Assembly (NCBI RefSeq): GCF_025949695.1
Contig: NZ_JAPDFL010000002.1
Coordinates: 62,001-126,000 of the forward strand
Length of the DNA stretch: 64,000 nucleotides
Direction: 5' to 3'
Source: Pararhodobacter zhoushanensis
GTDB taxonomy: Bacteria > Pseudomonadota > Alphaproteobacteria > Rhodobacterales > Rhodobacteraceae
Numbering within the stretch: the first letter of the stretch is position 1; the number at the start of each line of letters is the position of its first letter. A program made the position numbers and the translations under genes. Below the pieces are notes generated by a model that saw nothing but the letters and a program-made list of their open reading frames with translations, was not told the origin of the DNA and did not search any database. Positions 1 to 64,000 of the stretch are shown here, piece after piece.

Positions 1-945
1 AACACCGTCGTGCACAAACCCGACCCGCGCACGCCGATCAGCGGTGGCTTCATCATCGCGCGGATCTTTGAAGAGGCAGGGCTGCCGCACGGCTGTCTGC
101 ACATCGTTCCCGGCGGGGCCGATGTCGGGGCTGCAATGTGCGAGGATCCCAACATCCCCATGGTCAGCTTCACCGGCTCGCCCGAGGCAGGCTCCAAGGT
201 AGGCGAGGCCTGCGGGCGCAATCTCAAGCGCGTGCAGCTGGAACTGGGCGGCAAGAACGCCCTGATCATCATGGACGATGCCGATTTCGACCGCGCGGCG
301 TCGAACGCCGCCTGGGGGGCGTGGATGCATCAGGGGCAGATCTGCATGGCGACGGGGCTGATCCTGGCCCCGCGCGCCATCGCCGGCAAACTGGCCGAGG
401 CGCTGGCCGCCAAGGCTGCGCATCTGCCGGTGGGCGATCCGGCGACCGAACAGGTGGCGCTGGGGCCGCTGATCTCGGGGCAGGAAGCCTCGCGCATCGA
501 GGGGATCGTGCAGGACGCGGTCGCCAAGGGCGCACGGTTGCTGGCGGGCGGCACGGCCAAAGGGACGATGTTCCCGGCCACGGTGCTGGCCGAGGTGACA
601 CCCGGCATGCGCGCCTTTGACGAGGAAATCTTTGGCCCCGTCGCCGTGGTTGCCGCCTATGACGGCGATCAGGACGCGGTGCGGCTGGCCAACCTGTCCG
701 ACTTTGGCCTTGCCGCCGGGATCATCGGCACCGATCTGGCCCGCGCCCGCGCCTTGGGCAACCAGCTCAAGGTCGGCCATCTGCACATCAACGACCAGAC
801 CGTCGCCGCCAGCCCCTTCGCCCCCTTCGGCGGGCGCGGGCGGTCGGGCAACGGCACGCGGATTTCCGGCCCGGCGCTGTGGGAGGAATTCACGCAATGG
901 GTCTGGGTGACCACCCTGCCCGAGGCGCGCACCTACCCGTTCTGA
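1..945 (+). CDS. Aldehyde dehydrogenase, C-terminal part (5' end outside window)
   Basis: The reading frame is open from base 1, so the N-terminus lies upstream of the window. The visible 314 residues hold the core of the NAD(P)-dependent aldehyde dehydrogenase family: LELGGKNA with the general-base Glu, and GQICMATG with the catalytic Cys (codon 343-345). The late EEIFGPV motif binds cofactor. The HKPDPRTPISGG segment and overall look resemble the benzaldehyde/vanillin dehydrogenase subgroup, which oxidises aromatic aldehydes to acids. It lies 81 bp upstream of an SDR of coniferyl-alcohol-dehydrogenase type on the same strand, which fits consecutive alcohol and aldehyde oxidation. The family call is firm; the substrate is inferred. 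Confidence 0.9.
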   Translation, partial: NTVVHKPDPRTPISGGFIIARIFEEAGLPHGCLHIVPGGADVGAAMCEDPNIPMVSFTGSPEAGSKVGEACGRNLKRVQLELGGKNALIIMDDADFDRAASNAAWGAWMHQGQICMATGLILAPRAIAGKLAEALAAKAAHLPVGDPATEQVALGPLISGQEASRIEGIVQDAVAKGARLLAGGTAKGTMFPATVLAEVTPGMRAFDEEIFGPVAVVAAYDGDQDAVRLANLSDFGLAAGIIGTDLARARALGNQLKVGHLHINDQTVAASPFAPFGGRGRSGNGTRISGPALWEEFTQWVWVTTLPEARTYPF

Positions 946-1026
946 CCCTCTATCCCTGAACAGAAGACCACGCCGCCCCCAAACCCGGGGCGGGTGGCGG
1001 CTCCGACCCTCTTGAAAGGCACTCTT

Positions 1027-1791
1027 ATGACTTTGCACGGCAAAACAGTGGTCGTGACCGGCGCATCCTCGGGCATTGGCAGTGAGGTTGCGCGGCTGGC
1101 GCGTTTCCACGGCGCGCGGGTGATCGGCATGGACCGCAATGACCCGATGGTCTCGCTCGACGGATTTGTGTCGGTGGATATGGCCGACCCGGCGTCGATC
1201 GACGCGGCGGCGGATGCGCTGCCGGAAAAAATCGACGCGCTGGTGAACTGTGCCGGGATCTCGGGGCTGGCGGATCGCGATCTTGTCGCGAAGATCAACT
1301 ATCTGGGCCTGCGCCATCTGACCGAAGCACTGGTTGCCAAGCTGCGTGGCGGGGCGGTCGTCAACATTGCGTCGATCCTTGGCTTTGACTGGCGCGAGCG
1401 GTTGGAGGCGCACAAGACATTGGCCGCAACGCCGTCCTTTGCCAAAGGCGCGGCCTGGCTGGACGCCAATCCAGTACCGCAAGCGACCTGCTATCAGTAT
1501 TTCAAAGAGGCGTTGATCGTCTGGACCAAGACGCGCGGCTTTGAGCTGTTCATGCAGCACGACATCCGCATGAACTCGGTCGCGCCGGGGCCGGTGATGA
1601 CGCCAATCCTGGGTGAATTCGTGCAGATGCTGGGCGAAGACCGCGTTGCAGCCGATGCGAGCAAGATCAAGCGCCCCGCCATCCCCGACGAGATCGCCCC
1701 GCCCGTGGTCTTCCTGTGCTCGGACGCCGCCCGCTGGGTGGTGGGGATCAACCTGCCCGTCGATGGTGGCATCGACGCGCTTTATACTTGA
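1027..1791 (+). CDS. SDR oxidoreductase, coniferyl-alcohol dehydrogenase-like
   Basis: A 254-residue classical short-chain dehydrogenase. TGASSGIG binds the NAD(P) diphosphate, NCAGISG is the NAG-type motif, and YQYFK supplies the catalytic Tyr and Lys. The insertion between the NAG region and the active site (about residues 115-155, rich in Trp, Arg and Ala) is typical of the coniferyl-alcohol/3-alpha-hydroxysteroid dehydrogenase subgroup. An upstream in-frame GTG at 994 exists, but the ATG at 1027 follows GAAAGG at a good distance and begins directly at the Rossmann strand, so it is preferred. It sits between an aromatic-type aldehyde dehydrogenase and an esterase, suggesting oxidation of an alcohol released from an ester. 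Substrate not proven. Confidence 0.85.
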   Translation: MTLHGKTVVVTGASSGIGSEVARLARFHGARVIGMDRNDPMVSLDGFVSVDMADPASIDAAADALPEKIDALVNCAGISGLADRDLVAKINYLGLRHLTEALVAKLRGGAVVNIASILGFDWRERLEAHKTLAATPSFAKGAAWLDANPVPQATCYQYFKEALIVWTKTRGFELFMQHDIRMNSVAPGPVMTPILGEFVQMLGEDRVAADASKIKRPAIPDEIAPPVVFLCSDAARWVVGINLPVDGGIDALYT

Positions 1792-1800
1792 GGCCGGATC

Positions 1801-2685
1801 ATGTCCCAAGATCAGCTGATGGCCGTCCTGCAAAGGGGCGCGCAGAATCCGCCGCCGCTTGAGGGCGGTCCCCAGGCCTTGCGCGCGTGGTTTGAAGGGT
1901 CGATGGCCCCGGTCCCCACGGCTGAGGGGGTCAGCATCGAGCCGCTCGATATCGATGGGCTGCCCTGCGAGTTGTTGCGCCCCGACGGCGCGGCAATCGG
2001 GGATCTGCTGCTCTATTTTCACGGCGGCGGGTTTGTCTTTGGCTCGCCCCGTTCGCACCGGGTGATCGCGTCGAACCTCGCGCGCGCCAGCGGCAAGACG
2101 GTGCTGTCGGCGCAGTACCGACTTACCCCCGAGCACCCTGCCCCCGCTGCCCATGACGACGCCTTCGCGCTGTGGAAATGGGTGCTGGCGCAAGGCTATG
2201 CGCCGGGGCGTGTTGCTATCGCCGGGGATTCGGCGGGCGGCAATCTGGCGCTGGCGACCGCGGTGCGGGCACGGGACGCAAAGCTCCCGCTGCCCGGCGC
2301 GCTGGTGCTGCTCTCACCCGCGCTCGACTTTGCCGACGAGGGCGAGTCGCATCGCAGCATGGCCGATGCGCCGCTGGTGAATGCCGCGTTCAGCGCGATG
2401 TTCACCGGGGCGTATCTGGGCGCGCTGGACCGGCGTTCGCCGCTGGCCACCCCTTTCGCGGCCAGTCTGGCGGGGTTGCCGCCGGTTCTGGTGCATGTCG
2501 GCACCTGGGAGTTTCTGCGCGACGACAGCGTCACCATCGCCGAGCGCCTGCGCGCCGCCGGCGTTCGCGTCGAGCTGAAACTCTGGGAGGGCATGTGCCA
2601 CAACCATCAGCTTTGGGCCCCCTTCATCGACGAGGGCATGGCCTCGTTGGATGAGGCCGGGGCATTCGTGCGCGCAACGCTTTAG
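1801..2685 (+). CDS. Alpha/beta hydrolase, hormone-sensitive-lipase (HSL) type esterase
   Basis: 294 residues. The HSL-family oxyanion motif HGGG (about residues 75-78) is followed by GDSAGG with the nucleophilic Ser. A late Asp (EFLRDDS) and His (MCHNHQ) complete the triad. There is no signal peptide, so the protein is cytoplasmic and probably hydrolyses a small carboxylic ester brought in by the adjacent ABC importer. It begins 9 bp after the preceding SDR and is probably co-transcribed. Length is normal for bacterial HSL esterases. Substrate not deducible. Confidence 0.87.
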   Translation: MSQDQLMAVLQRGAQNPPPLEGGPQALRAWFEGSMAPVPTAEGVSIEPLDIDGLPCELLRPDGAAIGDLLLYFHGGGFVFGSPRSHRVIASNLARASGKTVLSAQYRLTPEHPAPAAHDDAFALWKWVLAQGYAPGRVAIAGDSAGGNLALATAVRARDAKLPLPGALVLLSPALDFADEGESHRSMADAPLVNAAFSAMFTGAYLGALDRRSPLATPFAASLAGLPPVLVHVGTWEFLRDDSVTIAERLRAAGVRVELKLWEGMCHNHQLWAPFIDEGMASLDEAGAFVRATL

Positions 2686-2787
2686 ACCACCGAACCGACC
2701 ACCCTGCCGCCGAGACCGATGCGCGCTGAGGAGACGCGCCGAGGATCTCTGGCGGGGTGATTTCTGCAACCCACGGGAGGAAACCGC

Positions 2788-4101
2788 ATGTCCAAACCAA
2801 CCCACTCTACCGCGCTGACGCGCCGGTCGTTCAATCGTTTGCTGGGGGCTGGCACCGCCGCGCTGATGGTGCCCGCCACTGCCCGCCGGGTGTCGGCGCA
2901 GGACGCGGACACACTCCGCATCGGCTTTGTCGGGCCAAGGTCCGGTCCACTGGGCATCTTCGGCGACGGCGATGCGTTTCTGGTCGAGCACTTCAACCGC
3001 ACCCATGTCGACGGGATCGAGATCGGCGGGCGGCGCTACGGCGTGCAGATCCTGCTCGCCGATACGCAGTCTGACCCGGTGCGCGGCAGTCTGGTGACGC
3101 GCGATCTGATCACGGGCGAGGCCCCCGATCTGATCATCACGGCCTCGACGCCCGAAACGGTGAACCCCGTGGCGGATGCCTGTGAGGCGGCGGGCGTGCC
3201 CTGCCTCTCGACCACCGCGCCGTGGGAGAGCTTTTACTTCGGACGTGGCGCGCGTCCCGGTGCCCCCTCGCCCTTCCGCTGGACCTATCATTTCTGCTTT
3301 GGCACCGGGAATTTCGTCACCCTCTATGACGATCAGTGGCAACAGGTGCAGACCAACCGCAAGGTCGGCATCCTCGCCCCCAACGATGCTGACGGCAACG
3401 CGATCCGCATGGGTCTGCTGCCCGCCCTGGCGGAAAAAGGCTGGGATATTCTGGATCCCGGCCCCTATGAGAACGGCGCGGGCGACTTCACCCGCCACAT
3501 CGCCGCCTTCCGCGATGCGGGTGTCGAGATCGTCAACGCCTTCCCCTTCCCGCCCGACTTCCCGGTCTTCTGGCGACAGGCAGCACAGCAAGGATTGGCG
3601 CAGCGGGTCAAGGTGATGCAAATGGCCAAGGCGGGGCTGTTCGCGGCCGAGCTGGAATCGATGGGGGCGCTTGGCTACGGTCTGCACGCCGGTGCCTATT
3701 GGCACCCGGAGTTCCCCTTCGCCTCGGCCGCAACCGGGCTGAACAACACCGAGATCGCGCAGGGGTTTGAGGCCGCGACGGGCAAGCAGTGGAACCAGCA
3801 GGTCGGAGCAACGGCCAGCCTGCTTGACGCGGCGGTGGCCGCGCTGCGCGCCTCGGGTGCACCCAGGGACAAGGCGGCGGTGGCGGGTGCGCTGGCGACC
3901 TTGCGCTGTGACACGGCGGTTGGGCCGATCGACTTCACTGCCGGACCGGTGCCCAACTGTGCTCAGACGCATCTGGTCGGCGTGCAGTGGAACCGCGCGG
4001 CGCAGGGTCCGTGGCAATACCAGCTCGACGTGGTGTCGAACGCCGATCATCCGGCTGTGCCGTTAACGGCGCCGATGACCGCCTACCAGTTGGGGGGCTG
4101 A
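2788..4101 (+). CDS. Branched-chain-amino-acid-type ABC transporter, substrate-binding protein
   Basis: 437 residues, type-I periplasmic binding protein of the LivJ/LivK family. The N-terminus carries a Tat-like signal (TRRSFNR, hydrophobic stretch, cleavage near VSAQ). The mature part opens with LRIGFVGPRSGPLG, the usual first strand and ligand loop. The ATG at 2788 follows a strong GGGAGGA. The remaining four subunits follow directly, so the transporter is complete. Such systems in catabolic operons often import aromatic or other carboxylates rather than amino acids; the neighbouring alcohol/aldehyde dehydrogenases and esterase favour an aromatic compound or ester (inference). Confidence 0.9.
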   Translation: MSKPTHSTALTRRSFNRLLGAGTAALMVPATARRVSAQDADTLRIGFVGPRSGPLGIFGDGDAFLVEHFNRTHVDGIEIGGRRYGVQILLADTQSDPVRGSLVTRDLITGEAPDLIITASTPETVNPVADACEAAGVPCLSTTAPWESFYFGRGARPGAPSPFRWTYHFCFGTGNFVTLYDDQWQQVQTNRKVGILAPNDADGNAIRMGLLPALAEKGWDILDPGPYENGAGDFTRHIAAFRDAGVEIVNAFPFPPDFPVFWRQAAQQGLAQRVKVMQMAKAGLFAAELESMGALGYGLHAGAYWHPEFPFASAATGLNNTEIAQGFEAATGKQWNQQVGATASLLDAAVAALRASGAPRDKAAVAGALATLRCDTAVGPIDFTAGPVPNCAQTHLVGVQWNRAAQGPWQYQLDVVSNADHPAVPLTAPMTAYQLGG

Positions 4102-4107
4102 CCCAGC

Positions 4108-4833
4108 ATGCAGGCGATCCTGTCGGGGACCGGGTTGGTCAAAAGCTATGGCCGTCTGCGCGCGGTGGACGGTGTCGATATCGCCGTCCAGCCGGGCGAG
4201 GCGCTGGGGATCGTCGGTCCCAATGGCGCGGGCAAAACCACGCTGTTTGGCGCCTTGGCCGGGGCGTTTCCGCTCAGCGCGGGCGAGATCCGGCTGGACG
4301 GCGCGGTGATCACGCCGCTGCCCGCGCCCCGACGCTGCGCGCTGGGGATCGCCCGCACCTATCAGGTGCCGCGCCCGTTTCTGGGGATGACGGTGTTCGA
4401 GAATGTTCAGGTCGCTGCCCGTGCCGGTGGCGATCTGAAAACCGAGGCGTCGATTGACCACGCCGCGCAGATCCTGGGCGCAACCGGACTGCGCGCGATG
4501 GCCAACCGACCTGCCGGGGCGCTGGGACTGCTCGACCGCAAGCGGCTGGAACTGGCCCGCGCCCTGGCGACCAGACCCCGCGTTATCCTGCTGGACGAGA
4601 TCGGCGGCGGGCTGACCGAGGGCGAGCTGGACGTGCTGGTCGCCCTGATCCTGACCCTGAAAGCGCAGGGTCTGACCATCGTGTGGATCGAGCATATCCT
4701 GCATGCGCTGTTGCGCGTCATCGACCGGCTGGTCTGCATGGCCGAGGGGCGCATTCTGGCCCAAGGCTCTCCGCGCGCGGTGATGGACGACGCGCAGGTC
4801 CGGGCCGCCTATCTGGGGAGTGACCCCGAATGA
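4108..4833 (+). CDS. ABC transporter ATP-binding protein, LivG-type
   Basis: 241 residues. Walker A is GPNGAGKTT, the Q-loop is in RTYQVPRPF, and Walker B is VILLDEIGGG. The usual LSGGQ/LSYGxQ signature is replaced by a divergent LGLLDRKRLELARAL, and the Walker-B end DEPxxGL is DEIGGGL. This is still the LivG layout, with the H-loop His in VWIEHIL. It starts 6 bp after the binding-protein stop and its end overlaps the next ATPase gene by 4 bp (ATGA), as expected for a heterodimeric LivG/LivF pair. Energises uptake at the inner membrane. Confidence 0.9.
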   Translation: MQAILSGTGLVKSYGRLRAVDGVDIAVQPGEALGIVGPNGAGKTTLFGALAGAFPLSAGEIRLDGAVITPLPAPRRCALGIARTYQVPRPFLGMTVFENVQVAARAGGDLKTEASIDHAAQILGATGLRAMANRPAGALGLLDRKRLELARALATRPRVILLDEIGGGLTEGELDVLVALILTLKAQGLTIVWIEHILHALLRVIDRLVCMAEGRILAQGSPRAVMDDAQVRAAYLGSDPE

Positions 4834-5555
4834 CCCTGCTGTCTGTCGAGACTGCCACGGCCCGTCACGGGTTGCTGACCGCCGTCAACGGCGTGTCGCT
4901 GACGCTGGACCCCGGCGAGGTCGTGTGCCTGATCGGGGCAAATGGAGCGGGCAAGACGACCCTGATGCGCGCCATTGCCGGGGCGCATGTGCTGGCCCAC
5001 GGGCAGATCCTGCTGAACGGGCAGGACATGACCGCGCTGCCGACCCATCGCCGGGTCCGCGCCGGCATTGCGCTGTCGCCGGAAGGGCGGCGGTTGTTTC
5101 CCGAGATGACCCTGCGCGAGAACCTGAGGATCGCCGCCGAGAATGGCCGTCGCGGTGACTGGACGCTTGAGCGTGTTCTCGCGGCTTTCCCCCAGCTCGC
5201 CCCGCTGATCGACCTGCCGACCGGCGGATTCTCTGGCGGACAGCGGCAGGCCGCTGCGATTGGCCGGGCGTTGATGGCAAATCCGGACGTGCTGCTGCTG
5301 GACGAAGTTTCGCTGGGCTTGTCTCCTGCGGCGGTAGAGGGCGTCTATGCCTCTTTGACGCAGGTGCGCGCCGCTGGCCGCATGGCGATGCTGGTCGTCG
5401 AGCAAGACCTGACCCGCGCCTTGGCTTTTGCCGACCGGGTGATCTGCATGGCCGAAGGGCGGGCGGTGCTCGCGGGCCGCCCCTCTGACCTGACCCGCGC
5501 GGCGATTACCCGCGCCTATTTCGGACTGACCGAGGACGAGGTGCAGCATGTTTGA
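4830..5555 (+). CDS. ABC transporter ATP-binding protein, LivF-type
   Basis: 241 residues. Walker A GANGAGKTT, signature FSGGQRQ, Walker B VLLLDEVSLGLSP and the H-region VVEQD are all present. SPEGRRLFPEMT is characteristic of LivF proteins. It overlaps the LivG-type gene by 4 bp and the following permease by 8 bp, showing tight translational coupling. Partner ATPase of the same importer. Confidence 0.92.
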   Translation: MTLLSVETATARHGLLTAVNGVSLTLDPGEVVCLIGANGAGKTTLMRAIAGAHVLAHGQILLNGQDMTALPTHRRVRAGIALSPEGRRLFPEMTLRENLRIAAENGRRGDWTLERVLAAFPQLAPLIDLPTGGFSGGQRQAAAIGRALMANPDVLLLDEVSLGLSPAAVEGVYASLTQVRAAGRMAMLVVEQDLTRALAFADRVICMAEGRAVLAGRPSDLTRAAITRAYFGLTEDEVQHV

Positions 5556-6471
5556 GACCTATCTCAATGCCGTGGTGCAGGGCGTCCTGCTGGGTGGCTA
5601 TTACGCGATCATCGCCGCCGGGCTGTCGCTGATGTTTGGCGTCGTGCGATTCATCAATCTGGCGCATGGCGACTTTCTGGTGCTGGGCGCGATGCTGGCG
5701 CTGTTCGCTGTCGAGCAGATAGGCTGGCCGCTCTGGCTGGCGCTGGTGACGGTGCTGCCGGTGATGGCGGCACTGGGCTGGCTGATGCAGGGTCTGATGT
5801 TCGAGCGTGCGCTCAAGGGGGGCGCGCTGGTGCCGATCCTTGTGACCGTCGGTCTGGGCGCGGCATTGCAAAACGCGATGTTCGGCCTGTTTGGGTCCAA
5901 CACCCGGTCGCTGGGAGCCCATATCGGTACGCTGTCGTGGTCGGGCTGGCTGTTGCCCGGCGGGATCAACGTCGGCGCGCTTCCGGCGCTGACCTTCGTG
6001 CTGGCAGTCGTTGTGCTGGGCCTGCTGCATCTGGTGCTGACCCATACGCCGCTGGGCCGCGCGATCCGTGCCACCGCCTCTGACCCCGAAGCCGCAGAGT
6101 TTTCCGGCGTCGATGCCCGTCAGGTTCACCGCGCCGCCGCTGCAACCGCCATGGCCTTGGCAGCGTTGGGCGGCGTTCTGCTGGCGATGCGGGCGCAGGT
6201 GACGCCCTATTCCGGTCCCGCGCAGCTGATTTTCGCGTTCGAGGCCGTGGTGATTGGCGGCATTGGCAGCCTGTGGGGCACGCTGGTGGGCGGGATCATT
6301 CTGGGCGTCGCGCAGACGCTGGGTGGCACGATCTCGGCACAGGCGCCGCTGTTGGCCGGTCATCTGGTGTTGCTGGCGGTACTGGCATTCCGGGTGCTGC
6401 GTGATGAGGCCCTGTCGCGGGGTGGCTGGTCCGCCTTGCTGCGCCGCACGGAAGGAAAATCCAATGTCTGA
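5548..6471 (+). CDS. Branched-chain-type ABC transporter permease, LivH-type
   Basis: 307 residues, strongly hydrophobic with about eight membrane segments. It opens with the LivH pattern LLGGYYAIIAAGLSLMFGV followed by INLAHGDF. The EAA-like cytoplasmic loop RAIRATASDPEAAEFSGV contacts the ATPase. Its stop overlaps the start of the LivM-type gene (TGA 6469-6471, ATG 6464). Confidence 0.92.
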   Translation: MFETYLNAVVQGVLLGGYYAIIAAGLSLMFGVVRFINLAHGDFLVLGAMLALFAVEQIGWPLWLALVTVLPVMAALGWLMQGLMFERALKGGALVPILVTVGLGAALQNAMFGLFGSNTRSLGAHIGTLSWSGWLLPGGINVGALPALTFVLAVVVLGLLHLVLTHTPLGRAIRATASDPEAAEFSGVDARQVHRAAAATAMALAALGGVLLAMRAQVTPYSGPAQLIFAFEAVVIGGIGSLWGTLVGGIILGVAQTLGGTISAQAPLLAGHLVLLAVLAFRVLRDEALSRGGWSALLRRTEGKSNV

Positions 6472-7453
6472 GCGTCTCTTGCCCATGCCCGGCGCGGACC
6501 GCCACCTGATCGGCGGGGCCTGCGCGCTGCTGGTTCTGCTGGTGCTCGCCCCGGTGGTCGCGCCCGCGCTGGTGGTCGACAAGCTCACGCAGTTGGGCAT
6601 CTACGTCCTGCTCGCTTTCATGTGGAACCTGCTTGCCGGGTATGCGGGTCTTGTCTCGGTGGGGCAGCAAGCCTTCGTCGGTTTGGGCGGCTACGCGATG
6701 GTGCGGCTGGTCGAGGCGGGCGTCGGCCCCTTCCCCGCGTTGGTGCTTGCACCCGTGCTGGTGGCCGGGGTGGCGTGGTTGCTTGCGTGGTTCGTGCTGC
6801 GCCTCAAGATTGGTGAATTCGCCATTGCCATGTGGGTGATCGCCGAGGTCTTCCGCCAGGTCGTCATGTTCGATCCGCTGGTGCAGGGCGAAACCGGCAC
6901 CTCGCTGATCGCGCTCAACGCCTTTGACCCCGAGGTGCGGCGCACCGTGATCTATCTGCTCACCCTTGCGGCGGCGACCGGGGCGCTGGTCGGCAGCTAC
7001 CTTTTGCTGCGCGGACGGTTGGGGGCCGAGGCACAGGCGATCCGCGATGACGAGGAAGCCGCTGCGGCGGTCGGCGTCAGCACCTTCCGCGTCAAACGTC
7101 TGATCTTCGTGGTCGCTGCCGCGGGCTGCGCACTGGCGGGGACGCTTTGGCTCGCCTCGGCCATCACGTTTCAGCCCCGGACGGGGTTTGGGATACAATG
7201 GACCGTGTTCATGCTGTTCATGGTGCTGACCGGAGGCCTCGGCACCTTCGCCGGGCCACTGGTCGGCGCTGTGCTGCTCATGGCGTTGCAAGAGCTCTTC
7301 GGCGATATCGGTGCATGGTATCTGTTTGGCGTCGGCGCGCTGGCGATCGGTTTCGCGCTGTTCCTGCCCGGCGGGCTGGTCGGTGCCTTGTCCAGACGAC
7401 AGGGCAGAGAGCCGCTGACGATGCGCAGGCTTCTGGCCGACACGCGACGGTAG
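6464..7453 (+). CDS. Branched-chain-type ABC transporter permease, LivM-type
   Basis: 329 residues. The frame is open further upstream, but the ATG at 6464 has GGAAAA before it and starts the natural N-terminus MSERLLPMPG. LivM marks: MWNLLAGYAGLVSVGQQAFVG in the second membrane region and AIRDDEEAAAAVGV as the ATPase-contact loop. Last gene of the 1-7453 operon; a 523-bp gap follows. Confidence 0.91.
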   Translation: MSERLLPMPGADRHLIGGACALLVLLVLAPVVAPALVVDKLTQLGIYVLLAFMWNLLAGYAGLVSVGQQAFVGLGGYAMVRLVEAGVGPFPALVLAPVLVAGVAWLLAWFVLRLKIGEFAIAMWVIAEVFRQVVMFDPLVQGETGTSLIALNAFDPEVRRTVIYLLTLAAATGALVGSYLLLRGRLGAEAQAIRDDEEAAAAVGVSTFRVKRLIFVVAAAGCALAGTLWLASAITFQPRTGFGIQWTVFMLFMVLTGGLGTFAGPLVGAVLLMALQELFGDIGAWYLFGVGALAIGFALFLPGGLVGALSRRQGREPLTMRRLLADTRR

Positions 7454-7976
7454 CGCGGCCTCCCTTGTCCGCCGCGCGTTGACGCTCATGGTGTGCGGCA
7501 TCCTCTATCTGTGGCTCATTTCCCTGCTGGTGCCGCGCCTAAGCCCGCGCCCCTCTGCTCAACAATTCGGGCTTGCCGGTGAACGCGTTTCCTGAAGTTC
7601 CCGGCACTTTCCGCCGTTGGCGTCAGGATCAGGGAAGCGATGCCCTGCGCGACGAAAGCCGTTACAAAGACAAGCGTGCGACCGGGCCAATGCCGCGGAT
7701 CCGTTGCTGATCGGCAACATGTGCGGGTGCCCGGTGCTGGCAGGCGGAATACCGCTTGCTAAAGGTGACTATAATTGTCAGGTAATGCGCATCCAGCGGG
7801 CGGGGACCATCGCGTCCCCCAGCGGCCAGATCCCCGACCATCATCGACCCGTTTCGAGGCACTCGCGGCCCACTCGGCAATGCGCACGCATTGACAGGGT
7901 CCGCGCCCCTCAACGTTCACCTCGCCAGCGACCTGCCAGCGTCTCAGAAACCGCCCGTCGCGGCAGGATAACACTT
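7454..7976. other. 523-bp intergenic region before the TonB receptor gene
   Basis: No convincing gene. A 35-codon hydrophobic frame from 7490 to 7597 has no ribosome-binding site and is not called. The region contains the iron-box-like palindrome at 7766-7780. A frame continuous with the receptor is open from 7617, but lacks signal-peptide character until the ATG at 7977. Confidence 0.5.
7766..7780 (+). promoter_or_regulatory. Iron-box-like operator TGA-N9-TCA overlapping a TATAAT
   Basis: The sequence TGACTATAATTGTCA has TGAC/GTCA arms around a 7-nt centre, so it also matches TGA-N9-TCA. That pattern is reported for the alphaproteobacterial iron regulator RirA/iron-Rhodo box. A perfect TATAAT (7770-7775) lies inside it, so a bound repressor would cover the -10 element; no good -35 at 17 bp was seen. 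It lies about 200 bp upstream of a TonB receptor and an iron/haem operon, which fits iron repression. Operator identity is inference. Confidence 0.55.
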
Positions 7977-10277
7977 ATGACATCTCACCATCTGACCGCG
8001 CCCGGTGCGCGGTCATCCCACCAGTGTGCGCGCTTGTTGGCCACCGTCGGAGGCCTGGCGCTGTGCGCGGCGCTGGCACCCGGGCTGGTTCAGGCGCAGC
8101 AGAACGCATCGACCGCAGCGCCCCAATGGCTTGGCCGGATCACCTATTTCACCAGCCGCCTGCCGCGTCCTGTGCTGGAAGTCCCCGCAACCGTAACGGT
8201 GATTGACGGCGAGGATCTTCAGGAACAGGGCGTGACCGACATGCAGCAGCTGACGCGCTACGTGCCGGGACTGACGGTCAACCGGCAGATCAACGCGGCG
8301 CAGCCTTTCAATGATTTCGATGGCTTCAACATGCGCGGAGTCGGCGGCAACAGGGTGCTGACGCTGATTGATGGCTCTCGCCTGCCGGAACGCATCACCG
8401 ACGGCACGCGCGATTACCTTGATTTCAGCTTCATCCGGCAGGCGGAAGTCGTGCGCGGCCCGGCGTCGGTGGTCTGGGGGGCGGATGCGCTTGGCGGTGT
8501 TGTTGCGCTGCAAACAATCACCGCCGAGGACATGTTGCAAGGCCGGGACCGCGGTGGTGAAACCCGAACGGGCTATGACAGCTATACCCACACCCGCACC
8601 GCCTCGGTCACCTTCGCGCAACGCCTTTCGGACTCGCTGACGCTGCTGGTTGGCGCGTCAACCCTGGCCGCAAACGAACCTGAAACGTCGACTGCTTCGG
8701 CCAATGGCGGGCTTTACAGCGACCTCTGGGGGGGCTGCCCGCGCGATCTGGCCGCCGGTGCAACCCCGTGCAACCAGTTCGACCCGACCGATATCGAAAC
8801 CCAGCGCGGCCTTGTCCGGCTGCACTGGACGCCGACCACCGAGCATAGTTTCGATTTCACCGCCGACCTGATGCGCAGGGTGACCACGGTTGCCTTCGAC
8901 CAGAACCTCGGCCTCGTCACGGGGTCGACAAACACTGTTCAGGTCGACGAACGTCAGCAGGATCTTCGCCGTCAGCGCTATGCGCTGAGCCATGAATGGA
9001 CGCCCGAAAGCGGCGTCGTCGATTCATTGACCACGACCCTGTCGTATGCGCCGGGCGGATATGCCACCTATCGCGTCCGGCGCCATGTCACGGGCACGGG
9101 CGAGCTTGTCCAGACCGAGGACTGGCTCGATTACGACGAGGCCTTCACCGAGTTCGACATACAGGGCGTGCGCAGCTTCAGCTTGGGCGGGGCCGAGCAC
9201 GCGCTGACGTTCGGCTTTGATGGCGACGTGACCGAAACCGATTACTACCGCGCCAGCCGCGTCTGGAACCAGACCACCGGGTCCGACGTGACCACCTTTG
9301 CGGGCGGCTTCAACTTTGCCAATTCCACGACGACGCGTGCGGATATCTATGTGCAGGACCGCATCAGCCTTGCCGGTGGCCGGTTCGAACTGACGCCGGG
9401 CCTGCGCTATGCAACCTACGAGATCGACCCGCGCCCGAATGCCGATTACGCCGTCGTGCCCGGGTCCGAACCCGTGGCCCGTCGCAGTGCCGAACTGCTG
9501 GGAAGTCTGGGCGCGCGCTGGGAGATATCGCCGACATGGACACTGTGGAGCAACATCGGCCAGGGCTTCAAGATGCCAACCGCGCAGCAACTCTATACCT
9601 CGCTGCCGGGGACGTTCTTTGACCTTGTCCCGGCACCGGACCTGCTGCCCGAGCACGTGCTCAACGTCGAAATCGGCGCGCGGGCCGAGGCTGGCTGGGG
9701 CTACCTGTCGGTCAGCGCGTACCATGCGGATTATTCGGACTTCATTCAGTCGTTCTACAACCCGCCCGGCACCAATGATTACACCTATCGCAACATTTCC
9801 GAACGCGAAGTCTGGGGTATCGAGTTTGCGGGCGAGTACCGGCTGAACACTGAATGGACGCTGAACGGCTCGCTGAACTGGCAGCGCGGCGTGGATCGCG
9901 TGACACCCGCCAGCGCCGAAACCCGTGCCGATCTGCGTGAACTCAGCGGCGTCGTTGGCCTCAACTGGCAGCCCGCAGGAAGCCGCTGGTCGATGGACAG
10001 CTACCTGCGCTTCGCGGATGGGGTTAAGGAAACCGCCTCCGACACCGGATTCCGCCCGGCAGGCTACGGGTTGGTCGATCTCTTTGCCCGCTACGAACTG
10101 ACCGAAACAGCCGTGCTCAGCATCGGCGTGACCAACCTCTTTGATCGGGCCTATTTCACCGATTCAGCAATCGGCGTCACGACCTCTCCCACCGAGGCGG
10201 TTGCGCGGCAGAACCCTCTCGACCTGCGCCTCGGTTCAGGGCGCGAGATCACCGTCGCGCTTCAGGCGCGGTTCTGA
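7977..10277 (+). CDS. TonB-dependent receptor, haemoglobin/haem/siderophore type
   Basis: 766 residues from the ATG at 7977, preceded by AGGATAA. A signal peptide ends near VQAQ. The plug domain follows, with VTVIDGEDLQEQGVTDMQQLTRYVPG and the MRGVGGNRVLTLIDG stretch typical of haemoglobin/transferrin/lactoferrin receptor relatives. The 22-strand barrel ends in an aromatic C-terminal residue (ALQARF), the outer-membrane assembly signal. Cysteines at GGCPRDLAAGATPC lie in a probable extracellular loop. It heads a cluster with ABC, ChaN-like and siderophore-reductase genes and has an iron-box-like site upstream. Ligand (haem or ferric siderophore) unresolved. Confidence 0.92.
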   Translation: MTSHHLTAPGARSSHQCARLLATVGGLALCAALAPGLVQAQQNASTAAPQWLGRITYFTSRLPRPVLEVPATVTVIDGEDLQEQGVTDMQQLTRYVPGLTVNRQINAAQPFNDFDGFNMRGVGGNRVLTLIDGSRLPERITDGTRDYLDFSFIRQAEVVRGPASVVWGADALGGVVALQTITAEDMLQGRDRGGETRTGYDSYTHTRTASVTFAQRLSDSLTLLVGASTLAANEPETSTASANGGLYSDLWGGCPRDLAAGATPCNQFDPTDIETQRGLVRLHWTPTTEHSFDFTADLMRRVTTVAFDQNLGLVTGSTNTVQVDERQQDLRRQRYALSHEWTPESGVVDSLTTTLSYAPGGYATYRVRRHVTGTGELVQTEDWLDYDEAFTEFDIQGVRSFSLGGAEHALTFGFDGDVTETDYYRASRVWNQTTGSDVTTFAGGFNFANSTTTRADIYVQDRISLAGGRFELTPGLRYATYEIDPRPNADYAVVPGSEPVARRSAELLGSLGARWEISPTWTLWSNIGQGFKMPTAQQLYTSLPGTFFDLVPAPDLLPEHVLNVEIGARAEAGWGYLSVSAYHADYSDFIQSFYNPPGTNDYTYRNISEREVWGIEFAGEYRLNTEWTLNGSLNWQRGVDRVTPASAETRADLRELSGVVGLNWQPAGSRWSMDSYLRFADGVKETASDTGFRPAGYGLVDLFARYELTETAVLSIGVTNLFDRAYFTDSAIGVTTSPTEAVARQNPLDLRLGSGREITVALQARF

Positions 10278-10281
10278 CGCG

Positions 10282-12006
10282 ATGGGCGTTGTGCTCAAAC
10301 GCCTGGGGCGACTGGCCTGGCTGGCCGCCTCGGGACCGGACCGGGGGCTCATGGGCGCCTGGTCCGGACTCGGCCTTTTCGTGCTCATCCTCGGTTTCGA
10401 ATTCTCTGGCGTCTGGCTTTCGGTTCAGATGATCAACTGGTCCAAGGTCTTTTACGACGCGCTGGAACAACTCGATGCGGTTGAAGCGCTGCGCCAGATC
10501 GGCGTCTTCGCGATTCTGATCGCCGCGACTGCCGGCGCGTCCCTGATCGGCACCTGGCTGACCAAGCAGTTGCAGATTGCGTGGCGCCAGCGACTGACCG
10601 AAAGGGCGCTCAATCAATGGCTGACCGATGGCGCTTACTGGCATCTGCGCCCCGGCCTCAGCCCCGATCCGATCGACAACCCCGATCAGCGTATCGCGCA
10701 GGATTGCAACCTGTTCATCGAATACCTGCTCGAATTTTCCGTTGACATGATCGCCCGCTCGGTCGCGTTGGTCACTTATCTTGCCGTGTTGTGGAACCTT
10801 TCGGGCTTTCCGCTGTCGCTTTCGTTTGTCGGAATCGACATCATCGTCCCGCGCTACATGATCTGGGCGGCCTTCCTCTATGTCGCACTTTCGACGCTGA
10901 TCACCCATCTGCTCGGCAAGCCGCTCAAGAACCTCGCCTTTCGACAAGAGCGCGTCGAGGCCGATTTCCGGCACGGCTTGGTTCAGGTGCGCGACAACGC
11001 CGATGCCATCGCCCTGGCCGGGGGAGAAGACGCCGAGCGGCGGCGGCTGGCGGCGCGCTTTGCCCGCCTCAGGGACAATTGGAAACAGCTGATCGGGCGG
11101 GAGTTCATTCTGGGTCTCTATACCCAGCCTTACCGCTACACCGTCCTGCGCATTCCGACCTTTCTGGCTCTGCCCGCCTATTTCGGCGGGGCAGTGACGC
11201 TGGGCGGGTTGATGCAGACGGCCAGCGCGTTTTCCAACGTCACGACCACGCTGAGCTATTTCGTGTTCTACTACGCCCGGATCGCCCGCTTTGTCGCCGT
11301 ATCCGAGCGGCTGGACGGGCTGTTCCTTGCGACCGCCGCGCCCCGTCCCGCACCCGATGCGCCGCGCAGCTTGCTGCGGGTGACCGGCGGCGGCGACCGC
11401 CTGCGCCTGTCGGGCCTTCAGCTCTTTACCCCGTCGGGGCGGGCGCTGGACCCGGTTCCCGACTGTACCATCACGGCCGGGCAAAGGATCTGGATCCGGG
11501 GTGCTTCAGGGCGCGGGAAAACGACACTCCTTTCCGCGCTGCGCGGTGTGTGGCCTTATGGCACGGGCAGTATCACGCTGCCCGATGCCCCGCTGATGGC
11601 GTTGCCGCAGGTTCCCGTCGCGTTCTCGGACGGGCTTTTGGCAACACTGTCCTATCCGCTGGATCCGGCAAGTTATGACCGCGCAATGCTGGATGCGTTG
11701 CTGCGCAAGGTCGGGCTGGAAGCGCGGCTTGTAACCACCGACGGGCCCGGCACCCTGCAGGGTCTGTCGATGGGCGAACGTCAGCGGCTGGCGCTGGCCC
11801 GCGCGCTGCTCTTGCGTCCGCGCTGGCTGTTGCTGGACGAAGCGACAAGCGCGCTTGATCCCGCGTCGGAAACCCGGCTTCTGGCGTTGCTGCGCCGCGA
11901 GCTGCCACAGGCGACGATACTTTGCGTCGCGCACCGCCCTCCTGTCGGGCTGGATCCCGATGGCGAGCTGGCTATCGGTCCCTTTGATGAAAGGATCAGC
12001 GCATGA
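10282..12006 (+). CDS. ABC transporter with fused membrane and ATPase domains, YddA/SbmA-like (ABC_membrane_2 type)
   Basis: 574 residues from the ATG at 10282, 4 bp after the TonB receptor stop. The N-terminal half has about six membrane segments; the INWSKVFYDALEQ and WRQRLTERALNQWL stretches match the YddA/SbmA/ABCD-like membrane domain. The C-terminal ATPase has Walker A GASGRGKTT, signature LSMGERQ and Walker B WLLLDEATSALDP. The gene overlaps the ChaN-like gene by 4 bp (ATGA). Neighbours suggest movement of iron-, haem- or siderophore-related cargo across the inner membrane; direction is unknown. YddA relatives elsewhere import or export peptides, cobalamin or siderophores. Confidence 0.85.
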   Translation: MGVVLKRLGRLAWLAASGPDRGLMGAWSGLGLFVLILGFEFSGVWLSVQMINWSKVFYDALEQLDAVEALRQIGVFAILIAATAGASLIGTWLTKQLQIAWRQRLTERALNQWLTDGAYWHLRPGLSPDPIDNPDQRIAQDCNLFIEYLLEFSVDMIARSVALVTYLAVLWNLSGFPLSLSFVGIDIIVPRYMIWAAFLYVALSTLITHLLGKPLKNLAFRQERVEADFRHGLVQVRDNADAIALAGGEDAERRRLAARFARLRDNWKQLIGREFILGLYTQPYRYTVLRIPTFLALPAYFGGAVTLGGLMQTASAFSNVTTTLSYFVFYYARIARFVAVSERLDGLFLATAAPRPAPDAPRSLLRVTGGGDRLRLSGLQLFTPSGRALDPVPDCTITAGQRIWIRGASGRGKTTLLSALRGVWPYGTGSITLPDAPLMALPQVPVAFSDGLLATLSYPLDPASYDRAMLDALLRKVGLEARLVTTDGPGTLQGLSMGERQRLALARALLLRPRWLLLDEATSALDPASETRLLALLRRELPQATILCVAHRPPVGLDPDGELAIGPFDERISA

Positions 12007-12821
12007 CACCTGCGCCCGGAAAATGGCTCTATCCCGCCGATGGCACAACGCCCGGCCACACGCAGGTGATGGCCGAGATGGCCCGCGCCCCTGCGGTTCT
12101 GCTCGGCGAGCGGCATGACCGCGCCGACCAGCACCGCTGGCAGATGCAGGTCGCGGCCGGGTTGCTGGCGCACCGGCCCAAGCTGGTGATGGGGTTCGAG
12201 ATGTTCCCGCAGCGGCTGGATCCTGTACTGGCCGACTGGGTTGCAGGCAATCTCGACGAGGCTCAGTTTCTCGAACGGGCGGAATGGAGCAAGGTCTGGG
12301 GGTTCCCGGCCGAGCTTTACCTGCCGCTCTTCCACTTCTGCCGCCTGCATCGCGTCCCGATGGTCGGCCTGAACTGCCGCCGCGCGCTGGTCAGCGACGT
12401 GGGTGCCGGGGGCTGGGACAGCATTCCCGTCGAGGCCCGCGAGGGGATCACCCCCTCAGCACCGGCAAGCCCCGCCTATCGGCGCTACCTGTTCGATATC
12501 ACCGGCGGCGCGCGACCTGACCGGGCAGCGCAAGGGCCTGACGACCCGGCATTTGACCGCTTCGTGCGGGCGCAGCAGACCTGGGACCGGGCCTTTGCCT
12601 GCCGCATCGTCGAGGCTGCACAGCGCTGGCCGGATGCGCTGGTCGTCGGGATCATCGGGCGCGGTCATCTGGAGTACCGCGGCGGCACGCCCGCGCAGCT
12701 TGATGACCTCGGCTTCAGCGGCGCGCGCGTATTGTTGCCGCAAGAGGCAGGCCCGACGGCAACGCCCCCTGCCCCCGATCTGGCCTGCGCGGTCTACGGC
12801 TTGCCGATGGTGCCGGACTGA
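12003..12821 (+). CDS. ChaN-like haem-binding protein
   Basis: 272 residues of the ChaN (Cofac_haem_bdg) family: LLGERHDRADQHRWQ near residue 34, VMGFEMFPQR, WGFPAELYLPLFHFCR, VPMVGLNC and a late GIIGRGHLEY. ChaN of Campylobacter is a haem-binding lipoprotein tied to iron uptake. No signal peptide or lipobox is visible here, so it may be cytoplasmic. Translationally coupled to the ABC gene (ATGA 12003-12006) and downstream of the TonB receptor, supporting a haem or iron role. Confidence 0.85.
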   Translation: MTPAPGKWLYPADGTTPGHTQVMAEMARAPAVLLGERHDRADQHRWQMQVAAGLLAHRPKLVMGFEMFPQRLDPVLADWVAGNLDEAQFLERAEWSKVWGFPAELYLPLFHFCRLHRVPMVGLNCRRALVSDVGAGGWDSIPVEAREGITPSAPASPAYRRYLFDITGGARPDRAAQGPDDPAFDRFVRAQQTWDRAFACRIVEAAQRWPDALVVGIIGRGHLEYRGGTPAQLDDLGFSGARVLLPQEAGPTATPPAPDLACAVYGLPMVPD

Positions 12822-12831
12822 CAGGTCCGGC
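12812..12831 (+). terminator. Hairpin at the end of the ChaN-like gene
   Basis: GCCGGAC (12812-12818) and GTCCGGC (12825-12831) form a 7-bp stem around a 6-nt loop that contains the stop codon region. There is no clear T tract after it. It closes the receptor-ABC-ChaN operon before the convergent siderophore-reductase gene and may act as a terminator or RNA-stabilising hairpin. Confidence 0.4.
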
Positions 12832-13071
12832 GCAGCTGTCTGGAGTAGATCCAAGTCCCGCGTCGCTGGGTTTTTCAGACGATCTGCTGTTGCCCGGCCC
12901 CTGAACATGGCGTGCCGTCAGGGTCGGGCAATGCGGCGAGGACCGGCTGGAACACGTGTCCGGACTGCCTGTCCGCGTGATCATTGACCCCAAGACCGTT
13001 CGCGCAGTGCCGGTCCCGCGCAAACAGTCCTGACGTCAAAATCTGCGGCTTTGGCGCTGGCTTGCGGGCGG

Positions 13072-14058
13072 CTACCGGCCTGCAGTCCAGTAGGTCGCGG
13101 CGCGGAACTCGTCAGGACCAAGCCCCATCGCGGCGGCGATCTCGCGCGCGGCGGTTGCCTCGGACCGTTCGCCCGCGAAGAAAGCCGAGCGCGGCCCGTC
13201 CGGCAGCGACAGCCGGTGCAGCAGTGACAACAGATCAACACCCGCGCCGCGCGCGATCCACGTCAGCGACAGCCCGTCCGGCAGTGCCACCTCCTGAGCG
13301 TCTGCAAGATCGGGCACCAGCACGAAAGCGTGCCCGCGCGTCCCAGGTTCAGCGGCCTTCAAGGCGCGCAGGATCACTGGAAGCGCCGTCTCGTCGCCGA
13401 CAAGCCCCAGCCACGGCGCTTGCCGAACCGCCTTGCCACCCGGTCCCGCGATCAACATCGCGTCGCCCGGTTGCGCGGTCGCGGTCCATTCGGTCACCCG
13501 CCCGCCCTCGTGCACAAAGACATCGGTGTCCAGCCAGCGCCCCTCCGGGTCCAGCGCGACGATGGTATAGGGCGGGCGGTGCCATGCGTCGATGCCGCCG
13601 GGCCATTCCACGCCCGCCTCGCCCGTCCGCGGCCAGTCGGCACCTTCAGGGCCAAGAACAAAGCGGAAATGCGCACTCTGGCCATCCATGAACGCCGAGA
13701 AATCACCCGCCAGTCTGACCCGGCGGAAGTTTGGCGAGATCTGCCTGATCGAAACCACCCTTGTCATCGTCATCTTCGGCGGTTGCAGACCCATCCAATG
13801 CGGCACCGCGTCGAAAGCCGTCGCACAGAACCCGTTGATCAGGTCGACCAACGCGCTCATCTGCTGCGTCTCGGTGGCAGCCACGCTGATCTGCACCCCT
13901 CGCGGATGGGCGGCAGCGGTGACGACACCGGCGCTGGAACGGATCGTCACCTGACCCTCACGGCTCTCGACGGCAGCGCCACGGGCACGTGCGCGCTCGG
14001 CCAGCGGGGACAGCGCTGTACGGGCCTCGATAGGCAGCATTCCGGTTGCGGTGGGCAT
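13072..14058 (-). CDS. Siderophore-interacting protein (FAD-dependent ferric-siderophore reductase)
   Basis: 328 residues. The ATG at 14058 is chosen because AGGAGG precedes it closely; an upstream in-frame start at 14247 has no such site. An N-terminal extension of about 95 residues (DUF2218-like, with AAAHPRGVQISV) precedes the SIP FAD-binding domain, with RRVRLAGDF and RPPYTIVALD/GPGGKAV. The C-terminal NAD(P)H-binding SIP domain ends in EFRAATYWTAGR, the typical YW-G end of ViuB/YqjH proteins. It releases iron from siderophores by reduction in the cytoplasm. Convergent with the ChaN-like gene and divergent from an ABC exporter. Confidence 0.88.
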   Translation of the reverse strand: MPTATGMLPIEARTALSPLAERARARGAAVESREGQVTIRSSAGVVTAAAHPRGVQISVAATETQQMSALVDLINGFCATAFDAVPHWMGLQPPKMTMTRVVSIRQISPNFRRVRLAGDFSAFMDGQSAHFRFVLGPEGADWPRTGEAGVEWPGGIDAWHRPPYTIVALDPEGRWLDTDVFVHEGGRVTEWTATAQPGDAMLIAGPGGKAVRQAPWLGLVGDETALPVILRALKAAEPGTRGHAFVLVPDLADAQEVALPDGLSLTWIARGAGVDLLSLLHRLSLPDGPRSAFFAGERSEATAAREIAAAMGLGPDEFRAATYWTAGR

Positions 14059-14078
14059 TGGGAGCCTCCTGACCTGTT

Positions 14079-14091
14079 CGTCAATCTGACG
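14079..14091 (-). promoter_or_regulatory. Short palindrome in the leader of the siderophore-reductase gene
   Basis: CGTCA-ATC-TGACG is a perfect 5-bp-arm inverted repeat about 20 nt upstream of the minus-strand ATG, just before the AGGAGG. It could be an operator or a small hairpin near the ribosome-binding site. Seen directly; function unproven. Confidence 0.3.
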
Positions 14092-14285
14092 AGACAGACC
14101 ACGGATGATCTGCTGCGCTCTCGTCGGTTGAAATCTGGGAACGAGGCGGGCTATCGGGCTGGCACGTGTGATGTAGCCTCGGCAGCTTGTGGGGTCAAAC
14201 GGTGTCTTGCCCCAGCGCCGTTCATCCCCCCGAAAATCCGCTTTCAAGTGGTCTTTCTTGCCACGCCGATCTTGCCGCGCGCCAC

Positions 14286-14299
14286 TTTTGCGCGCAAAA
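14286..14299 (+). promoter_or_regulatory. 14-bp perfect palindrome upstream of the ABC exporter gene
   Basis: TTTTGCGCGCAAAA is self-complementary over 14 bp and lies about 55 bp upstream of the exporter ATG, in the 295-bp divergent region with the siderophore reductase. The position suits an operator; no regulator is known for this sequence. Confidence 0.35.
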
Positions 14300-14353
14300 A
14301 CCTTGCGGTAGCCAGCCTTCGGTCAGCCAACCCCCAACGCCTGAAGGTCGCCC

Positions 14354-16054
14354 ATGCTCAGTCAGTTCTTCGCCTACTATCGTCCGCACATGCGCCTTTT
14401 CTGGCTGGATTTCGGCTGCGCCGTGCTTTCGGGACTGCTGGAACTGGCCTTCCCGCTGGCCATAGCGGGTTTCATCGACCACCTGCTGCCGCGTGGCGAA
14501 GTCGGGCTGACACTGTGGGCAGCAACGGCATTGGTGCTGATCTACGTGATCAATGCGGGGCTGATGGCGGTGGTGATCTATTGGGGCCACAAACTGGGTA
14601 TCACCATCGAAACCGAGATGCGCGCCCGCGCCTTCGCGCATCTCACGCGCCTTAACTGGCGCTGGTTCGACAAGGCCGAGACCGGCAAACTGGTGGCCCG
14701 CGTGACCCGCGATCTTGAAGAGATCGGCGAGGTCGCACACCACGGGCCCGAAGACCTGTTCATCGCGATCATGACCTTCGTGGGCGCCTTCGCCCTGATG
14801 CTCTGGTTCCACGTCCCGCTGGCACTGATGACCGCGGTCATCGTGCCGGTGATGGTCATCCTGCTGGCGGTCTATGGCGGGCGCATGACGCGGGCCTGGC
14901 AGTCGATTTATGGCCGTGTCGGACAGTTCAACGTGCGGCTCGAAGAGACGCTGGGCGGCATCCGTGTGGTGCAGGCCTTTACCAACGAAGCGCATGAACG
15001 AGAGCTCTTCGCACAAGCCAACAACGACTACCGCGCGACCAAGCTGGACGCCTACCGCATCATGGCGGCAGCAACCACGCTGCAGTACATGGGCCTGCGC
15101 CTTGTGCAGGTGATCGTGATGGTGGCAGGCGCCGTCTTTGTTTTCGCAGGCACCCTGTCGACAGGCAGTTTTGTGGCGTTTCTGCTGCTGGTCGGGGTGT
15201 TTTTCCGCCCGTTGGAAAAGATCGCTGCGGTCATCGAAACCTATCCCCGTGGCATCGCGGGCTTTCAGCGTTTTCAAGCGCTGCTGGCCGAACAGCCGGA
15301 CATCGCGGACGGCCCCGATGCCCGGCCTGCGCCCGCCTTCGCGGGACGGATCGAGTTTGACGATGTGGCGTTCACCTATGACGGCGCGCAAGGCGTGTTG
15401 AACGGCGTTTCGCTGGTCGTCGAGCCGGGTCAGACGGTGGCTCTGGTCGGGCCGTCGGGCGCGGGCAAGACGACGTTGATGGCCCTGTTGCCGCGTTTTT
15501 ACGAGCCGACCGGTGGCGACGTCAGGATCGACGGCATCCCGGTGCGCCAGATGACGCTCGAGAGCCTGCGCAACCAGATCGGGCTGGTGTCGCAAGATGT
15601 GTTTCTGTTCGGCGGCACCCTCAGGGAAAACATCGCCTATGGCCGACTCGATGCCAGCGAGGAAGAGATCCTGTCCGCCGTCGAGAACGCGCAGCTGCAA
15701 GATCTGGTAGCGCGGATGCCCGAGGGGCTGGAGACAAGGGTCGGTCAGCGGGGGGTGATGCTGTCCGGCGGTCAGAAGCAGCGGGTCGCCATCGCGCGGG
15801 TCTTCCTGCGCAACCCGCCGATCCTGCTTCTGGACGAGGCAACATCCGCCCTCGATCGGGGCACCGAACGCAAGGTGCAGGCCGCTCTTGAAACGCTTTC
15901 TCAGGGCCGGACCACCTTGGTCATCGCACACCGGCTGCAAACCATTCGTCACGCTGACCTGATCGTCGTCCTGAACGAGGGCCGGATCGTTGAAAGCGGT
16001 CGCCATGATCAGCTCGTGAACCGCCGATCCGCGTATTTCTCGATGGTGGATTGA
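14354..16054 (+). CDS. ABC exporter, fused membrane and ATP-binding domains (type-IV fold)
   Basis: 566 residues. About six membrane segments occupy residues 1-300, ending in the GSFVAFLLLVGVFFRPLEKI region. The ATPase domain covers about 335-566: Walker A GPSGAGKTT, signature LSGGQKQR, Walker B ILLLDEATSALD and H-loop IAHRL. This is the half-transporter arrangement of MsbA/LmrA-like proteins, which work as homodimers. Being divergent from a siderophore reductase, it may export a siderophore or iron-related metabolite, but lipid or drug export is equally possible. Confidence 0.88.
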   Translation: MLSQFFAYYRPHMRLFWLDFGCAVLSGLLELAFPLAIAGFIDHLLPRGEVGLTLWAATALVLIYVINAGLMAVVIYWGHKLGITIETEMRARAFAHLTRLNWRWFDKAETGKLVARVTRDLEEIGEVAHHGPEDLFIAIMTFVGAFALMLWFHVPLALMTAVIVPVMVILLAVYGGRMTRAWQSIYGRVGQFNVRLEETLGGIRVVQAFTNEAHERELFAQANNDYRATKLDAYRIMAAATTLQYMGLRLVQVIVMVAGAVFVFAGTLSTGSFVAFLLLVGVFFRPLEKIAAVIETYPRGIAGFQRFQALLAEQPDIADGPDARPAPAFAGRIEFDDVAFTYDGAQGVLNGVSLVVEPGQTVALVGPSGAGKTTLMALLPRFYEPTGGDVRIDGIPVRQMTLESLRNQIGLVSQDVFLFGGTLRENIAYGRLDASEEEILSAVENAQLQDLVARMPEGLETRVGQRGVMLSGGQKQRVAIARVFLRNPPILLLDEATSALDRGTERKVQAALETLSQGRTTLVIAHRLQTIRHADLIVVLNEGRIVESGRHDQLVNRRSAYFSMVD

Positions 16055-16147
16055 GTGTGACCTGCCCCTGAACTTGATCCGCTCCCCAACGTCGGACCAC
16101 CCGAAGGCCGCGTTTTCCGGCGTTGATCAGGGTCGCGGGCTGGTGGT

Positions 16148-16182
16148 GCCGGACTGTGCGCCATTGCCTCGCGCAGTCCGGC
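16148..16182. terminator. Strong hairpin between convergent genes
   Basis: GCCGGACTGTGCG (16148-16160) pairs with CGCGCAGTCCGGC (16170-16182): 12 of 13 positions complementary plus one G-T, with a 9-nt loop. It lies between the exporter (ending 16054) and the minus-strand TctA-TctB gene (ending 16193). Probably a bidirectional terminator; no long T tract. Confidence 0.6.
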
Positions 16183-16192
16183 CCAAACCGGC

Positions 16193-18139
16193 TCAGCTGA
16201 GGACGGACATGAGCAGGCCCTCGGGAAGGCGCAGGGACATGGCCGTGGTGATGCCATAGATGAAAGCAACGGCCGCACTGGTCAGGATTGCAGCGCGAAG
16301 CAGCGGGGCCTTTCCGGCGACGATCAGGAAGACCGGAAAGAAGATCGCCATCGCCGCCAGAAACCCGATCAGCCAGATTGCGGCAACCACGGCGATGAAG
16401 ACACCAAGGTAAAGCTCGCGCCCGGACCAGCGCCCTTGAAGGGCCAGCGCCGCGTCATCATCGTGGATCGCTGAGGCCCGCGCTCCGTAGAGATGGGTCA
16501 GCACCCAGAGCGCGCCGCCACCCGCCAGAAGCCCGATCGTGAGCGGAAACACCTGGCCAAGGAAGCTGAGCCCCAAGGCGGTGACGATACAGGCACCCGA
16601 CGCCGCGAGGAACAGCGCGGCAAAGGCAAACTGGCGCGGCCGGGTCGCATTTGCAGCGGGATCGGTGTCGCCCTCGCTCGATATCTCGGTGCCGTAGCGC
16701 AGGCCAAGAACCACCGAGGCGACCGTAATGCCAGCGATGATCAGCACGCCCGGCCGCCAGATCCAGTCCCAGTCGTAGAACTGGACAGCCTGATAAAGAT
16801 AGCCCTCGGCCCCCGGCGCGAGCACAAAACCGATGAGCAGTGCCGGACGCGGCCACCCAAAGCGGCGCATATAAAGTCCGACCGCCCCCATCACCAGCAG
16901 CGCCACCAGATCGGCGATGGACCGCGTTGCCTGATAGGCGGCAAACATGGTGATCATGATCATGAACGGCGCGAGATAGACGAAGGGGATCTGCGTCAAC
17001 CGCGCGACATAGCGCGCCAGCAAGACGCAAAGCCCGGCGCCGACGATATTGGCCAGCGCGAGGGACCAGATGATCGTGTAGGTCAGGTCAAGCCGCGTCT
17101 CGACCAGCGTGATGCCGGGCTGGATCCCCAGCAGCACCATGCCACCAAGGAACACCGCCATCGAGCCCGAACCCGGCACGCCGAAAAGAAGCGTCGGGAT
17201 CAGCGCGCCGCCCTGACAGGCGTTGTTGGCGGATTCCGGCGCGATAACGCCGCGGATGTCACCCTTGCCGAATTGCGACTTGTCGCGGCTGGTCTGCACC
17301 ACATGGCTGTAGGCGATCCAGTCGACCACCGCGCCGCCAAGACCCGGCAGGGCGCCAATGACACAGCCGAGACCCGCGCAGCGGGCCACCAGCCAAGGGT
17401 GACGCAGCACATCGCGCAGACCTTTGCCCCAGCCGCCGCCCAGCCCGGTGGTCTCGGAGATCGCGGTGCCGCGCTTGAGAAGGTCGATGATCTCGGGGAT
17501 GGCGAACAGGCCCATCGCCACCACGACCAGCGGAATGCCGTCATACAAATAGTCGATGCCCAGCGTCATCCGCAGCTCGCCGGTCGCAGGCGCGGTCCCG
17601 ATCACGCCGATGATCAGCCCGAGGCCCGCCGCAGCAATGCCCTTGGCCAGACTTCGGCCCGAAAGCACCGCGACCATTGACAGGCCGAAGAGCGTGAGCA
17701 TGAAGAGTTCGGCCGAGGAGAAAGAGAGAACCAGCGGTCGCGCCAGGACGATCGCCACCGACAGGACCAGCGCGCCGATGACACCGCCGAACAGCGAACT
17801 TGCAAAGGCTGCCGACAGGGCGCGGGCGGCCTCACCCTTCTTGGCGAGAGGGAAGCCATCGAGCACCGTTGCCTGACTTGCACTGGACCCGGGTATCCCC
17901 ATCATCACCGACGTGAACGTGTCACCTGTCGGGATCACAGCAACCATGCCGATGAGCATGCCAAGCGCCGAGGTCGGATCCATCCCGTAGAGAAACGGCA
18001 GCAGGATAGACATGCCGGCGATGCCGCCCAGCCCGGGCAGGATGCCCACCACCAGGCCGACGAGGACGCCGATCACCAGAAATCCCAGATGCGCGCCGGT
18101 GAAGACCTGACTCAGCGCAAGAAGTGCGGCGTCCAGCAT
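16193..18139 (-). CDS. Tripartite tricarboxylate transporter permease, TctA-TctB fusion
   Basis: 648 residues from the ATG at 18139, which follows GGGAGGG; a TTG 15 bp upstream is less likely. Residues 1 to about 490 are TctA, with G-L-V-G-I-L-P-G-L-G-G near residue 30 and PGSSASQATVLDGFPLAKKGEA. Another conserved stretch is GVIAPESANNACQGGALIPTL in pieces. Residues about 505-648 add four hydrophobic segments matching the small TctB subunit, which is normally a separate protein of about 150 residues. The binding protein gene lies just upstream. The complex would drive sodium- or proton-coupled uptake of a tricarboxylate or other organic acid. Confidence 0.88.
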   Translation of the reverse strand: MLDAALLALSQVFTGAHLGFLVIGVLVGLVVGILPGLGGIAGMSILLPFLYGMDPTSALGMLIGMVAVIPTGDTFTSVMMGIPGSSASQATVLDGFPLAKKGEAARALSAAFASSLFGGVIGALVLSVAIVLARPLVLSFSSAELFMLTLFGLSMVAVLSGRSLAKGIAAAGLGLIIGVIGTAPATGELRMTLGIDYLYDGIPLVVVAMGLFAIPEIIDLLKRGTAISETTGLGGGWGKGLRDVLRHPWLVARCAGLGCVIGALPGLGGAVVDWIAYSHVVQTSRDKSQFGKGDIRGVIAPESANNACQGGALIPTLLFGVPGSGSMAVFLGGMVLLGIQPGITLVETRLDLTYTIIWSLALANIVGAGLCVLLARYVARLTQIPFVYLAPFMIMITMFAAYQATRSIADLVALLVMGAVGLYMRRFGWPRPALLIGFVLAPGAEGYLYQAVQFYDWDWIWRPGVLIIAGITVASVVLGLRYGTEISSEGDTDPAANATRPRQFAFAALFLAASGACIVTALGLSFLGQVFPLTIGLLAGGGALWVLTHLYGARASAIHDDDAALALQGRWSGRELYLGVFIAVVAAIWLIGFLAAMAIFFPVFLIVAGKAPLLRAAILTSAAVAFIYGITTAMSLRLPEGLLMSVLS

Positions 18140-18199
18140 GATTGTCCCTCCCAAAATAGAACGTCGACGGAACCTCCTCGGGGTTCCGTCGACAATGCG

Positions 18200-19288
18200 T
18201 CACAGGTTGACGTTGAATTCGTCGCGCAACCAGGTGACCAGATACTCGCGGACCGCCGGGTCAATCTCCAGTGCTTGCGTCAGCGCGGCGTCGGCCTCGG
18301 CCCCGACCAGCTGCTCATAGACACCCAGCTCCTCGCCGGCGCGCTCACGGAAGTCCGGCGCATCGACGATCTGTTGCGCGGCGGCCGTATAGGCAGCAAG
18401 CATTTCGGCTGGGACATCGCGGGGCAGAACCATCATCTTCTGCAGCGAGAAACCGGCGAGCATCAGCGACTGCCAGGCCGCAAAAGCCTGCCCCTCAGGC
18501 GCAGCACCCGTCGCCTGCTCGAAGAACTCGACAAAGGTCGGCAGGTCGGGGAAGGACGGGTCACGCACGACCGAGCCATCGGCGTTGACCACGCCAAGCG
18601 CGAACAGCGGAATTGCGTTGCCCGAGTCTACCAGCGGTACGACACTGTTGAGATAGGCGGGTGTGGTCTGGAAATCGATCCCGGCCTCACCGCGCTCAAA
18701 CGCCAGACGCCCGGCGCCACGGCTTTCCATGCCAAAGACCGGACGTATGGAAAGACCCAGCATCTCGAAGGCCAGCAACGCTGGCAGTTCAAGCCCGGTC
18801 GCGCTCTGCGCCGCAAAGCGGATATCGGCGGCGCGCAGCGCCTCGATGTCACCCGGCCCGGTCACGCCGTAGCGCGGTGCGATATAGACCACGCCGCCGG
18901 TCGGCGAGGCGAGGACCGCAGTCCAGTTGGCATAATCGTAGCGCACACGCGGATCGCCCAAGATCGCCGGGAACTGCGTCGAGGCCGAGGTGCCCAGTAC
19001 CTCAAAACCGCTCGAACCGGCGCGCGCCGCGAACTGGTTCGCGCCGGTGATCGAGCCGCCGCCGGGCACGTTCAGCACGACCACGTTGGGGTTGCCCGGC
19101 AGGGCCTGACTAAATTGCGGGGCGAAAAAGCGCGCCCAGACATCGGTGCCGCCACCAACGCCGAACGGAATTGTCCATTCAACGTTCTGGCCCGAGAAGT
19201 CCTGGGCGATGGCGGGCATTGCCACGGGCGCGAAGGCCGTCGCGCAAACGAGGGCCGCCCGAAGGCTAATGGCTTTCAGGATGGTCAT
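18200..19288 (-). CDS. Tripartite tricarboxylate transporter substrate-binding protein (TctC/Bug family)
   Basis: 362 residues; the ATG at 19288 follows GGAGGAGGAG. A signal peptide ends near PAIAQ. The mature part has the Bug-family opening (VEWTIPFGVGGGTDVWARF, NVPGGGSITGANQF), which forms the carboxylate-binding site. Located between a PrpF-type isomerase gene and the permease, same strand, so one operon. Ligand is likely a di- or tricarboxylate related to the isomerase substrate. Confidence 0.9.
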   Translation of the reverse strand: MTILKAISLRAALVCATAFAPVAMPAIAQDFSGQNVEWTIPFGVGGGTDVWARFFAPQFSQALPGNPNVVVLNVPGGGSITGANQFAARAGSSGFEVLGTSASTQFPAILGDPRVRYDYANWTAVLASPTGGVVYIAPRYGVTGPGDIEALRAADIRFAAQSATGLELPALLAFEMLGLSIRPVFGMESRGAGRLAFERGEAGIDFQTTPAYLNSVVPLVDSGNAIPLFALGVVNADGSVVRDPSFPDLPTFVEFFEQATGAAPEGQAFAAWQSLMLAGFSLQKMMVLPRDVPAEMLAAYTAAAQQIVDAPDFRERAGEELGVYEQLVGAEADAALTQALEIDPAVREYLVTWLRDEFNVNL

Positions 19289-19318
19289 GGTTTCTCCTCC
19301 TCCTAAGTTAAGTCTGGG

Positions 19319-20398
19319 TCAGGCAGCGACGTCGCGCACGTGGACGACGCCGTCCAAGATGCGCCGCGCGGTACGGATGACCGACACGCGGGTCACTTCG
19401 CCGGTTTCCGGGTTCTGTTCGATCTCGATCGGCGTGCTGCCCGACGGGTGTTCGATCTGCAGCAGGCGACGCCCTTGGGCATCCGGCTGAGGCAACGCGG
19501 CAAGCGCGTGGGCAACCGAACCGGGCGTACAGCAGGCGGCGGCAATGCAGACTGCGCCGGTCACGGCAACCGCCGTATGGCACGAATGCGGCATGAAATA
19601 GCGGGCGCGGATCGTGCCCCCGGCCGCAGGGGGCGATACCAGAATGGGTTTCGGAATGACGAGGTCGGCCACATTGCCCAGCCCCATCGCCCTGCCTGCC
19701 TGCAGCCGGATGGCTTCAAGCTGCGCCATGAAGGAGCGGTCGCCATCAAGCGCGGCGGGACTTTCGCCGCCGGTTTTTCCAAAGCTTCGAGCATCGGCCA
19801 TCATCGCAGCGACTGCCATATCGATCAAACTGACGTCATACCCGTCGATCATCTCACGGATTTGCCCGCTGGGCAGGAATTTCCCGGTCTTCGAGCCTGC
19901 GGCATCGAGAAACGCCAGGCGGATCGGGGCGGCGGTGCCCGGAACGCCGGCGATGGCCGTTGTTCCGTCATAGGTCACCCGGGCATTGGGCGTCTCGACG
20001 GTCGCTTCGATCAGCTTGCCGGTGTTGACGTTGTGGATCACCAGACGCGTCAATGGGTCGCCAGCGGTGACGAGACCGCGCTCGATGGCGTAGGGCCCTA
20101 CCGCGGCAAGCATGTTGCCGCAATTGGGCGCGGTGTCGACCAGAGCGCGCTCGACGTTGACCTGCGCGAAGAGGTAATCGACGTCCGCCCCCGGAACCGT
20201 GGCCGGGCCGACGATGGCGACCTTGCTGGTCAGGGCATTGCCGCCGCCGATCCCGTCGATCTGCAGCGGGTGACCCGAGCCGAGCGCCGAAATCAACATG
20301 GCGTCACGGGCTGCGGTGTTGGCCGGGAGATCTGAGGCCAGAAAAACGGGGCCACGGGAGGTGCCGCCACGCATCAGAACGCAGGGTATTGTCGGCAT
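19319..20398 (-). CDS. PrpF-family isomerase (4-oxalomesaconate tautomerase / aconitate isomerase-like)
   Basis: 359 residues from the ATG at 20398, preceded by GAGGAGGAA. The PrpF/GalD family opening PCVLMRGGTSRGPVF, the GIGGGNALTSKVA loop and the late MPHSCHTAVAVTGA stretch are all present. Members shift double bonds in unsaturated tricarboxylates: PrpF on 2-methylaconitate and GalD on 4-oxalomesaconate from gallate breakdown. Co-transcribed with a tricarboxylate transporter, so an imported aconitate-like acid is a plausible substrate. The exact reaction is not decided by sequence. Confidence 0.82.
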   Translation of the reverse strand: MPTIPCVLMRGGTSRGPVFLASDLPANTAARDAMLISALGSGHPLQIDGIGGGNALTSKVAIVGPATVPGADVDYLFAQVNVERALVDTAPNCGNMLAAVGPYAIERGLVTAGDPLTRLVIHNVNTGKLIEATVETPNARVTYDGTTAIAGVPGTAAPIRLAFLDAAGSKTGKFLPSGQIREMIDGYDVSLIDMAVAAMMADARSFGKTGGESPAALDGDRSFMAQLEAIRLQAGRAMGLGNVADLVIPKPILVSPPAAGGTIRARYFMPHSCHTAVAVTGAVCIAAACCTPGSVAHALAALPQPDAQGRRLLQIEHPSGSTPIEIEQNPETGEVTRVSVIRTARRILDGVVHVRDVAA

Positions 20399-20466
20399 TG
20401 GCGGGTTCCTCCTCACTACGGTCGCTGTCCGACCGCTTGAAGGAACCTTGCCATTTGCCTTCTTTT

Positions 20467-20488
20467 GTGTGAAATGCATTTTTCACAC
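20467..20488. promoter_or_regulatory. LysR-type operator between divergent genes
   Basis: GTGTGAAA (20467-20474) and TTTCACAC (20481-20488) form a perfect 8-bp inverted repeat around TGCATT. It contains the T-N11-A pattern of LysR-family boxes and sits 20 bp before the LysR gene and 69 bp before the PrpF-type gene. Good candidate for binding by the adjacent regulator. Confidence 0.6.
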
Positions 20489-20507
20489 TGTTTAATGCGC
20501 TAGACAC

Positions 20508-21401
20508 ATGAATATAGATCTCGAAGACCTCCGCGCCTTTGTCGCCACCGCCGAGATGCGCAATTTCGGAACGGCAGCCGAGAGCATCCATCTGTCGCAG
20601 CCTGCCCTGACCCGGCGCATCCAGAAGCTTGAGCAGGCTTTGGGCGTGACATTGCTCGAACGGACCACGAGGCGGGTCGAGCTGACGGCGGTCGGACGCG
20701 ATTTTCTGGGGCGCGCGCGGCGGCTTCTCGACGATTTCGAGACATCGCTGCTGTCGGTTCGTGAAATCGCCGAACGCCGGTCAGGTCTGGTCAGCATCGC
20801 CTGCATTCCGACTGCGGCTTATTACTTTCTCCCCGACGTGGTGCGCGCCTTCAACACGGCCTATCCCGCCATCCGCATACGCATCGTCGATGATGGCGCG
20901 AATGAGGTGCTGCAGAGCGTTCTGAACCGCGAAGTCGATTTCGGCATCACCCTCCTTGGCGCTGACGATCCCGATGTCCTGTTCGCGCCGCTGGTCGAAG
21001 AGCCGTTCATGCTGGCGTGCCGCACCGACCATGAGCTTGCAAAACGGGCATCGGTGACCTGGAGCGATCTGGCAGAGCATCGCTTCATCACCGTCGGGCG
21101 CTCCAGCGGTAACCGGCTTATCATCGACCTTGGCCTTGGGCGGGCCGGGATACGGCCAAAGTGGTTCTACGAGGTCCAGCACCTGTCGACGTCGCTGGGC
21201 CTTGTCGAGGCCGGGCTGGGTATCGCAGCCCTACCGCGCATGTCCCTACCGACGGGCGACCATCCGACGATTGCAAGCCGTCCACTGAAGGACCCGGTGG
21301 TGACACGCACCGTGGGTCTGGTCCGGCGTGTCGGCTCGACACTGTCACCCTCAGCCGAGCGCTTTTACACCATGATGATGGAGCGGTGGCAGGACAGGTA
21401 A
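20508..21401 (+). CDS. LysR-family transcriptional regulator of the tricarboxylate operon
   Basis: 297 residues. The N-terminal winged helix-turn-helix (residues 1-60) reads LEDLRAFVATAEMRNFGTAAESIHLSQPALTRRI in pieces. The co-inducer domain, with about two alpha/beta lobes, follows from residue 90. Divergent from the PrpF-TctC-TctAB operon with an inverted repeat in between, so probably its activator. Confidence 0.9.
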   Translation: MNIDLEDLRAFVATAEMRNFGTAAESIHLSQPALTRRIQKLEQALGVTLLERTTRRVELTAVGRDFLGRARRLLDDFETSLLSVREIAERRSGLVSIACIPTAAYYFLPDVVRAFNTAYPAIRIRIVDDGANEVLQSVLNREVDFGITLLGADDPDVLFAPLVEEPFMLACRTDHELAKRASVTWSDLAEHRFITVGRSSGNRLIIDLGLGRAGIRPKWFYEVQHLSTSLGLVEAGLGIAALPRMSLPTGDHPTIASRPLKDPVVTRTVGLVRRVGSTLSPSAERFYTMMMERWQDR

Positions 21402-21445
21402 ACCGACTGCCCGCGCGCAGTTCCCATCACCGGGACCTGTCCTGC
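21389..21445. terminator. Long inverted repeat between convergent LysR genes
   Basis: GCAGGACAGGT (21389-21399) is exactly complementary to ACCTGTCCTGC (21435-21445), an 11-bp stem whose first arm covers the end of the LysR gene. The 35-nt loop holds a smaller CTGC/GCAG hairpin. Probably a terminator. The rest of the gap to 21679 shows nothing recognisable. Confidence 0.5.
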
Positions 21446-21679
21446 GCTTTGCAAACCCGATCGGTTCCGCAGCCCCCTTCGCGCCACAGACGCAGCCGTC
21501 GCTATTGCGCCGGGGTGGTGCGAGAAGAAACGGATCACGGCACAAGAAACCCCTTTGGATCCTGGCTTCTAAAGGCCCTGACCCTGCCCGAAGGGCCCAA
21601 TAACCCAACAATCCCAGGGCGGGTTCTCGTGCATCGGCGTCAGGTCGTCTGCTCATTTGCGTGTACTTGACCTGCGCAC

Positions 21680-22609
21680 TCACGCACCGATCAGCGTGGC
21701 ATCCCAGCGGCCCGAGGTCACGCCGTTGCTTACCAACTCGATCAGCAACGCGCGAACTACCTCCTGCACATAGGTCTGCGGCCGATCCGCAAGCTCGCAA
21801 AGATAGAGCGTGCGCGACAGCGACGGCTCGATGATGGGCCGGTAGGTCAGGGTTCCATTTGCGATCGCTTCACTGACCGAAAGCTTGGTGCCGATGGTGC
21901 AGCCCAGCCGCTCGCGCAGCGCGCCGGATATGGCCTGAACCGAATTCATCTTCAGCACTGCGCTGCTTTCAATGCGCTTGAGCAACGCGACTTCGTCCAG
22001 GATCGGCCCTGACGAGACGCCCTGCTGCATCATGATGATCGGCAGGGACATCATTTCCTCGACTGTGATCGGCACCTCGGCGTTGCCCAGTAGCTCCGGC
22101 GCGCCGACGCAGCCCATCCGCTCACTGAGCAAGGGGCTGGACTTGAGCCTTGCGTCGGTCGGCGGGTTATAGACCAGCGCCATGTCGACCTCAGAGCGCA
22201 TGAGGAAGGCCAGCGTCGCGCCAGACAGACTTTCATTCAGGCTCAGCTGGACACGGGGATGGTCGGCCATCATCCGTTTTGCCAACTGCACCCCGATCGC
22301 CTTGACCGCCGAATAGGCCATGCCGACGCGCACCGTGCCTGAGATTTCCTTGCCCCCCTCGCGGATATCGGCCACCGCAACGTCGATGGAGCGCAAGATG
22401 GACGTGGCGTGCTGGTAAAGCCGCTCTCCGGCGGCAGTGGGGCTCATGCCCCGGGGTTTGCGGATGAATAGCGGCGTGGCCAGCTCGGTCTCAAGACGCG
22501 TCAGGTGATAGCTCAGCGCGGTCGTGGCGATATTCACCCGCGCCGAGGCCGCCAGAAGCGAGCCGTTGTCATAGATTGCCTGAAAGTAGCGCAACTGTCT
22601 GATGTCCAT
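21680..22609 (-). CDS. LysR-family transcriptional regulator (divergent from the UGSC-like operon)
   Basis: 309 residues from the ATG at 22609 (a TTG 9 bp upstream is less likely). The N-terminal HTH reads MDIRQLRYFQAIYDNGSLLAASARVN in pieces and resembles the Cbl/Nac/GbpR subgroup. A LysR substrate-binding domain follows. It lies 108 bp from the divergent gene at 22718, so it most likely controls the 22718-29297 operon. Confidence 0.88.
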   Translation of the reverse strand: MDIRQLRYFQAIYDNGSLLAASARVNIATTALSYHLTRLETELATPLFIRKPRGMSPTAAGERLYQHATSILRSIDVAVADIREGGKEISGTVRVGMAYSAVKAIGVQLAKRMMADHPRVQLSLNESLSGATLAFLMRSEVDMALVYNPPTDARLKSSPLLSERMGCVGAPELLGNAEVPITVEEMMSLPIIMMQQGVSSGPILDEVALLKRIESSAVLKMNSVQAISGALRERLGCTIGTKLSVSEAIANGTLTYRPIIEPSLSRTLYLCELADRPQTYVQEVVRALLIELVSNGVTSGRWDATLIGA

Positions 22610-22631
22610 CGGGCGCAAGCTTTCTATTTTT

Positions 22632-22659
22632 TAGACACATCCTGTCGAAACTATGTAAT
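22632..22659 (+). promoter_or_regulatory. Sigma-70-like promoter for the UGSC-like operon
   Basis: TAGACA (22632-22637, 5 of 6 to the -35 consensus), a 16-bp spacer, then TGTAAT (22654-22659, 5 of 6 to the -10 consensus). It lies about 60 bp upstream of the 22718 ATG and next to the divergent LysR gene. Confidence 0.5.
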
Positions 22660-22717
22660 TTTTATCCCTCACAGGCAAGGCTAGGGTCTGCTGACTGTTA
22701 GGGGGAGACCGTCAGCC

Positions 22718-24385
22718 ATGACCCGCGATCTGCAGAGTGCCCAGACAAAAACCCGCGTTGCGGCGCTGGACCCGACAGGTTTTCCCCCGGTTGTGGTTGG
22801 CAAGACGGCCGCGCCCCGGCTTTCCACGCTGGAGGGCAAGACTGTCTATCTGGTGGACAGCCGGTTCGACGATTCCCTCGAATTGCTCAAGCAGATCAAG
22901 ATCTGGTTCTCCGAGGTCATGCCCGGTGTCACCGTCGAGATCAGGCAGCTGGCCAGCACCTATGCCAAGGACGACCCCGCGCTGTGGGAAGAGATCCGCG
23001 ACAAAGGGGATGCCGCGATCATCGGCGTCGGTCATTGCAGCACCTGCGCGCCTGCGGTGTCGACCCATGCGATCACACTCGAGACGAAATACGGCGTACC
23101 AACCGTCGCCGTGCATACCGAGAAATTCGACCGCGTCGTGCGCTCGGTCACCAAGATGGCCGGTCTGCCGCAAGCGCCGCTGGTGTTTGTACCGCAACCC
23201 GTGATGGGCAAGACCGAGGCCGAGCTGCGCGCCTATGTGCATGGCACGGATCCGGTGCGCGGGGGCGCAGTCATGCAGGAGATCGTCGAGGCGCTGACCA
23301 CCAGCCTGCCCCCGGTCACCAGGGACAGCGACCCCGCGACCCCGCGCGAGCGGCTGGTCTGGGCGGACAGCGAAGATGACCTGCACGCGCTCTACCAGCA
23401 GAACCTGTGGACCGATTTCCTGCCCATCGTGCTGCCGACCGAGGCGCGTGTCGAGCAGATGCTGGCGGGCACCAGCCGCGCGCGTGACGAGGTGATCGGA
23501 CGCATGCAACCCACCCCGAACCGGGGCGCGTGGAGCTATACCGTCGAGAAGGTCGCGATCAACGCGGTGATGGCGGGCGCACGGCCCGAGTATTTCCCGG
23601 TGATCCTGGCGCTGGCCGCGTCCGAGTTTTCCTCGCGCCGCTCATCCTCGTCGTCGGTCGCGACGATGGTTGTGGTGAACGGCCCGATCCGGCATGAGAT
23701 CGGCATGAATTTCGGCATCGGCGCGATGGGCCCCTATAACCACGCCAATGCCACCATTGGCCGCGCCTACAGCCTGTTGTCGCAGAACCTGCAGGGCGGC
23801 TCGACCCCCGATCAGACCTATATGGGCACGATGGGCAGCGCCTATTCCTATTCAGGCCTGACCTTCGCCGAAAACGAAGAGCGCAGCCCCTGGGAGCCGT
23901 TGCATGTGCAGCATGGCTTCAAGGCGGAAGACAGCACGGTCAGCATTTTCTCGGGCTTGCGGGCGGTGACGCATTCTCTGGGCCTGCGCGAAAAGCATTG
24001 GCGCGAGCACGTCGCCGACATGCTGCGCGGCACCGAAGCGATCACCGCGCCCTGTCTGGTGCTGGACCCGATCTGCGCGCAGCAATTTGTTGACCGGGGC
24101 GGGTTCGCCGACAAGGCGGCGCTGATCGACTTTATCCACGATCTCGCCAAGGTTCCCGCCGGGGAATACTGGGATCTGCAGCTGGTGCAGAACTATGTCT
24201 ATCCGCGCGCGACATTTGGCGAGGAACCGCTGGCGACACGGCTCAAGGCCGCGCCGGACGAGCTGATCCACAAATTCCTGAAAGAGCGGATCAATGTGGT
24301 CGTCACCGGCGGGGAAACCAACGGCTATTGGCAGATCATGAGCGTCACGCGCCATGACACGCTCAGCATCGACGCGTGGCGCTGA
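22718..24385 (+). CDS. UGSC-family-like protein, cysteine form, with long C-terminal domain
   Basis: 555 residues; strong GGGGGAGA before the ATG. Residues about 35-200 form an alpha/beta domain with GVGHCSTCAPA at 103-113. Its Cys107-Ser-Thr-Cys110 stands where UGSC-family (seleno)proteins have Sec-Gly-Ser-Cys. Both redox positions are TGC codons, so this is not a selenoprotein. Residues about 215-555 form a second domain with conserved-looking stretches (RGAWSYTVEKVAINAVMAGA, EFSSRRSSSSS, GETNGYWQIM) whose function I do not recognise. The next gene encodes a thioredoxin-reductase-like protein 4 bp away, suggesting a reductase/acceptor pair. Reaction unknown. Confidence 0.7.
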   Translation: MTRDLQSAQTKTRVAALDPTGFPPVVVGKTAAPRLSTLEGKTVYLVDSRFDDSLELLKQIKIWFSEVMPGVTVEIRQLASTYAKDDPALWEEIRDKGDAAIIGVGHCSTCAPAVSTHAITLETKYGVPTVAVHTEKFDRVVRSVTKMAGLPQAPLVFVPQPVMGKTEAELRAYVHGTDPVRGGAVMQEIVEALTTSLPPVTRDSDPATPRERLVWADSEDDLHALYQQNLWTDFLPIVLPTEARVEQMLAGTSRARDEVIGRMQPTPNRGAWSYTVEKVAINAVMAGARPEYFPVILALAASEFSSRRSSSSSVATMVVVNGPIRHEIGMNFGIGAMGPYNHANATIGRAYSLLSQNLQGGSTPDQTYMGTMGSAYSYSGLTFAENEERSPWEPLHVQHGFKAEDSTVSIFSGLRAVTHSLGLREKHWREHVADMLRGTEAITAPCLVLDPICAQQFVDRGGFADKAALIDFIHDLAKVPAGEYWDLQLVQNYVYPRATFGEEPLATRLKAAPDELIHKFLKERINVVVTGGETNGYWQIMSVTRHDTLSIDAWR

Positions 24386-24389
24386 ACCC

Positions 24390-25325
24390 ATGACGCAGGC
24401 GGATCACGATATCATCGTCATCGGTGCCGGAACCGCCGGACTTACAGCGGCGCGCGTCGCCGCCGAGGCGCGCGCGCGCGTGCTGGTGATCGAGCGGTTG
24501 AGCGCAGGCGGACAGGTGTCCACCATCGACCGCATCGTGAATTTCCCCGGTCAGGATGAGATCGGCGGGTTCGAACTGGGCCCGATGCTGCAAGAAGACG
24601 CCGAAGACGCCGGCGCAGCCCTCGCGCTGGCCGAGGTCACCGGGCTGACCCGTGACGGCGAATTCTGGCGCGTGGCGACCAGCGAGGGCGATCATACCGC
24701 AGATGCGGTGATCATCGCCTGCGGTTCGACCCGCAAACCCTTGGGCGTACCGGGTGAGGAGGCTTACACCGGGCGCGGCGTGTCGCATTGCGCGTCTTGC
24801 GATGGCGGGTTCTTTCGCAACCAGACCGTGGTCGTCGCCGGGGGCGGAGATTCCGCGCTCGATGAAGCGCTGGTGCTGGCCCCGGTGGTCGGTCGGGTCT
24901 TGCTGGTCCATCGCGGCACCGGCTTTGACGCCACTCAAGGCCAGGCCGAACGGATCACCGCCTGTGACACGATCGAGGTGCTCTGGAACACCACCGTCAC
25001 GGCGGTGTTGGGCGACGAGACCGGGATGACCGGCGTCACCCTGCACAACGCCGCCCAAGGCACCGAACAGACGCAAAGCGCCAACGGGCTCTTTGTCTAC
25101 ACCGGACTACAACCCAATACGGCGTTTCTGGAGGGGATCGCCGACCGGGATGCAGCCGGGCGGCTGATGGTTACAGCGACACTGCAGACGACAGCACCCG
25201 CGCTCTATGCTGCGGGCGATCTGCGGGTTGGCAGCATCGGCATGCTAAGCGAGGCCGTCACCGACGGCCAGCGCGCAGCCCGTTCGGCACTGGACGGGCT
25301 GCACCAGAGGAAAACGGCGGGGTAG
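24390..25325 (+). CDS. Thioredoxin-reductase-like FAD/NAD(P)H disulfide oxidoreductase
   Basis: 311 residues from the ATG at 24390. FAD-binding GAGTAG near the N-terminus, redox motif C134-A-S-C137 in SHCASCDGGF, NAD(P)H-binding GGGDSA, and the late ALYAAGDLR FAD contact match low-Mr thioredoxin reductases, here of normal length. It follows the UGSC-like gene by 4 bp. No thioredoxin gene is nearby, so its disulfide substrate may be the CSTC site of the upstream protein (inference). Confidence 0.88.
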   Translation: MTQADHDIIVIGAGTAGLTAARVAAEARARVLVIERLSAGGQVSTIDRIVNFPGQDEIGGFELGPMLQEDAEDAGAALALAEVTGLTRDGEFWRVATSEGDHTADAVIIACGSTRKPLGVPGEEAYTGRGVSHCASCDGGFFRNQTVVVAGGGDSALDEALVLAPVVGRVLLVHRGTGFDATQGQAERITACDTIEVLWNTTVTAVLGDETGMTGVTLHNAAQGTEQTQSANGLFVYTGLQPNTAFLEGIADRDAAGRLMVTATLQTTAPALYAAGDLRVGSIGMLSEAVTDGQRAARSALDGLHQRKTAG

Positions 25326-25417
25326 GAGAAACACGTACGGGCCCCAGCCGTGCTGCCCGGTTTCGTGCCGGCAGCAGATCGCGGACATGCGCCGCACCCA
25401 TGAGGAGGAGAACACCC

Positions 25418-26455
25418 ATGAAGACTCTCAAGGCTCTGGTGATCACCACCATGATCCTGCCCGCGTCGCTGGCGCAGGCTACGGAAATGACAGAGACGGA
25501 AAGCACGCTCTATGCGGCGGCGCAGTCCGAGAATGGCGTGACCTGGTACACGTCGCAGCTGACCACCGAGCAGGCCGAAGAGGTTTGCGCGCGGTTCTCG
25601 ACCCGGTTCGAGGGCATCGCCTGCTATCCGGTCCGCGCCAATGGCAGCAGCACGCTGCAGCGCGTGGTGCAGGAAATTCAGGCGGGCGCGGTGCAGGGCG
25701 ACATCGTCAGCACCAACAGCGTCTCCGACTTTGAAGAGTTCAAGGCCTTGAGCGGGCTTGCGCAATACATGCCCGACAACCTGTCAGGCATGCAGCCGTC
25801 GCTGGCCGCACTCAACGACTCGGACGGCTATTATTTCGTCTCTGGGGTGTCGCCTTTCGGCTTTGTCTATAACACCGATCTGGTTGGCGCCGACGAAGTG
25901 CCGCACAGCTGGAACGACCTTACAGACCCGCGCTGGAGGGACCAGATTGCCATTGCGCACCCCGGTTTCTCGGGCAGCGCCGGGCAATGGGCGATTGCGA
26001 TGGACCGCCTGTATGGGCGCGCGTTCTTCGAGGGGCTGGCAGCGAACGAGCCGCAGATCGGCCGCTCGATTGCCGATGGCTACACGATGGTCACCACCGG
26101 CGAGCGTTCGCTCACCGTGACCTCGCTGGCGCTGGGGCGTGATGCGATGCGCGACGGTAAGCCCGTCGATCTGGTCGTGCCGGACGAAGGCATGTTCCTG
26201 CCGCCAAGCGCCGCCGGGGTGCTGGCCGGATCGCCCAACCCCAACAGCGCGCGCCTGTTCGCCGAGTTCCTTGCCTCGACCGAGTTCTCGGAATGGCTGG
26301 CGTCCATGGGCCGCAACCCGCTGCGCACCGATGTGGCCACGCCTGAGGGCACACCAGACCTTAATCAGGTCAGCGTGCTGACCGTGTCGGTGGCTGAATC
26401 GCTGGCCAACCAGCAAGACGTCGCCGAAATGTTCCGCGACATCTTCGGCATCTGA
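25418..26455 (+). CDS. ABC transporter substrate-binding protein, iron(III)/AfuA type
   Basis: 345 residues from the ATG at 25418 behind GAGGAGA. A signal peptide ends near AQAT. The mature protein is a class-II periplasmic binding protein of the Fe(III)/AfuA-FbpA-like group (VTWYTSQLTTEQAEEVCARF, then SPFGFVYNTDLV and LGRDAMRDGKPVDLVVPDEG). Such proteins bind iron but also phosphonates, thiamine or organic acids. With a redox pair upstream and no other iron genes, the ligand is open. Confidence 0.85.
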   Translation: MKTLKALVITTMILPASLAQATEMTETESTLYAAAQSENGVTWYTSQLTTEQAEEVCARFSTRFEGIACYPVRANGSSTLQRVVQEIQAGAVQGDIVSTNSVSDFEEFKALSGLAQYMPDNLSGMQPSLAALNDSDGYYFVSGVSPFGFVYNTDLVGADEVPHSWNDLTDPRWRDQIAIAHPGFSGSAGQWAIAMDRLYGRAFFEGLAANEPQIGRSIADGYTMVTTGERSLTVTSLALGRDAMRDGKPVDLVVPDEGMFLPPSAAGVLAGSPNPNSARLFAEFLASTEFSEWLASMGRNPLRTDVATPEGTPDLNQVSVLTVSVAESLANQQDVAEMFRDIFGI

Positions 26456-26463
26456 GCCCGCTC

Positions 26464-26490
26464 TCGGCCGGCCCTGTCGGGGTCGGCCGA
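26464..26490 (+). other. Intercistronic hairpin after the binding-protein gene
   Basis: TCGGCCG (26464-26470) and CGGCCGA (26484-26490) pair, with further pairing inside (CCC with GGG), giving about 12 bp. It starts 8 bp after the binding-protein stop and has no T tract. Such hairpins commonly protect binding-protein mRNA and lower permease expression. Confidence 0.5.
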
Positions 26491-26514
26491 CACCATCAGC
26501 ACAGCGGAGTCCCC

Positions 26515-28242
26515 ATGACGACCGATCCCCAAACCGTGACACACCAGCGGTCCTTCAGTAACCGGCTTTCGGTGCTGCAACCCGTCCGGCTGGTCTGGCT
26601 GGGCCTTGCACTGGCGCTGGCGCTGCTGGTTGTGGCCCCTATCGCCATGCTGGTGATCAAAAGCTTTACCGCAGCGGGCAGCGGCGGCTTTACCTTCGAC
26701 AATTACGTTGCCGCATACGGGCGCGCGCGCCATGTGCAGGCGCTGTGGAACACGCTGATCATGGGGCTGTGCACCACGGTGCTGGCCGTTTTGCTGGCGG
26801 TGCCGACTGCCTGGGCCTGCACGCGTACCAATATGCCCGGACGCACCCTTGTGCGGATCGCGCTGTTCGGCGCGTTCCTGATGCCGCCCTATCTGACCGG
26901 GGTGGGCTGGATCCTGCTCGCCGGGCCGAATGCCGGGTTCATCAATCAGGCCTGGACCGCGCTGACCGGGCTGGGTGACCCCTTGGTCAATATCTTTTCG
27001 TTCGGCGGTCTGGTGCTGGTAATGGGCGTCAGCACGTTCTTTACCATCTTCATTCTGGTCAGCGCCGCGTTCGAGCTGCTGTCCTCGGAGATGGAGGACG
27101 CCGCCAATATCCTGGGTGCCGGTCCCTTCACCACCGCCTTCAAGATCACCCTGCCGATGGCGATGCCGACGATCCTGGGCAGCGCGCTGCTGACCTTTCT
27201 GGTGTCAATTGCGCTTTACGGCGTGCCCGCGCTGATCTCGATCCCGGCGCGGTATCCGGTGGTGGTGATCCAGCTGGCCGAGTTCTTTTCCTTCCCCATC
27301 CGCATCGAGGTCGCTGCCGCCTATTCCATCCCGTTGCTGGGCATCACCATCGGCCTGTTGCTGCTGCAGCGCCGCGTGCTGGGCCGCAAGGGATACACCG
27401 CCGTTGGCGGCAAGGGCGGTGAGCGCCGGATCATTGATCTGGGCCGCTGGAAATGGGCGGTCTTTGCCTATGCGATGCTGGTCGTGCTCCTGTCCGTGGC
27501 GATGCCGCTTCTGGTGCTGCTGATGGCCGCGTTCAGTCATTCCTGGGTGGACGGGTTCAGCATCGACAATTTCACGCTGGAGCATTTCCACTATGTCCTG
27601 TTCGAGCATTCCAGTTCGCAAAAGGCGCTCTTGACCAGCGTTGGCACAGGCGCTGCTGCGGCCACGCTGGCGATCTCGCTGGCCCTGTCGATCTCGTATA
27701 TCGTGCAGCGTAGATTGCTGCCTTACGGCGGTGTGCTTGCCTTCTTGTGCATGTCGCCCTTCGTCATTCCGGGCATCGTGCTGGCGATCGGGTTCTATGC
27801 CGTCTATGCGCTGCCGCCGGTGGGGCTGTATGGCACCTACATCATTCTGGTGCTGGCCTTCACGACGCGCTTTCTGCCCATCGCCTATACCACCAGCACC
27901 AATGGTGTGCGTGCCATCAACCCTGAAATGGAAGAGGCCGTGCGCATCCTTGGCGGCGGGCAGTTCACGGCGATCCGCAAGGTCGTAGCCCCCCTGCTCA
28001 AGCGTACGCTGGCTTCGGGCTGGATCCTGATGTTCGTGCCCGCCGCGCAAGAGCTGTCCACCGCCGTGTTCCTCGTCGGTCCGCATACCCGCGTCGTATC
28101 CGTGGTGCTGCTGGATATGAGCGAGGAAGGCACTTTCGAACGTCTTGCGGCGCTTGGCAGCGTGTTGCTGCTGATCATTGCCGCCATTGTGCTGATCGGC
28201 GTCAAGCTGCTCGGACGTGATTTCATGCTGAGGAGAACCTGA
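26515..28242 (+). CDS. ABC transporter permease, duplicated (FbpB/ThiP-type)
   Basis: 575 residues with about twelve membrane segments in two BPD_transp_1 halves. EAA-like loops occur in each half: MEDAANILGAGPFTTAFKITLP near residue 195 and MEEAVRILGGGQFTAIRKVVAP near residue 475. This two-in-one permease is typical of iron(III) and thiamine importers. Its stop overlaps the ATPase start by one base (TGATG). Confidence 0.9.
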   Translation: MTTDPQTVTHQRSFSNRLSVLQPVRLVWLGLALALALLVVAPIAMLVIKSFTAAGSGGFTFDNYVAAYGRARHVQALWNTLIMGLCTTVLAVLLAVPTAWACTRTNMPGRTLVRIALFGAFLMPPYLTGVGWILLAGPNAGFINQAWTALTGLGDPLVNIFSFGGLVLVMGVSTFFTIFILVSAAFELLSSEMEDAANILGAGPFTTAFKITLPMAMPTILGSALLTFLVSIALYGVPALISIPARYPVVVIQLAEFFSFPIRIEVAAAYSIPLLGITIGLLLLQRRVLGRKGYTAVGGKGGERRIIDLGRWKWAVFAYAMLVVLLSVAMPLLVLLMAAFSHSWVDGFSIDNFTLEHFHYVLFEHSSSQKALLTSVGTGAAAATLAISLALSISYIVQRRLLPYGGVLAFLCMSPFVIPGIVLAIGFYAVYALPPVGLYGTYIILVLAFTTRFLPIAYTTSTNGVRAINPEMEEAVRILGGGQFTAIRKVVAPLLKRTLASGWILMFVPAAQELSTAVFLVGPHTRVVSVVLLDMSEEGTFERLAALGSVLLLIIAAIVLIGVKLLGRDFMLRRT

Positions 28243-29297
28243 TGCAAGGTCTGGTCCTGAAGGATCTCGGTCGCCGTTTCGGTAACGTCGACGCGGTCAA
28301 GGATGTCAACATCACGCTGCAACCGGGCGAGTTTCTGTCGCTGCTGGGTCCGTCGGGCTGCGGCAAGACCACGACACTGCGGATGATCGCCGGGTTCCTC
28401 GCGCCGACCTCGGGCTCGATCCTGCTGGACGGGGTCGAGGTATCGTCGCCGCGCGGGTCGGTCCCGCCGGAAAAGCGCGGCATGTCGATGATCTTTCAAA
28501 GCTATGCGATCTGGCCGAACATGACGGTGCTGGAGAACGTCGCCTTTGGTCTGAAACTGCGCAAGATGGACAAGGCCGATGTGCGCCGCCGCGCCGGCGA
28601 GATGCTGGAAGCCGTGCGCCTGAGCCATCTGGCCGACCGCTATCCGTCCGAGCTGTCAGGCGGCCAGCAGCAGCGCGTGGCGCTGGCGCGGGCGCTGGTG
28701 ATCCGCCCGAAACTGCTGCTGCTGGACGAGCCGCTGTCGAACCTCGATGCCTCGCTGCGCGAGGATATGCGGTTCGAGATCAAGCGCATCCACGATGAAT
28801 TCCGCATCACCTCGGTCTATGTCACGCATGATCAGAGCGAGGCGATGGTCACATCGGACCGGATCGCGGTGATCAACCATGGCAAGGTCGAGCAGATCGA
28901 CACGCCCTATGAGATCTACACCCGCCCCACGACGCGCTTTGTCGCCGGGTTCATCGGGCGGACCAATCAGATAACCGGCACGCGGCGGGCGGGACAGGTC
29001 GACTTCACCGGCTTTGCGCTGCCGCTGTCGCTGTTTACCGGGACCGAACCCGAGGTCTTCATCTCGATCCGTCCGCAATCGCTGCATCTGAGCGCGACCG
29101 AACCGGTCACCGACGATCTGTTCAAGCTGCGCGGCAAGATCAGCGCACGGGCATTTCTGGGTGAGACCTGGGATTACGTGTTTCGCACCGACAGCGGGCT
29201 CGAGCTGCGCATCGTCGCGCGCCCGCACCAGATCTATCAACTGGGCGACGATGTCTGGGCGACGGCCTCGCAGGATCAGATCGTGCAGATCCACTGA
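28242..29297 (+). CDS. ABC transporter ATP-binding protein, FbpC/PotA-type
   Basis: 351 residues. Walker A GPSGCGKTT, Q-loop FQSYAIWPN, signature LSGGQQQR, Walker B LLLLDEPLSNLD and H-loop VTHDQ are followed by a TOBE domain (residues about 240-351). Completes the 25418-29297 importer and is the last gene of the LysR-controlled operon. Confidence 0.92.
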   Translation: MQGLVLKDLGRRFGNVDAVKDVNITLQPGEFLSLLGPSGCGKTTTLRMIAGFLAPTSGSILLDGVEVSSPRGSVPPEKRGMSMIFQSYAIWPNMTVLENVAFGLKLRKMDKADVRRRAGEMLEAVRLSHLADRYPSELSGGQQQRVALARALVIRPKLLLLDEPLSNLDASLREDMRFEIKRIHDEFRITSVYVTHDQSEAMVTSDRIAVINHGKVEQIDTPYEIYTRPTTRFVAGFIGRTNQITGTRRAGQVDFTGFALPLSLFTGTEPEVFISIRPQSLHLSATEPVTDDLFKLRGKISARAFLGETWDYVFRTDSGLELRIVARPHQIYQLGDDVWATASQDQIVQIH

Positions 29298-30029
29298 CCG
29301 AAGCGGTGACCATTGCATCGTCAGGTCTGAACGCAGCATTGGCGCGCTGTGTTGGGCATGTCGGGAGGGCGGTTCTCGCGCCGCCTTCGAGACCACGCTG
29401 ACGGCAACGCCCTGCAAAAGACAGCGACCGAGCCCCTGTTGCACGCAAGGGCGTTGCTGCGTGCGCAGGACACGTCTGTTCATGCAAAAGGCCGTGGCTG
29501 AATCAGGCCCGCTACCGACGCCCGCGCCTGATTGGAATCACGTGCCTCGACCGCGACTTTCGCGTGGCTCTTGCCGAAAGTGCTTCGTGCCGGGGCAAGG
29601 ATGCTGCTGATCAGCACCGGCAGCGCGGCCAGCGAGATCCGGCACATCTCGTCTCCCATCCGGGCCAGACTGGTGTCGCAGAACCGCGCCGAGGAACACG
29701 CCGCCGATATCTGCTCGGGCCGCATCGGCCTTGTCGAGCGCCTGCAGGCCGGAAACGAGTCGCCCAACACCCCGCAAGTCTGCATCGCTTGGCCGACACC
29801 GTCGCGCAGCCATCTCACGAACGGGCTGCGGCGCAAGGCGCGATCCGGCACTGCCGCCTGCCGTGACTAAAGGGCAATATATTGTCGTTAGTCCGTAAAG
29901 TGCCGCGCCGCATTTTGCGCTTAGAGTGCAAGAGATGCCACGCTAGATGCACAGATTATTCCTAAATTATGCAGTAGGGTAGCTGGATTGCGTCGGCTCA
30001 GTGAAGTGGCTTTCACACAGAGCTTGCTG
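29298..30029. other. About 730 bp without a recognisable gene
   Basis: Short frames on both strands overlap one another and none has a family signature, good start or ribosome-binding site. Coding-like composition between about 29480 and 29870 may be the remains of a decayed gene, but I cannot name it. From 29870 the sequence turns A+T-rich and leads into the promoter at 30030. Confidence 0.4.
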
Positions 30030-30057
30030 AAACTATGTTAATATGTTTACATAGTTT
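30030..30057. promoter_or_regulatory. Candidate BadR-type MarR operator before the leader ORF and badK
   Basis: AAACTATGT (30030-30038) and ACATAGTTT (30049-30057) are perfect 9-bp arms around a 10-nt A+T-rich centre. The core TATGT-N10-ACATA recurs at 39420-39439 before badH. A TTTACA overlaps the right arm at the same offset as the TTGACA of the badH site. Binding would block transcription of the hydratase-TRAP operon. Confidence 0.65.
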
Positions 30058-30077
30058 TCAGGTGGGAGGAGACACTC

Positions 30078-30194
30078 ATGAAGGCGACCGTTTTGGCGGC
30101 CCGCATTGCCGATGGCTTGTCCATCGCTGATCGCATTACCCCCGTTTCCAGCACGAAACGCGCGCCGCGTTCGCGTGCTGACAAGAAGGGGTGA
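30078..30194 (+). CDS. Small leader ORF of 38 residues before badK
   Basis: An ATG at 30078 follows a strong GGGAGGAG (30064-30071) and starts a 38-codon frame, beginning MKATVLAARIADGL and ending in a basic tail (RSRADKKG). It ends 6 bp before the badK-like GTG. The site is only 20 bp after the operator, so this is the first translated frame of the transcript. It has no membrane segment or known motif. It could be a leader peptide, a small protein, or the N-terminal remnant of a lost gene. Confidence 0.45.
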   Translation: MKATVLAARIADGLSIADRITPVSSTKRAPRSRADKKG

Positions 30195-30200
30195 GGGCCT

Positions 30201-30977
30201 GTGAGCTGGACCTCTATCGTGACCGAGACGGACGGTCCGGTCGGCATTGTCCGGCTCAATCGCCCTCAGTCGCTGAACGCGCTCAATCTGGTGATGACGA
30301 CCGAGATGTCGGCCGCGCTGACCGCGTTTGAGGAAGACGACGCGATCGGGGCGATTGTGCTGACCGGCAATGCGCGGGCCTTTGCCGCCGGGGCAGACAT
30401 CAAGGAGCTGCAGGACAAGACGTTTTCGGACGTCTACGCCGAACAGCTCATCACCCGCAGCTGGGAGCGACCGGCCACCTGCCGAAAGCCGATCATCGCG
30501 GCGGTGTCGGGTCACGCGGCGGGTGGTGGCTGCGAGATCGCGCTGATGTGCGACATCGTCATTGCCTCGGAAACCGCGCGCTTCAGCCTGCCGGAATCTG
30601 CCGTCGGGGTGATCCCCGGCGCAGGCGGCACGCAACGGCTGACGCGGATCGTCGGCAAGGCCGTGGCGATGGATATGATCCTGTCTGGGCGCGTGATGCA
30701 TGCGCCCGAAGCGCTGGCGCGCGGCGTCGTCAGCCGCGTGGCGCCAGCCGACAGTTATTTCGGCGAGGCGCTGGCGCTTGCACGGCAGCTCGCTGCCCGG
30801 TCTCGCCCGATCATGATGCTGGCCAAAGAGGCCGTGAACCACGCGCATGAGACGCATCTGTCCGAAGGCATCTATCTGGAGCGCCGCCTGCTTTACGCGA
30901 CCTTCGCCACCGACGACCGGCGCGAGGGCATGACCGCCTTTACCGAAAAGCGCCCGCCCGTTTTCACCAACCGCTGA
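30201..30977 (+). CDS. badK: Enoyl-CoA hydratase, probable cyclohex-1-ene-1-carboxyl-CoA hydratase
   Basis: 258 residues, crotonase family, GTG start after AAGGGGTGAGG. Oxyanion-hole segments RAFAAGADIKEL and GHAAGGGCEIAL and the catalytic-Glu region LPESAVGVIPGAGGTQRL are present. The SDVYAEQLITRSWE segment closely parallels BadK of Rhodopseudomonas as I remember it. BadK hydrates the ring double bond to 2-hydroxycyclohexanecarboxyl-CoA, the step missing from the badH-badI-aliB-aliA cluster 9 kb away. The shared operator supports this reading. A general hydratase remains possible. Confidence 0.75.
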   Translation: MSWTSIVTETDGPVGIVRLNRPQSLNALNLVMTTEMSAALTAFEEDDAIGAIVLTGNARAFAAGADIKELQDKTFSDVYAEQLITRSWERPATCRKPIIAAVSGHAAGGGCEIALMCDIVIASETARFSLPESAVGVIPGAGGTQRLTRIVGKAVAMDMILSGRVMHAPEALARGVVSRVAPADSYFGEALALARQLAARSRPIMMLAKEAVNHAHETHLSEGIYLERRLLYATFATDDRREGMTAFTEKRPPVFTNR

Positions 30978-31031
30978 GGCGAACGGGCCCCGCGAACCGC
31001 ACGAAAACAACACCGTCCTGGGAGGAGAAAC

Positions 31032-32090
31032 ATGACGATGCGTTTACTGACCACACCACTTGCGCTGGGATCGCTGATCCTGAGCAGCCTGCCCCTTACT
31101 GTCGCGGCACCCGCCATGGCTGCCGAAGTCGAGGGCCCGGCGATCACCTGGGAGGTCTCGCTCTGGGGCAACCGCCGCGGGTTTACCGAAGGGGTCGAGG
31201 CGCTGGCAGCCTATCTGGCCGAAAAGACTGACGGTAACTTCCAGCTGTCGCTGCAATATGGCGGCGTGCTGTCGGACCCCACCGAGAACATCGACGGCAT
31301 CCAGATCGGTGCCTTCGAGATGGCGACGGTCTGCTCGTTCTATCATCCCGGCAAGCTTCCGGTCTCGACCGGGTTGAACCTTGCCCTGCTGCCGCTGCCG
31401 ACGCTGGAAAGTCAGTACCGCACCTATGCCGAATACCTGCGTCACCCGGCGGTGGCGGCGGAATGGGCGACATGGAATGCGGTGCCGGTGATGTCGGTGC
31501 TGATGCCCAACTACGAAGTCATGGGCCGCGGCGAGCCGCCGATGGATCTGGCGGCGTGGCAGGGCTTGCGGATCAACGCCTCGGGCGGGCATGCCGCGCT
31601 GATGCAGGCGCTTGGCGCGGTGTCAACGACGATTCCGGCCCCGGATCTTTACAGCTCGATGGAGCGCGGCGCGCTGGATGCGATCGTCTATCCCTACACC
31701 TACGCTTTCACCGCCTATTCGCTGCAGGAACTGTCCACCTGGGTCACCGATAGCTGGAATCTGGGTACGGTGCATTGTGCGCTGGCGGCGAATGCTGACG
31801 CCTATGCCGCGCTGCCACAGCAATACCGCGACCTGATCGACGAGGCGATCCCCGCCGCCTATGCCCACCAGATCGAGGCCTATTCCGAGGTGGACGCCAC
31901 CAACGAGGCCGATTTCGAAGCGCGCGGTCTTGTGCGGGTGCCGATGCCGGATGACGTGCGCAGCGCGCTTGAAGCGGCGGTCACGCCCAGCTGGCAGGCA
32001 TGGGTCGCTGACATGGATAGCCGCGGCTATCCGGGGCAAGAGCTTCTGGACCTCATCCTGACCTCGGCCGCAGCCGCCACGGCGCAATAA
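31032..32090 (+). CDS. TRAP transporter substrate-binding protein (DctP family)
   Basis: 352 residues, ATG behind GGGAGGAG. A signal peptide ends near PAMAAE. The mature protein has DctP-family features, including GLRINASGGHAALMQALGA with the carboxylate-binding Arg region, and MERGALDAIVYPYTYAF. With the two membrane subunits downstream it forms a complete TRAP system. Placed between badK and other alicyclic genes, its ligand is probably an alicyclic or aromatic carboxylate. Confidence 0.9.
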   Translation: MTMRLLTTPLALGSLILSSLPLTVAAPAMAAEVEGPAITWEVSLWGNRRGFTEGVEALAAYLAEKTDGNFQLSLQYGGVLSDPTENIDGIQIGAFEMATVCSFYHPGKLPVSTGLNLALLPLPTLESQYRTYAEYLRHPAVAAEWATWNAVPVMSVLMPNYEVMGRGEPPMDLAAWQGLRINASGGHAALMQALGAVSTTIPAPDLYSSMERGALDAIVYPYTYAFTAYSLQELSTWVTDSWNLGTVHCALAANADAYAALPQQYRDLIDEAIPAAYAHQIEAYSEVDATNEADFEARGLVRVPMPDDVRSALEAAVTPSWQAWVADMDSRGYPGQELLDLILTSAAAATAQ

Positions 32091-32147
32091 GCCGCACACT
32101 TGCCGGCGGGCGGACACCGCCCGCCGGGCTCATCCAATGGGGAAAGC

Positions 32148-32708
32148 ATGCAAGGACTGATCGAGGTAATCCACAAGGCCCTTGGGCAGGTCGAGCGCGT
32201 CTTCGCGCTGGCCGCCGGGATTGTGGTGATGGGCCTGATGGTCGTCGTCTGCGCCGAGGTTGTGGGGCGCTCGGCGCTGCATCATCCGATCCGGGGCAGC
32301 ATCGACATCGTGTCACAGATGATGGCCATCGCTGCGGCTGGGGGCATCCCCTACACGCAATCCAGGCTGGGCAATGTGCGCATGACGATCCTGACGGGGC
32401 GTCTGTCCGACCGGCCGCGCTGGCTGCTCGAAGCGCTGACCTACACCATCGCCGCGTGGTCTGTCTGGGTGCTGATGCAGGGCTCGAACGGCTTCCTGCA
32501 ACGCGCCTGGCGCAGCGGTGCCGACACCGCCGAGATCCACATCCCCACCTGGATCGGCATCAGCTTTGTCACCGTGTCACTGGCGCTGTTGCTGGCCCGG
32601 CTGCATTTGCAACTAATCGAGGCCCTGCGCCTGCTGGCGCTGCCGCGCTCGGCCTCGCGGGTGTTCGGCATCGAGCGGCCTTCAGCCGCCGCAACTGGAA
32701 AGGGCTGA
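32148..32708 (+). CDS. TRAP transporter small permease (DctQ family)
   Basis: 186 residues from the ATG at 32148 after GGGGAAAGC. Four hydrophobic segments; VVCAEVVGRSALHHPIRGSIDI and the QSRLGNVRMTIL stretch match DctQ. Small membrane subunit of the TRAP importer, 57 bp after the binding protein and 4 bp before the large permease. Confidence 0.9.
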   Translation: MQGLIEVIHKALGQVERVFALAAGIVVMGLMVVVCAEVVGRSALHHPIRGSIDIVSQMMAIAAAGGIPYTQSRLGNVRMTILTGRLSDRPRWLLEALTYTIAAWSVWVLMQGSNGFLQRAWRSGADTAEIHIPTWIGISFVTVSLALLLARLHLQLIEALRLLALPRSASRVFGIERPSAAATGKG

Positions 32709-32712
32709 CGCC

Positions 32713-34011
32713 ATGGACCCTGTTACGATCGGCTATCTGGGCATCGGCGCGCTGGTCCTGTTGGTCCTGCTGGGCGTTCCAGTCGCCTTTGCGTCGGCCT
32801 TTGTCGGGATCATCGGCATCAGCTATATCCGCAACCCTGCCGTCGGCGAGGGGCTGGCCGGGATGATCCCTTTCGCCAATTCGGCCAGTTATTCGCTCAG
32901 CGTTTTGCCACTGTTCGTGGCCATCGGTTTTCTGGCAATGCATGCGGGCATCACCACGTCGGCCTATGACGCTGCCCGCAAATGGGTCGGTCGCGCACCG
33001 GGCGGGCTGGCCACGGCGACAATTTTCGCCAGCGCCGGTTTCGCGGCGGTCTCTGGCGCCTCGACCGCCTCGACCGCGGTCTTCACCCGCCTTGCCCTGC
33101 CCGAGATGGAAAAGCGCGGCTACGATCTGGCCTTTTCGGCCGGGGTGGTGGCTGTCGGGGGCACGCTGGCCGCTCTGATCCCGCCCTCGGCCTTGCTGGT
33201 GATCTACGGCATCATCGTTGAAACCTCGGTCGCACAACTGCTGCTGGCGGGGTTCCTGCCGGGCGTCCTGTCGATCGTGGTTTACCTTGCGGTGATCACC
33301 ATCGTCGTCAAACTGCGTCCCGGTCTGGCCCCGATCGAACCGGCAGTGCCGATGATGGAAAAGATCCGCGCGCTGCCGCAGGTGGCGGGTGTGTTCTCGG
33401 TCGTTGGCGTGATCCTTGTGGGCATCTACATGGGCTGGATGACCCCCACGGAATCGGCAGGGGTGGCGACGGCGATCATCCTGCTGATGGCGATGCGCAA
33501 ACGGATGAAGCTGCGCGAGTTCGGGCACGGATTGCTGGACACGGTTCAGACCACCGCCATGATCTTCATGGTGATCTGGGGCGTCATGGTCTTCGTGCGG
33601 TTCCTCGCCTTTACCGGCCTGCCCGCGTCGGTTTCCGAAGGCATCACCGATCTGGACGTGCCGCGCTGGGTGATCCTGGGCGGGATCATCGTGATGTACC
33701 TGCTGCTGGGGATGATTCTGGACGGGCTGGGCATGATGCTGCTCACCCTTCCGGTGGTGTTCCCGTCCATTGTCGCGCTGGGGTATGATCCGGTCTGGTT
33801 CGGCATCCTGCTGGTCAAACTGATCGAGGTCGGTGTGGTGACGCCGCCGGTGGGGTTGAATTGCTACGTGGTGAACGGCATCCGGCCCGATATCCCGCTG
33901 GAGAGCGTGTTCAAGGGCGTTGCACCGTTCCTGCTGGGGGAAATCGTCATCATCGGCGTGATCGTGGCCTTCCCCGACCTGATCCTGCTGCTTCCCAATC
34001 TGATGAACTGA
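32713..34011 (+). CDS. TRAP transporter large permease (DctM family)
   Basis: 432 residues, about twelve membrane segments. Family motifs: SVLPLFVAIGFLAM, SGASTASTAVFTRLALPEM, GTLAALIPPSALLVIYG, and near the end VGVVTPPVGLNCYVVNGI. Ion-coupled channel subunit of the importer. The next gene starts one base after its stop. Confidence 0.93.
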   Translation: MDPVTIGYLGIGALVLLVLLGVPVAFASAFVGIIGISYIRNPAVGEGLAGMIPFANSASYSLSVLPLFVAIGFLAMHAGITTSAYDAARKWVGRAPGGLATATIFASAGFAAVSGASTASTAVFTRLALPEMEKRGYDLAFSAGVVAVGGTLAALIPPSALLVIYGIIVETSVAQLLLAGFLPGVLSIVVYLAVITIVVKLRPGLAPIEPAVPMMEKIRALPQVAGVFSVVGVILVGIYMGWMTPTESAGVATAIILLMAMRKRMKLREFGHGLLDTVQTTAMIFMVIWGVMVFVRFLAFTGLPASVSEGITDLDVPRWVILGGIIVMYLLLGMILDGLGMMLLTLPVVFPSIVALGYDPVWFGILLVKLIEVGVVTPPVGLNCYVVNGIRPDIPLESVFKGVAPFLLGEIVIIGVIVAFPDLILLLPNLMN

Positions 34012-34012
34012 C

Positions 34013-34774
34013 ATGACCCATTGTGCGATTATCACCGGCGGAGCGGACGGGATCGGCTGGGCCTGCGCGCAGGCCCTCGCCGCCGCCGGACACCGCGTTG
34101 CGCTGCTGGATCTGAACGGCGGCAAGGCGATTGAACGAGCCGTGGCGTTGGGGCCAGAGCATCTCGGACTGGCCTGCGATGTCACCGATGAACAGGCGGT
34201 CGCGGCGGCGGTGCAGCAGGTCGGCGCGGCGCTGGGACCGATCCGCGTGCTGGTGAACAACGCTGGAATCGGCGACGTGAACCTGCCGACGCTTGACCAG
34301 ACCGGCGCGCATTTCCGCAAGATGCTGGACGTCAACCTGACCGGCGCCTTTCTGGTCGCGCGCGCGGCCGCGCGGGCGATGACAGATCACGGTCAGGGCG
34401 GCGCAATGGTCAACATGGCGTCAATCGCCGCGCTCACCGGGCTGGCGCGGCGCAATGGCTACGGTGCGGCCAAGGCCGGGATCGTGGCGCTGACCCGGTC
34501 GCTGGCGTGCGAATGGGCGGCGCAGGGCATCCGCGTCAACGCGGTGGCGCCGGGCTATGTGCGCACCGAACTGGTGGCAAAGCTGATTGAGGACGGGTTG
34601 CTCGACGTCGCAGCGATTGAGCGGCGTTGCCCGATGGGCCGGTTGATCGAGCCGTCCGAGATCGCCGCGGCGGTGGCTTTCCTGTGCTCGCCTGCGGCCT
34701 CGGCGATCACCGGGGCCACGCTGACGGTCGATGCCGGGTGGATGGCGTTTGGCGCACCTGGGGACGCTAGCTGA
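34013..34774 (+). CDS. SDR oxidoreductase
   Basis: 253 residues. TGGADGIG cofactor loop, NNAGIGD, catalytic YGAAK and the AVAPGYVRTEL loop define a classical NAD(P)-dependent SDR. Last gene of the badK-TRAP operon; its end overlaps the convergent NIPSNAP gene by 8 bp. Likely oxidises a hydroxyl on an alicyclic intermediate, but family and context do not fix the substrate. Confidence 0.88.
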   Translation: MTHCAIITGGADGIGWACAQALAAAGHRVALLDLNGGKAIERAVALGPEHLGLACDVTDEQAVAAAVQQVGAALGPIRVLVNNAGIGDVNLPTLDQTGAHFRKMLDVNLTGAFLVARAAARAMTDHGQGGAMVNMASIAALTGLARRNGYGAAKAGIVALTRSLACEWAAQGIRVNAVAPGYVRTELVAKLIEDGLLDVAAIERRCPMGRLIEPSEIAAAVAFLCSPAASAITGATLTVDAGWMAFGAPGDAS

Positions 34775-35324
34775 GCGGTGAAACGCTCAGCGAGCGGAGC
34801 AGGTGATGCGCGGTTGCGCCCGGCGGTGCAACGGGCGTCCCGGGGCTGAGGGCCACAAGCGCGCCGGGGGTGTCGCCGTGCGCGACGCTCCAGACCGCCA
34901 GCGCCTCATCGGGCGCGGCACCAAAGGTCAGGGTCATGAACCCCGGCGCAAAAAGCGGTGCGCCCGGCTCCAGCGCCGCATGCGGTGCGCGGCGGGCAGC
35001 GACGACGGCCTCCAGCGCCGCCGATCCGCGCTGCAAGCGCATCAGCCGGTTTTCCTGCCGTTCGATCAGGGGAAAGCCGCGCGGCATGAAACCCTGTGTC
35101 CAACCCGCCTCGCCGCCAAGGCCTGCCCGGCAGGTGTCACGCTCGGCCAAAGACCCGTAGATCCACAGATGGTGAATACGGTTCAGCGACCCGCTTTCCG
35201 CCAGCCAGTAGCCGCCCAAGGGCAGATGACGGGTGGCGTGTTGAACGCCCTCGCGGCTGAACAGGGCGAGGTAGTCCAACGCCTTGCCCACACTCAGATC
35301 ATAGCTGCGCCATTCGAAAATCAT
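34767..35324 (-). CDS. NIPSNAP-family protein
   Basis: 185 residues from the ATG at 35324 with AGGAGGGG before it. Two ferredoxin-like NIPSNAP repeats are visible: IFEWRSYDLSVGKALDYL at the start and GFMTLTFGAAPDEALAVW in the second half, with HHLWIYGSLAERDTCRA between. Function of bacterial NIPSNAPs is largely unknown; they occur often in aromatic or aliphatic catabolic operons. It follows the AraC gene by 52 bp on the same strand. Confidence 0.75.
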   Translation of the reverse strand: MIFEWRSYDLSVGKALDYLALFSREGVQHATRHLPLGGYWLAESGSLNRIHHLWIYGSLAERDTCRAGLGGEAGWTQGFMPRGFPLIERQENRLMRLQRGSAALEAVVAARRAPHAALEPGAPLFAPGFMTLTFGAAPDEALAVWSVAHGDTPGALVALSPGTPVAPPGATAHHLLRSLSVSPLS

Positions 35325-35376
35325 TGGCCCCTCCTGCCGCGCCATACTGCGCAGCGCGGTCGGCCGGGACATGGAT

Positions 35377-36291
35377 TCAAGCGGTGAATTCTTGTGCTTT
35401 TTCCGCGTGCCGGCTGCGGCGGTACTCGCCCGGTGCCATGCCGACCCGGCGCGAGAAGAAGCGGCTGAAATAGGCCGGGTCTTCAAACCCCAGCTCGTAC
35501 CCCACTTCAGCCACGGTGCGCGCCATATAGACAAGGTGGCGCTTGGCCTCGACAACCAGCCGCTCGTACAGCAGTTCTGACGCGGTTCGCCCGGTCCGCG
35601 CGCGGCACGCTTGCGTCAGCCGCTGGACGGTGACGCCCAGATCGGCGGCGTAGAACTCCATGGATTTCTCGTGCCGGAAATTCTGCTCAAGCGCATTGCG
35701 GTAGCGACAGAGCAAGACATACTCGCGGTCCTGCGCGAGGGGGCGCATGTCGGGCTGTGCGGCGCGGTGGCGGCGCATGGCGGTGATCAGGATCAAATGC
35801 AGATAGCCCTCTATCGCACGGACACGGCCAGGCACGGACTGGACGTATTCCTCCTGCAGGCCATGAAACAGCGACGCGGCGTGATCCATGGCACCGGGCG
35901 GGGTAACCAGCGCGTAGACGGCAGGCTGGGTCAGCGCGGCGGCCAGATCGGCCACGTCCTGGGTGAGGCGGGCGATGAAGGGCACGGCGGCATTGATCAC
36001 GGCCCCATCGGTGCGCGGCACGAACAGGAATTCATGCACCAGCCCCGCCGGAACCACGACCAGCGAGCCGGGGGGAACGGTGTAGTCCTCCCCCTCGACC
36101 CGCAGGGTGCCGCCGCCGTTATCGACCAGCAGAATCTGGATGTGGTCAGGATGCACATGCGGCGGAATCGTCCAATCGTGGCGGCCGCTGCGTTCGGGGA
36201 TCCGCTCGATATGCAGGAAATCCATCTCGACGTCGGGTGCGGATTCTCCGTAGAGAAAACAACTCGGTATGCCAGTCCCTGTCCAGTCCAT
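35377..36291 (-). CDS. AraC-family transcriptional regulator with N-terminal cupin domain
   Basis: 304 residues from the ATG at 36291 (GGGAGG upstream). N-terminal cupin ligand domain: PPHVHPDHIQILLVDNGGG and the PPGSLVVVPAGLVHEF stretch. C-terminal double HTH: AADLGVTVQRLTQACRARTG and VAEVGYELGFEDPAYFSRFF. Architecture resembles PobR/HpaA regulators of hydroxy-aromatic acid catabolism. Divergent from a flavin-dependent dehydrogenase gene, its probable target. The frame continues upstream of 36291 only as an antisense artefact. Confidence 0.88.
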   Translation of the reverse strand: MDWTGTGIPSCFLYGESAPDVEMDFLHIERIPERSGRHDWTIPPHVHPDHIQILLVDNGGGTLRVEGEDYTVPPGSLVVVPAGLVHEFLFVPRTDGAVINAAVPFIARLTQDVADLAAALTQPAVYALVTPPGAMDHAASLFHGLQEEYVQSVPGRVRAIEGYLHLILITAMRRHRAAQPDMRPLAQDREYVLLCRYRNALEQNFRHEKSMEFYAADLGVTVQRLTQACRARTGRTASELLYERLVVEAKRHLVYMARTVAEVGYELGFEDPAYFSRFFSRRVGMAPGEYRRSRHAEKAQEFTA

Positions 36292-36411
36292 CGGTTTGTC
36301 GCCTCCCTCACGTCGCCTGCGTATCGTGCAATAAATGCAGATCAGCGTCCATTCTGTCGTTGGACAGATCGTGGTGTTCCTTGACCGAAGATGGCTTCGG
36401 AGGGAGAGGAT

Positions 36412-38085
36412 ATGCAGCGCGATTGCGATGTTCTGGTGGTGGGCGCGGGTGCCGGGGGAATGGCGACAGCCATCACGGCGGCCAAGCTGGGGCTGAAGGT
36501 CATGGTGATCGAAAAGGCCCCGGTCTTTGGCGGGACCACGGCGTTTTCCGGCGGCGTGCTGTGGATCCCGGGGAACCCCGCGGATGCCAGCGGACGCGAG
36601 GCCGCGCGGACCTACCTGAAATCGGAGACCGGCAATTTCTATGACGAGGAAGCGGTCGAGCTTTTCCTCGACGAAGGCCCCCGGATGATGGCGTTTTTCG
36701 AGCGCGAAACGGCGATGAAATTCGTCCCCACCCTGTACCCCGATTACCACCCCGACGCGCCCGGCGGCGCAAAGGTCGGGCGCTCGGTGCTGGCCGCGCC
36801 GTTCGATGCCTCGGTGCTGGGTGACAATCTCAAGCGACTGCGGCCACCGCTGAAAACGATCACGTTCATGGGGATGATGTTCAACTCGTCGAATGCGGAT
36901 ATCAAACACTTCTTCAACGCGACGAAATCCGCCAAGTCCTTCTTTTACGTCGCAAAACGCCTTGCCGCGCATATGGTCGAGCTGGGGCGCTACGGGCGCG
37001 GGGTCACCGTGACCTCGGGCAATGCGCTGGCCGCACGGCTGGCCAAAAGCTGCTTCGATCTGGGGATCGAGATCCACACCGACACCCCCGCGCTGCGCCT
37101 GCTGCACGGCCCCGGGGGCGTGACCGGGGCCGAGATCAGCACGCCGCAAGGCCCGGTAACGGTGACCGCGCGACGCGGCGTCGTGCTGGCGGCGGGCGGT
37201 TTCGCGCAGGACGTGGCGCGCATCCGGCAGGCCTATCCGCATCTACGGCAGGGCGGCGACCATCTGTCCCCCGTGCCCGAGGCGAACACCGGCGACGGCA
37301 TCACGCTGGCGCAGCAAATCGGCGCCCGGTTCGACACGCGCCTGCCCGCGACCGCAGCCTGGATTCCGGTGTCGGCGGTGCCGGTCGGCGGCGGAAAACG
37401 CGCAGCCTTCCCGCATCTCATCGACCGCTACAAACCCGGCGTGATCGCCGTCCTGCCGAACGGCAAGCGGTTTACCAATGAAAGCAACAGCTACCACGAC
37501 GTCGGCGCGGCGATGATCGCGGCCTGCGAGGGTGAGGCGGAAGCCGCCTGCTGGCTGATTGCCGACCGCGAGGCGCTGCGCACATACGGGCTGGGCTTTG
37601 TGAAACCCGCGCCGATGCCGATCGGTCGCTTCCTGCGCAACGGCTATCTGAAATCGGGGCGTACTCTGGCTGAACTGGCGCGTGCCTGTGGCATCAAGGG
37701 CGAGGAGTTCGAAGCAACGGTCCGCCGCTTCAACGCCGGGGCCGAGCGAGGCGAAGACCCGGAATTCCAGCGCGGCTCGACCGCGTTCAACCGCTATCTT
37801 GCCGACCCCGAGCACGGCCCCAACCCCTGTGTCGCACCGATCCGGCAGGGGCCGTTCTACGCGGTGAAGCTGTTGATGGGGGATCTGGGAACCTTCGACG
37901 GATTGGCATGCACGCCCAAGGGGCAGGTGTTGGACATGGCGGGCCAGCCGATCCCCGGCCTGTTCGCGGTGGGCAATGACCGCGCGTCGGTGATGGGCGG
38001 CAATTATCCCGGCGCGGGGATCACGCTGGGACCAGCGATGACCTTTGGCTATGTCACCGGGCGGCATCTGGCGGGGGTGGTCTGA
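36412..38085 (+). CDS. FAD-dependent dehydrogenase, 3-ketosteroid-1-dehydrogenase / fumarate-reductase-like
   Basis: 557 residues from the ATG at 36412 (GGAGGGAGAGGAT upstream). VVGAGAGGMATAITAAKLG binds FAD; GGTTAFSGGVLWIPGN and the C-terminal GNDRASVMGGNYPGAGITLGPAMTFG are typical of the KstD/flavoprotein group. Such enzymes desaturate the carbon next to a ring ketone. Next to an SDR and within an alicyclic-acid island, desaturation of an oxocyclohexanecarboxylate towards an aromatic acid is an attractive role. Steroid-type substrates cannot be excluded. Confidence 0.85.
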   Translation: MQRDCDVLVVGAGAGGMATAITAAKLGLKVMVIEKAPVFGGTTAFSGGVLWIPGNPADASGREAARTYLKSETGNFYDEEAVELFLDEGPRMMAFFERETAMKFVPTLYPDYHPDAPGGAKVGRSVLAAPFDASVLGDNLKRLRPPLKTITFMGMMFNSSNADIKHFFNATKSAKSFFYVAKRLAAHMVELGRYGRGVTVTSGNALAARLAKSCFDLGIEIHTDTPALRLLHGPGGVTGAEISTPQGPVTVTARRGVVLAAGGFAQDVARIRQAYPHLRQGGDHLSPVPEANTGDGITLAQQIGARFDTRLPATAAWIPVSAVPVGGGKRAAFPHLIDRYKPGVIAVLPNGKRFTNESNSYHDVGAAMIAACEGEAEAACWLIADREALRTYGLGFVKPAPMPIGRFLRNGYLKSGRTLAELARACGIKGEEFEATVRRFNAGAERGEDPEFQRGSTAFNRYLADPEHGPNPCVAPIRQGPFYAVKLLMGDLGTFDGLACTPKGQVLDMAGQPIPGLFAVGNDRASVMGGNYPGAGITLGPAMTFGYVTGRHLAGVV

Positions 38086-38086
38086 C

Positions 38087-38836
38087 ATGGACTGGTTGGG
38101 ACTTGCGGGCAAGGTGGCGGTGATCACCGGCGGCTCCGGCGGGATCGGGCGGGCTTGCGTGCAGGCGTTCCGGGCAGCGGGCGCCGTCGCCATCCCGGTG
38201 GATCGCAGTGCGGATGACCCCGGCAGCATCGCCTGCGATCTGGGCGATCCCGCCGCCGTCCTGTCCGCCGCCGCGATCATCGCGCAGCGGGGCGGGGCCG
38301 ACATCCTTGTCAACAATGCGGGCATCCTGAAACCCGGCGGGCTGGAGGATGTCAGTATCGCAGACTGGTCGGCCATGCTGGACATCAACCTGACCGGCGC
38401 GCTGCGGATGGTGCAGGCGCTGGTCCCGCAGATGCGGGCGCGGGGCGGTGGTGCTCTGGTGCATGTCGCCTCGATCTCGGCCAGCAATCCGCAGCCGTTC
38501 TCCGGTGCGTACAGTCCCGGCAAGGCGGCGATGGCGATGCTGTCGCGGCAACTGGCCGTCGAACTGGGGCCCGAGGCGATCCGCTCGAATGTGGTCAGCC
38601 CGGGACTGGTGCTGACCCCGCTGTCGCAGCGGTTTTACGACGATCCCGAGGTGAAATCCCGCCGCGAATCCGTGGTGCCGCTGCGTCGCATCGGCACGCC
38701 CGCCGACATGGCCGACGCGGTGCTCTTCCTCGCCTCGCCGCGCGCGGGCTATGTCACCGGGCAGGAAATCGTGGTGGATGGCGGGCTGTCACAGGCCCTG
38801 ATGGGGCTGGTGCCGCGCCCCGGTTACGCGCGCTAG
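38087..38836 (+). CDS. SDR oxidoreductase
   Basis: 249 residues from the ATG at 38087, one base after the flavoprotein stop. TGGSGGIG, NNAGIL, catalytic YSPGK and VVSPGLVLTPL mark a classical SDR. Coupling to the ketone-desaturating flavoprotein suggests it makes the ring ketone from an alcohol. Convergent with the MarR gene, 21 bp apart. Confidence 0.88.
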   Translation: MDWLGLAGKVAVITGGSGGIGRACVQAFRAAGAVAIPVDRSADDPGSIACDLGDPAAVLSAAAIIAQRGGADILVNNAGILKPGGLEDVSIADWSAMLDINLTGALRMVQALVPQMRARGGGALVHVASISASNPQPFSGAYSPGKAAMAMLSRQLAVELGPEAIRSNVVSPGLVLTPLSQRFYDDPEVKSRRESVVPLRRIGTPADMADAVLFLASPRAGYVTGQEIVVDGGLSQALMGLVPRPGYAR

Positions 38837-38857
38837 GGCGCGACGGCGGGAGGCGGG

Positions 38858-39376
38858 TCAATCCTCGCCGCCCTGAGCGTCGTCTATGGCGCGGAAGTTT
38901 TCGCGCAGGATGTCCAGATAATGCAGCATGTGGATCATGTCGTTGTTCGACAGGTTCCCCATCGATTCCGCATAAAAGGCGGCAATGTCGCCTTGCATGT
39001 CAGCCCACCGCTGCCAGCCGACCGGCGTCAGCTTGATCAGCCGTGAGCGGTTGTCGTTCACGTCCACGACCCGCTCGATCCACCCCCGCGCGTCGAGCCG
39101 CGACAGCACGCCGGTGAGGTTCTGTCGGCTGACCATCAGCAGCTTGGCCAGATCGCGCACCGCAATTCCGTTGACCCAGCGTTCACGCACCAGAGCGCCC
39201 AGCACAGCCCATTGCTGGGTGGTGACATCGTGGCGATCCAGCCACCGGGTGCCGGTCTTGTTGAGCTGGTTGGCGCATTGATACAGGCGAAACGCCAGCC
39301 GGTTCGACAGATCCGCCGTCAATGTTCCGGATTGGTCAATGTCTTGCTTCATTTTCCTACTATCGCCCCGTTGCAT
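38858..39376 (-). CDS. MarR-family regulator, candidate BadR of the alicyclic-acid island
   Basis: 172 residues if started at 39376; an ATG at 39352 (164 residues, AGGA very close) is an alternative. Winged helix-turn-helix of MarR type: VTTQQWAVLGALV, VRDLAKLLMVSRQNLTGVLSRLDARGWIERV, then the wing with DNRSRLIKLTPVG. It is divergent from badH with TATGT-N10-ACATA between them. In Rhodopseudomonas palustris the MarR protein BadR represses alicyclic-acid genes and is released by 2-ketocyclohexanecarboxyl-CoA; position and operator repeat suggest the same here. Confidence 0.85.
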   Translation of the reverse strand: MQRGDSRKMKQDIDQSGTLTADLSNRLAFRLYQCANQLNKTGTRWLDRHDVTTQQWAVLGALVRERWVNGIAVRDLAKLLMVSRQNLTGVLSRLDARGWIERVVDVNDNRSRLIKLTPVGWQRWADMQGDIAAFYAESMGNLSNNDMIHMLHYLDILRENFRAIDDAQGGED

Positions 39377-39419
39377 TGCGGCGTCAAGCAGTGGTCCCGC
39401 GCGATCATGGGTCGGAAAA

Positions 39420-39439
39420 TATGTAAAGTAGTTGACATA
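39420..39439. promoter_or_regulatory. Candidate BadR-type operator with overlapping -35 before badH
   Basis: TATGT (39420-39424), 10 nt, ACATA (39435-39439). A perfect TTGACA (39432-39437) overlaps the right arm, with TCTAAC at 39453-39458 as a possible -10. Arms, spacing and -35 offset equal those at 30030-30057. It lies in the 192-bp gap between the MarR gene and badH, so it may control both. Confidence 0.65.
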
Positions 39440-39568
39440 AAATTAGAGCCCCTCTAACCATTGCTCTTGAAGACTGGGAGGGATTCGCGTTGGTGCGACC
39501 GGCTTTCCGCGCAAGAGGCGCGGATACGGTCCTGCGCGTTCATTCCCACAGCAGAAGGAGAGATCGCC

Positions 39569-40336
39569 TTGAAAGGTCTGAAAGGTAAAGTGGTTGTCGT
39601 AACCGGCGGTGGCGGGGGCATCGGTTCGGCCACCTGCCTGCGCTTCGCCGAAGACGGCGCGAAGGTTGTGGTTGCCGATATCAACGCGGTAGCCGCCGAG
39701 GCTGTTGCCGCCCAGATCCGGGACTCGGGCGGCGCGGCTCTGGCGCTGGGTTTCGATCTCACGGATCTGGCCGCGTGCCAGACTGCCGTTGACCAGATCG
39801 AAGCCGATTTCGGTCCGATTGACGTGCTGGTGAACAACGCGGGTTGGGATATCTTCGTCCCCTTCCTGAAATCCGGCCCGGATTTCTGGTCCAAGATCAT
39901 CGACAACAACCTGCGGGGCGTGCTGAACATCACCCATCCGGTGCTGTCCAGAATGGTCGAACGCAAAGCCGGCCGGGTCGTGTCGATCGCGTCGGATGCC
40001 GCGCGCGTCGGCTCGTCGGGCGAAAGCGTTTACGCCGCCTGCAAGGCCGGGGTTGTCGCCTTTTCCAAGACGCTGGCACGCGAGCATTCGCGCCATGGCA
40101 TCACCTTCAACTGCGTCTGTCCCGGCGTGACCGAAACCGGCATGCTGGAAAATTTCATGGACAGCGCCGGCAACAAGGAAAAGCTGCGCGAGGCCTTTAC
40201 CCGCGCCGTGCCGCTGGGGCGGCTGGGCAAGCCCGAGGATCTGCCCGGCATCATTGCCTTCTTCGCCTCGGACGAGGCTTCCTTCATTACGGGTCAGGTG
40301 ATTTCGGTCTCCGGCGGCCTGACCATGCACGGGTAA
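39569..40336 (+). CDS. badH: 2-Hydroxycyclohexanecarboxyl-CoA dehydrogenase (SDR)
   Basis: 255 residues. No ATG or GTG fits; a TTG at 39569 follows AAGGAG by 8 bp and starts at the first beta strand (KGLKGKVVVVTGGGGGIG). NNAGWDIFVPF, SIASDAARVGSSGESVYAACK with catalytic Ser, Tyr and Lys, and the C-terminal ITGQVISVSGGLTMHG closely match BadH. It oxidises the 2-hydroxyl to the ketone using NAD. First gene of badH-badI-aliB-aliA. Confidence 0.88.
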   Translation: MKGLKGKVVVVTGGGGGIGSATCLRFAEDGAKVVVADINAVAAEAVAAQIRDSGGAALALGFDLTDLAACQTAVDQIEADFGPIDVLVNNAGWDIFVPFLKSGPDFWSKIIDNNLRGVLNITHPVLSRMVERKAGRVVSIASDAARVGSSGESVYAACKAGVVAFSKTLAREHSRHGITFNCVCPGVTETGMLENFMDSAGNKEKLREAFTRAVPLGRLGKPEDLPGIIAFFASDEASFITGQVISVSGGLTMHG

Positions 40337-40340
40337 GATC

Positions 40341-41123
40341 ATGGACTATCAGGACATTCTCTATTCGGTGAAGGACGGCACGGCCACCATCACCATCAAC
40401 CGCCCCGACAAGTACAACGCCTTTCGCGGCCAGACCTGCGAAGAGCTGATCCACGCGTTCAACAAGGCGGGCTGGGACAAGTCGATTGGCGTGATCGTGC
40501 TCACCGGCGCGGGCGAGAAGGCCTTTTGCACCGGCGGCGATCAATCTGCGCACGAAGGCCAGTACGACGGGCGCGGCACCATCGGCCTGCCAATGGAAGA
40601 CCTGCACACGATCATCCGCGACGTGCCCAAGCCAGTGATCGCCAAGGTCCGCGGCTTCGCCATTGGCGGCGGCAACGTGCTGTGCACGATCTGCGATTTC
40701 ACCCTTGCCGCCGAGAGCGCGCAGTTCGGGCAGGTCGGCCCCAAGGTAGGGTCGGTCGATCCGGGCTATGGCACCGCGTTTCTGGCCCGCGTCGTCGGCG
40801 AGAAGAAAGCGCGCGAGATCTGGTATCTGTGCCGCCGCTACACGGCACAGGAAGCGCTGGCCATGGGGTTGGTGAACACGGTTGTGCCCGATGATCAACT
40901 CGACGCCGAGGTCGAGACATGGTGCGCCGAGATCATGGCGAAGTCGCCGACCGCCATCGCTCTGGCCAAACGCAGCTTCAACATGGACACCGAGCATCAG
41001 CGCGGCATTGCAGGACTGGGGATGCTGGGATTGTCACTCTATTACGACACCGACGAGTCCAAAGAAGGCGGCATCGCCTTCAAGGAAAAGCGCAAGCCGG
41101 ACTTCCGCAAGTTCAACCGCTGA
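40341..41123 (+). CDS. badI: 2-Ketocyclohexanecarboxyl-CoA hydrolase (ring opening)
   Basis: 260 residues, crotonase fold, 4 bp after badH. BadI-like segments include KYNAFRGQTCEELIHAFNKA, FCTGGDQSAHEGQYDGRG and VGSVDPGYGTAFLARVVGEKKARE. Length and sequence follow BadI of Rhodopseudomonas palustris, which hydrolyses the ring to pimeloyl-CoA. MenB-like enzymes are the nearest alternative, but the neighbourhood decides for BadI. Confidence 0.88.
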   Translation: MDYQDILYSVKDGTATITINRPDKYNAFRGQTCEELIHAFNKAGWDKSIGVIVLTGAGEKAFCTGGDQSAHEGQYDGRGTIGLPMEDLHTIIRDVPKPVIAKVRGFAIGGGNVLCTICDFTLAAESAQFGQVGPKVGSVDPGYGTAFLARVVGEKKAREIWYLCRRYTAQEALAMGLVNTVVPDDQLDAEVETWCAEIMAKSPTAIALAKRSFNMDTEHQRGIAGLGMLGLSLYYDTDESKEGGIAFKEKRKPDFRKFNR

Positions 41124-41184
41124 CGCGATGGCGGCGGGCGCTGAGGTGCCCGCCATTTTCTGGTTCTGGGGTTGGGAGGCCTGC

Positions 41185-42342
41185 ATGAAAACCATTTTCG
41201 ACACCGAGGAACTGGACCAGATCCGCGACCTCGCCCGCAAGTTTGCGCAGGATCGGGTGGCTCCCGGCTATCTTCAGCGCGAACGCGAGGGTCGGTTCGA
41301 CGCCGCGTTGATGCGTGAAATGGGCGCGCTGGGTCTGATCGCGCCGGAACTGTCCGAAGCCTATGGCGGGATGGGTGCTCCGTATCTCTATTCGGGTGCC
41401 ATCATCGAGGAGCTGGGCAAGGCCGACTTCACCTTCGGCTATGTCTCGCTGTTGGCCTCGCTGAATGGGCATATCCTGTCCAGCTTCGCGCAGCCCCATA
41501 TCGCCGCCGACTGGCTGCCGGGGCTGGTGGCGGGCGAGCATTTACTGGCCATTGCGCTGACGGAACCCAAAGGGGGCTCGGACGCGGCCAATCTTGGGCT
41601 GAAAATGGAGCGGGTCGGCGATCACTACGTGATCAACGGCGAGAAGACATCGATCTCGGCCAACCAGATCGCCAAGGGCGTGATCACCTTCGCCCGGACC
41701 GGCCGCCCCGAGGACCGCGCGCAGGGCGTTTCGGCGGTGCTGATCCCGCTGGATCTGCCCGGCATCACCACGTCCAAATTTGCCAACATGGGTCAGAACT
41801 CAATCGGTCACGGCTCGATCTGGTTCGACAACGTGAGAGTGCCCGCCGATCACCTGTTGGGGACCGAAGGCAAGGGCTTTGCGCAGGTCATGCAGGGCTT
41901 CGACTTTTCGCGCAGCCTGATCGGGTTGCAATGCGTCGGCACCGCGCGCGCCAGTCTGGACGAGACCTGGGCGTATATCGGTGAACGGCAAGCCTTCGGC
42001 AAACCCTTGGCCGCCTATCAGGGCATCACGCATCAGCTGGCTGATTTCGACACACGGGTCGAGGCGGCACGGCTCATGTCCTACAACGCGCTCTGGCTCA
42101 AGGATCAGGGACTGCCCCACACGGCCGAGGCCGCGATGACCAAATGGTGGCCGCCGCTTCTGGCTTATGAGGCGATCCATGCGTGCCTGCTGATCCACGG
42201 CCACGCGGGCTATTCCGACACACTGCCCTTCCAGCAGCGCCTGCGCGATGTGCTGGGGCTGCAGATCGGGGACGGCACGGCGCACATCATGAAGAACATC
42301 ATCGCCCGCGAGCGGGCTGGCCGTCAGGCCGTGACGGGCTGA
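41185..42342 (+). CDS. aliB: Acyl-CoA dehydrogenase, cyclohexanecarboxyl-CoA dehydrogenase
   Basis: 385 residues from the ATG at 41185 (GGGAGG upstream); the open frame further upstream is an artefact of badI. N-terminal helical, middle beta (LTEPKGGSDAANLGLKM) and C-terminal helical domains are normal. Near the C-terminus, where short-chain relatives carry the catalytic Glu in a YEGT-type motif, it reads GDGTAHI, with Asp in the Glu position. It should desaturate cyclohexanecarboxyl-CoA to the 1-ene, passing electrons to an electron-transfer flavoprotein. Confidence 0.85.
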   Translation: MKTIFDTEELDQIRDLARKFAQDRVAPGYLQREREGRFDAALMREMGALGLIAPELSEAYGGMGAPYLYSGAIIEELGKADFTFGYVSLLASLNGHILSSFAQPHIAADWLPGLVAGEHLLAIALTEPKGGSDAANLGLKMERVGDHYVINGEKTSISANQIAKGVITFARTGRPEDRAQGVSAVLIPLDLPGITTSKFANMGQNSIGHGSIWFDNVRVPADHLLGTEGKGFAQVMQGFDFSRSLIGLQCVGTARASLDETWAYIGERQAFGKPLAAYQGITHQLADFDTRVEAARLMSYNALWLKDQGLPHTAEAAMTKWWPPLLAYEAIHACLLIHGHAGYSDTLPFQQRLRDVLGLQIGDGTAHIMKNIIARERAGRQAVTG

Positions 42343-42416
42343 CGGCCCGCCTTTCCGGGCGTCGGGGAGGGCGCTCGGGCCACAACGGGGAAACCCTAAC
42401 GCCTTGGGAGGATACC

Positions 42417-44060
42417 ATGGATTTCGACGCCGTTCTCATCGAGCCCCGCCGCGCCGCAATGGTCGCTGCGGGCTTGTGGCTGGACAAGACTGCCGACGAC
42501 TTTTTCGACGCTTGCCTTGCCACGAACCCGGACGCCATGGCGCTGTCGTCGATCACCGTCGCCAACGGCGCGCGGCGTGACCTGACCTGGGCGCAGCTGG
42601 ATCTGCTGGCGAACCGGGCCGCGCTTGGACTGCGCAAGCTTGGCGTCGGGCGCAATGATGTGGTGACCTGCCAGCTGCCCAACGGCTGGGAATTTGTCGC
42701 CACCTATCTGGGCTGCTCGCGCATTGGGGCTGTGTTCAACCCGGTCATGCCGATGTTCCGCGAGCATGAGCTGCGCTTCATGCTGCGCCATGGCGAGAGC
42801 AAGGTCTTCCTTGTGCCCAAGCTCTTTCGTGGCTTCGACCATGAGGCAATGGCCGAGGCGATGCAGCCCGACCTGCCCGACCTGCGCCACATCGTTGTGG
42901 CGGGGGGTGCCGGAGCGAACAGTTTTGACGCGTTGATGAACACCCCCGCCTTTGACGCGGATCTCGCGACGATCACGCCTGAGACACGGCTTGGCCCCGA
43001 TGATGTGTGCCAGCTGATCTACACCTCGGGCACGACGGGCGAACCAAAGGGCGTGATGCACACCGCCAACACGATGTACGCCAACCTTGCCCCTTTCGCC
43101 GATCGGCTGGGCATGGGGGCAGATGATGTGATCCTCATGTTCTCGCCGATGGCGCATCAGACTGGCTTTATGTACGGGCTGTTGCTGCCCTTGATGCTCA
43201 AGGCCCGTTTCGTGCTGATGGATACGTGGGACAAGGCCATGGCAGCGCGCACCATCGAAGGGGACGGTGTGACCTGGACGATGGCGTCGACCCCGTTCCT
43301 GCTGGACCTGACCGGCGCGATGGAAGAGCTGGGGACCGATCCGCAGTCGCTGCGCATTTTCCTGTGCGCTGGCACGGTCATTCCCGGCCCGGTTGTCGAA
43401 CGCGCGCAGCACGTGCTGGGCGCGCGGGTGATTTCAGCCTGGGGGATGACCGAGAACGGGGCCGTGACGACGGTCCTACCCTCGGATCCGTCGCAGCGTG
43501 CGGCCCAGACTGACGGCGTACCGCTGCCCGGCATCGAGCTGCAGATCCGCGACCGTGACGGGCAGCCGGTTAGCGACCCCGGCTTTGAGGGTGACCTCTA
43601 CGTGCGCGGTTGCTCGAATTTCGGCGGTTACCTGAAGCGCCCGCACTGGAACAACGTCGATGCCGACGGCTGGTTCGACACCGGCGACATCGCGCGCAGG
43701 GATGCCGAGGGCTATATCCGCATCTGCGGACGCTCCAAGGACATCATCATTCGCGGTGCCGAGAATATCCCGGTGGTCGAGGTCGAAGCCGCGCTGTTCA
43801 AACACCCGGCGGTGCAGACTGTTGCCATCGTCGGCTATCCCGATGACCGGCTGGGCGAACGCGCCTGTGCTTTTGTAGTGCCGAAACCGGGCCAGAGCCT
43901 GAGTTTCGACGCTATGACCGCGCATCTGAAGTCGCATGATTTCGCCATCCAGTACTGGCCCGAACGGCTGGAACTGCGCGAGGCCTTGCCTGCAACCGCC
44001 TCGGGCAAGATCCAGAAATTCGAGCTTCGCCGCCAACTGCGCGAGGCGATGGGGCTGTGA
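42417..44060 (+). CDS. aliA: Cyclohexanecarboxylate-CoA ligase
   Basis: 547 residues from the ATG at 42417 (GGGAGGAT upstream). ANL-superfamily motifs: YTSGTTGEPKGVMHT (P-loop), ISAWGMTENGAV, DGWFDTGDIARRDAEGYI and the catalytic Lys region ATASGKIQKFELR. Activates the free acid with ATP and CoA, the entry step of the pathway. It overlaps the next SDR gene by 4 bp (GTGA). Confidence 0.87.
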   Translation: MDFDAVLIEPRRAAMVAAGLWLDKTADDFFDACLATNPDAMALSSITVANGARRDLTWAQLDLLANRAALGLRKLGVGRNDVVTCQLPNGWEFVATYLGCSRIGAVFNPVMPMFREHELRFMLRHGESKVFLVPKLFRGFDHEAMAEAMQPDLPDLRHIVVAGGAGANSFDALMNTPAFDADLATITPETRLGPDDVCQLIYTSGTTGEPKGVMHTANTMYANLAPFADRLGMGADDVILMFSPMAHQTGFMYGLLLPLMLKARFVLMDTWDKAMAARTIEGDGVTWTMASTPFLLDLTGAMEELGTDPQSLRIFLCAGTVIPGPVVERAQHVLGARVISAWGMTENGAVTTVLPSDPSQRAAQTDGVPLPGIELQIRDRDGQPVSDPGFEGDLYVRGCSNFGGYLKRPHWNNVDADGWFDTGDIARRDAEGYIRICGRSKDIIIRGAENIPVVEVEAALFKHPAVQTVAIVGYPDDRLGERACAFVVPKPGQSLSFDAMTAHLKSHDFAIQYWPERLELREALPATASGKIQKFELRRQLREAMGL

Positions 44061-44815
44061 GCACGGGACGGATCGCACTGGTCACCGGCGCGGGCGGGCC
44101 CATGGGCCGCGCAGTCGCGGCGCGGCTTGTGGCCGAGGGGGTCGCAGGACTGGTGCTGACCGATATTTCCGCCCGTCGGCTGGAGGAAACCGCAGCGACC
44201 CTGCGCGCCCTGCCCGGCGCGCCGCGCCTTGTGGTGCAGCGCGCAGACGTGACCCTCGCCGCCGAGGCGCGGGCCGTGGCCGAGGCGGCGCTGGCCGCGT
44301 TCGATCAGGTGGATTTGCTGGTCAATCTGGTGGGCGGGCTGCGGTCGAGGGCGCTCTACACCCCGTTCCTGTCGATGGACGAAACCCGCTGGCGGCAGAC
44401 GTTCGATCTGAACCTGATGGGTGGCTTTCATCTGATGCAGGCGTTGGTGCCGGGGATGATCGACCGGGGTTTCGGGCGCATCGTCAACGTCGCGTCTATC
44501 GTCTTTGCCGGGGAAAAGGGGCAGGCCGACTACGCAGCCGCCAAGGCCGCCGTCGCCTCGCTCACCCGGTCGCTGGCCGCGGAATTTGCCCCGCATGTCA
44601 CGGTGAATTGTGTTGCTCCCGGCCTGACCAACACGTCGGTCACGCGCAACATGCCCGCCGCCGAGACCGCGCGGCTGGTGGCGGGCAGCTTCATTCCCCG
44701 CCTCGCGGAACCTGAAGAAACTGCCGCAGCCATCGCCTTTTTCCTGCGCGACGAGGCGGCCTTTGTCACCGGCGAGATCCTTGCCGTGGCGGGCGGCATT
44801 CATCCCCATCTGTAG
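44057..44815 (+). CDS. SDR oxidoreductase at the end of the aliA operon
   Basis: 252 residues, GTG start overlapping the aliA stop. TGAGGPMG cofactor loop, NLVGGL in place of NNAG, catalytic YAAAK, CVAPGLTNTSV. It is the fourth SDR of the island. Possibly handles a substituted (for example hydroxylated) ring substrate; the atypical NLVG motif is worth noting. Substrate unknown. Confidence 0.85.
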   Translation: MSTGRIALVTGAGGPMGRAVAARLVAEGVAGLVLTDISARRLEETAATLRALPGAPRLVVQRADVTLAAEARAVAEAALAAFDQVDLLVNLVGGLRSRALYTPFLSMDETRWRQTFDLNLMGGFHLMQALVPGMIDRGFGRIVNVASIVFAGEKGQADYAAAKAAVASLTRSLAAEFAPHVTVNCVAPGLTNTSVTRNMPAAETARLVAGSFIPRLAEPEETAAAIAFFLRDEAAFVTGEILAVAGGIHPHL

Positions 44816-44941
44816 CCGCTCGGGGCGCGAAACGGTTCAAGGCATCCCCTTCATTGCAGTATGGTCGGACACTCTTTGGTTGCGGAAGCGCAGTCGATCA
44901 GCGATGGATCAGTCTGCAAATTCAGGGCGAGATCCATACAG

Positions 44942-47215
44942 ATGAGAAGTGACGTTCAGCCATTGGCAGCAGACGCTTCGCGCAAACCGCTGGAGCTGGG
45001 CGCAGACCCGGAACTGGCTATGGATCGGATGCAGATCCCGGAAAATGCGCCACTTTTCATCAAACGCGGCGTGATGTTGCGCCAGTCCGGACAACTGGCC
45101 GAAAGCAGGTCTCTGCTCACGTCGGTGGTCGACGCTCATCCTGAAAATCTGGGCGCGCGGCATGAGCTTGCCGTGACGCTGCGGCTTCTTGGGGACTACG
45201 CAAGCAGCTTGGACCTGAGTGAAAAGATCCTGTCCGCCCGTCCCATGCATCGACCATCCTTGCTGGCCTGTATCGATACCAATGCGCATGCGCGGAACTT
45301 TGACGGGGCACTGGCAGCAGCGGAACGCGCTGTCGAGCGCTTGCCGGACGACGCGCAACTCCTGACGAGACGCGGTGCCATGCTGCGCCATCTGAACCGG
45401 CTTGACGAAAGCCGCGCGATCCTTTCGTCGGTCGTGGACATTTTTCCCGACGACCTGGCGGCAAAGCATGAACTGGCCGTCACCCTCCGGCTTATGGGTG
45501 ACCATGAGGGCAGTCATGAATTGACGCAAAGCATCCTGACAAGCCGTCCGGATCATCGCCCGTCCCTGCTGGCCTCTGTCGAGGCCACCATCCGTTCCGG
45601 GAATGTCGAAGCAGCACTCGCAGCGGTAGACCGGGCACTTGAGAGTATCCCCCAAGATCGCCAATTGCTGACGAAGCGCGGCATAGTCCTTCGCCAGTTG
45701 AACCGCCTGAACGAAAGCAAATCCGTGCTTTCTGCGGTGGTCGACGCCTATCCCGATGCAACGGGTGAAGCCCATGAACTGGCGGTCACTCTGCGGCAAT
45801 TGGGCGACTATGCCAACAGCCTGACGCAGAGCGAAGCCATCCTGAAAAACCACCCGGCGCATTGGCCCTCTTTGCTGGCCTGTATCGACACGAATGCGCT
45901 TGCGCGGGATTTCGAAGCCGCTCTCGCGGCCGCAGACCGGGCCCTGCTGCGTCTGCCGGACAATGTGATGGTCTTGAGCAGACGCAGTGCCACGCTGCAG
46001 CAGCTTGGGCGGACCGATGAAAGCATCGCTGACCTGCGCAAGGCGCTCGCGCTTAATCCCGGCAACACCGACCTTCGCCACAGCCTTGCCGCGTCGCTGC
46101 GAGCATCCGGGGAAACACGCGAAAGCGCCGCAATTTTTCGCTCTCTTCTTGCCGAGGCACCGGGTCATCAGGGTGCCTTGATCGGGCACATAGAAGGTTT
46201 GCTGCAAGATCATCAGCTGGATGACGCGCTGACGTTGATCGATCAGGCCCTTGCAGCCGATCCCAAGAACATCGCACTCAGTGTCAAGCGCGCTGACGTC
46301 CTTACCCATATGGGCAAGGACAGCGCAAGGATCGAGCAGTTGCAGAGGGTTCATGCCATCACGCCCGGGTTGCCGCATGTTGCCCGGTCGCTGCACGCTG
46401 CTTTGATCGAGGATTTCAGGTTCGACGAAGCCGATACCGTCTTGCGTACCTATGTCGAAGCGCCCGGTGACGCGCGTGAAATGCGAAAGCAGAAAATCAG
46501 GTTTTGTCTTGAAACGGGGCAGCTTGCGAAAGCTCTCGATCTGGTGCAGGCGTGGCTTTCCGAGCTTCCGGACAGCCCGGACGCTTTGCTCTGCTTCTTT
46601 CAGGTCCGGATCGCAGCGCTGCAACTTGATGATCTGGGTGCGCTTGAAGAGACGTTGCTGAAGGCCATTCCGGCTTCGGAGGAACTGGTCTCATCCATGA
46701 CGTCCCTGCGCACAGCGGTTTGGGATTTCGAGGGGGCGGTCCGCGTTTGCGAAAGCTTTCTTGCCACCTACCCGAAATCCAAGCGGGTTCGCGAACGGCT
46801 GATGGATCTTTTGTGGACCATGGGCGACCTTGAGCGCTTCAAGGCCGCGTTGAACGACCAGCCCAACGATCAGCATGAAGCGGCGTTCCGACTGATTAAC
46901 CTTCTTATCGAGATGCGATCCTGGGATCAGGCGCGAACCCATCTGGTCCGTCTGGAAAATGCGGTACAGGGCGTCGCAGATCCAAGCGTGAGATCAAGTT
47001 TCCTGATGCGCATTCACAGAGCCTACGACAGGATGGGTGACGGCGCTGCCCTCAAGATCGCTGATCGCCTCGGGTCCGTTCCGTATTTGCGGCAGAACGT
47101 CAGACACTATGTCACCCTGGCAGACGGTCATCATGCCGGAAATGAACAGCCGACCCCAACCAAGGGCGCGCCCCTCTTCTCGAAATTCTATTCGGCGAAA
47201 CATACGCGCCCCTGA
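44942..47215 (+). CDS. Large TPR-repeat protein, head of the accessory cluster
   Basis: 757 residues from the ATG at 44942; an ATG at 44861 gives 784. Neither has a strong ribosome-binding site. Residues about 30-350 are three near-copies of a 102-residue block (three TPR units each), followed by degenerate TPRs to about residue 560 and a helical C-terminal part. No signal peptide or membrane segment. TPR scaffolds bind partner proteins; the following acyltransferase, radical SAM and P450 are candidates. G+C is lower than in flanking operons. The last 14 or so residues look non-native: a second frame there is better coding sequence and runs into the acyltransferase. Confidence 0.8.
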   Translation: MRSDVQPLAADASRKPLELGADPELAMDRMQIPENAPLFIKRGVMLRQSGQLAESRSLLTSVVDAHPENLGARHELAVTLRLLGDYASSLDLSEKILSARPMHRPSLLACIDTNAHARNFDGALAAAERAVERLPDDAQLLTRRGAMLRHLNRLDESRAILSSVVDIFPDDLAAKHELAVTLRLMGDHEGSHELTQSILTSRPDHRPSLLASVEATIRSGNVEAALAAVDRALESIPQDRQLLTKRGIVLRQLNRLNESKSVLSAVVDAYPDATGEAHELAVTLRQLGDYANSLTQSEAILKNHPAHWPSLLACIDTNALARDFEAALAAADRALLRLPDNVMVLSRRSATLQQLGRTDESIADLRKALALNPGNTDLRHSLAASLRASGETRESAAIFRSLLAEAPGHQGALIGHIEGLLQDHQLDDALTLIDQALAADPKNIALSVKRADVLTHMGKDSARIEQLQRVHAITPGLPHVARSLHAALIEDFRFDEADTVLRTYVEAPGDAREMRKQKIRFCLETGQLAKALDLVQAWLSELPDSPDALLCFFQVRIAALQLDDLGALEETLLKAIPASEELVSSMTSLRTAVWDFEGAVRVCESFLATYPKSKRVRERLMDLLWTMGDLERFKAALNDQPNDQHEAAFRLINLLIEMRSWDQARTHLVRLENAVQGVADPSVRSSFLMRIHRAYDRMGDGAALKIADRLGSVPYLRQNVRHYVTLADGHHAGNEQPTPTKGAPLFSKFYSAKHTRP
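45038..45955 (+). repeat. Three tandem 306-bp coding repeats in the TPR gene
   Basis: Units at 45038-45343, 45344-45649 and 45650-45955 each encode 102 residues with the same landmarks (RRG/KRG-x-x-LRQ, HELAVTLRxxGD, RPSLLA). A diverged fourth unit starts at 45956. Copies share words such as HELAVTLR and DRALERLP-like ends at the protein level while DNA differs moderately, so the duplication is not very recent. Confidence 0.75.
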
Positions 47216-47241
47216 CGCTGCCCTCCGAGCAGGTCGCCATT

Positions 47242-48027
47242 GTGAAGCGGATCGCCAAGCCGAGCATCGGCAGTTATGAGACGTGGCTGAAGCAGATCCT
47301 GAAGGCTGCCAACGTCTCCAGGTCGTTGAACCTTTGCTACATGGAGCATCCTGAGAGTTTTTCGGCCTTGGATCCCCTCGTGGACTTTCCGGATGCTCAG
47401 ATTCTCCTGAACCATGCCGCGCGCGGTGAACCCTTCCTGATTGCCAGCACGCATCAGGGACCGCATTTGGCCGCGTGGTGGCTTGCCAAATTCCTTCCAA
47501 ATTTGCGTATCTTGTCCAACCAGACTGCTGTACGAACGGACTCTCCGATCAGTGGCGCGCCGCTGGTGATCGACGGATCGTCCTCGGGCGGGCGCGAACT
47601 GCTTTCTCTGCTGAAGAAGGGAACGGCAATCGCAGGGTCGATTGATCAGCCCATTGTCGCGGACAAGAAGTTCGAAAGTGATCGTTTCACGCTAGAGCTG
47701 TCCCTCTTCGATTTGCCGCCGATCAGAGTGTCCACCCTGATTCCCCGACTGGCCTGGAAACACCGCGTGCCGAGTTACTGGATGGCAACGCGTCTGGACG
47801 CAGGGAAGATCCGGTTCGACCTTGCGCGCATGCCGGATGCGACCGAAGAAACCGGCTGGGCCGAATGGGCACAAATCTGGATGTCACAGTACAAAGCGCA
47901 TCTGGAGCAGTATTTGCAGCAAGGCCCTGAGAACCTGAACCTGCCCAACGCGCTGTTCGAAGCGATAGCCGGGAGCATTCACAGGCACGGTGGCGGCGCC
48001 GCGCTGGCAGACGGGAAGACGCTGTGA
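47242..48027 (+). CDS. Putative LpxL/HtrB-like acyltransferase (N-terminus uncertain)
   Basis: 261 residues from a GTG with only a weak AGCAGG upstream. A His-containing STHQGPHLAAWW near residue 69 is in the place of the acyltransferase HxxxxE/D motif. The later LLSLLKKGTAIAGSIDQ and RLAWKHRVPSYWM stretches resemble lipid A acyltransferase-like proteins, but the match is distant. Coding-like sequence in the same frame continues upstream to 47146 (LLEILFGETYAP, LTLPSEQ) with no start codon, so the true protein may be fused to the TPR gene through a one-base frameshift. It overlaps the radical SAM gene by 4 bp (GTGA). Confidence 0.5.
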   Translation: MKRIAKPSIGSYETWLKQILKAANVSRSLNLCYMEHPESFSALDPLVDFPDAQILLNHAARGEPFLIASTHQGPHLAAWWLAKFLPNLRILSNQTAVRTDSPISGAPLVIDGSSSGGRELLSLLKKGTAIAGSIDQPIVADKKFESDRFTLELSLFDLPPIRVSTLIPRLAWKHRVPSYWMATRLDAGKIRFDLARMPDATEETGWAEWAQIWMSQYKAHLEQYLQQGPENLNLPNALFEAIAGSIHRHGGGAALADGKTL

Positions 48028-49165
48028 CGATATCCGCATCCAAGCCCGGGACAGGCCAAAATCTGCTGACCGACACGACAATCACACTGGCGCGCCAAAC
48101 CAACGCGCGCATTCAGGGATTGATCGCACAGGCACCGGATCTTCAAGCGCGCTACGAAACGGCGCGAAAGATCATTCGCGCCTTTCGGAGGCCCAGTTTT
48201 TACGAGGTCAGCCAAAAGTGCAATCTTTGGTGCGAGGGCTGCTACTACTTCGAAAACGACAAACGGCAGGTTGTCGGAAACGAAATGTCCGATGACGGAT
48301 GGGATGCCTTTTTTGCCGCCGAGCACGACAGGGGTGTCTCGATGGCCTATCTCGTGGGGGCGGAACCGTCGCTTTATCCCCACAGACTGCGCGCGGCGAC
48401 AAAGAATATCCGGTACGGCAAGATCGGGACCAACGGCACCGTCGTCATCCCCCGCGACATCAGCTTTCGCATCGGCATATCGGTCTGGGGCAACGAGACG
48501 GACGATGCGGTGCTTCGGGGGGCTCGGTGCTGCGCAAGGCCATGCGGAATTATACCGGCGACCCCCGCGCCGTGATGCTGTTCACGCTGTCTCCGTGGAA
48601 CCTCGACAGTGTCGGGGACGTCTTGAAGGCAGCAGAAGATCATGACGTGAAGCTGACGTTCTCCATGTACTCGGCGACCACATCCTATCTTGCCAAACTC
48701 ACCGCCGGTACTGCGGCAGACAGCAAGTATTTCCGCCTTGGCCCCTCGTTGGCCCGGGCGGTCTTTACGGATGCTGATCTCGCCAAGGCCCATGAGGCGA
48801 TGCTTGATGCCATGCAACGCTATCCCGACACGGTCATCTTTTCGGCCGAGTATGCGGATCTGATCACCCGGCCCGGTCCGCTGTACGACATGGATCCGGC
48901 AACAGGCCTGCCGCTTGATTGCGGCTCCCGCATCCGCGATCCGCTGCGTTATTTCGACACGGCAGGAACGCAGAAACAGATGAAATGCTGCACGCCCGAT
49001 GTGGATTGCAATCATTGCCGCTTGTACAGCGGAAGCTGGTCGAAACTTTTCAAGCCGACGCAAAAGCACCTCGCCGATGTGGGGTCTTTCGAGGGTTGGT
49101 TGAGCATGATCGAAACCATCGGCCAGATCTTTCTGTATCCCTTTCCCTTTGAGAGCGACGCATGA
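48024..49165 (+). pseudogene. Radical SAM protein, interrupted by a -1 frameshift at a G6 tract
   Basis: The first frame (48024 onward) carries CNLWCEGC near residue 66, a CX3CX2C site for the SAM-binding [4Fe-4S] cluster. It runs as GISVWGNETDDAVLRG before going out of frame. The third frame resumes at once with GGSVLRKAMRNYTGDPRAV and continues to a TGA at 49163. One extra G in the tract at 48517-48522 restores an intact 380-residue protein. The C-terminal region has KCCTPDVDCNHC, a possible auxiliary cluster. Overall order resembles HpnH-like radical SAM enzymes. Its end overlaps the P450 start (ATGA). Either a sequencing error or a real inactivation. Confidence 0.75.
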
Positions 49166-50457
49166 TCCACGTCCCCAAACTGAACCTGCGCGGTTCCGAG
49201 GCGACGCTGCGCTCGGCGGTCAAGGCGTGTCGCCTTCCCGAGCAGACATGGCCCGTGGACATCCTGCATCGTCGACTCTGTGTTTCGCAGCGCACCAGCA
49301 GAACGGTTGTGCTTCTGGCCGATCCCGCCGAGGTATCGCGCGTCCTTGTCGAAAGCGAAAAGCAATTTCCGAAATGGATGCCCATCTATCGCCATTCGGC
49401 AGCGCGCGAGACGGGAACCGGCACGATCTTCGCCTCCACGGACGCGGACTGGGCGCCGCTGCGCCGCGCGATCAAACCACTGTTTCACAGCAGCCGGTGG
49501 TCGTTGCTTGTCGATGTCGCCCGACATGCGACGCTTGACGCCACCACCACGTGCAATCCGGTGAACATCGAGGCGTTCTTCACAGCCATCTCGGTCGATG
49601 TGATCATGCGCACCCTTGTTGGCGATGACGCGGACGCAACAGCAGATTACCACCTTGCCGCCATTGCCCAGGGTCTGGTCGAAAAGCAGCACGCCGGTGA
49701 TCTGCACGGGGCGATGCAGCATATTCACGAGTTGGCAACGACATGCACCTCCCGCGGCCCCGGCGCTGCTGCGATCTCCGGCGTTGACATGGCGGGCGCA
49801 CTCCCACCCCGCCCGCGTCCGATGCAAGAGCCCTTCCTGGCCGACAACCGTCTTGCCCTGCTTTACGCAGGTCAGGAGACCACGGCGCTGACCATGAGTT
49901 GGTGCTTCTGGATCCTGGGGCAGGACGAGGAATTGCAAAGCAGACTGCGCAGCGAAACCCGCGACGCGCAAGCTGCCACAGGATCGCTGTCTCCCGAGGC
50001 GATCGGAAAGATGCCGCGGCTGATGGCGGTCCTGCGGGAAACCCTGCGTCTCCTGTCTCCCTCGTCCGCCACCGTGCGATGCACGACACAAGACGAGACC
50101 CTGTGCGGTCAAGCGATCCCCGCAAACAGCGTCATCGTGGTCCCCATCTACGCGATTCACCGTCACCGGGATCTCTGGGACCAGCCTGACACCTTCGACG
50201 CCGAGCGGTTCTTGCGCCCGATCAAACACCCGATGGCTTATCTGCCCTTCGCGGCAGGCCGCCATACCTGTTCGGCAGCGCGCAGCGTGATGTACGAGAT
50301 GGCCGCCGTCCTCGCGACAATGCTGGACCGGTTTGAGTGGGTGACACACGCGCCCGAGGACATGGGTCTGACCAACAAGCTTGTGTTGTCCCCCACATCC
50401 GAAATGAAAGTGACACTCAACGCACTGGAGCCACGCGGCGCGGCCGTCATTGCATGA
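49162..50457 (+). CDS. Cytochrome P450
   Basis: 431 residues. I-helix oxygen-activation motif AGQETT (around residue 235), K-helix ETLRLL (ExxR), PERF-like DAERFLRP, and the haem loop PFAAGRHTCSAAR with the Cys ligand. No membrane anchor, so a soluble bacterial type. Coupled to the radical SAM gene by a 4-bp overlap, and convergent with the carbamoyltransferase gene (11-bp overlap). No ferredoxin or reductase gene is nearby. Probably oxidises a product of this cluster. Confidence 0.92.
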   Translation: MIHVPKLNLRGSEATLRSAVKACRLPEQTWPVDILHRRLCVSQRTSRTVVLLADPAEVSRVLVESEKQFPKWMPIYRHSAARETGTGTIFASTDADWAPLRRAIKPLFHSSRWSLLVDVARHATLDATTTCNPVNIEAFFTAISVDVIMRTLVGDDADATADYHLAAIAQGLVEKQHAGDLHGAMQHIHELATTCTSRGPGAAAISGVDMAGALPPRPRPMQEPFLADNRLALLYAGQETTALTMSWCFWILGQDEELQSRLRSETRDAQAATGSLSPEAIGKMPRLMAVLRETLRLLSPSSATVRCTTQDETLCGQAIPANSVIVVPIYAIHRHRDLWDQPDTFDAERFLRPIKHPMAYLPFAAGRHTCSAARSVMYEMAAVLATMLDRFEWVTHAPEDMGLTNKLVLSPTSEMKVTLNALEPRGAAVIA

Positions 50458-52330
50458 GAGACCAGGCCTGAACACCGTTTCTGGCCAGCCGCGCGGCATA
50501 TCGGCGCAAGCGCTCTGCCGACGTCCGAACCGTGATGTCCACGCCCTCGAACGCGGGAAGAAACTGGCGCATTGCCAAAGTGTTTCTGTCCAGCCCGTGC
50601 GGATTGACCTCGGCGCGGAGACGCGCAATCTCTGCCGGCGCAGAGCGAAACAGCGGTGCTATCGACCGCTCGCTCAGAACTGTGGTATCACGAACCGCGT
50701 CGGCGACGACGGCATGGCGCCGCCCGTCCACGTAGACGGCGGGAAGGCCACGGCGTCTGGCAAAGATCAGGGCCTCTTCCAGCACGTTTATGATCGGCTC
50801 GCCTTTGTCGTTCAGAGACGTGTTGCAGAGCATCGGCACACCGGTACTGGCATGAAATGCCTGCAAAAGGTCATACAGAAGCGGCGCTTCTTCGCGTGTC
50901 AGGGTCTGGATGCGCGCAGACCGATCCAGATGTGATATCGCGGGAACGCGCGCGGCTTTCTCGGGTCGCAGCGTAAACGTGCGCAGCATGAAGGGCGACC
51001 GATCCGCGTCGCTGAACCATTCCCTGACCTGATCGGCCAGAATGACCGGCGCGACCGGCCGCCACCACTGGCGACGTTTGATCTGGTTCAGCCGGTCCTT
51101 CATCGTGTCCTGACGAGGATCGGCCAGCAGACTTCTGTGGCCAAGTGCGCGCGGCCCGATTTCGGCCCGTCCTTCCATCCAGACAATCGGACCCTTCGCA
51201 AGATCTTCCAGAATTACATCTGTCCTGACCGGGGCGGATGCCGTTTCGACCGACGCAAGGGAGCCGTGTCCTGAGCTCTGCATGGAAAACTGAAAGCGTT
51301 CCATTCGCGCCTTGAAGTACATCAACCCGTATCCGAGTGAGATTCCTCCGTCGTTCACGGCGGGCAGGGCCTGAAAATCGGCGAAGCCAAAAGTTCTCAT
51401 CACATGGGAATTGCTGCGGCAGTTCAGGGCAAAACCGCCTCCCATGGCCAGAGTGGTTTTCGCCGGGTCCATGCCTTCGCTTTCAAGTATCCCTCGCACG
51501 GTTCGGCAGACCTGAGCCTCGGAAACCCGTTGGATGATCTTCATCAGCATCGCGATGCGGTTTTCCGACGCGCTGAACTGCGGATCAAATCCGGTGTGCC
51601 CTGTGCCCTTCGCGCTGGAGTCGAGCCCCGACAGGGTGGCATGCAAGCGCTGCACCCACTCATAGGCGGCCTTGTAATCCTGCATGGCGATCACCGAGGG
51701 AGCATCCTCGACCGAGCCCATGTACGCCGTCCGCGAGGCAGAACCCAGCGCCATCAGGGACCCTTCTTCCATCCCTGTCAGATGGCGTGCTGCGCTCCAC
51801 AAAGGCGCCGGCGAGCTGACCGAAAACAAGCGGGCGTCACCCTTGCGAGACACAGCGCCAGCATAGAGGGGAGACTTGAGGCCGGGCTTGCCCAGAACGG
51901 TGTCAGGCCCTCCATCCAGCGCCAGCCCGATCATGTCGCCTTCGAAATAGCGATCGGTTTCAGCCAGCATGGCCCCGAACAGATGCGCCCTTGTATGCGC
52001 GTTCAGATCATCAGCACCGTCCCATGCCCCGTCACTGTGCGGCAAGCCGGGCGTGCCGAAGATCGCCCGCACATCAGAGCGGTCGACACCGGCCTCAGCC
52101 AACAACCTGTCAATCACCTCCAGCGCCTGCGCAGGATTGGCGAATGACCGGCTGTGATGCTTCTGGCCGGAATACCGCTCGAACTCCCAATACCGCACAA
52201 GGGTTACCTGCTCGCCCGTCTTGAGCCAGAGCGCCATGTTCTGATCATGGCGTACCGCAATCTCATACGCGTGACAGAGCGCATCAATGTGAGCGTATAC
52301 AGAAAGATAGAGGCCGTCTTTGCAAGTCAT
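50447..52330 (-). CDS. O-carbamoyltransferase, NodU/CmcH family
   Basis: 627 residues from the ATG at 52330 (GGGGGTGG upstream; an ATG at 52372 lacks a site). The N-terminal ASKHA-like domain contains HTRAHLFGA, in the place of the metal-binding His motif, and GLALDGGPD. The C-terminal domain has EGRAEIGPRALGHRSLL, RRQWWRPVAP and NTSLNDKGEPI, classic for the family. These enzymes transfer a carbamoyl group from carbamoyl phosphate, via carbamoyl-AMP, to a hydroxyl of sugars, antibiotics or Nod factors. Together with a P450 this suggests tailoring of a secondary metabolite. Confidence 0.9.
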   Translation of the reverse strand: MTCKDGLYLSVYAHIDALCHAYEIAVRHDQNMALWLKTGEQVTLVRYWEFERYSGQKHHSRSFANPAQALEVIDRLLAEAGVDRSDVRAIFGTPGLPHSDGAWDGADDLNAHTRAHLFGAMLAETDRYFEGDMIGLALDGGPDTVLGKPGLKSPLYAGAVSRKGDARLFSVSSPAPLWSAARHLTGMEEGSLMALGSASRTAYMGSVEDAPSVIAMQDYKAAYEWVQRLHATLSGLDSSAKGTGHTGFDPQFSASENRIAMLMKIIQRVSEAQVCRTVRGILESEGMDPAKTTLAMGGGFALNCRSNSHVMRTFGFADFQALPAVNDGGISLGYGLMYFKARMERFQFSMQSSGHGSLASVETASAPVRTDVILEDLAKGPIVWMEGRAEIGPRALGHRSLLADPRQDTMKDRLNQIKRRQWWRPVAPVILADQVREWFSDADRSPFMLRTFTLRPEKAARVPAISHLDRSARIQTLTREEAPLLYDLLQAFHASTGVPMLCNTSLNDKGEPIINVLEEALIFARRRGLPAVYVDGRRHAVVADAVRDTTVLSERSIAPLFRSAPAEIARLRAEVNPHGLDRNTLAMRQFLPAFEGVDITVRTSAERLRRYAARLARNGVQAWSLMQ

Positions 52331-52724
52331 GGTCAAACGCCACCCCCGGAAAATGAGACGCGACCATCGCATATGGAAAGGTCGCGCGCACTATCTGAGT
52401 GGATGTGTGAGCGTCGCCCGTCAGTGCCAGTGGCACAGCTTTGAGGTTGTGGTTCAAGGAGGTTCTGAGCGGCGGCGGCGCGACGAAAGATCGAAGGTTC
52501 GTGCGGTCAGAACCGCAGCACAGAGCGGTACTGCGAGGCGGAAATCGTCCAGACCCTGCTCGCCAGCGATACCGCGCGTGCGGCGTCCATCGGTGAAAGC
52601 CAGATCTCTTTCGCGATCTGGCGCTGCTGAGAATGTGATCACCAGTGACCGCGCGGTGCCTTGGAATGCGCATCGCGAGAGAGCATCACTATCGGTATCT
52701 ACGTACGATCAGAAGGGCTTACCC
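52331..52724. other. 394-bp divergent intergenic region
   Basis: Lies between the carbamoyltransferase and SIMPL genes, which point away from each other. A GGTTCTGA/TCAGAACC pair about 38 bp apart (near 52462-52515) is the only clear repeat. Overlapping short frames show no family features. Promoters for both genes are expected here but none is obvious. Confidence 0.4.
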
Positions 52725-53489
52725 ATGCGACTGAACTTTCAACGATTTGGCGGACGTCACCTTGCTTTCTCCGCAGCTCTGGCGACTTTGATGGCGGCCT
52801 CGGCGACGGCCCAGCCGATGCCAGACCTGCAATCCTGTGGCACCGCTGGTCCTTCGCGGCTCAGTGTCGTGGGCGACGGACAGTCACGCGCTGCCCCGGA
52901 TCTGGCGACGGTGCAGGTCGGCGTGACCACCCAAGCCGACAGCGCAGCGGAAGCAATGCGCCTGAACGCGCAACAACAGACGGCGGTGATTGAGGCCCTT
53001 GGCGCTGCCGGGATCGCCGGGGAGAACCTGCAGACCTCGGGCGTGACCCTGTCCCCGCAAATGGCTTATAACGAGGGCCAGCCGCCCACCGTCACCGGGT
53101 ATCAGGCCAGAAATATGGTCAGCGTCCGCATGTCGGACCTGACTCGCGTCGGCGAGGTTCTCGACACCATCGTGGCCGCCGGTGCCAACGAGATCAACGG
53201 CATCTCCTTCACGCTTGAAAACGCTGCGGACGCCATGGATGACGCCCTTCGCGCAGCCGTAGCCGATGCGCGGCGCAAGGCCGAGGTGCTGGCCGAGTCG
53301 TCTGGTCTTTCGTTGGGTGCCGTCATCACGGTTCGCGACCTGCCGTCTGGTGTCAGCGATCCAAGCCCGATGATGCGCATGCAAGCCGATTCAGCAGGGT
53401 CAGTCCCCATCCAGGCGGGTGAAGCGAGTTTGGCGGCGCGCGTCGAAATCGTGTACGCACTGACCGGTGACGGCGCCTGCGCCCAATAA
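52725..53489 (+). CDS. SIMPL-domain (DUF541) periplasmic protein
   Basis: 254 residues from the ATG at 52725 (AAGGG upstream). A signal peptide ends near ATAQ. The DUF541 pattern is clear: LSVVGDGQSRAAPDLATVQVGVTT in pieces, MRLNAQQQTAVIEAL, GYQARNMVSVRM and ARRKAEVLAESSGLSLG. Relatives (BP26, YggE) form periplasmic channel-like rings and are linked to oxidative-stress tolerance. Stands alone between two clusters. Confidence 0.9.
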   Translation: MRLNFQRFGGRHLAFSAALATLMAASATAQPMPDLQSCGTAGPSRLSVVGDGQSRAAPDLATVQVGVTTQADSAAEAMRLNAQQQTAVIEALGAAGIAGENLQTSGVTLSPQMAYNEGQPPTVTGYQARNMVSVRMSDLTRVGEVLDTIVAAGANEINGISFTLENAADAMDDALRAAVADARRKAEVLAESSGLSLGAVITVRDLPSGVSDPSPMMRMQADSAGSVPIQAGEASLAARVEIVYALTGDGACAQ

Positions 53490-53530
53490 CGACCAACCGC
53501 CCAGACGTGTGGCGGCAAGGGCGATACTGC

Positions 53531-53590
53531 GGAAAGGGCCCGTCGCCCTTTCCTATCCGCCCGGTCGGCGGCACGAAAGCCGACCGGGCG
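53531..53590. terminator. Two tandem hairpins between convergent genes
   Basis: GGAAAGGGC (53531-53539)/GCCCTTTCC (53545-53553) has a 9-bp stem and 5-nt loop. CGCCCGGTCGGC (53558-53569)/GCCGACCGGGCG (53579-53590) has a perfect 12-bp stem and 9-nt loop. They lie between the SIMPL gene and the minus-strand ABC operon and can terminate both directions. Confidence 0.65.
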
Positions 53591-53676
53591 CGAGAGAGGG
53601 CAAGGCGTGCAGGCACACGTGGTCCTTCACCGCTTGTGTCGGATCGGCCCCCGAAAGCCTTGGGCACCGCGATCCG

Positions 53677-54342
53677 TCAGACCACGACTTCGTGCAACGC
53701 GCCACGTTCGATATGAAGCGTCTGCTCGGCGATGGCCTTGAGCAGGTGCGGGCTGGATTCGGTCACCAGGATCGCGACATCGCGCTTCTTGTCGTGCAGC
53801 GTCGCCAGTGTGCGGGCGTATTCCAGCGCCAGCGCCGGGGCGAGGCCCTGGAACGGTTCGTCGAGCAAGAGCACTTTCTCGGCCACCATCAGCGCGCGCC
53901 CCAGAGCCACGATCTTGCCCTGCCCGCCCGAGACACCGCCGCCGGGGCGGCTGCGCAGCGTGGTCAATTGGGGCAGAAGCGTGAAGATCTCGTCCAGCTT
54001 GCGGCGGCGTTCGGCCATGGGCATTTTCAGCGCCAGGGCGGGGACGAGGATGTTCTCCTCGACCGAGAAATCGCTGATCAGGCGACGATCCTCGGGCGCG
54101 TAGCCGATGCCCAGACCGGCGCGGGCATAGGCGGGCTGCTTCATCAGGTCGCACCCGTCGAGCTGCACCGAGCCGCCCTTGCTGGGCAACAGCCCCATGA
54201 TCGCGCGCAGGGTCGTGGTCTTGCCCGCGCCGTTGCGCCCGATCAGGACCGTCGCCTTGCCTGCCTCCAGCGTGAACGAGACGTTGCGCAACACCTCGAT
54301 GCCGGCGATCTCGACTTTCAGGTTTTTGACACTCAACATCAT
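53677..54342 (-). CDS. ABC transporter ATP-binding protein, LivF-type (second importer)
   Basis: 221 residues. Walker A GRNGAGKTT, signature VSGGQGK, Walker B VLLLDEPFQGLAP. APEDRRLISDFSVEEN marks the LivF branch. The ATG at 54342 overlaps the LivG-type stop (ATGA). Last gene of the minus-strand importer operon 58299-53677. Confidence 0.91.
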   Translation of the reverse strand: MMLSVKNLKVEIAGIEVLRNVSFTLEAGKATVLIGRNGAGKTTTLRAIMGLLPSKGGSVQLDGCDLMKQPAYARAGLGIGYAPEDRRLISDFSVEENILVPALALKMPMAERRRKLDEIFTLLPQLTTLRSRPGGGVSGGQGKIVALGRALMVAEKVLLLDEPFQGLAPALALEYARTLATLHDKKRDVAILVTESSPHLLKAIAEQTLHIERGALHEVVV

Positions 54343-55100
54343 GCCACCCCTACCACGCTTTCCAGAACCCGCGGGTCTTTGAGCACCTCGGCCGGGCTTC
54401 CCTCGGCCATGATGGTGCCGGAACTCCAGACCACCACGCGGTCGGCGTATTTCTCAACGATATCCATGTCATGCTCTACAAAAAGCGCCGACAATCCACG
54501 TTGGCGCGCAGCGTGCATCAGGGTTTCCATGATCTCGAACCGCTCGATGGACGACACGCCCGAAGTCGGCTCGTCCAGCACCAGAAGTTTGGGGTTGAGC
54601 GCAAAGGCCAGCGTGATGTCGGCCAGCTTGCGTTGCCCTTCGGGAAGCGTGCCGGTCAGCGCATTGGCGTGCGTTTCCAGCCCGAGCAGTTGCAGCAGGT
54701 CCATCGCTTCGTCGCGGTAGGCCGGGCGGTCAAGCGGCGTCAGCGCCTGCCAGATCCCACGCCGCGCGGCAATGGACAGCATCAGGTTGTCGATCAACGT
54801 ATGGTCGGTGAACAGCTGCGGGATCTGGAACGCCCGGGCAATGCCCTGCCGGGCAATGGCGCGCGGTTGCAGGCGGGTAATGTCGCGCCCTGCCAGCCGC
54901 ACCGTGCCACGCGTAGGCTTCAGATAGCCGGTGCAGATGTTCAGGAACGTCGTCTTGCCCGAGCCATTGGGGCCGATGATCGCGACGAATTCGCCGTCGT
55001 TCACCGTCAGGCTGACCCCGTCGGCGGCTTTCACACCGCCAAAGGCGATCTCGAGATCCCGCGCTTCCAGCAGGGCGGAGGGGGTGTTGGACTGGGTCAC
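54339..55100 (-). CDS. ABC transporter ATP-binding protein, LivG-type (second importer)
   Basis: 253 residues from a GTG at 55100 that overlaps the permease stop (GTGA) and follows GGAGGAGG. Walker A GPNGSGKTT, Q-loop RAFQIPQLF, signature LPEGQRK, Walker B LLVLDEPTSGVS, H-loop VEHDMD. The C-terminal tail VLKDPRVLESVVGVA fits LivG. Confidence 0.91.
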   Translation of the reverse strand: MTQSNTPSALLEARDLEIAFGGVKAADGVSLTVNDGEFVAIIGPNGSGKTTFLNICTGYLKPTRGTVRLAGRDITRLQPRAIARQGIARAFQIPQLFTDHTLIDNLMLSIAARRGIWQALTPLDRPAYRDEAMDLLQLLGLETHANALTGTLPEGQRKLADITLAFALNPKLLVLDEPTSGVSSIERFEIMETLMHAARQRGLSALFVEHDMDIVEKYADRVVVWSSGTIMAEGSPAEVLKDPRVLESVVGVA

Positions 55101-56044
55101 AGGACCTCCTCCGCTTTGGCCGCACGGCGTCCGCGCAGCAGACCGACAATGCCGTTGGGCAGGAAAAAGATGACCCCCAGCAAGGCGGCGCCAACGATCA
55201 GGTTCCATGCCTCGGCCGCATAGCCGACGGCGAGTGTATGGATGCCTTCCAGCGTGATCGACCCGATGAACGGCCCGGCAACCGCGCTGAACCCGCCCAG
55301 AACCGCCGTCAGCACCAGATGGCCCGATTGCGTCCAGTAGAGGTATTCAGGCAGCACATGCCCCACTGCCATCGCAGCAAGCGCACCGCCGATTCCCGCC
55401 AGCATTGCCGAGACGGTATAGGCCGACAGCAGCGTCGCCCAGGCCGAGACGCCCAGATATTCCAGCCGCAGCTCGTTGGTGTGGATCGCGCTCAGCGCCT
55501 GCCCCATCGGGCTTTGCAGATAGCGGTGACCCAGCCAGCCCGCGCCCAGCATCAGGATCAGGCAGGCGAAGAACAACACGCCCTCGAACGTTTGTCGCGT
55601 CGGCTCCCAGCCCAGAAAACTGGGCACGCCGACCCGCAACCCGTCAGTGCCGCCGGTCAGGCCATAAAGCTTGGAGAACAGGGAATAGAGCACCATCGAC
55701 ACTGCCAGATTGAGCATGGCAAAAAAGATCGCCCGGTAGCGCACCAGAAACGCACCAAAGATCAGCCCGGCAACGCCTGAGACGACGGCAGCGGCAATCA
55801 GCCCGACAAAGAAATCACTGATCCCCGCCTTGGCGCTGAGAAACGCCACCGCATAAGCCCCAAGGCCGAAATACATCGCGTGCCCCAGCGAGATCAGGCC
55901 CGCACGCAGCAAGAGCGCGACACCAAGCGCCGCGAAGCCCTTGGCCATGGCGAGCGTCAGCATGAAGCGGGTAAAGGGAAAGACGACCGGCAGGGCCGCC
56001 AGCACAAGCACGGCAGCAATCAGCGCCAGCATTCGCTTTGACAT
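55097..56044 (-). CDS. Branched-chain-type ABC transporter permease, LivM-type (second importer)
   Basis: 315 residues from the ATG at 56044. The frame is open far upstream, but that part is low-complexity Trp/Arg antisense of the LivH-type gene. AGLISLGHAMYFGLGAYAVAFL and the AIHTNELRLEYLGVSAWATLL loop are LivM landmarks; about nine membrane segments. Confidence 0.9.
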   Translation of the reverse strand: MSKRMLALIAAVLVLAALPVVFPFTRFMLTLAMAKGFAALGVALLLRAGLISLGHAMYFGLGAYAVAFLSAKAGISDFFVGLIAAAVVSGVAGLIFGAFLVRYRAIFFAMLNLAVSMVLYSLFSKLYGLTGGTDGLRVGVPSFLGWEPTRQTFEGVLFFACLILMLGAGWLGHRYLQSPMGQALSAIHTNELRLEYLGVSAWATLLSAYTVSAMLAGIGGALAAMAVGHVLPEYLYWTQSGHLVLTAVLGGFSAVAGPFIGSITLEGIHTLAVGYAAEAWNLIVGAALLGVIFFLPNGIVGLLRGRRAAKAEEVL

Positions 56045-56045
56045 C

Positions 56046-56945
56046 TCAAATTCTCCGAACCGGCGGTTTGCCGAACAGCCCATACGGGCGCACCAGCAGA
56101 ACCAGCAGCATGACGATATACGGGGCGACCGCGTCCAGCTCGGGCACGTAATAGATCGCCAGCACCCGCACGAGAGCAACGATGATCGCGGCCAGTGCCG
56201 CGCCTTCGATCTGGCCCAGCCCGCCGATGGCGGCGACGGCAAAGGCCAGCACCATGGTGTCCGCGCCCAGTCCGGGGGCCACGCCCATCGTCGGCGTGGC
56301 CATCGCCCCACCCAGCGCCGCCAGAAACACGCCCAGCGTGAAGGCAAGCGTGAAAATGCGGCGCGTGTTGATGCCCATCGCTTCGGACACTTCGCGGTCG
56401 GCGACGACCACGGCCAGCAGCCTGCCAGTGCGCGTGTGGCGGATGAACAGTCGGGTGCCAAACAGCGCCACGGCGGCGACAGCGATCAGCAGCAGCTGAT
56501 AATTCAGATAGATGATGCCGCCAATCTCACTGATGCCCAGCAGCGCCATCGGTGTGTCGGCGTAAAGCGACGAGACACCAAAGACGAGCCGCTGCAGGTC
56601 TTCAAGGATCAGGAACAGCGCGAAAGTCACCAGAATCTGCACGGCCTCGCCGCGCCCATAGGTCCAGCGCACCAGCGTCATTTCGATCAGCGGGCCAAAA
56701 AGGGCAGCGACAAAGGCCGCCGAGAGCAACAGCGCGGGAAAGGTCAGCCACGGGTTCAGCCCGGCGCTGATGATCCACAGACCAAAACTGGCCGCGACAT
56801 ACGCACCGATGGAGTAAAGGCTGCCATGCGCGACGTTCAGCACGCGCAGCACGCTGAAGGCCAGTGTCAGGCCGAAGGCGACGAAAAAGATGATCGCGGC
56901 ATTGGCCAGCGCATCGACAAACAGGGGTATCAGGGTCGAGACCAT
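56046..56945 (-). CDS. Branched-chain-type ABC transporter permease, LivH-type (second importer)
   Basis: 299 residues from the ATG at 56945 (GAGGAAA upstream). FFVAFGLTLAFSVLRVLNVAHGSLY is the LivH opening, and VVADREVSEAMGINTRRIFTL in pieces is the ATPase-contact loop. One base separates it from the LivM-type start. Confidence 0.91.
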   Translation of the reverse strand: MVSTLIPLFVDALANAAIIFFVAFGLTLAFSVLRVLNVAHGSLYSIGAYVAASFGLWIISAGLNPWLTFPALLLSAAFVAALFGPLIEMTLVRWTYGRGEAVQILVTFALFLILEDLQRLVFGVSSLYADTPMALLGISEIGGIIYLNYQLLLIAVAAVALFGTRLFIRHTRTGRLLAVVVADREVSEAMGINTRRIFTLAFTLGVFLAALGGAMATPTMGVAPGLGADTMVLAFAVAAIGGLGQIEGAALAAIIVALVRVLAIYYVPELDAVAPYIVMLLVLLVRPYGLFGKPPVRRI

Positions 56946-57006
56946 GGGTTTCCTCGTGCAGATCGGGGGCGGCCCGGATCCCGTGCAGGACCGGGCCGCC
57001 GGGTCA

Positions 57007-58299
57007 TCATTCGGCGGTAGCCGGAACGAGGAAGGGCGCAAAGAACTCTGGGCTGAGCGAGGCAATCCACGCGATCGGATCCGTGCCCATCGGCGGCATC
57101 AGGGCCGATCCGTCAAAGCGCGTCAGCTGGGTCATCGCCGGACGGTCCACACCATCGACAGCACCCACGGTGCCGACAATCTGATCGACGGGTGCGTCGT
57201 TGTCACCCCGGAAGGTGATCGTGCCGGTCATCGTCTCAACCGTCAGCCCCTCGAGGGCCGCAATCAGCGCAGCCGAATCCGGCCAGGCACCGCCATTGTC
57301 AGCAAGCGCCTTTTCATACGCCGCTTGCAGCACCAGAAACGCGTTCACCATCTTCATCGTCGGAAACACCGGATCTTCGCCGAAACGAGCGCGGTAGGCT
57401 TCAGCGAACGCACCGGCGCGGCCGATCTCGGTGGCCTCGGGCGAGCGCCAGTAGCCGTCACCCAGCACGCCAACGATGGTGCCTTCGGGCACATCGACGG
57501 TTTGCAGGATCGTCTCACCCAGTGCCAGCACGACGGTGCTTTGCTGGAACAGACCGCGCGGCATCGCCTGACGCACGAAGTTTTCCAGATCAGCGCCCCA
57601 GAGGTTCGAGAAGATCACATCCGGGCGTGCGGCCGACAGGCGCGAAATCTCGGTCTGATAGGTCGAGGCCCCCAGACGCGGGAACAGCTCGGCCACAATT
57701 TCGATCTCGGGGTTGATGGCTTGCAGCGTCGCCTGAACGATGGCGGCGGCATCATGGCCGAACGAATAGTCAGGGTTGATGAAAGCCACGCGGCGCACAT
57801 CAGGATTCTGCGCCAGGAAGTAAAGCGCATAGGCCATGAACTCGGGGATCGTGTTGCCGTTCGGGCGATAATAGTACGACGACGCGCCGTCCAGCAGCAG
57901 CTGGTGGGTGTCGCAGTTCCACGCCAGCGTCGGCATTTGCAACTGTTCGGTCACCGGGGCCAGCGCCAGACAATTGCCCGAAGACAGCGCGGCGATCATC
58001 GCCTCGACCGTGCCGCTTTCGGCCAGACGGCGGTATTCGGAAATCACGCCCTGCGCACCCTGTCCCTCATCAACATAGGTCGGCACGATCGGCACGCCAC
58101 CGATGCCGCCCTCGGCGTTGATCTGCTCGATGATCAGCTCGGCCCCCTGACGACCGGGCATCCCGTAGGCCGCCGCCGGCCCCGAGGTGAAGGTGAAGAC
58201 GCCGACGCCCAGTTCAGCCGGGCGGTCCTGCGCTTGTGCTGCCCCGGTGACGGACAAGGCAGCCGCCAGCGCGATGGAAAGGATTTTCGGATGTCTCAT
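57007..58299 (-). CDS. Branched-chain-type ABC transporter substrate-binding protein (second importer)
   Basis: 430 residues from the ATG at 58299 (CAGGGAG upstream). A signal peptide ends near GAAQA. The mature part starts ELGVGVFTFTSGPAAAYGMPG, then has GVISEYRRLAESGTVEAMIAAL, as in type-I amide/aromatic-binding relatives of LivJ. First gene of the importer operon; divergent from a DUF2848 gene with palindromes between. The ligand is probably the substrate of the nearby amidase and hydroxylase. Confidence 0.9.
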   Translation of the reverse strand: MRHPKILSIALAAALSVTGAAQAQDRPAELGVGVFTFTSGPAAAYGMPGRQGAELIIEQINAEGGIGGVPIVPTYVDEGQGAQGVISEYRRLAESGTVEAMIAALSSGNCLALAPVTEQLQMPTLAWNCDTHQLLLDGASSYYYRPNGNTIPEFMAYALYFLAQNPDVRRVAFINPDYSFGHDAAAIVQATLQAINPEIEIVAELFPRLGASTYQTEISRLSAARPDVIFSNLWGADLENFVRQAMPRGLFQQSTVVLALGETILQTVDVPEGTIVGVLGDGYWRSPEATEIGRAGAFAEAYRARFGEDPVFPTMKMVNAFLVLQAAYEKALADNGGAWPDSAALIAALEGLTVETMTGTITFRGDNDAPVDQIVGTVGAVDGVDRPAMTQLTRFDGSALMPPMGTDPIAWIASLSPEFFAPFLVPATAE

Positions 58300-58358
58300 G
58301 TCGGGCACTCCCTGAGTGGTGCTTGGCTGCATGGTGTTTTGGTCTTTTGCCGTGACTC

Positions 58359-58388
58359 GACGATAATCGTCTTGTGAAATATCACAAG
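58359..58388. promoter_or_regulatory. Paired palindromes between the importer and DUF2848 genes
   Basis: GACGA-TAA-TCGTC (58359-58371) abuts CTTGTGAAATATCACAAG (58371-58388; 7-bp arms, 4-nt centre). The second has TTGTN-like/NACAA symmetry compatible with GntR-family (FCD) operators. Placed between divergent transcripts and near a GntR gene, so a likely shared control site. Confidence 0.55.
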
Positions 58389-58501
58389 CACATTATTGTC
58401 TCAGCTGTCAAGAACGCCTCCCTGCCCAACCGCCTCCCCCTGTCTTCCGGCGTCAGGTTGGCCGTTCGACACGCAGTTTTTTTGCTTAAGGATCAAAGAA
58501 G

Positions 58502-59185
58502 ATGCAGCTTGAGATGACCCTGATCGACACCGCCAAAGCAGCTCCGCTTGCGGTTGAGATCGACACCATGGTGATCGCCGGATGGGCGGGCCGCGACGCG
58601 GCCGCCATGGAACACCACATCCGCGAACTCGAAGCTTTGGGCGTCAAACGCCCCACGGCGACGCCCACGTTCTATCGCGTCGCGCCGAATCGCCTGACCA
58701 CGGCTGCGCAGATCGAATGCAGTGGGCCGCACTCAAGCGGCGAGGCCGAAACGCTGATCGTTGCGCATCAGGGTCGGCTTTACGTCGGTCTGGGATCAGA
58801 CCACACCGACCGCCATGTCGAGACGTTCGGCGTGGCTGTGTCCAAGCAGATCTGTGACAAACCGATCGCCGAAACGCTGTGGCCGCTGGACGAGGTTGCA
58901 GGCCATTGGGACCAGCTGATTCTGCGCAGCTGGCTGACCACGGCGGAAGGCCGCGTACTGTATCAGGAGGGCACGGTCGGCAGCTTGCTGAGCCCGCAGG
59001 ATCTGATCGCGCGCTATACGGATGGCGGCACCTTGCCCAATGGGACGGCGATGATGGGCGGCACGATGCCTGCAATCGGCGGCGTACGCGCGGGCCAGCG
59101 GTTCGACTGTGCGTTGATCGACCCTGTTCTTTCGCGGGACATCAAATTGGCGTATGACATTCTGGAATTGCCGATTGCAGGATGA
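58502..59185 (+). CDS. DUF2848-domain protein
   Basis: 227 residues. Family landmarks: VIAGWAGRDAAAMEHHIRELEALGV (in pieces), TPTFYRVAPNRLTTA, VGLGSDHTDRHVE, VSKQICDKP and LYQEGTVGSLL. The fold is thought to be related to fumarylacetoacetate hydrolases. Its enzymatic role is not established; genes of this family often lie beside amidases and ABC importers, as here. The end overlaps the region where the GntR protein may start. Confidence 0.82.
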   Translation: MQLEMTLIDTAKAAPLAVEIDTMVIAGWAGRDAAAMEHHIRELEALGVKRPTATPTFYRVAPNRLTTAAQIECSGPHSSGEAETLIVAHQGRLYVGLGSDHTDRHVETFGVAVSKQICDKPIAETLWPLDEVAGHWDQLILRSWLTTAEGRVLYQEGTVGSLLSPQDLIARYTDGGTLPNGTAMMGGTMPAIGGVRAGQRFDCALIDPVLSRDIKLAYDILELPIAG

Positions 59186-59210
59186 CACGCGTGGCGGAAG
59201 AAAAGCAGTT

Positions 59211-59888
59211 TTGGGCGGCGCGGCAGACACCGCGTCCCCACCCGCCCGCCGCATATCGTTGCGTGATCAGGCGTATGAGACGATTAAACAACAGATCGTG
59301 CGGTGCGAGCTGCGCCCGGGCGAAGCGATCACCGTGACCGACGTCGCCAACGCACTCAACCTTGGGCGCACGCCGGTGATACAGGCCATCGACCGGCTTG
59401 CCGTCGATGGTCTGGTCGAGGTGATGCCCCGCAAAGGCGTCGTCGTTTCGCCGGTCAGCATGAATGATTTCGTCGAAATTGTTGAGATGCGCGCGCTCAA
59501 TGAGGGGCAGGCTGCCCGCTGGGCAGCCGAACGCGCCTCGCCCGTCGCGGTTGAGCGGATGGCGGCGAATGTCGAGGCAACATGGACCGCCGCGAAACGG
59601 GGCGCGCTGGAGGACATGATCGATTGCGACCGCGAGTTTCACCGCATGCTCAGCGGCGCGGCGCGCAACGCGATCCTGACCGAGTTTCTCAGCAACCTGC
59701 ACGACCGCTCGCTGCGCTTCTGGTTTCTGTCGCTGCGCGCGCCGGATCACAACATGCGGGTCTGCGAGCAGCACGCCGCGATTGTCGAGAGCATCCGCGC
59801 GCGCAACGCCGATGCTGCCGAACAGGCGATGCGCGACCATATCACCGCGTTCAGCCGCAACCTGACGGATCAGATCGGGCTGAACTGA
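59211..59888 (+). CDS. GntR-family regulator, FCD subgroup
   Basis: About 225 residues if started at the TTG at 59211; an ATG at 59154 gives 244 but overlaps the DUF2848 gene and lacks a ribosome-binding site. wHTH: LRDQAYETIKQQIV, ITVTDVANALNLGRTPVIQAIDRLAVDGLVEV in pieces. The FCD ligand domain has EMRALNEGQAARWAAERA and DREFHRML with the metal-binding His/Asp pattern. A second frame from an ATG at 59182 (overlapping the DUF2848 stop) gives MTRVAEEKQF and would join this protein if one T were added at 59209-59212. Likely regulator of the divergent operons. Confidence 0.85.
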   Translation: MGGAADTASPPARRISLRDQAYETIKQQIVRCELRPGEAITVTDVANALNLGRTPVIQAIDRLAVDGLVEVMPRKGVVVSPVSMNDFVEIVEMRALNEGQAARWAAERASPVAVERMAANVEATWTAAKRGALEDMIDCDREFHRMLSGAARNAILTEFLSNLHDRSLRFWFLSLRAPDHNMRVCEQHAAIVESIRARNADAAEQAMRDHITAFSRNLTDQIGLN

Positions 59889-59889
59889 G

Positions 59890-61224
59890 TTAGCGCACCA
59901 GGGCTGCCTCAACCGCACGCGCCAAGGCCAGCAGGTGACGGTCCTGCAACGTTTCACCCATCAGGCTGAGCCCGATGGGCAGGCCATCCACCGGCAACGG
60001 CAGCGAGATCGCGCAGCGGTCGAGCAGATTGGCGACGGTCGGATTGCGCAAGCACAGCAGGTTGGTCTGGCCATAAAGCGCCTCGTCTGCGTCCAGATCG
60101 GCGATGCGCGGCGCGGTGATCGGCACGGTGGGCATCAGGACGGCGGCACAGGTCGCCGTCGCTTGATTGGCCCGCGCGATCATCGCGGCACGCTCGGCCA
60201 ACAAGGCCTGCAGTTCACCCGGCTCCTGCGTCTCGCCGCGCAGGATGCGTACCGACACGCGTGGATCATAGGCGTCGCGCTGTGACGCCAGCAGCGCCTT
60301 GTGCACCGCCAGCGCCTCGGCCGCGACGATGCCGCCGCGCGCGTTGAGCGTGGGCAGACGGTCGAGGTCCGGCAGTTTCAGCGACACCAGCGTCACCCCT
60401 GCGGCCTCCAGCCGTTTGAGAGCGGCGGCATAGGCGGCGGAGACCTCGGGGGTCATGTCGTCGGTGACGTAATTTTCCAGCACACCAAAGCGCAGGCCGG
60501 AAAGCTCCGGCTGCTCGGTACTATATGCGTCATCGCCGGTCAGCGCGGCGTCGATCAAGGCGCAGCAATCGACGGTTTTCGCAATCGGCCCAATGGAATC
60601 AAGCGTTTGCGACAGCGGATAGGTGCCAGTCGCTGCCACGCGCCGGGCCGTCGGCTTGAACCCGGTCAGCCCGCAGAACGCCGCCGGGATGCGGCACGAG
60701 CCGCCGGTATCCGTGCCCAAGCCCGCCGCCGCCATGCCATCCGCCACCGACACCGCTGCGCCCGAGGACGAGCCGCCCGGAATGCGGCTGCGGTCCGCCG
60801 GGTTGCCCGGCGTGCCGTAATGCGGGTTCATGCCAAGGCCGGAATAGGCGAATTCAGTCATGTTGGTGTGGCCCATGACCACCATCCCCGCCGCACGCAA
60901 CCGCGCCACCGGGGCAGCATCGCTGCGGGCCGGGGCGGCCTGCGCCAGAACGCGGGAACCGGCGTGGGTCACCTTGCCTTCGATATCGAACAGCGCCTTG
61001 ATCGACACCGGGATGCCCGCCAGCATCGGCAGCGCCTCGCCGCGCGCGCGGGCCTCGTCGGTCAGACGGGCCTGCGCGAAACTGCGGTCGGGGTCGATCA
61101 TGGTGAAGGCACGTGCGCCCTCGCCCGCCGGGTCAAGGATGCGCTCGAGGCATCCCTGCGCCAGCGCCAGCGCGGTGGTTTCGCCCGCCGCCAGACGGCG
61201 GGCCAGGTCGCGGATCGGTTCCAT
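59890..61224 (-). CDS. Amidase (amidase-signature family)
   Basis: 444 residues from the ATG at 61224, which overlaps the cupin stop (TGATG). The Ser-cisSer-Lys triad is visible: Lys in VSIKALFD, and GGSSSGAAVSVADG followed by GTDTGGSCRIPAAFCG with the two Ser. Hydrolyses a carboxamide to acid and ammonia. It is the last gene of the minus-strand set MarR-flavin reductase-hydroxylase-cupin-amidase. The substrate is probably an amide linked to the hydroxylated ring compound; not determinable from sequence. Confidence 0.88.
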   Translation of the reverse strand: MEPIRDLARRLAAGETTALALAQGCLERILDPAGEGARAFTMIDPDRSFAQARLTDEARARGEALPMLAGIPVSIKALFDIEGKVTHAGSRVLAQAAPARSDAAPVARLRAAGMVVMGHTNMTEFAYSGLGMNPHYGTPGNPADRSRIPGGSSSGAAVSVADGMAAAGLGTDTGGSCRIPAAFCGLTGFKPTARRVAATGTYPLSQTLDSIGPIAKTVDCCALIDAALTGDDAYSTEQPELSGLRFGVLENYVTDDMTPEVSAAYAAALKRLEAAGVTLVSLKLPDLDRLPTLNARGGIVAAEALAVHKALLASQRDAYDPRVSVRILRGETQEPGELQALLAERAAMIARANQATATCAAVLMPTVPITAPRIADLDADEALYGQTNLLCLRNPTVANLLDRCAISLPLPVDGLPIGLSLMGETLQDRHLLALARAVEAALVR

Positions 61225-61610
61225 CACTGGTCCTGATCGAAATAGTGAATTTCCAGCAACACGCAGCCGCCCTCGGACTTGAACGGTCCATGATAGGCAC
61301 CGGGCGGACGGCAGGCGTAGGTGTTGGGCGCAAAGGCTTCACCCCCCTCACCGTTCGCATCATTGCCGACCGTCAGATCGCCCGAGACGAGGTAAACCTC
61401 TTCCCAATACTCATGCACGAAGGGCGCTGTGGTGAAGACCCCGGCATCGAAGCGCAACAGCCGCGTGCGGTTGCCGAACTTGCGCTCTTCGTCGAGGTAT
61501 CCGGCCAGATATTTCTGTTTGATCCCCTCAGGATAGCCCGGTGGGGTGTGCCACCCGTCCGGTCCCATGTCGATGGCGTGGAATTCCTTGTGTTCCTTGT
61601 CGATGGTCAT
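61224..61610 (-). CDS. Cupin-domain protein
   Basis: 128 residues. Cupin motif 1 region TAPFVHEYWEEVYLVSGDL (His, Glu, no second His seen) and motif 2 region PNTYACRPPGAYHGPFKSEGG. Single small cupin as found in ring-cleavage-associated or metal-binding accessory proteins. Starts 4 bp after the hydroxylase stop and overlaps the amidase start. Role in the pathway unknown. Confidence 0.8.
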   Translation of the reverse strand: MTIDKEHKEFHAIDMGPDGWHTPPGYPEGIKQKYLAGYLDEERKFGNRTRLLRFDAGVFTTAPFVHEYWEEVYLVSGDLTVGNDANGEGGEAFAPNTYACRPPGAYHGPFKSEGGCVLLEIHYFDQDQ

Positions 61611-61614
61611 GGGG

Positions 61615-63096
61615 TCACTCCGCTGCGGTTTTCACGTGCGCCAGCTCGTCGTCAAGCGCGTAGGTGTCGAGCATCCGGTTGACCAGCCCGGTCGAGCTGT
61701 CCCAATCGAAGGTCCGAAAGGCGTGGTTCTTGGTCACAAAGGTCGCCCCTGCGTAGAACATCTCATACTGCGTATGACGAGAGGCGAATTCCGAGCCAAT
61801 GGCATCCCAGGCAAGCTTGAAGAACTTCACCCGGCCTTCGGAATCGGTGGTCGGCGATTGCTGGGTCTTGCCGATCAGCGCGCGGGTTTCAGGATCGGCA
61901 AAGTCGGCCAGTGACGAGGGCAGCATGATCAGCCCGCCGCCGGCCAGCTCGCGCAGCGAGCCGATGAAGGCGTTATAGCTTTGCTGGGTCAGCACCTGCG
62001 CCGCGTAGAGCGTGGCGGCGTCGGGCACGAAATAGCCGTTGCGATGGGTGCCCTTGACCTCCATCGAATGCACCAGCGCATCGACCAACGTGCATTGCGC
62101 CGACACCTGCCCCAAGGCCTCGCGCACCGCCGGGAAAGCGATGATGCCGTTGGTCTCGGCGATCTTGCGGGCGATTCCGGCCAGAAAGCGCATCTTCACC
62201 ATCAGCCGGATCTGCGCCTGATAGTTCTGATAGACATGCGCCGGGGTCGCGTGGAACTGCGCGGCGGTCATCTTGATGTCCTGATTGATGAAGACCCGGT
62301 CCCACGGCACCTTGACGTCATCGAAATACAGCACCGCGTCATTCTCATCAAAACGCGAGGCCAGCGGGTAGTCGAACACGCTGGACGCCGCCGCCTCGTA
62401 GCTTTTGCGCGACAGGACTTTCAGACCCTTGGTGTTCATCGGGATCGCAAAGGACACCGCATAGCGTTCCTCGCCTTCGCGCAGCGGCTGGATGCAGGTG
62501 ACGAACACCTCATTGGCGACAATGCCACCGGTCGCCAGCATCTTGGCACCGCGAATGGTCAACCCTTCGGCGTCCTGATCGACGACACCCGCCGACAGGA
62601 ACGGATCGGCCTGCTCATGCGCGGCCTTCGAGCGATCAGCCTGCGGGTTGATGATCACATAGGTCAGATACAGTTCGTTATCACGGGCATAGCGGTAATA
62701 GCTTTCCAGCGCCCCTGCCCGTTCCTTGTCGTAAGCCTCGAACGCGGGCAAACCCATCACCATGCCGGAAATGCACGACGCCACGTGATCCGGCGCGCGG
62801 CCCAGAAAACCGCCGTGCAGTTCGGTCCATGCGACCAGCGCCTTGCGGCGTTCGACCAGCTCGTCAAAGCTGCGCGGCAATTGCCAGATCCGGTTGGCGC
62901 GCGCGCCATCACCGGTATCAAAGGTCATCAGCTCGACATTCTCGGGCGCGGACTGGAAGTCATACAGCTTGGCGACCGACTGCACGGTCTGGCGAAAGGC
63001 GGGGTGGGTCGTGACGTCGCCAGCGGGTGTGCCGTCAATCGTTACCTGACGGCCATCCTGCAACGAGGCTACGTGGTCTTTTCCGGTCTTCAGCAT
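61615..63096 (-). CDS. 4-Hydroxyphenylacetate 3-hydroxylase (HpaB) family, FADH2-dependent monooxygenase
   Basis: 493 residues from the ATG at 63096 (AGGAGA upstream). HpaB-type N-terminus, middle beta domain (GGIVANEVFVTCI, AVSFAIPMNTKGL, FDDVKVPWDRVFIN) and C-terminal helical bundle (RHTQYEMFYAGATF, NRML). These enzymes hydroxylate phenols or related rings with FADH2 delivered by a separate reductase, here encoded 23 bp upstream. With an amidase nearby, the substrate may be a hydroxy-aromatic or hydroxy-pyridine amide or acid (inference). Confidence 0.87.
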   Translation of the reverse strand: MLKTGKDHVASLQDGRQVTIDGTPAGDVTTHPAFRQTVQSVAKLYDFQSAPENVELMTFDTGDGARANRIWQLPRSFDELVERRKALVAWTELHGGFLGRAPDHVASCISGMVMGLPAFEAYDKERAGALESYYRYARDNELYLTYVIINPQADRSKAAHEQADPFLSAGVVDQDAEGLTIRGAKMLATGGIVANEVFVTCIQPLREGEERYAVSFAIPMNTKGLKVLSRKSYEAAASSVFDYPLASRFDENDAVLYFDDVKVPWDRVFINQDIKMTAAQFHATPAHVYQNYQAQIRLMVKMRFLAGIARKIAETNGIIAFPAVREALGQVSAQCTLVDALVHSMEVKGTHRNGYFVPDAATLYAAQVLTQQSYNAFIGSLRELAGGGLIMLPSSLADFADPETRALIGKTQQSPTTDSEGRVKFFKLAWDAIGSEFASRHTQYEMFYAGATFVTKNHAFRTFDWDSSTGLVNRMLDTYALDDELAHVKTAAE

Positions 63097-63119
63097 GGGG
63101 TGTCTCCTGTTGGGGGCAG

Positions 63120-63641
63120 TCAGTAATGAATGTCGAGCGGCCAGAGCGGCGGCGCGGCCTGGCCACGGTCGAGGCTGGCGTAGCGGCCTTGGGCAAAGAC
63201 CAGCGGGTGGCGGTCGGCATGGGCGGTGAAACGGACGATCCGGGCGATGAACAGCACATGATCGCCACCGTCGTGGCGGGTATGAGCGGCGCATTCAAAC
63301 CGGGCCGCCGCGCCCGGCAACAGCGGCGCGTCACCGTGGCCGGGGGTATGCGCGATCCCCTCCCACTTGGCACCGGGGCGGGCGAAACGGTTGGACAGAT
63401 CTTGCTGGTTTTCCGCCAGAGCGTGGATCGCATAGGCCTGCGCCCGCTCCCAGTGCGGCAACCCTCGGGCGCGCTTGTCGATCGAGAACAGGACCAGCGC
63501 CGGGTCCAGCGAGAGGGCGTTGAACGAGCTCATCGTCATGCCGAGCAACTCACCGTCCACCCGCGTCGTCATCACACAGACGCCAGTCGGGAACTGCCCC
63601 AACGCACGGCGCAAAGCCATTGGGTCCGGCGCGTCGGTCAT
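63120..63641 (-). CDS. Flavin reductase (HpaC-like) partner of the hydroxylase
   Basis: 173 residues from the ATG at 63641, overlapping the MarR stop (ATGA). Flavin_Reduct pattern: LGQFPTGVCVMTTR, GMTMSSFNALSLDPALVLFSI, NRFARPG, HTRHDGGDHVLFIARI. Makes FADH2 with NAD(P)H for the monooxygenase downstream. Confidence 0.88.
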   Translation of the reverse strand: MTDAPDPMALRRALGQFPTGVCVMTTRVDGELLGMTMSSFNALSLDPALVLFSIDKRARGLPHWERAQAYAIHALAENQQDLSNRFARPGAKWEGIAHTPGHGDAPLLPGAAARFECAAHTRHDGGDHVLFIARIVRFTAHADRHPLVFAQGRYASLDRGQAAPPLWPLDIHY

Positions 63642-64000
63642 AGGGTCTCTCCGCTGTCGTCGAGCAGGTAGTCCGCCAGTGTCACCGCCCGCTCGGCACT
63701 GCGACGCAAGGCGTGGATGGTGCGGCACTGGCGCTCGAAATCGTCGCGCGACAGCGGCTCAAAGATCGCGTCGTTGATCTCGCGTTGCAGCGGTGCGAGC
63801 TGGCGCAGCAACGCGTGGCCGCTGTCGCTGACGCTCAGCCGCACACGCCGCAGGTCGTCAGGGTTGGGCGCCTTGTCCAGCACGCCGATCTTGACCAGCT
63901 TCTTGGTCTCGACCGTCACGAACGGCGCGGACAGGCCCAGCTGATCGGCAACGTCCTTGACGCCGACACCAAACTGTCCCTGCAGCTGCCGGATGGTCAC
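63638..64000 (-). CDS. MarR-family regulator, partial (N-terminus beyond window)
   Basis: The frame is open to the last base of the window, so the start lies outside. The visible 120 residues contain the recognition helix and wing of a MarR wHTH (VKDVADQLGLSAPFVTVETKKLVKIGVLD, NPDDLRRVRLSVSDSG in pieces) and the C-terminal dimer helices. Co-oriented with and overlapping the flavin reductase gene. It probably controls the hydroxylase operon, as HpaR does for 4-hydroxyphenylacetate genes. Confidence 0.82.
   Translation of the reverse strand: MTIRQLQGQFGVGVKDVADQLGLSAPFVTVETKKLVKIGVLDKAPNPDDLRRVRLSVSDSGHALLRQLAPLQREINDAIFEPLSRDDFERQCRTIHALRRSAERAVTLADYLLDDSGETL

Follow-up and report, generated by a model that had tools for sequence, protein, structure and literature searches.

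What do five neighbouring genes encoding a TPR protein, an acyltransferase-type protein (ACT), a radical SAM protein (rSAM), a cytochrome P450 and a carbamoyltransferase make together, and do they belong together at all? The question was raised by positions 44,942-52,330 of a 64,000-nucleotide stretch of Pararhodobacter zhoushanensis DNA (contig NZ_JAPDFL010000002.1, positions 62,001 to 126,000; hereafter the window). With confidence that is evenly balanced, we favour a horizontally moving, rSAM-centred pathway for an acylated, P450-oxidised and carbamoylated small molecule, perhaps a glycolipid.

Organization of the locus

The TPR, ACT, P450 and NodU/TobZ-type carbamoyltransferase genes were all confirmed where the original prediction had placed them, whereas the intact single-ORF rSAM and the separate TPR scaffold that it had also described were not upheld. 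The carbamoyltransferase converges on the plus-strand genes as proposed, its 3' end overlapping that of the P450 gene by 11 bp. Overlaps of 4 bp, claimed for the plus-strand genes throughout, were present at two of the three junctions, namely ACT/rSAM (GTGA, 48,024-48,027) and rSAM/P450 (ATGA, 49,162-49,165), but not between TPR and ACT, where 26 bases lie between the TPR stop and the first ACT start. The lower G+C content that had been reported was also evident, at 60.3% in the locus versus 64.9% in the rest of the window; among 210 segments of the same size, taken in 200-base steps and leaving out those that overlap the locus, the lowest value was 0.635, compared with 0.603 in the locus itself. 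In the ORF list for 40-58 kb no NRPS or PKS genes were noticed, consistent with their claimed absence, and an Rfam search of 44.0-53.5 kb gave no match at the gathering score.

The radical SAM gene and its interruption

The rSAM, originally taken for one gene, occupies two frames that switch near 48,515, although intact relatives exist. The N-terminal half (48,024-48,575, plus strand; 49% identical to the rSAM of locus L007) carries the CxxxCxxC motif (CNLWCEGC), and the C-terminal half (48,516-49,165, plus strand, in another frame; 45% identical to the same protein) carries a conserved cysteine cluster, CCTPDVDCNHCR, the columns of which (C340, C347 and C350) were invariant in the alignment. 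Together the halves aligned end to end with one intact relative, and codon usage changed frame at 48,515/48,516. A likewise interrupted rSAM gene was found in L106. Because the assembly shows the gene interrupted, the pathway is probably inoperative in this strain, unless slippage bypasses the break or the break is, as it may be, a mistake in the assembly.

Assignment to the radical SAM enzymes rests on the CxxxCxxC motif in 48,024-48,575 and on the core fold of the intact L007 relative, which matched 30 PDB chains at an E-value of 0.001 or better. Against the Pfam Radical_SAM profile the interrupted window gene scored 18 (gathering score 29.5), and five intact relatives gave three sub-threshold Radical_SAM matches, one sub-threshold Fer4_12 match and one blank; an NCBIfam search with the rSAM found no family at its own cut-off. 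The nearest solved proteins were the peptide maturases SkfB (profile E-value 4.2e-12) and SuiB (Foldseek). The CxxxCxxC core and C-terminal cysteine cluster are common to the window rSAM and the SPASM-type enzymes SkfB, SuiB and CbpB, though the profile and fold matches are weak and, in contrast to these enzymes, no peptide partner was found for the window rSAM.

A probable split VexE-like acyltransferase

The TPR gene (44,942-47,215, plus strand, in an ORF open from 44,861; Pfam TPR_19, 8.3e-43) contains internal repeats with a spacing of 306 nt, and ACT (47,242-48,027, plus strand) matched the VexE profile NF011721 at an E-value of 3.7e-10. The ACT frame is also open 5' of its first start codon, across 47,146-47,241 (plus strand; tblastn and codon usage). 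From about 47,176 this stretch resembled the fused proteins of L008 and L016 in tblastn searches, so that homology to two fused relatives extends into the 3' end of the TPR gene, and codon usage switched from the TPR to the ACT frame at 47,189/47,190. By codon usage alone, the junction was not clearly abnormal (+26 bases, with two other junctions at +34). The same analysis also gave +310, for a segment of 55 bases at 25,370, and +333, at 56,935, both of which were taken for artefacts of segmentation. TPR-LPLAT was a single ORF in all seven relatives read, and from these sequence comparisons TPR and ACT are most likely one split gene for a VexE-like TPR-LPLAT, the 'TPR scaffold' of the original prediction being its probable N-terminal half.

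VexE is the Vi antigen C-6 beta-hydroxyacyltransferase, and its family acylates UDP-GlcNAc from acyl-ACP. Both of its domains, a TPR region and an LPLAT fold, are present in the window pair, though in two ORFs (Pfam; Foldseek on the model), and the pair adjoins rSAM, P450 and carbamoyltransferase genes instead of capsule export genes. Residues H71 and D135 of ACT, invariant in all six aligned sequences, are the counterparts of H466 and D532, which VexE needs, and in both proteins the H(X)4D/E motif ends in a non-acidic residue (PMC9597891). Structure prediction, suggested earlier as a check on the acyltransferase, yielded a model of moderate confidence (pLDDT 70.6) that matched LpxM (5knk, 5.6e-8) and PatA in Foldseek. 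A profile search of PDB sequences with the LPLAT domain gave no relevant match, hence the predicted LPLAT fold of ACT is assigned from the model. Scores against NF011721 ranged from 21 to 140.6 bits for five rSAM-associated fused relatives, whilst the TPR-LPLAT of L111, which adjoins an acyl-carrier-protein-like ORF (read by eye), was absent among the matches listed.

The P450 and the carbamoyltransferase

The P450 (49,162-50,457, plus strand) matched PF00067 at 9.4e-49 (166.9 bits, cut-off 22.8). Its heme ligand, Cys370, was conserved in all six cluster P450s, and an N-terminal motif, PxLx(L/K), occurred in six of six cluster rows and none of 12 others, two of the 12 being doubtful. These six formed a single clade relative to ten others, including the P450 of L031, with support of 100/99. 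Two rows from the window's own genome, L126 and L128, were left out of this final tree because they look like wrong-strand ORFs; a first tree that included them gave the clade weaker support (82/73). Identity across the groups was low, at 23-28%.

The carbamoyltransferase gene is complete (50,447-52,330, minus strand; ORF 52,372-50,447, probable start 52,330; PF16861, 1.7e-55), scoring 187.6 bits for Carbam_trans_C (cut-off 27) and 24.8 bits for Carbam_trans_N (cut-off 24). By sequence its solved relatives are TobZ and GdmN. The C-terminal domain is common to TobZ, GdmN, NodU and CmcH, whereas the N-terminal part is divergent and aligned to no solved relative before approximately residue 260. 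The HxxxH motif (H126 and H130) and D341 were invariant in all four aligned carbamoyltransferases (residue numbers count from 52,372, where the ORF starts); in TobZ this motif and Asp constitute the metal site. The profile of NodU proper, NF041651, was matched at 150 bits, short of its curated cut-off of 1000. The 'O' of the O-carbamoylation originally proposed is an assumption, since a NodU-like enzyme with an amine acceptor, a peptide lysine, is reported (PMC13174530).

Recurrence and distribution

Whether homologues co-occur elsewhere, the point on which the original prediction turned, was answered by a gene-order search that found the same families, rearranged, in at least five other genomes (L007, L013, L015, L017 and L018); as the set recurs, it is more than a group of chance neighbours. 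In Leisingera sp. ANG1 (L015) the order is rSAM-P450-carbamoyltransferase-TPR/LPLAT, in one run and different from that of the window, whilst L007 and L013 combine rSAM, P450 and carbamoyltransferase, and L017 and L018 combine rSAM, P450 and TPR-LPLAT. An MBOAT gene adjoins rSAM, P450 and carbamoyltransferase genes in one genome of the same class and in one gammaproteobacterial MAG.

The tally over rSAM loci is partly self-matching, as several of the loci counted also supplied gene-class queries and the ABH, MBOAT and LPLAT classes were drawn up only once the loci had been inspected: exactly one acyl-type module (LPLAT, TPR-hydrolase-like or MBOAT) lay within 6 kb of the rSAM in 20 of 89 loci and two classes in none, no partner was present in any of 62 distant loci, and in seven close loci (L011, L019, L023-L026 and L066) none of the five partner classes occurred within 6 kb. 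All four carbamoyltransferase loci also had a P450. Locus L031 has partners, yet its scores with the rSAM queries were no better than those of distant loci. The TPR C-termini were called hydrolase-like on the strength of a GxSxG-like motif and of weak PDB matches (best E-value 0.2). Phage tail-collar proteins, triplets of which lie near L015 and L007, were considered as an essential substrate and rejected because PF07484 had no match in the window's genome. Apart from one Methylomagnum plasmid, no NRPS or PKS genes were noticed in the rSAM loci read. The original remark that no described pathway has this set agrees with a limited literature search, in whose listings none was recognised. Overall, the original interpretation is partly supported.

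The carbamoyltransferase was detected in one of 18 genomes of the genus, the window's own (E-value 1e-60), and in one of 394 genomes of the family (E-value 1e-80), rough counts from surveys that held about one species per genus and not every bearer. Because the contig is a RepABC replicon and the gene occurs in only that one genus genome, the window set is probably a rare, plasmid-borne and acquired cluster; the low G+C content fits the acquisition originally suggested.

Alternative explanations

The main rival to a small-molecule product is a RiPP-like or protein-modifying system in which the TPR region holds a peptide for tailoring by rSAM, P450 and carbamoyltransferase, with LPLAT making a lipopeptide. 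We consider this unlikely, though it draws on the kinship of the rSAM with SkfB and SuiB and on the carbamoyltransferase itself. The best-ranked matches to the latter in a plasmid collection were six Streptomyces plasmids, and of three read, two had YcaO, TfuA and a conserved 32-aa ORF nearby, the third having peptidases and cupins. A NodU-like enzyme is also reported to carbamoylate a peptide lysine, and the std RiPP cluster of Streptomyces thermodiastaticus has a NodU-like carbamoyltransferase in a small tailoring cluster, but one with YcaO-TfuA, an MNIO and a precursor peptide, none of which was noticed in the window (PMC13174530). A comparison of 451 short ORFs from 18 loci gave no cross-locus match at an E-value of 0.01, a search that short precursors can escape, and Pfam revealed no peptide-binding domain or RRE in the five intact rSAMs, where divergent ones can escape.

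A somewhat improbable reading is that the plasmid picked up a once functional cluster that is now being lost, the interruption of rSAM and the separation of TPR from ACT both being real mutations. The interruptions in both the window and L106, the fusion of TPR and ACT in every relative read and the patchy distribution would all agree with decay, but the reading frames of P450, carbamoyltransferase and ACT are all complete and retain their catalytic residues, and the breaks may stem from a small assembly error.

It is very unlikely that TPR and ACT form a genuine VexE and that the cluster acts on the lipid anchor of a capsule or of LPS: the two domains are the same, and a close VexE relative, the TPR-LPLAT of L110 (439.8 bits against NF011721), lies within an apparent capsule export locus, but ACT reached only 38.6 bits where the curated cut-off is 1200, and a capsule export gene was noticed neither beside the rSAM loci read nor in the ORF list for 40-58 kb. 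That unrelated genes adjoin by chance is scarcely credible, for despite the patchy distribution, with one carbamoyltransferase bearer in the family survey, at least five other genomes have the same families linked, in differing orders, and the cluster P450s form one clade.

A proposed pathway and its implications

In the rSAM-centred pathway that we favour, the product would be a lipid or small metabolite. The rSAM, which we place at the committed step because it was the gene used to find the loci and the one that the partner genes surround, would convert some common metabolite of the cell into an unusual core. The VexE-like TPR-LPLAT would transfer a fatty acyl group, with acyl-ACP as its probable donor, onto a hydroxyl of this core, which by analogy with VexE is perhaps a sugar or nucleotide sugar; the P450 would then hydroxylate, and the carbamoyltransferase would add a carbamoyl group through carbamoyl-adenylate, the mechanism of the TobZ family. 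The analysis shows the gene families, their recurrence, the single P450 clade, the predicted LPLAT fold with its invariant His and Asp, and complete P450 and carbamoyltransferase genes; the sequence of the steps, the donor of the acyl chain, the sugar acceptor and the product are inferred. The sugar acceptor is weakly founded, as the recurring genes were not seen to include a glycosyltransferase or a nucleotide-sugar gene and in other loci the acyl slot is hydrolase-like or MBOAT.

More tentatively, the loci may represent a new class of rSAM-initiated acylated natural products, in which the core is the work of a single rSAM subfamily, a lipid is attached or processed by three interchangeable acyl-type modules (VexE-type TPR-LPLAT, TPR-hydrolase-like and MBOAT), and P450, carbamoyl or sulfo decoration varies by lineage. 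The finding is weaker for the window itself, owing to its interrupted rSAM gene, whilst the locus of Leisingera, where the genes are uninterrupted and lie in a single run, offers a practical entry point. If correct, this would define a small cluster type centred on an uncharacterised rSAM subfamily, and would carry VexE-type acylation beyond capsule anchors into the tailoring of small molecules.

Recurrence of the gene set

All five functions reported from this region of the window were found, flanked on one side by an SDR gene that ends at 44,815 and on the other by a SIMPL-domain gene whose match falls inside 52,884-53,489, and the set recurs elsewhere, which supports it as a genuine cluster. 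The cluster type is real and recurrent and, as far as our searches show, undescribed; the original prediction knew of no pathway with this set, and no description of the combination was recognised in the open-licence literature among the matches listed, as judged from the listings. The copy in this assembly is broken at its central gene, that of the radical SAM (rSAM) enzyme.

A search of genome contigs with an rSAM alignment profile gave 132 confirmed loci, of which the best 80 were examined together with L007, L008, L011, L102-L106 and the window. Since some gene-class queries were drawn from the same loci, the counts across these 89 loci describe a pattern and are not a blind test. Exactly one acyl-type module lay within 6 kb of the rSAM gene at 20 of the 89: an LPLAT-fold acyltransferase at seven loci in six genomes (L008 and L027 share a genome), a TPR-hydrolase-like module at six and an MBOAT protein at seven (Pfam-confirmed in 4/4 tested). 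A P450 was present at seven loci and a carbamoyltransferase at four (window, L007, L013 and L015), all of which also carried the P450. In the same sample, which includes the best 80 of 132, none of the five partner classes was found at seven close and 62 distant rSAM loci, a division of our own based on score and context, with L031 having partners yet scoring like the distant loci. Many of the latter were labelled as Desulfobacterota-type MAGs, and the 62 (L029-L092 without L031 and L066) mostly carry two tandem rSAM genes of the wider family, approximately 1 kb apart.

The strongest single case of recurrence is L015 (Leisingera sp. ANG1), where rSAM, P450, carbamoyltransferase and TPR-LPLAT genes lie within 6 kb on one strand, with four-base overlaps at 3/3 junctions if the last gene starts at its first possible start (TTG). 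The expected co-occurrence in other genomes was thus observed, with linkage kept and gene order changed. Other lineages have different additions, including a sulfotransferase and an Asp/Asn-hydroxylase-like gene in L008, and an NRPS alongside an rSAM relative in a Methylomagnum plasmid (L011:10014-18806, with ACP and TauD/TfdA dioxygenase genes; the C-terminal part of the NRPS was read by eye as sulfotransferase and TPR). Tandem phage-tail-collar-like proteins occur near the clusters at L015:16121-18009 and L007:18317-19838 (PF07484 in the one tested); none was found in the window's genome.

An interrupted radical SAM gene

Contrary to its prediction as one gene, rSAM is encoded in two frames on the plus strand. 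The N-terminal half lies at 48,024-48,575 and the C-terminal half ends at 49,165; they are 49% and 45% identical, respectively, to the L007 rSAM, on which they align end to end. Codon usage places the frame change at 48,515/48,516, with the upstream frame overshooting by 60 bases; overshoots at other same-strand junctions in the window were mostly 1-17, plus 21, 26 and 34 (twice), and two larger values (310 and 333) were taken for artefacts of the codon-usage segmentation. The break sits in a G-rich run, hence sequencing error, real mutation and slippage are all possible. Relatives are intact in L007, L013-L018 and others, whilst a second member of the subfamily, from another genus of the same family, is interrupted at a different site (L106:9250-10345). 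In NCBIfam profile searches the subfamily fell within no family at that family's cut-off; solved relatives, of low similarity, include SkfB, AbmM (8wm2), SuiB and BlsE.

A probably split VexE-like acyltransferase gene

A TPR scaffold (44,942-47,215, plus strand) and an acyltransferase (ACT; 47,242-48,027, plus strand) had been proposed as two genes. Both parts are at the locus, but we read them as one gene split in two, given that homology to two fused relatives extends 5' of the first ACT start codon into the 3' end of the TPR gene, and that TPR and LPLAT form a single ORF in seven relatives (L008, L015-L018, L110 and L111), as in VexE of the Vi antigen system. The LPLAT domain is complete. 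Within the TPR gene, a 306-nt (102-aa) unit is present in three copies (45,226-45,945).

ACT had no match to any Pfam family in a Pfam search, and matched the C-terminal end of VexE in a profile search (E 3.7e-10). Structure prediction, as originally suggested, gave a model (pLDDT 70.6, pTM 0.75) resembling LpxM (E 5.6e-8) and PatA, the two folds described as closest to VexE. According to PMC9597891, VexE requires H466 and D532 and has a non-acidic residue at the end of its H(X)4D/E motif. VexE uses beta-hydroxyacyl-ACP to acylate UDP-GlcNAc at the C-6 hydroxyl. ACT likewise has no acidic residue at that motif position, and its H71 and D135, invariant across six aligned sequences, would correspond to the VexE pair. 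A closer VexE relative (439.8 bits), alphaproteobacterial, occurs at L110:9164-10990, in surroundings read by eye as capsule export.

Tailoring enzymes and the nature of the substrate

The P450 (49,162-50,457, plus strand) retains the heme Cys. Six cluster P450s formed one clade against ten others with 100/99 support in a tree built after removing two doubtful rows (82/73 in the first tree), and an N-terminal PxLx(L/K) motif was found in 6/6 cluster P450s versus 0/12 other rows; the L031 P450 is a separate recruitment. The carbamoyltransferase (52,330-50,447, minus strand) has a full C-terminal domain and keeps the HxxxH and Asp residues; its N-terminal part aligned to no solved carbamoyltransferase.

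The main rival to a small-molecule product is peptide tailoring by these enzymes. Peptide maturases are the nearest solved relatives of the rSAM, and a carbamoyltransferase relative (approximately 41% identical) is found in two Streptomyces plasmids near YcaO and TfuA genes, genes for a cupin and a methyltransferase, and a short conserved ORF of 32 aa; a third plasmid examined has peptidases and cupins in place of this set. Furthermore, a 2026 preprint (PMC13174530) reports a NodU-like enzyme carbamoylating a RiPP lysine, so the O-carbamoylation originally assigned should not be presumed. Against peptide tailoring, no precursor was found at loci of the window type. The near-identical 32-aa ORFs themselves (L112:12542-12640 and L113:12549-12647), with TfuA/YcaO on one side and cupin, methyltransferase and carbamoyltransferase on the other, are candidate precursors of a carbamoylated, thioamidated RiPP.

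Proposed pathway and acquisition

In the favoured small-molecule pathway, rSAM would act on a common metabolite as the committed step, since partner genes vary whilst rSAM stays, among loci that were themselves found via rSAM. The acyl-type module would then attach or process a chain, and the P450 and carbamoyltransferase would decorate the product. Acyl-ACP is probably the donor for TPR-LPLAT, by analogy with VexE and from a row of acyl-carrier-protein-like, TPR-LPLAT and AMP-ligase-like ORFs, partly read by eye, at L111:7004-10675. By analogy with VexE and with NodU, the acceptor of which is a sugar, a sugar acceptor is plausible.

The genes are rare. The rSAM C-terminal half was matched in 5/100 relatives at 1e-3 (two marginal), and the rSAM model in 6/394 family genomes at E 1e-30. 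The carbamoyltransferase was matched in 1/394 family genomes at 1e-80, 1/18 of the genus at 1e-60 and 1/292 of the order at 1e-100, and the TPR-LPLAT domain in 3/385 class genomes at 1e-8; the window's genome was the sole match or among the matches in every survey. The contig, C2, of which the window is a portion, accounts for 230 kb of a two-contig, 4.65-Mb genome and, judged by its RepABC-type RepA (562 bits against a curated cut-off of 348 in a profile search), is a plasmid or chromid. The low G+C originally noted was borne out (0.603 in the cluster versus 0.649 elsewhere in the window). Together, rarity, low G+C and a RepABC replicon fit the proposal that P. zhoushanensis may have acquired this biosynthetic system horizontally.
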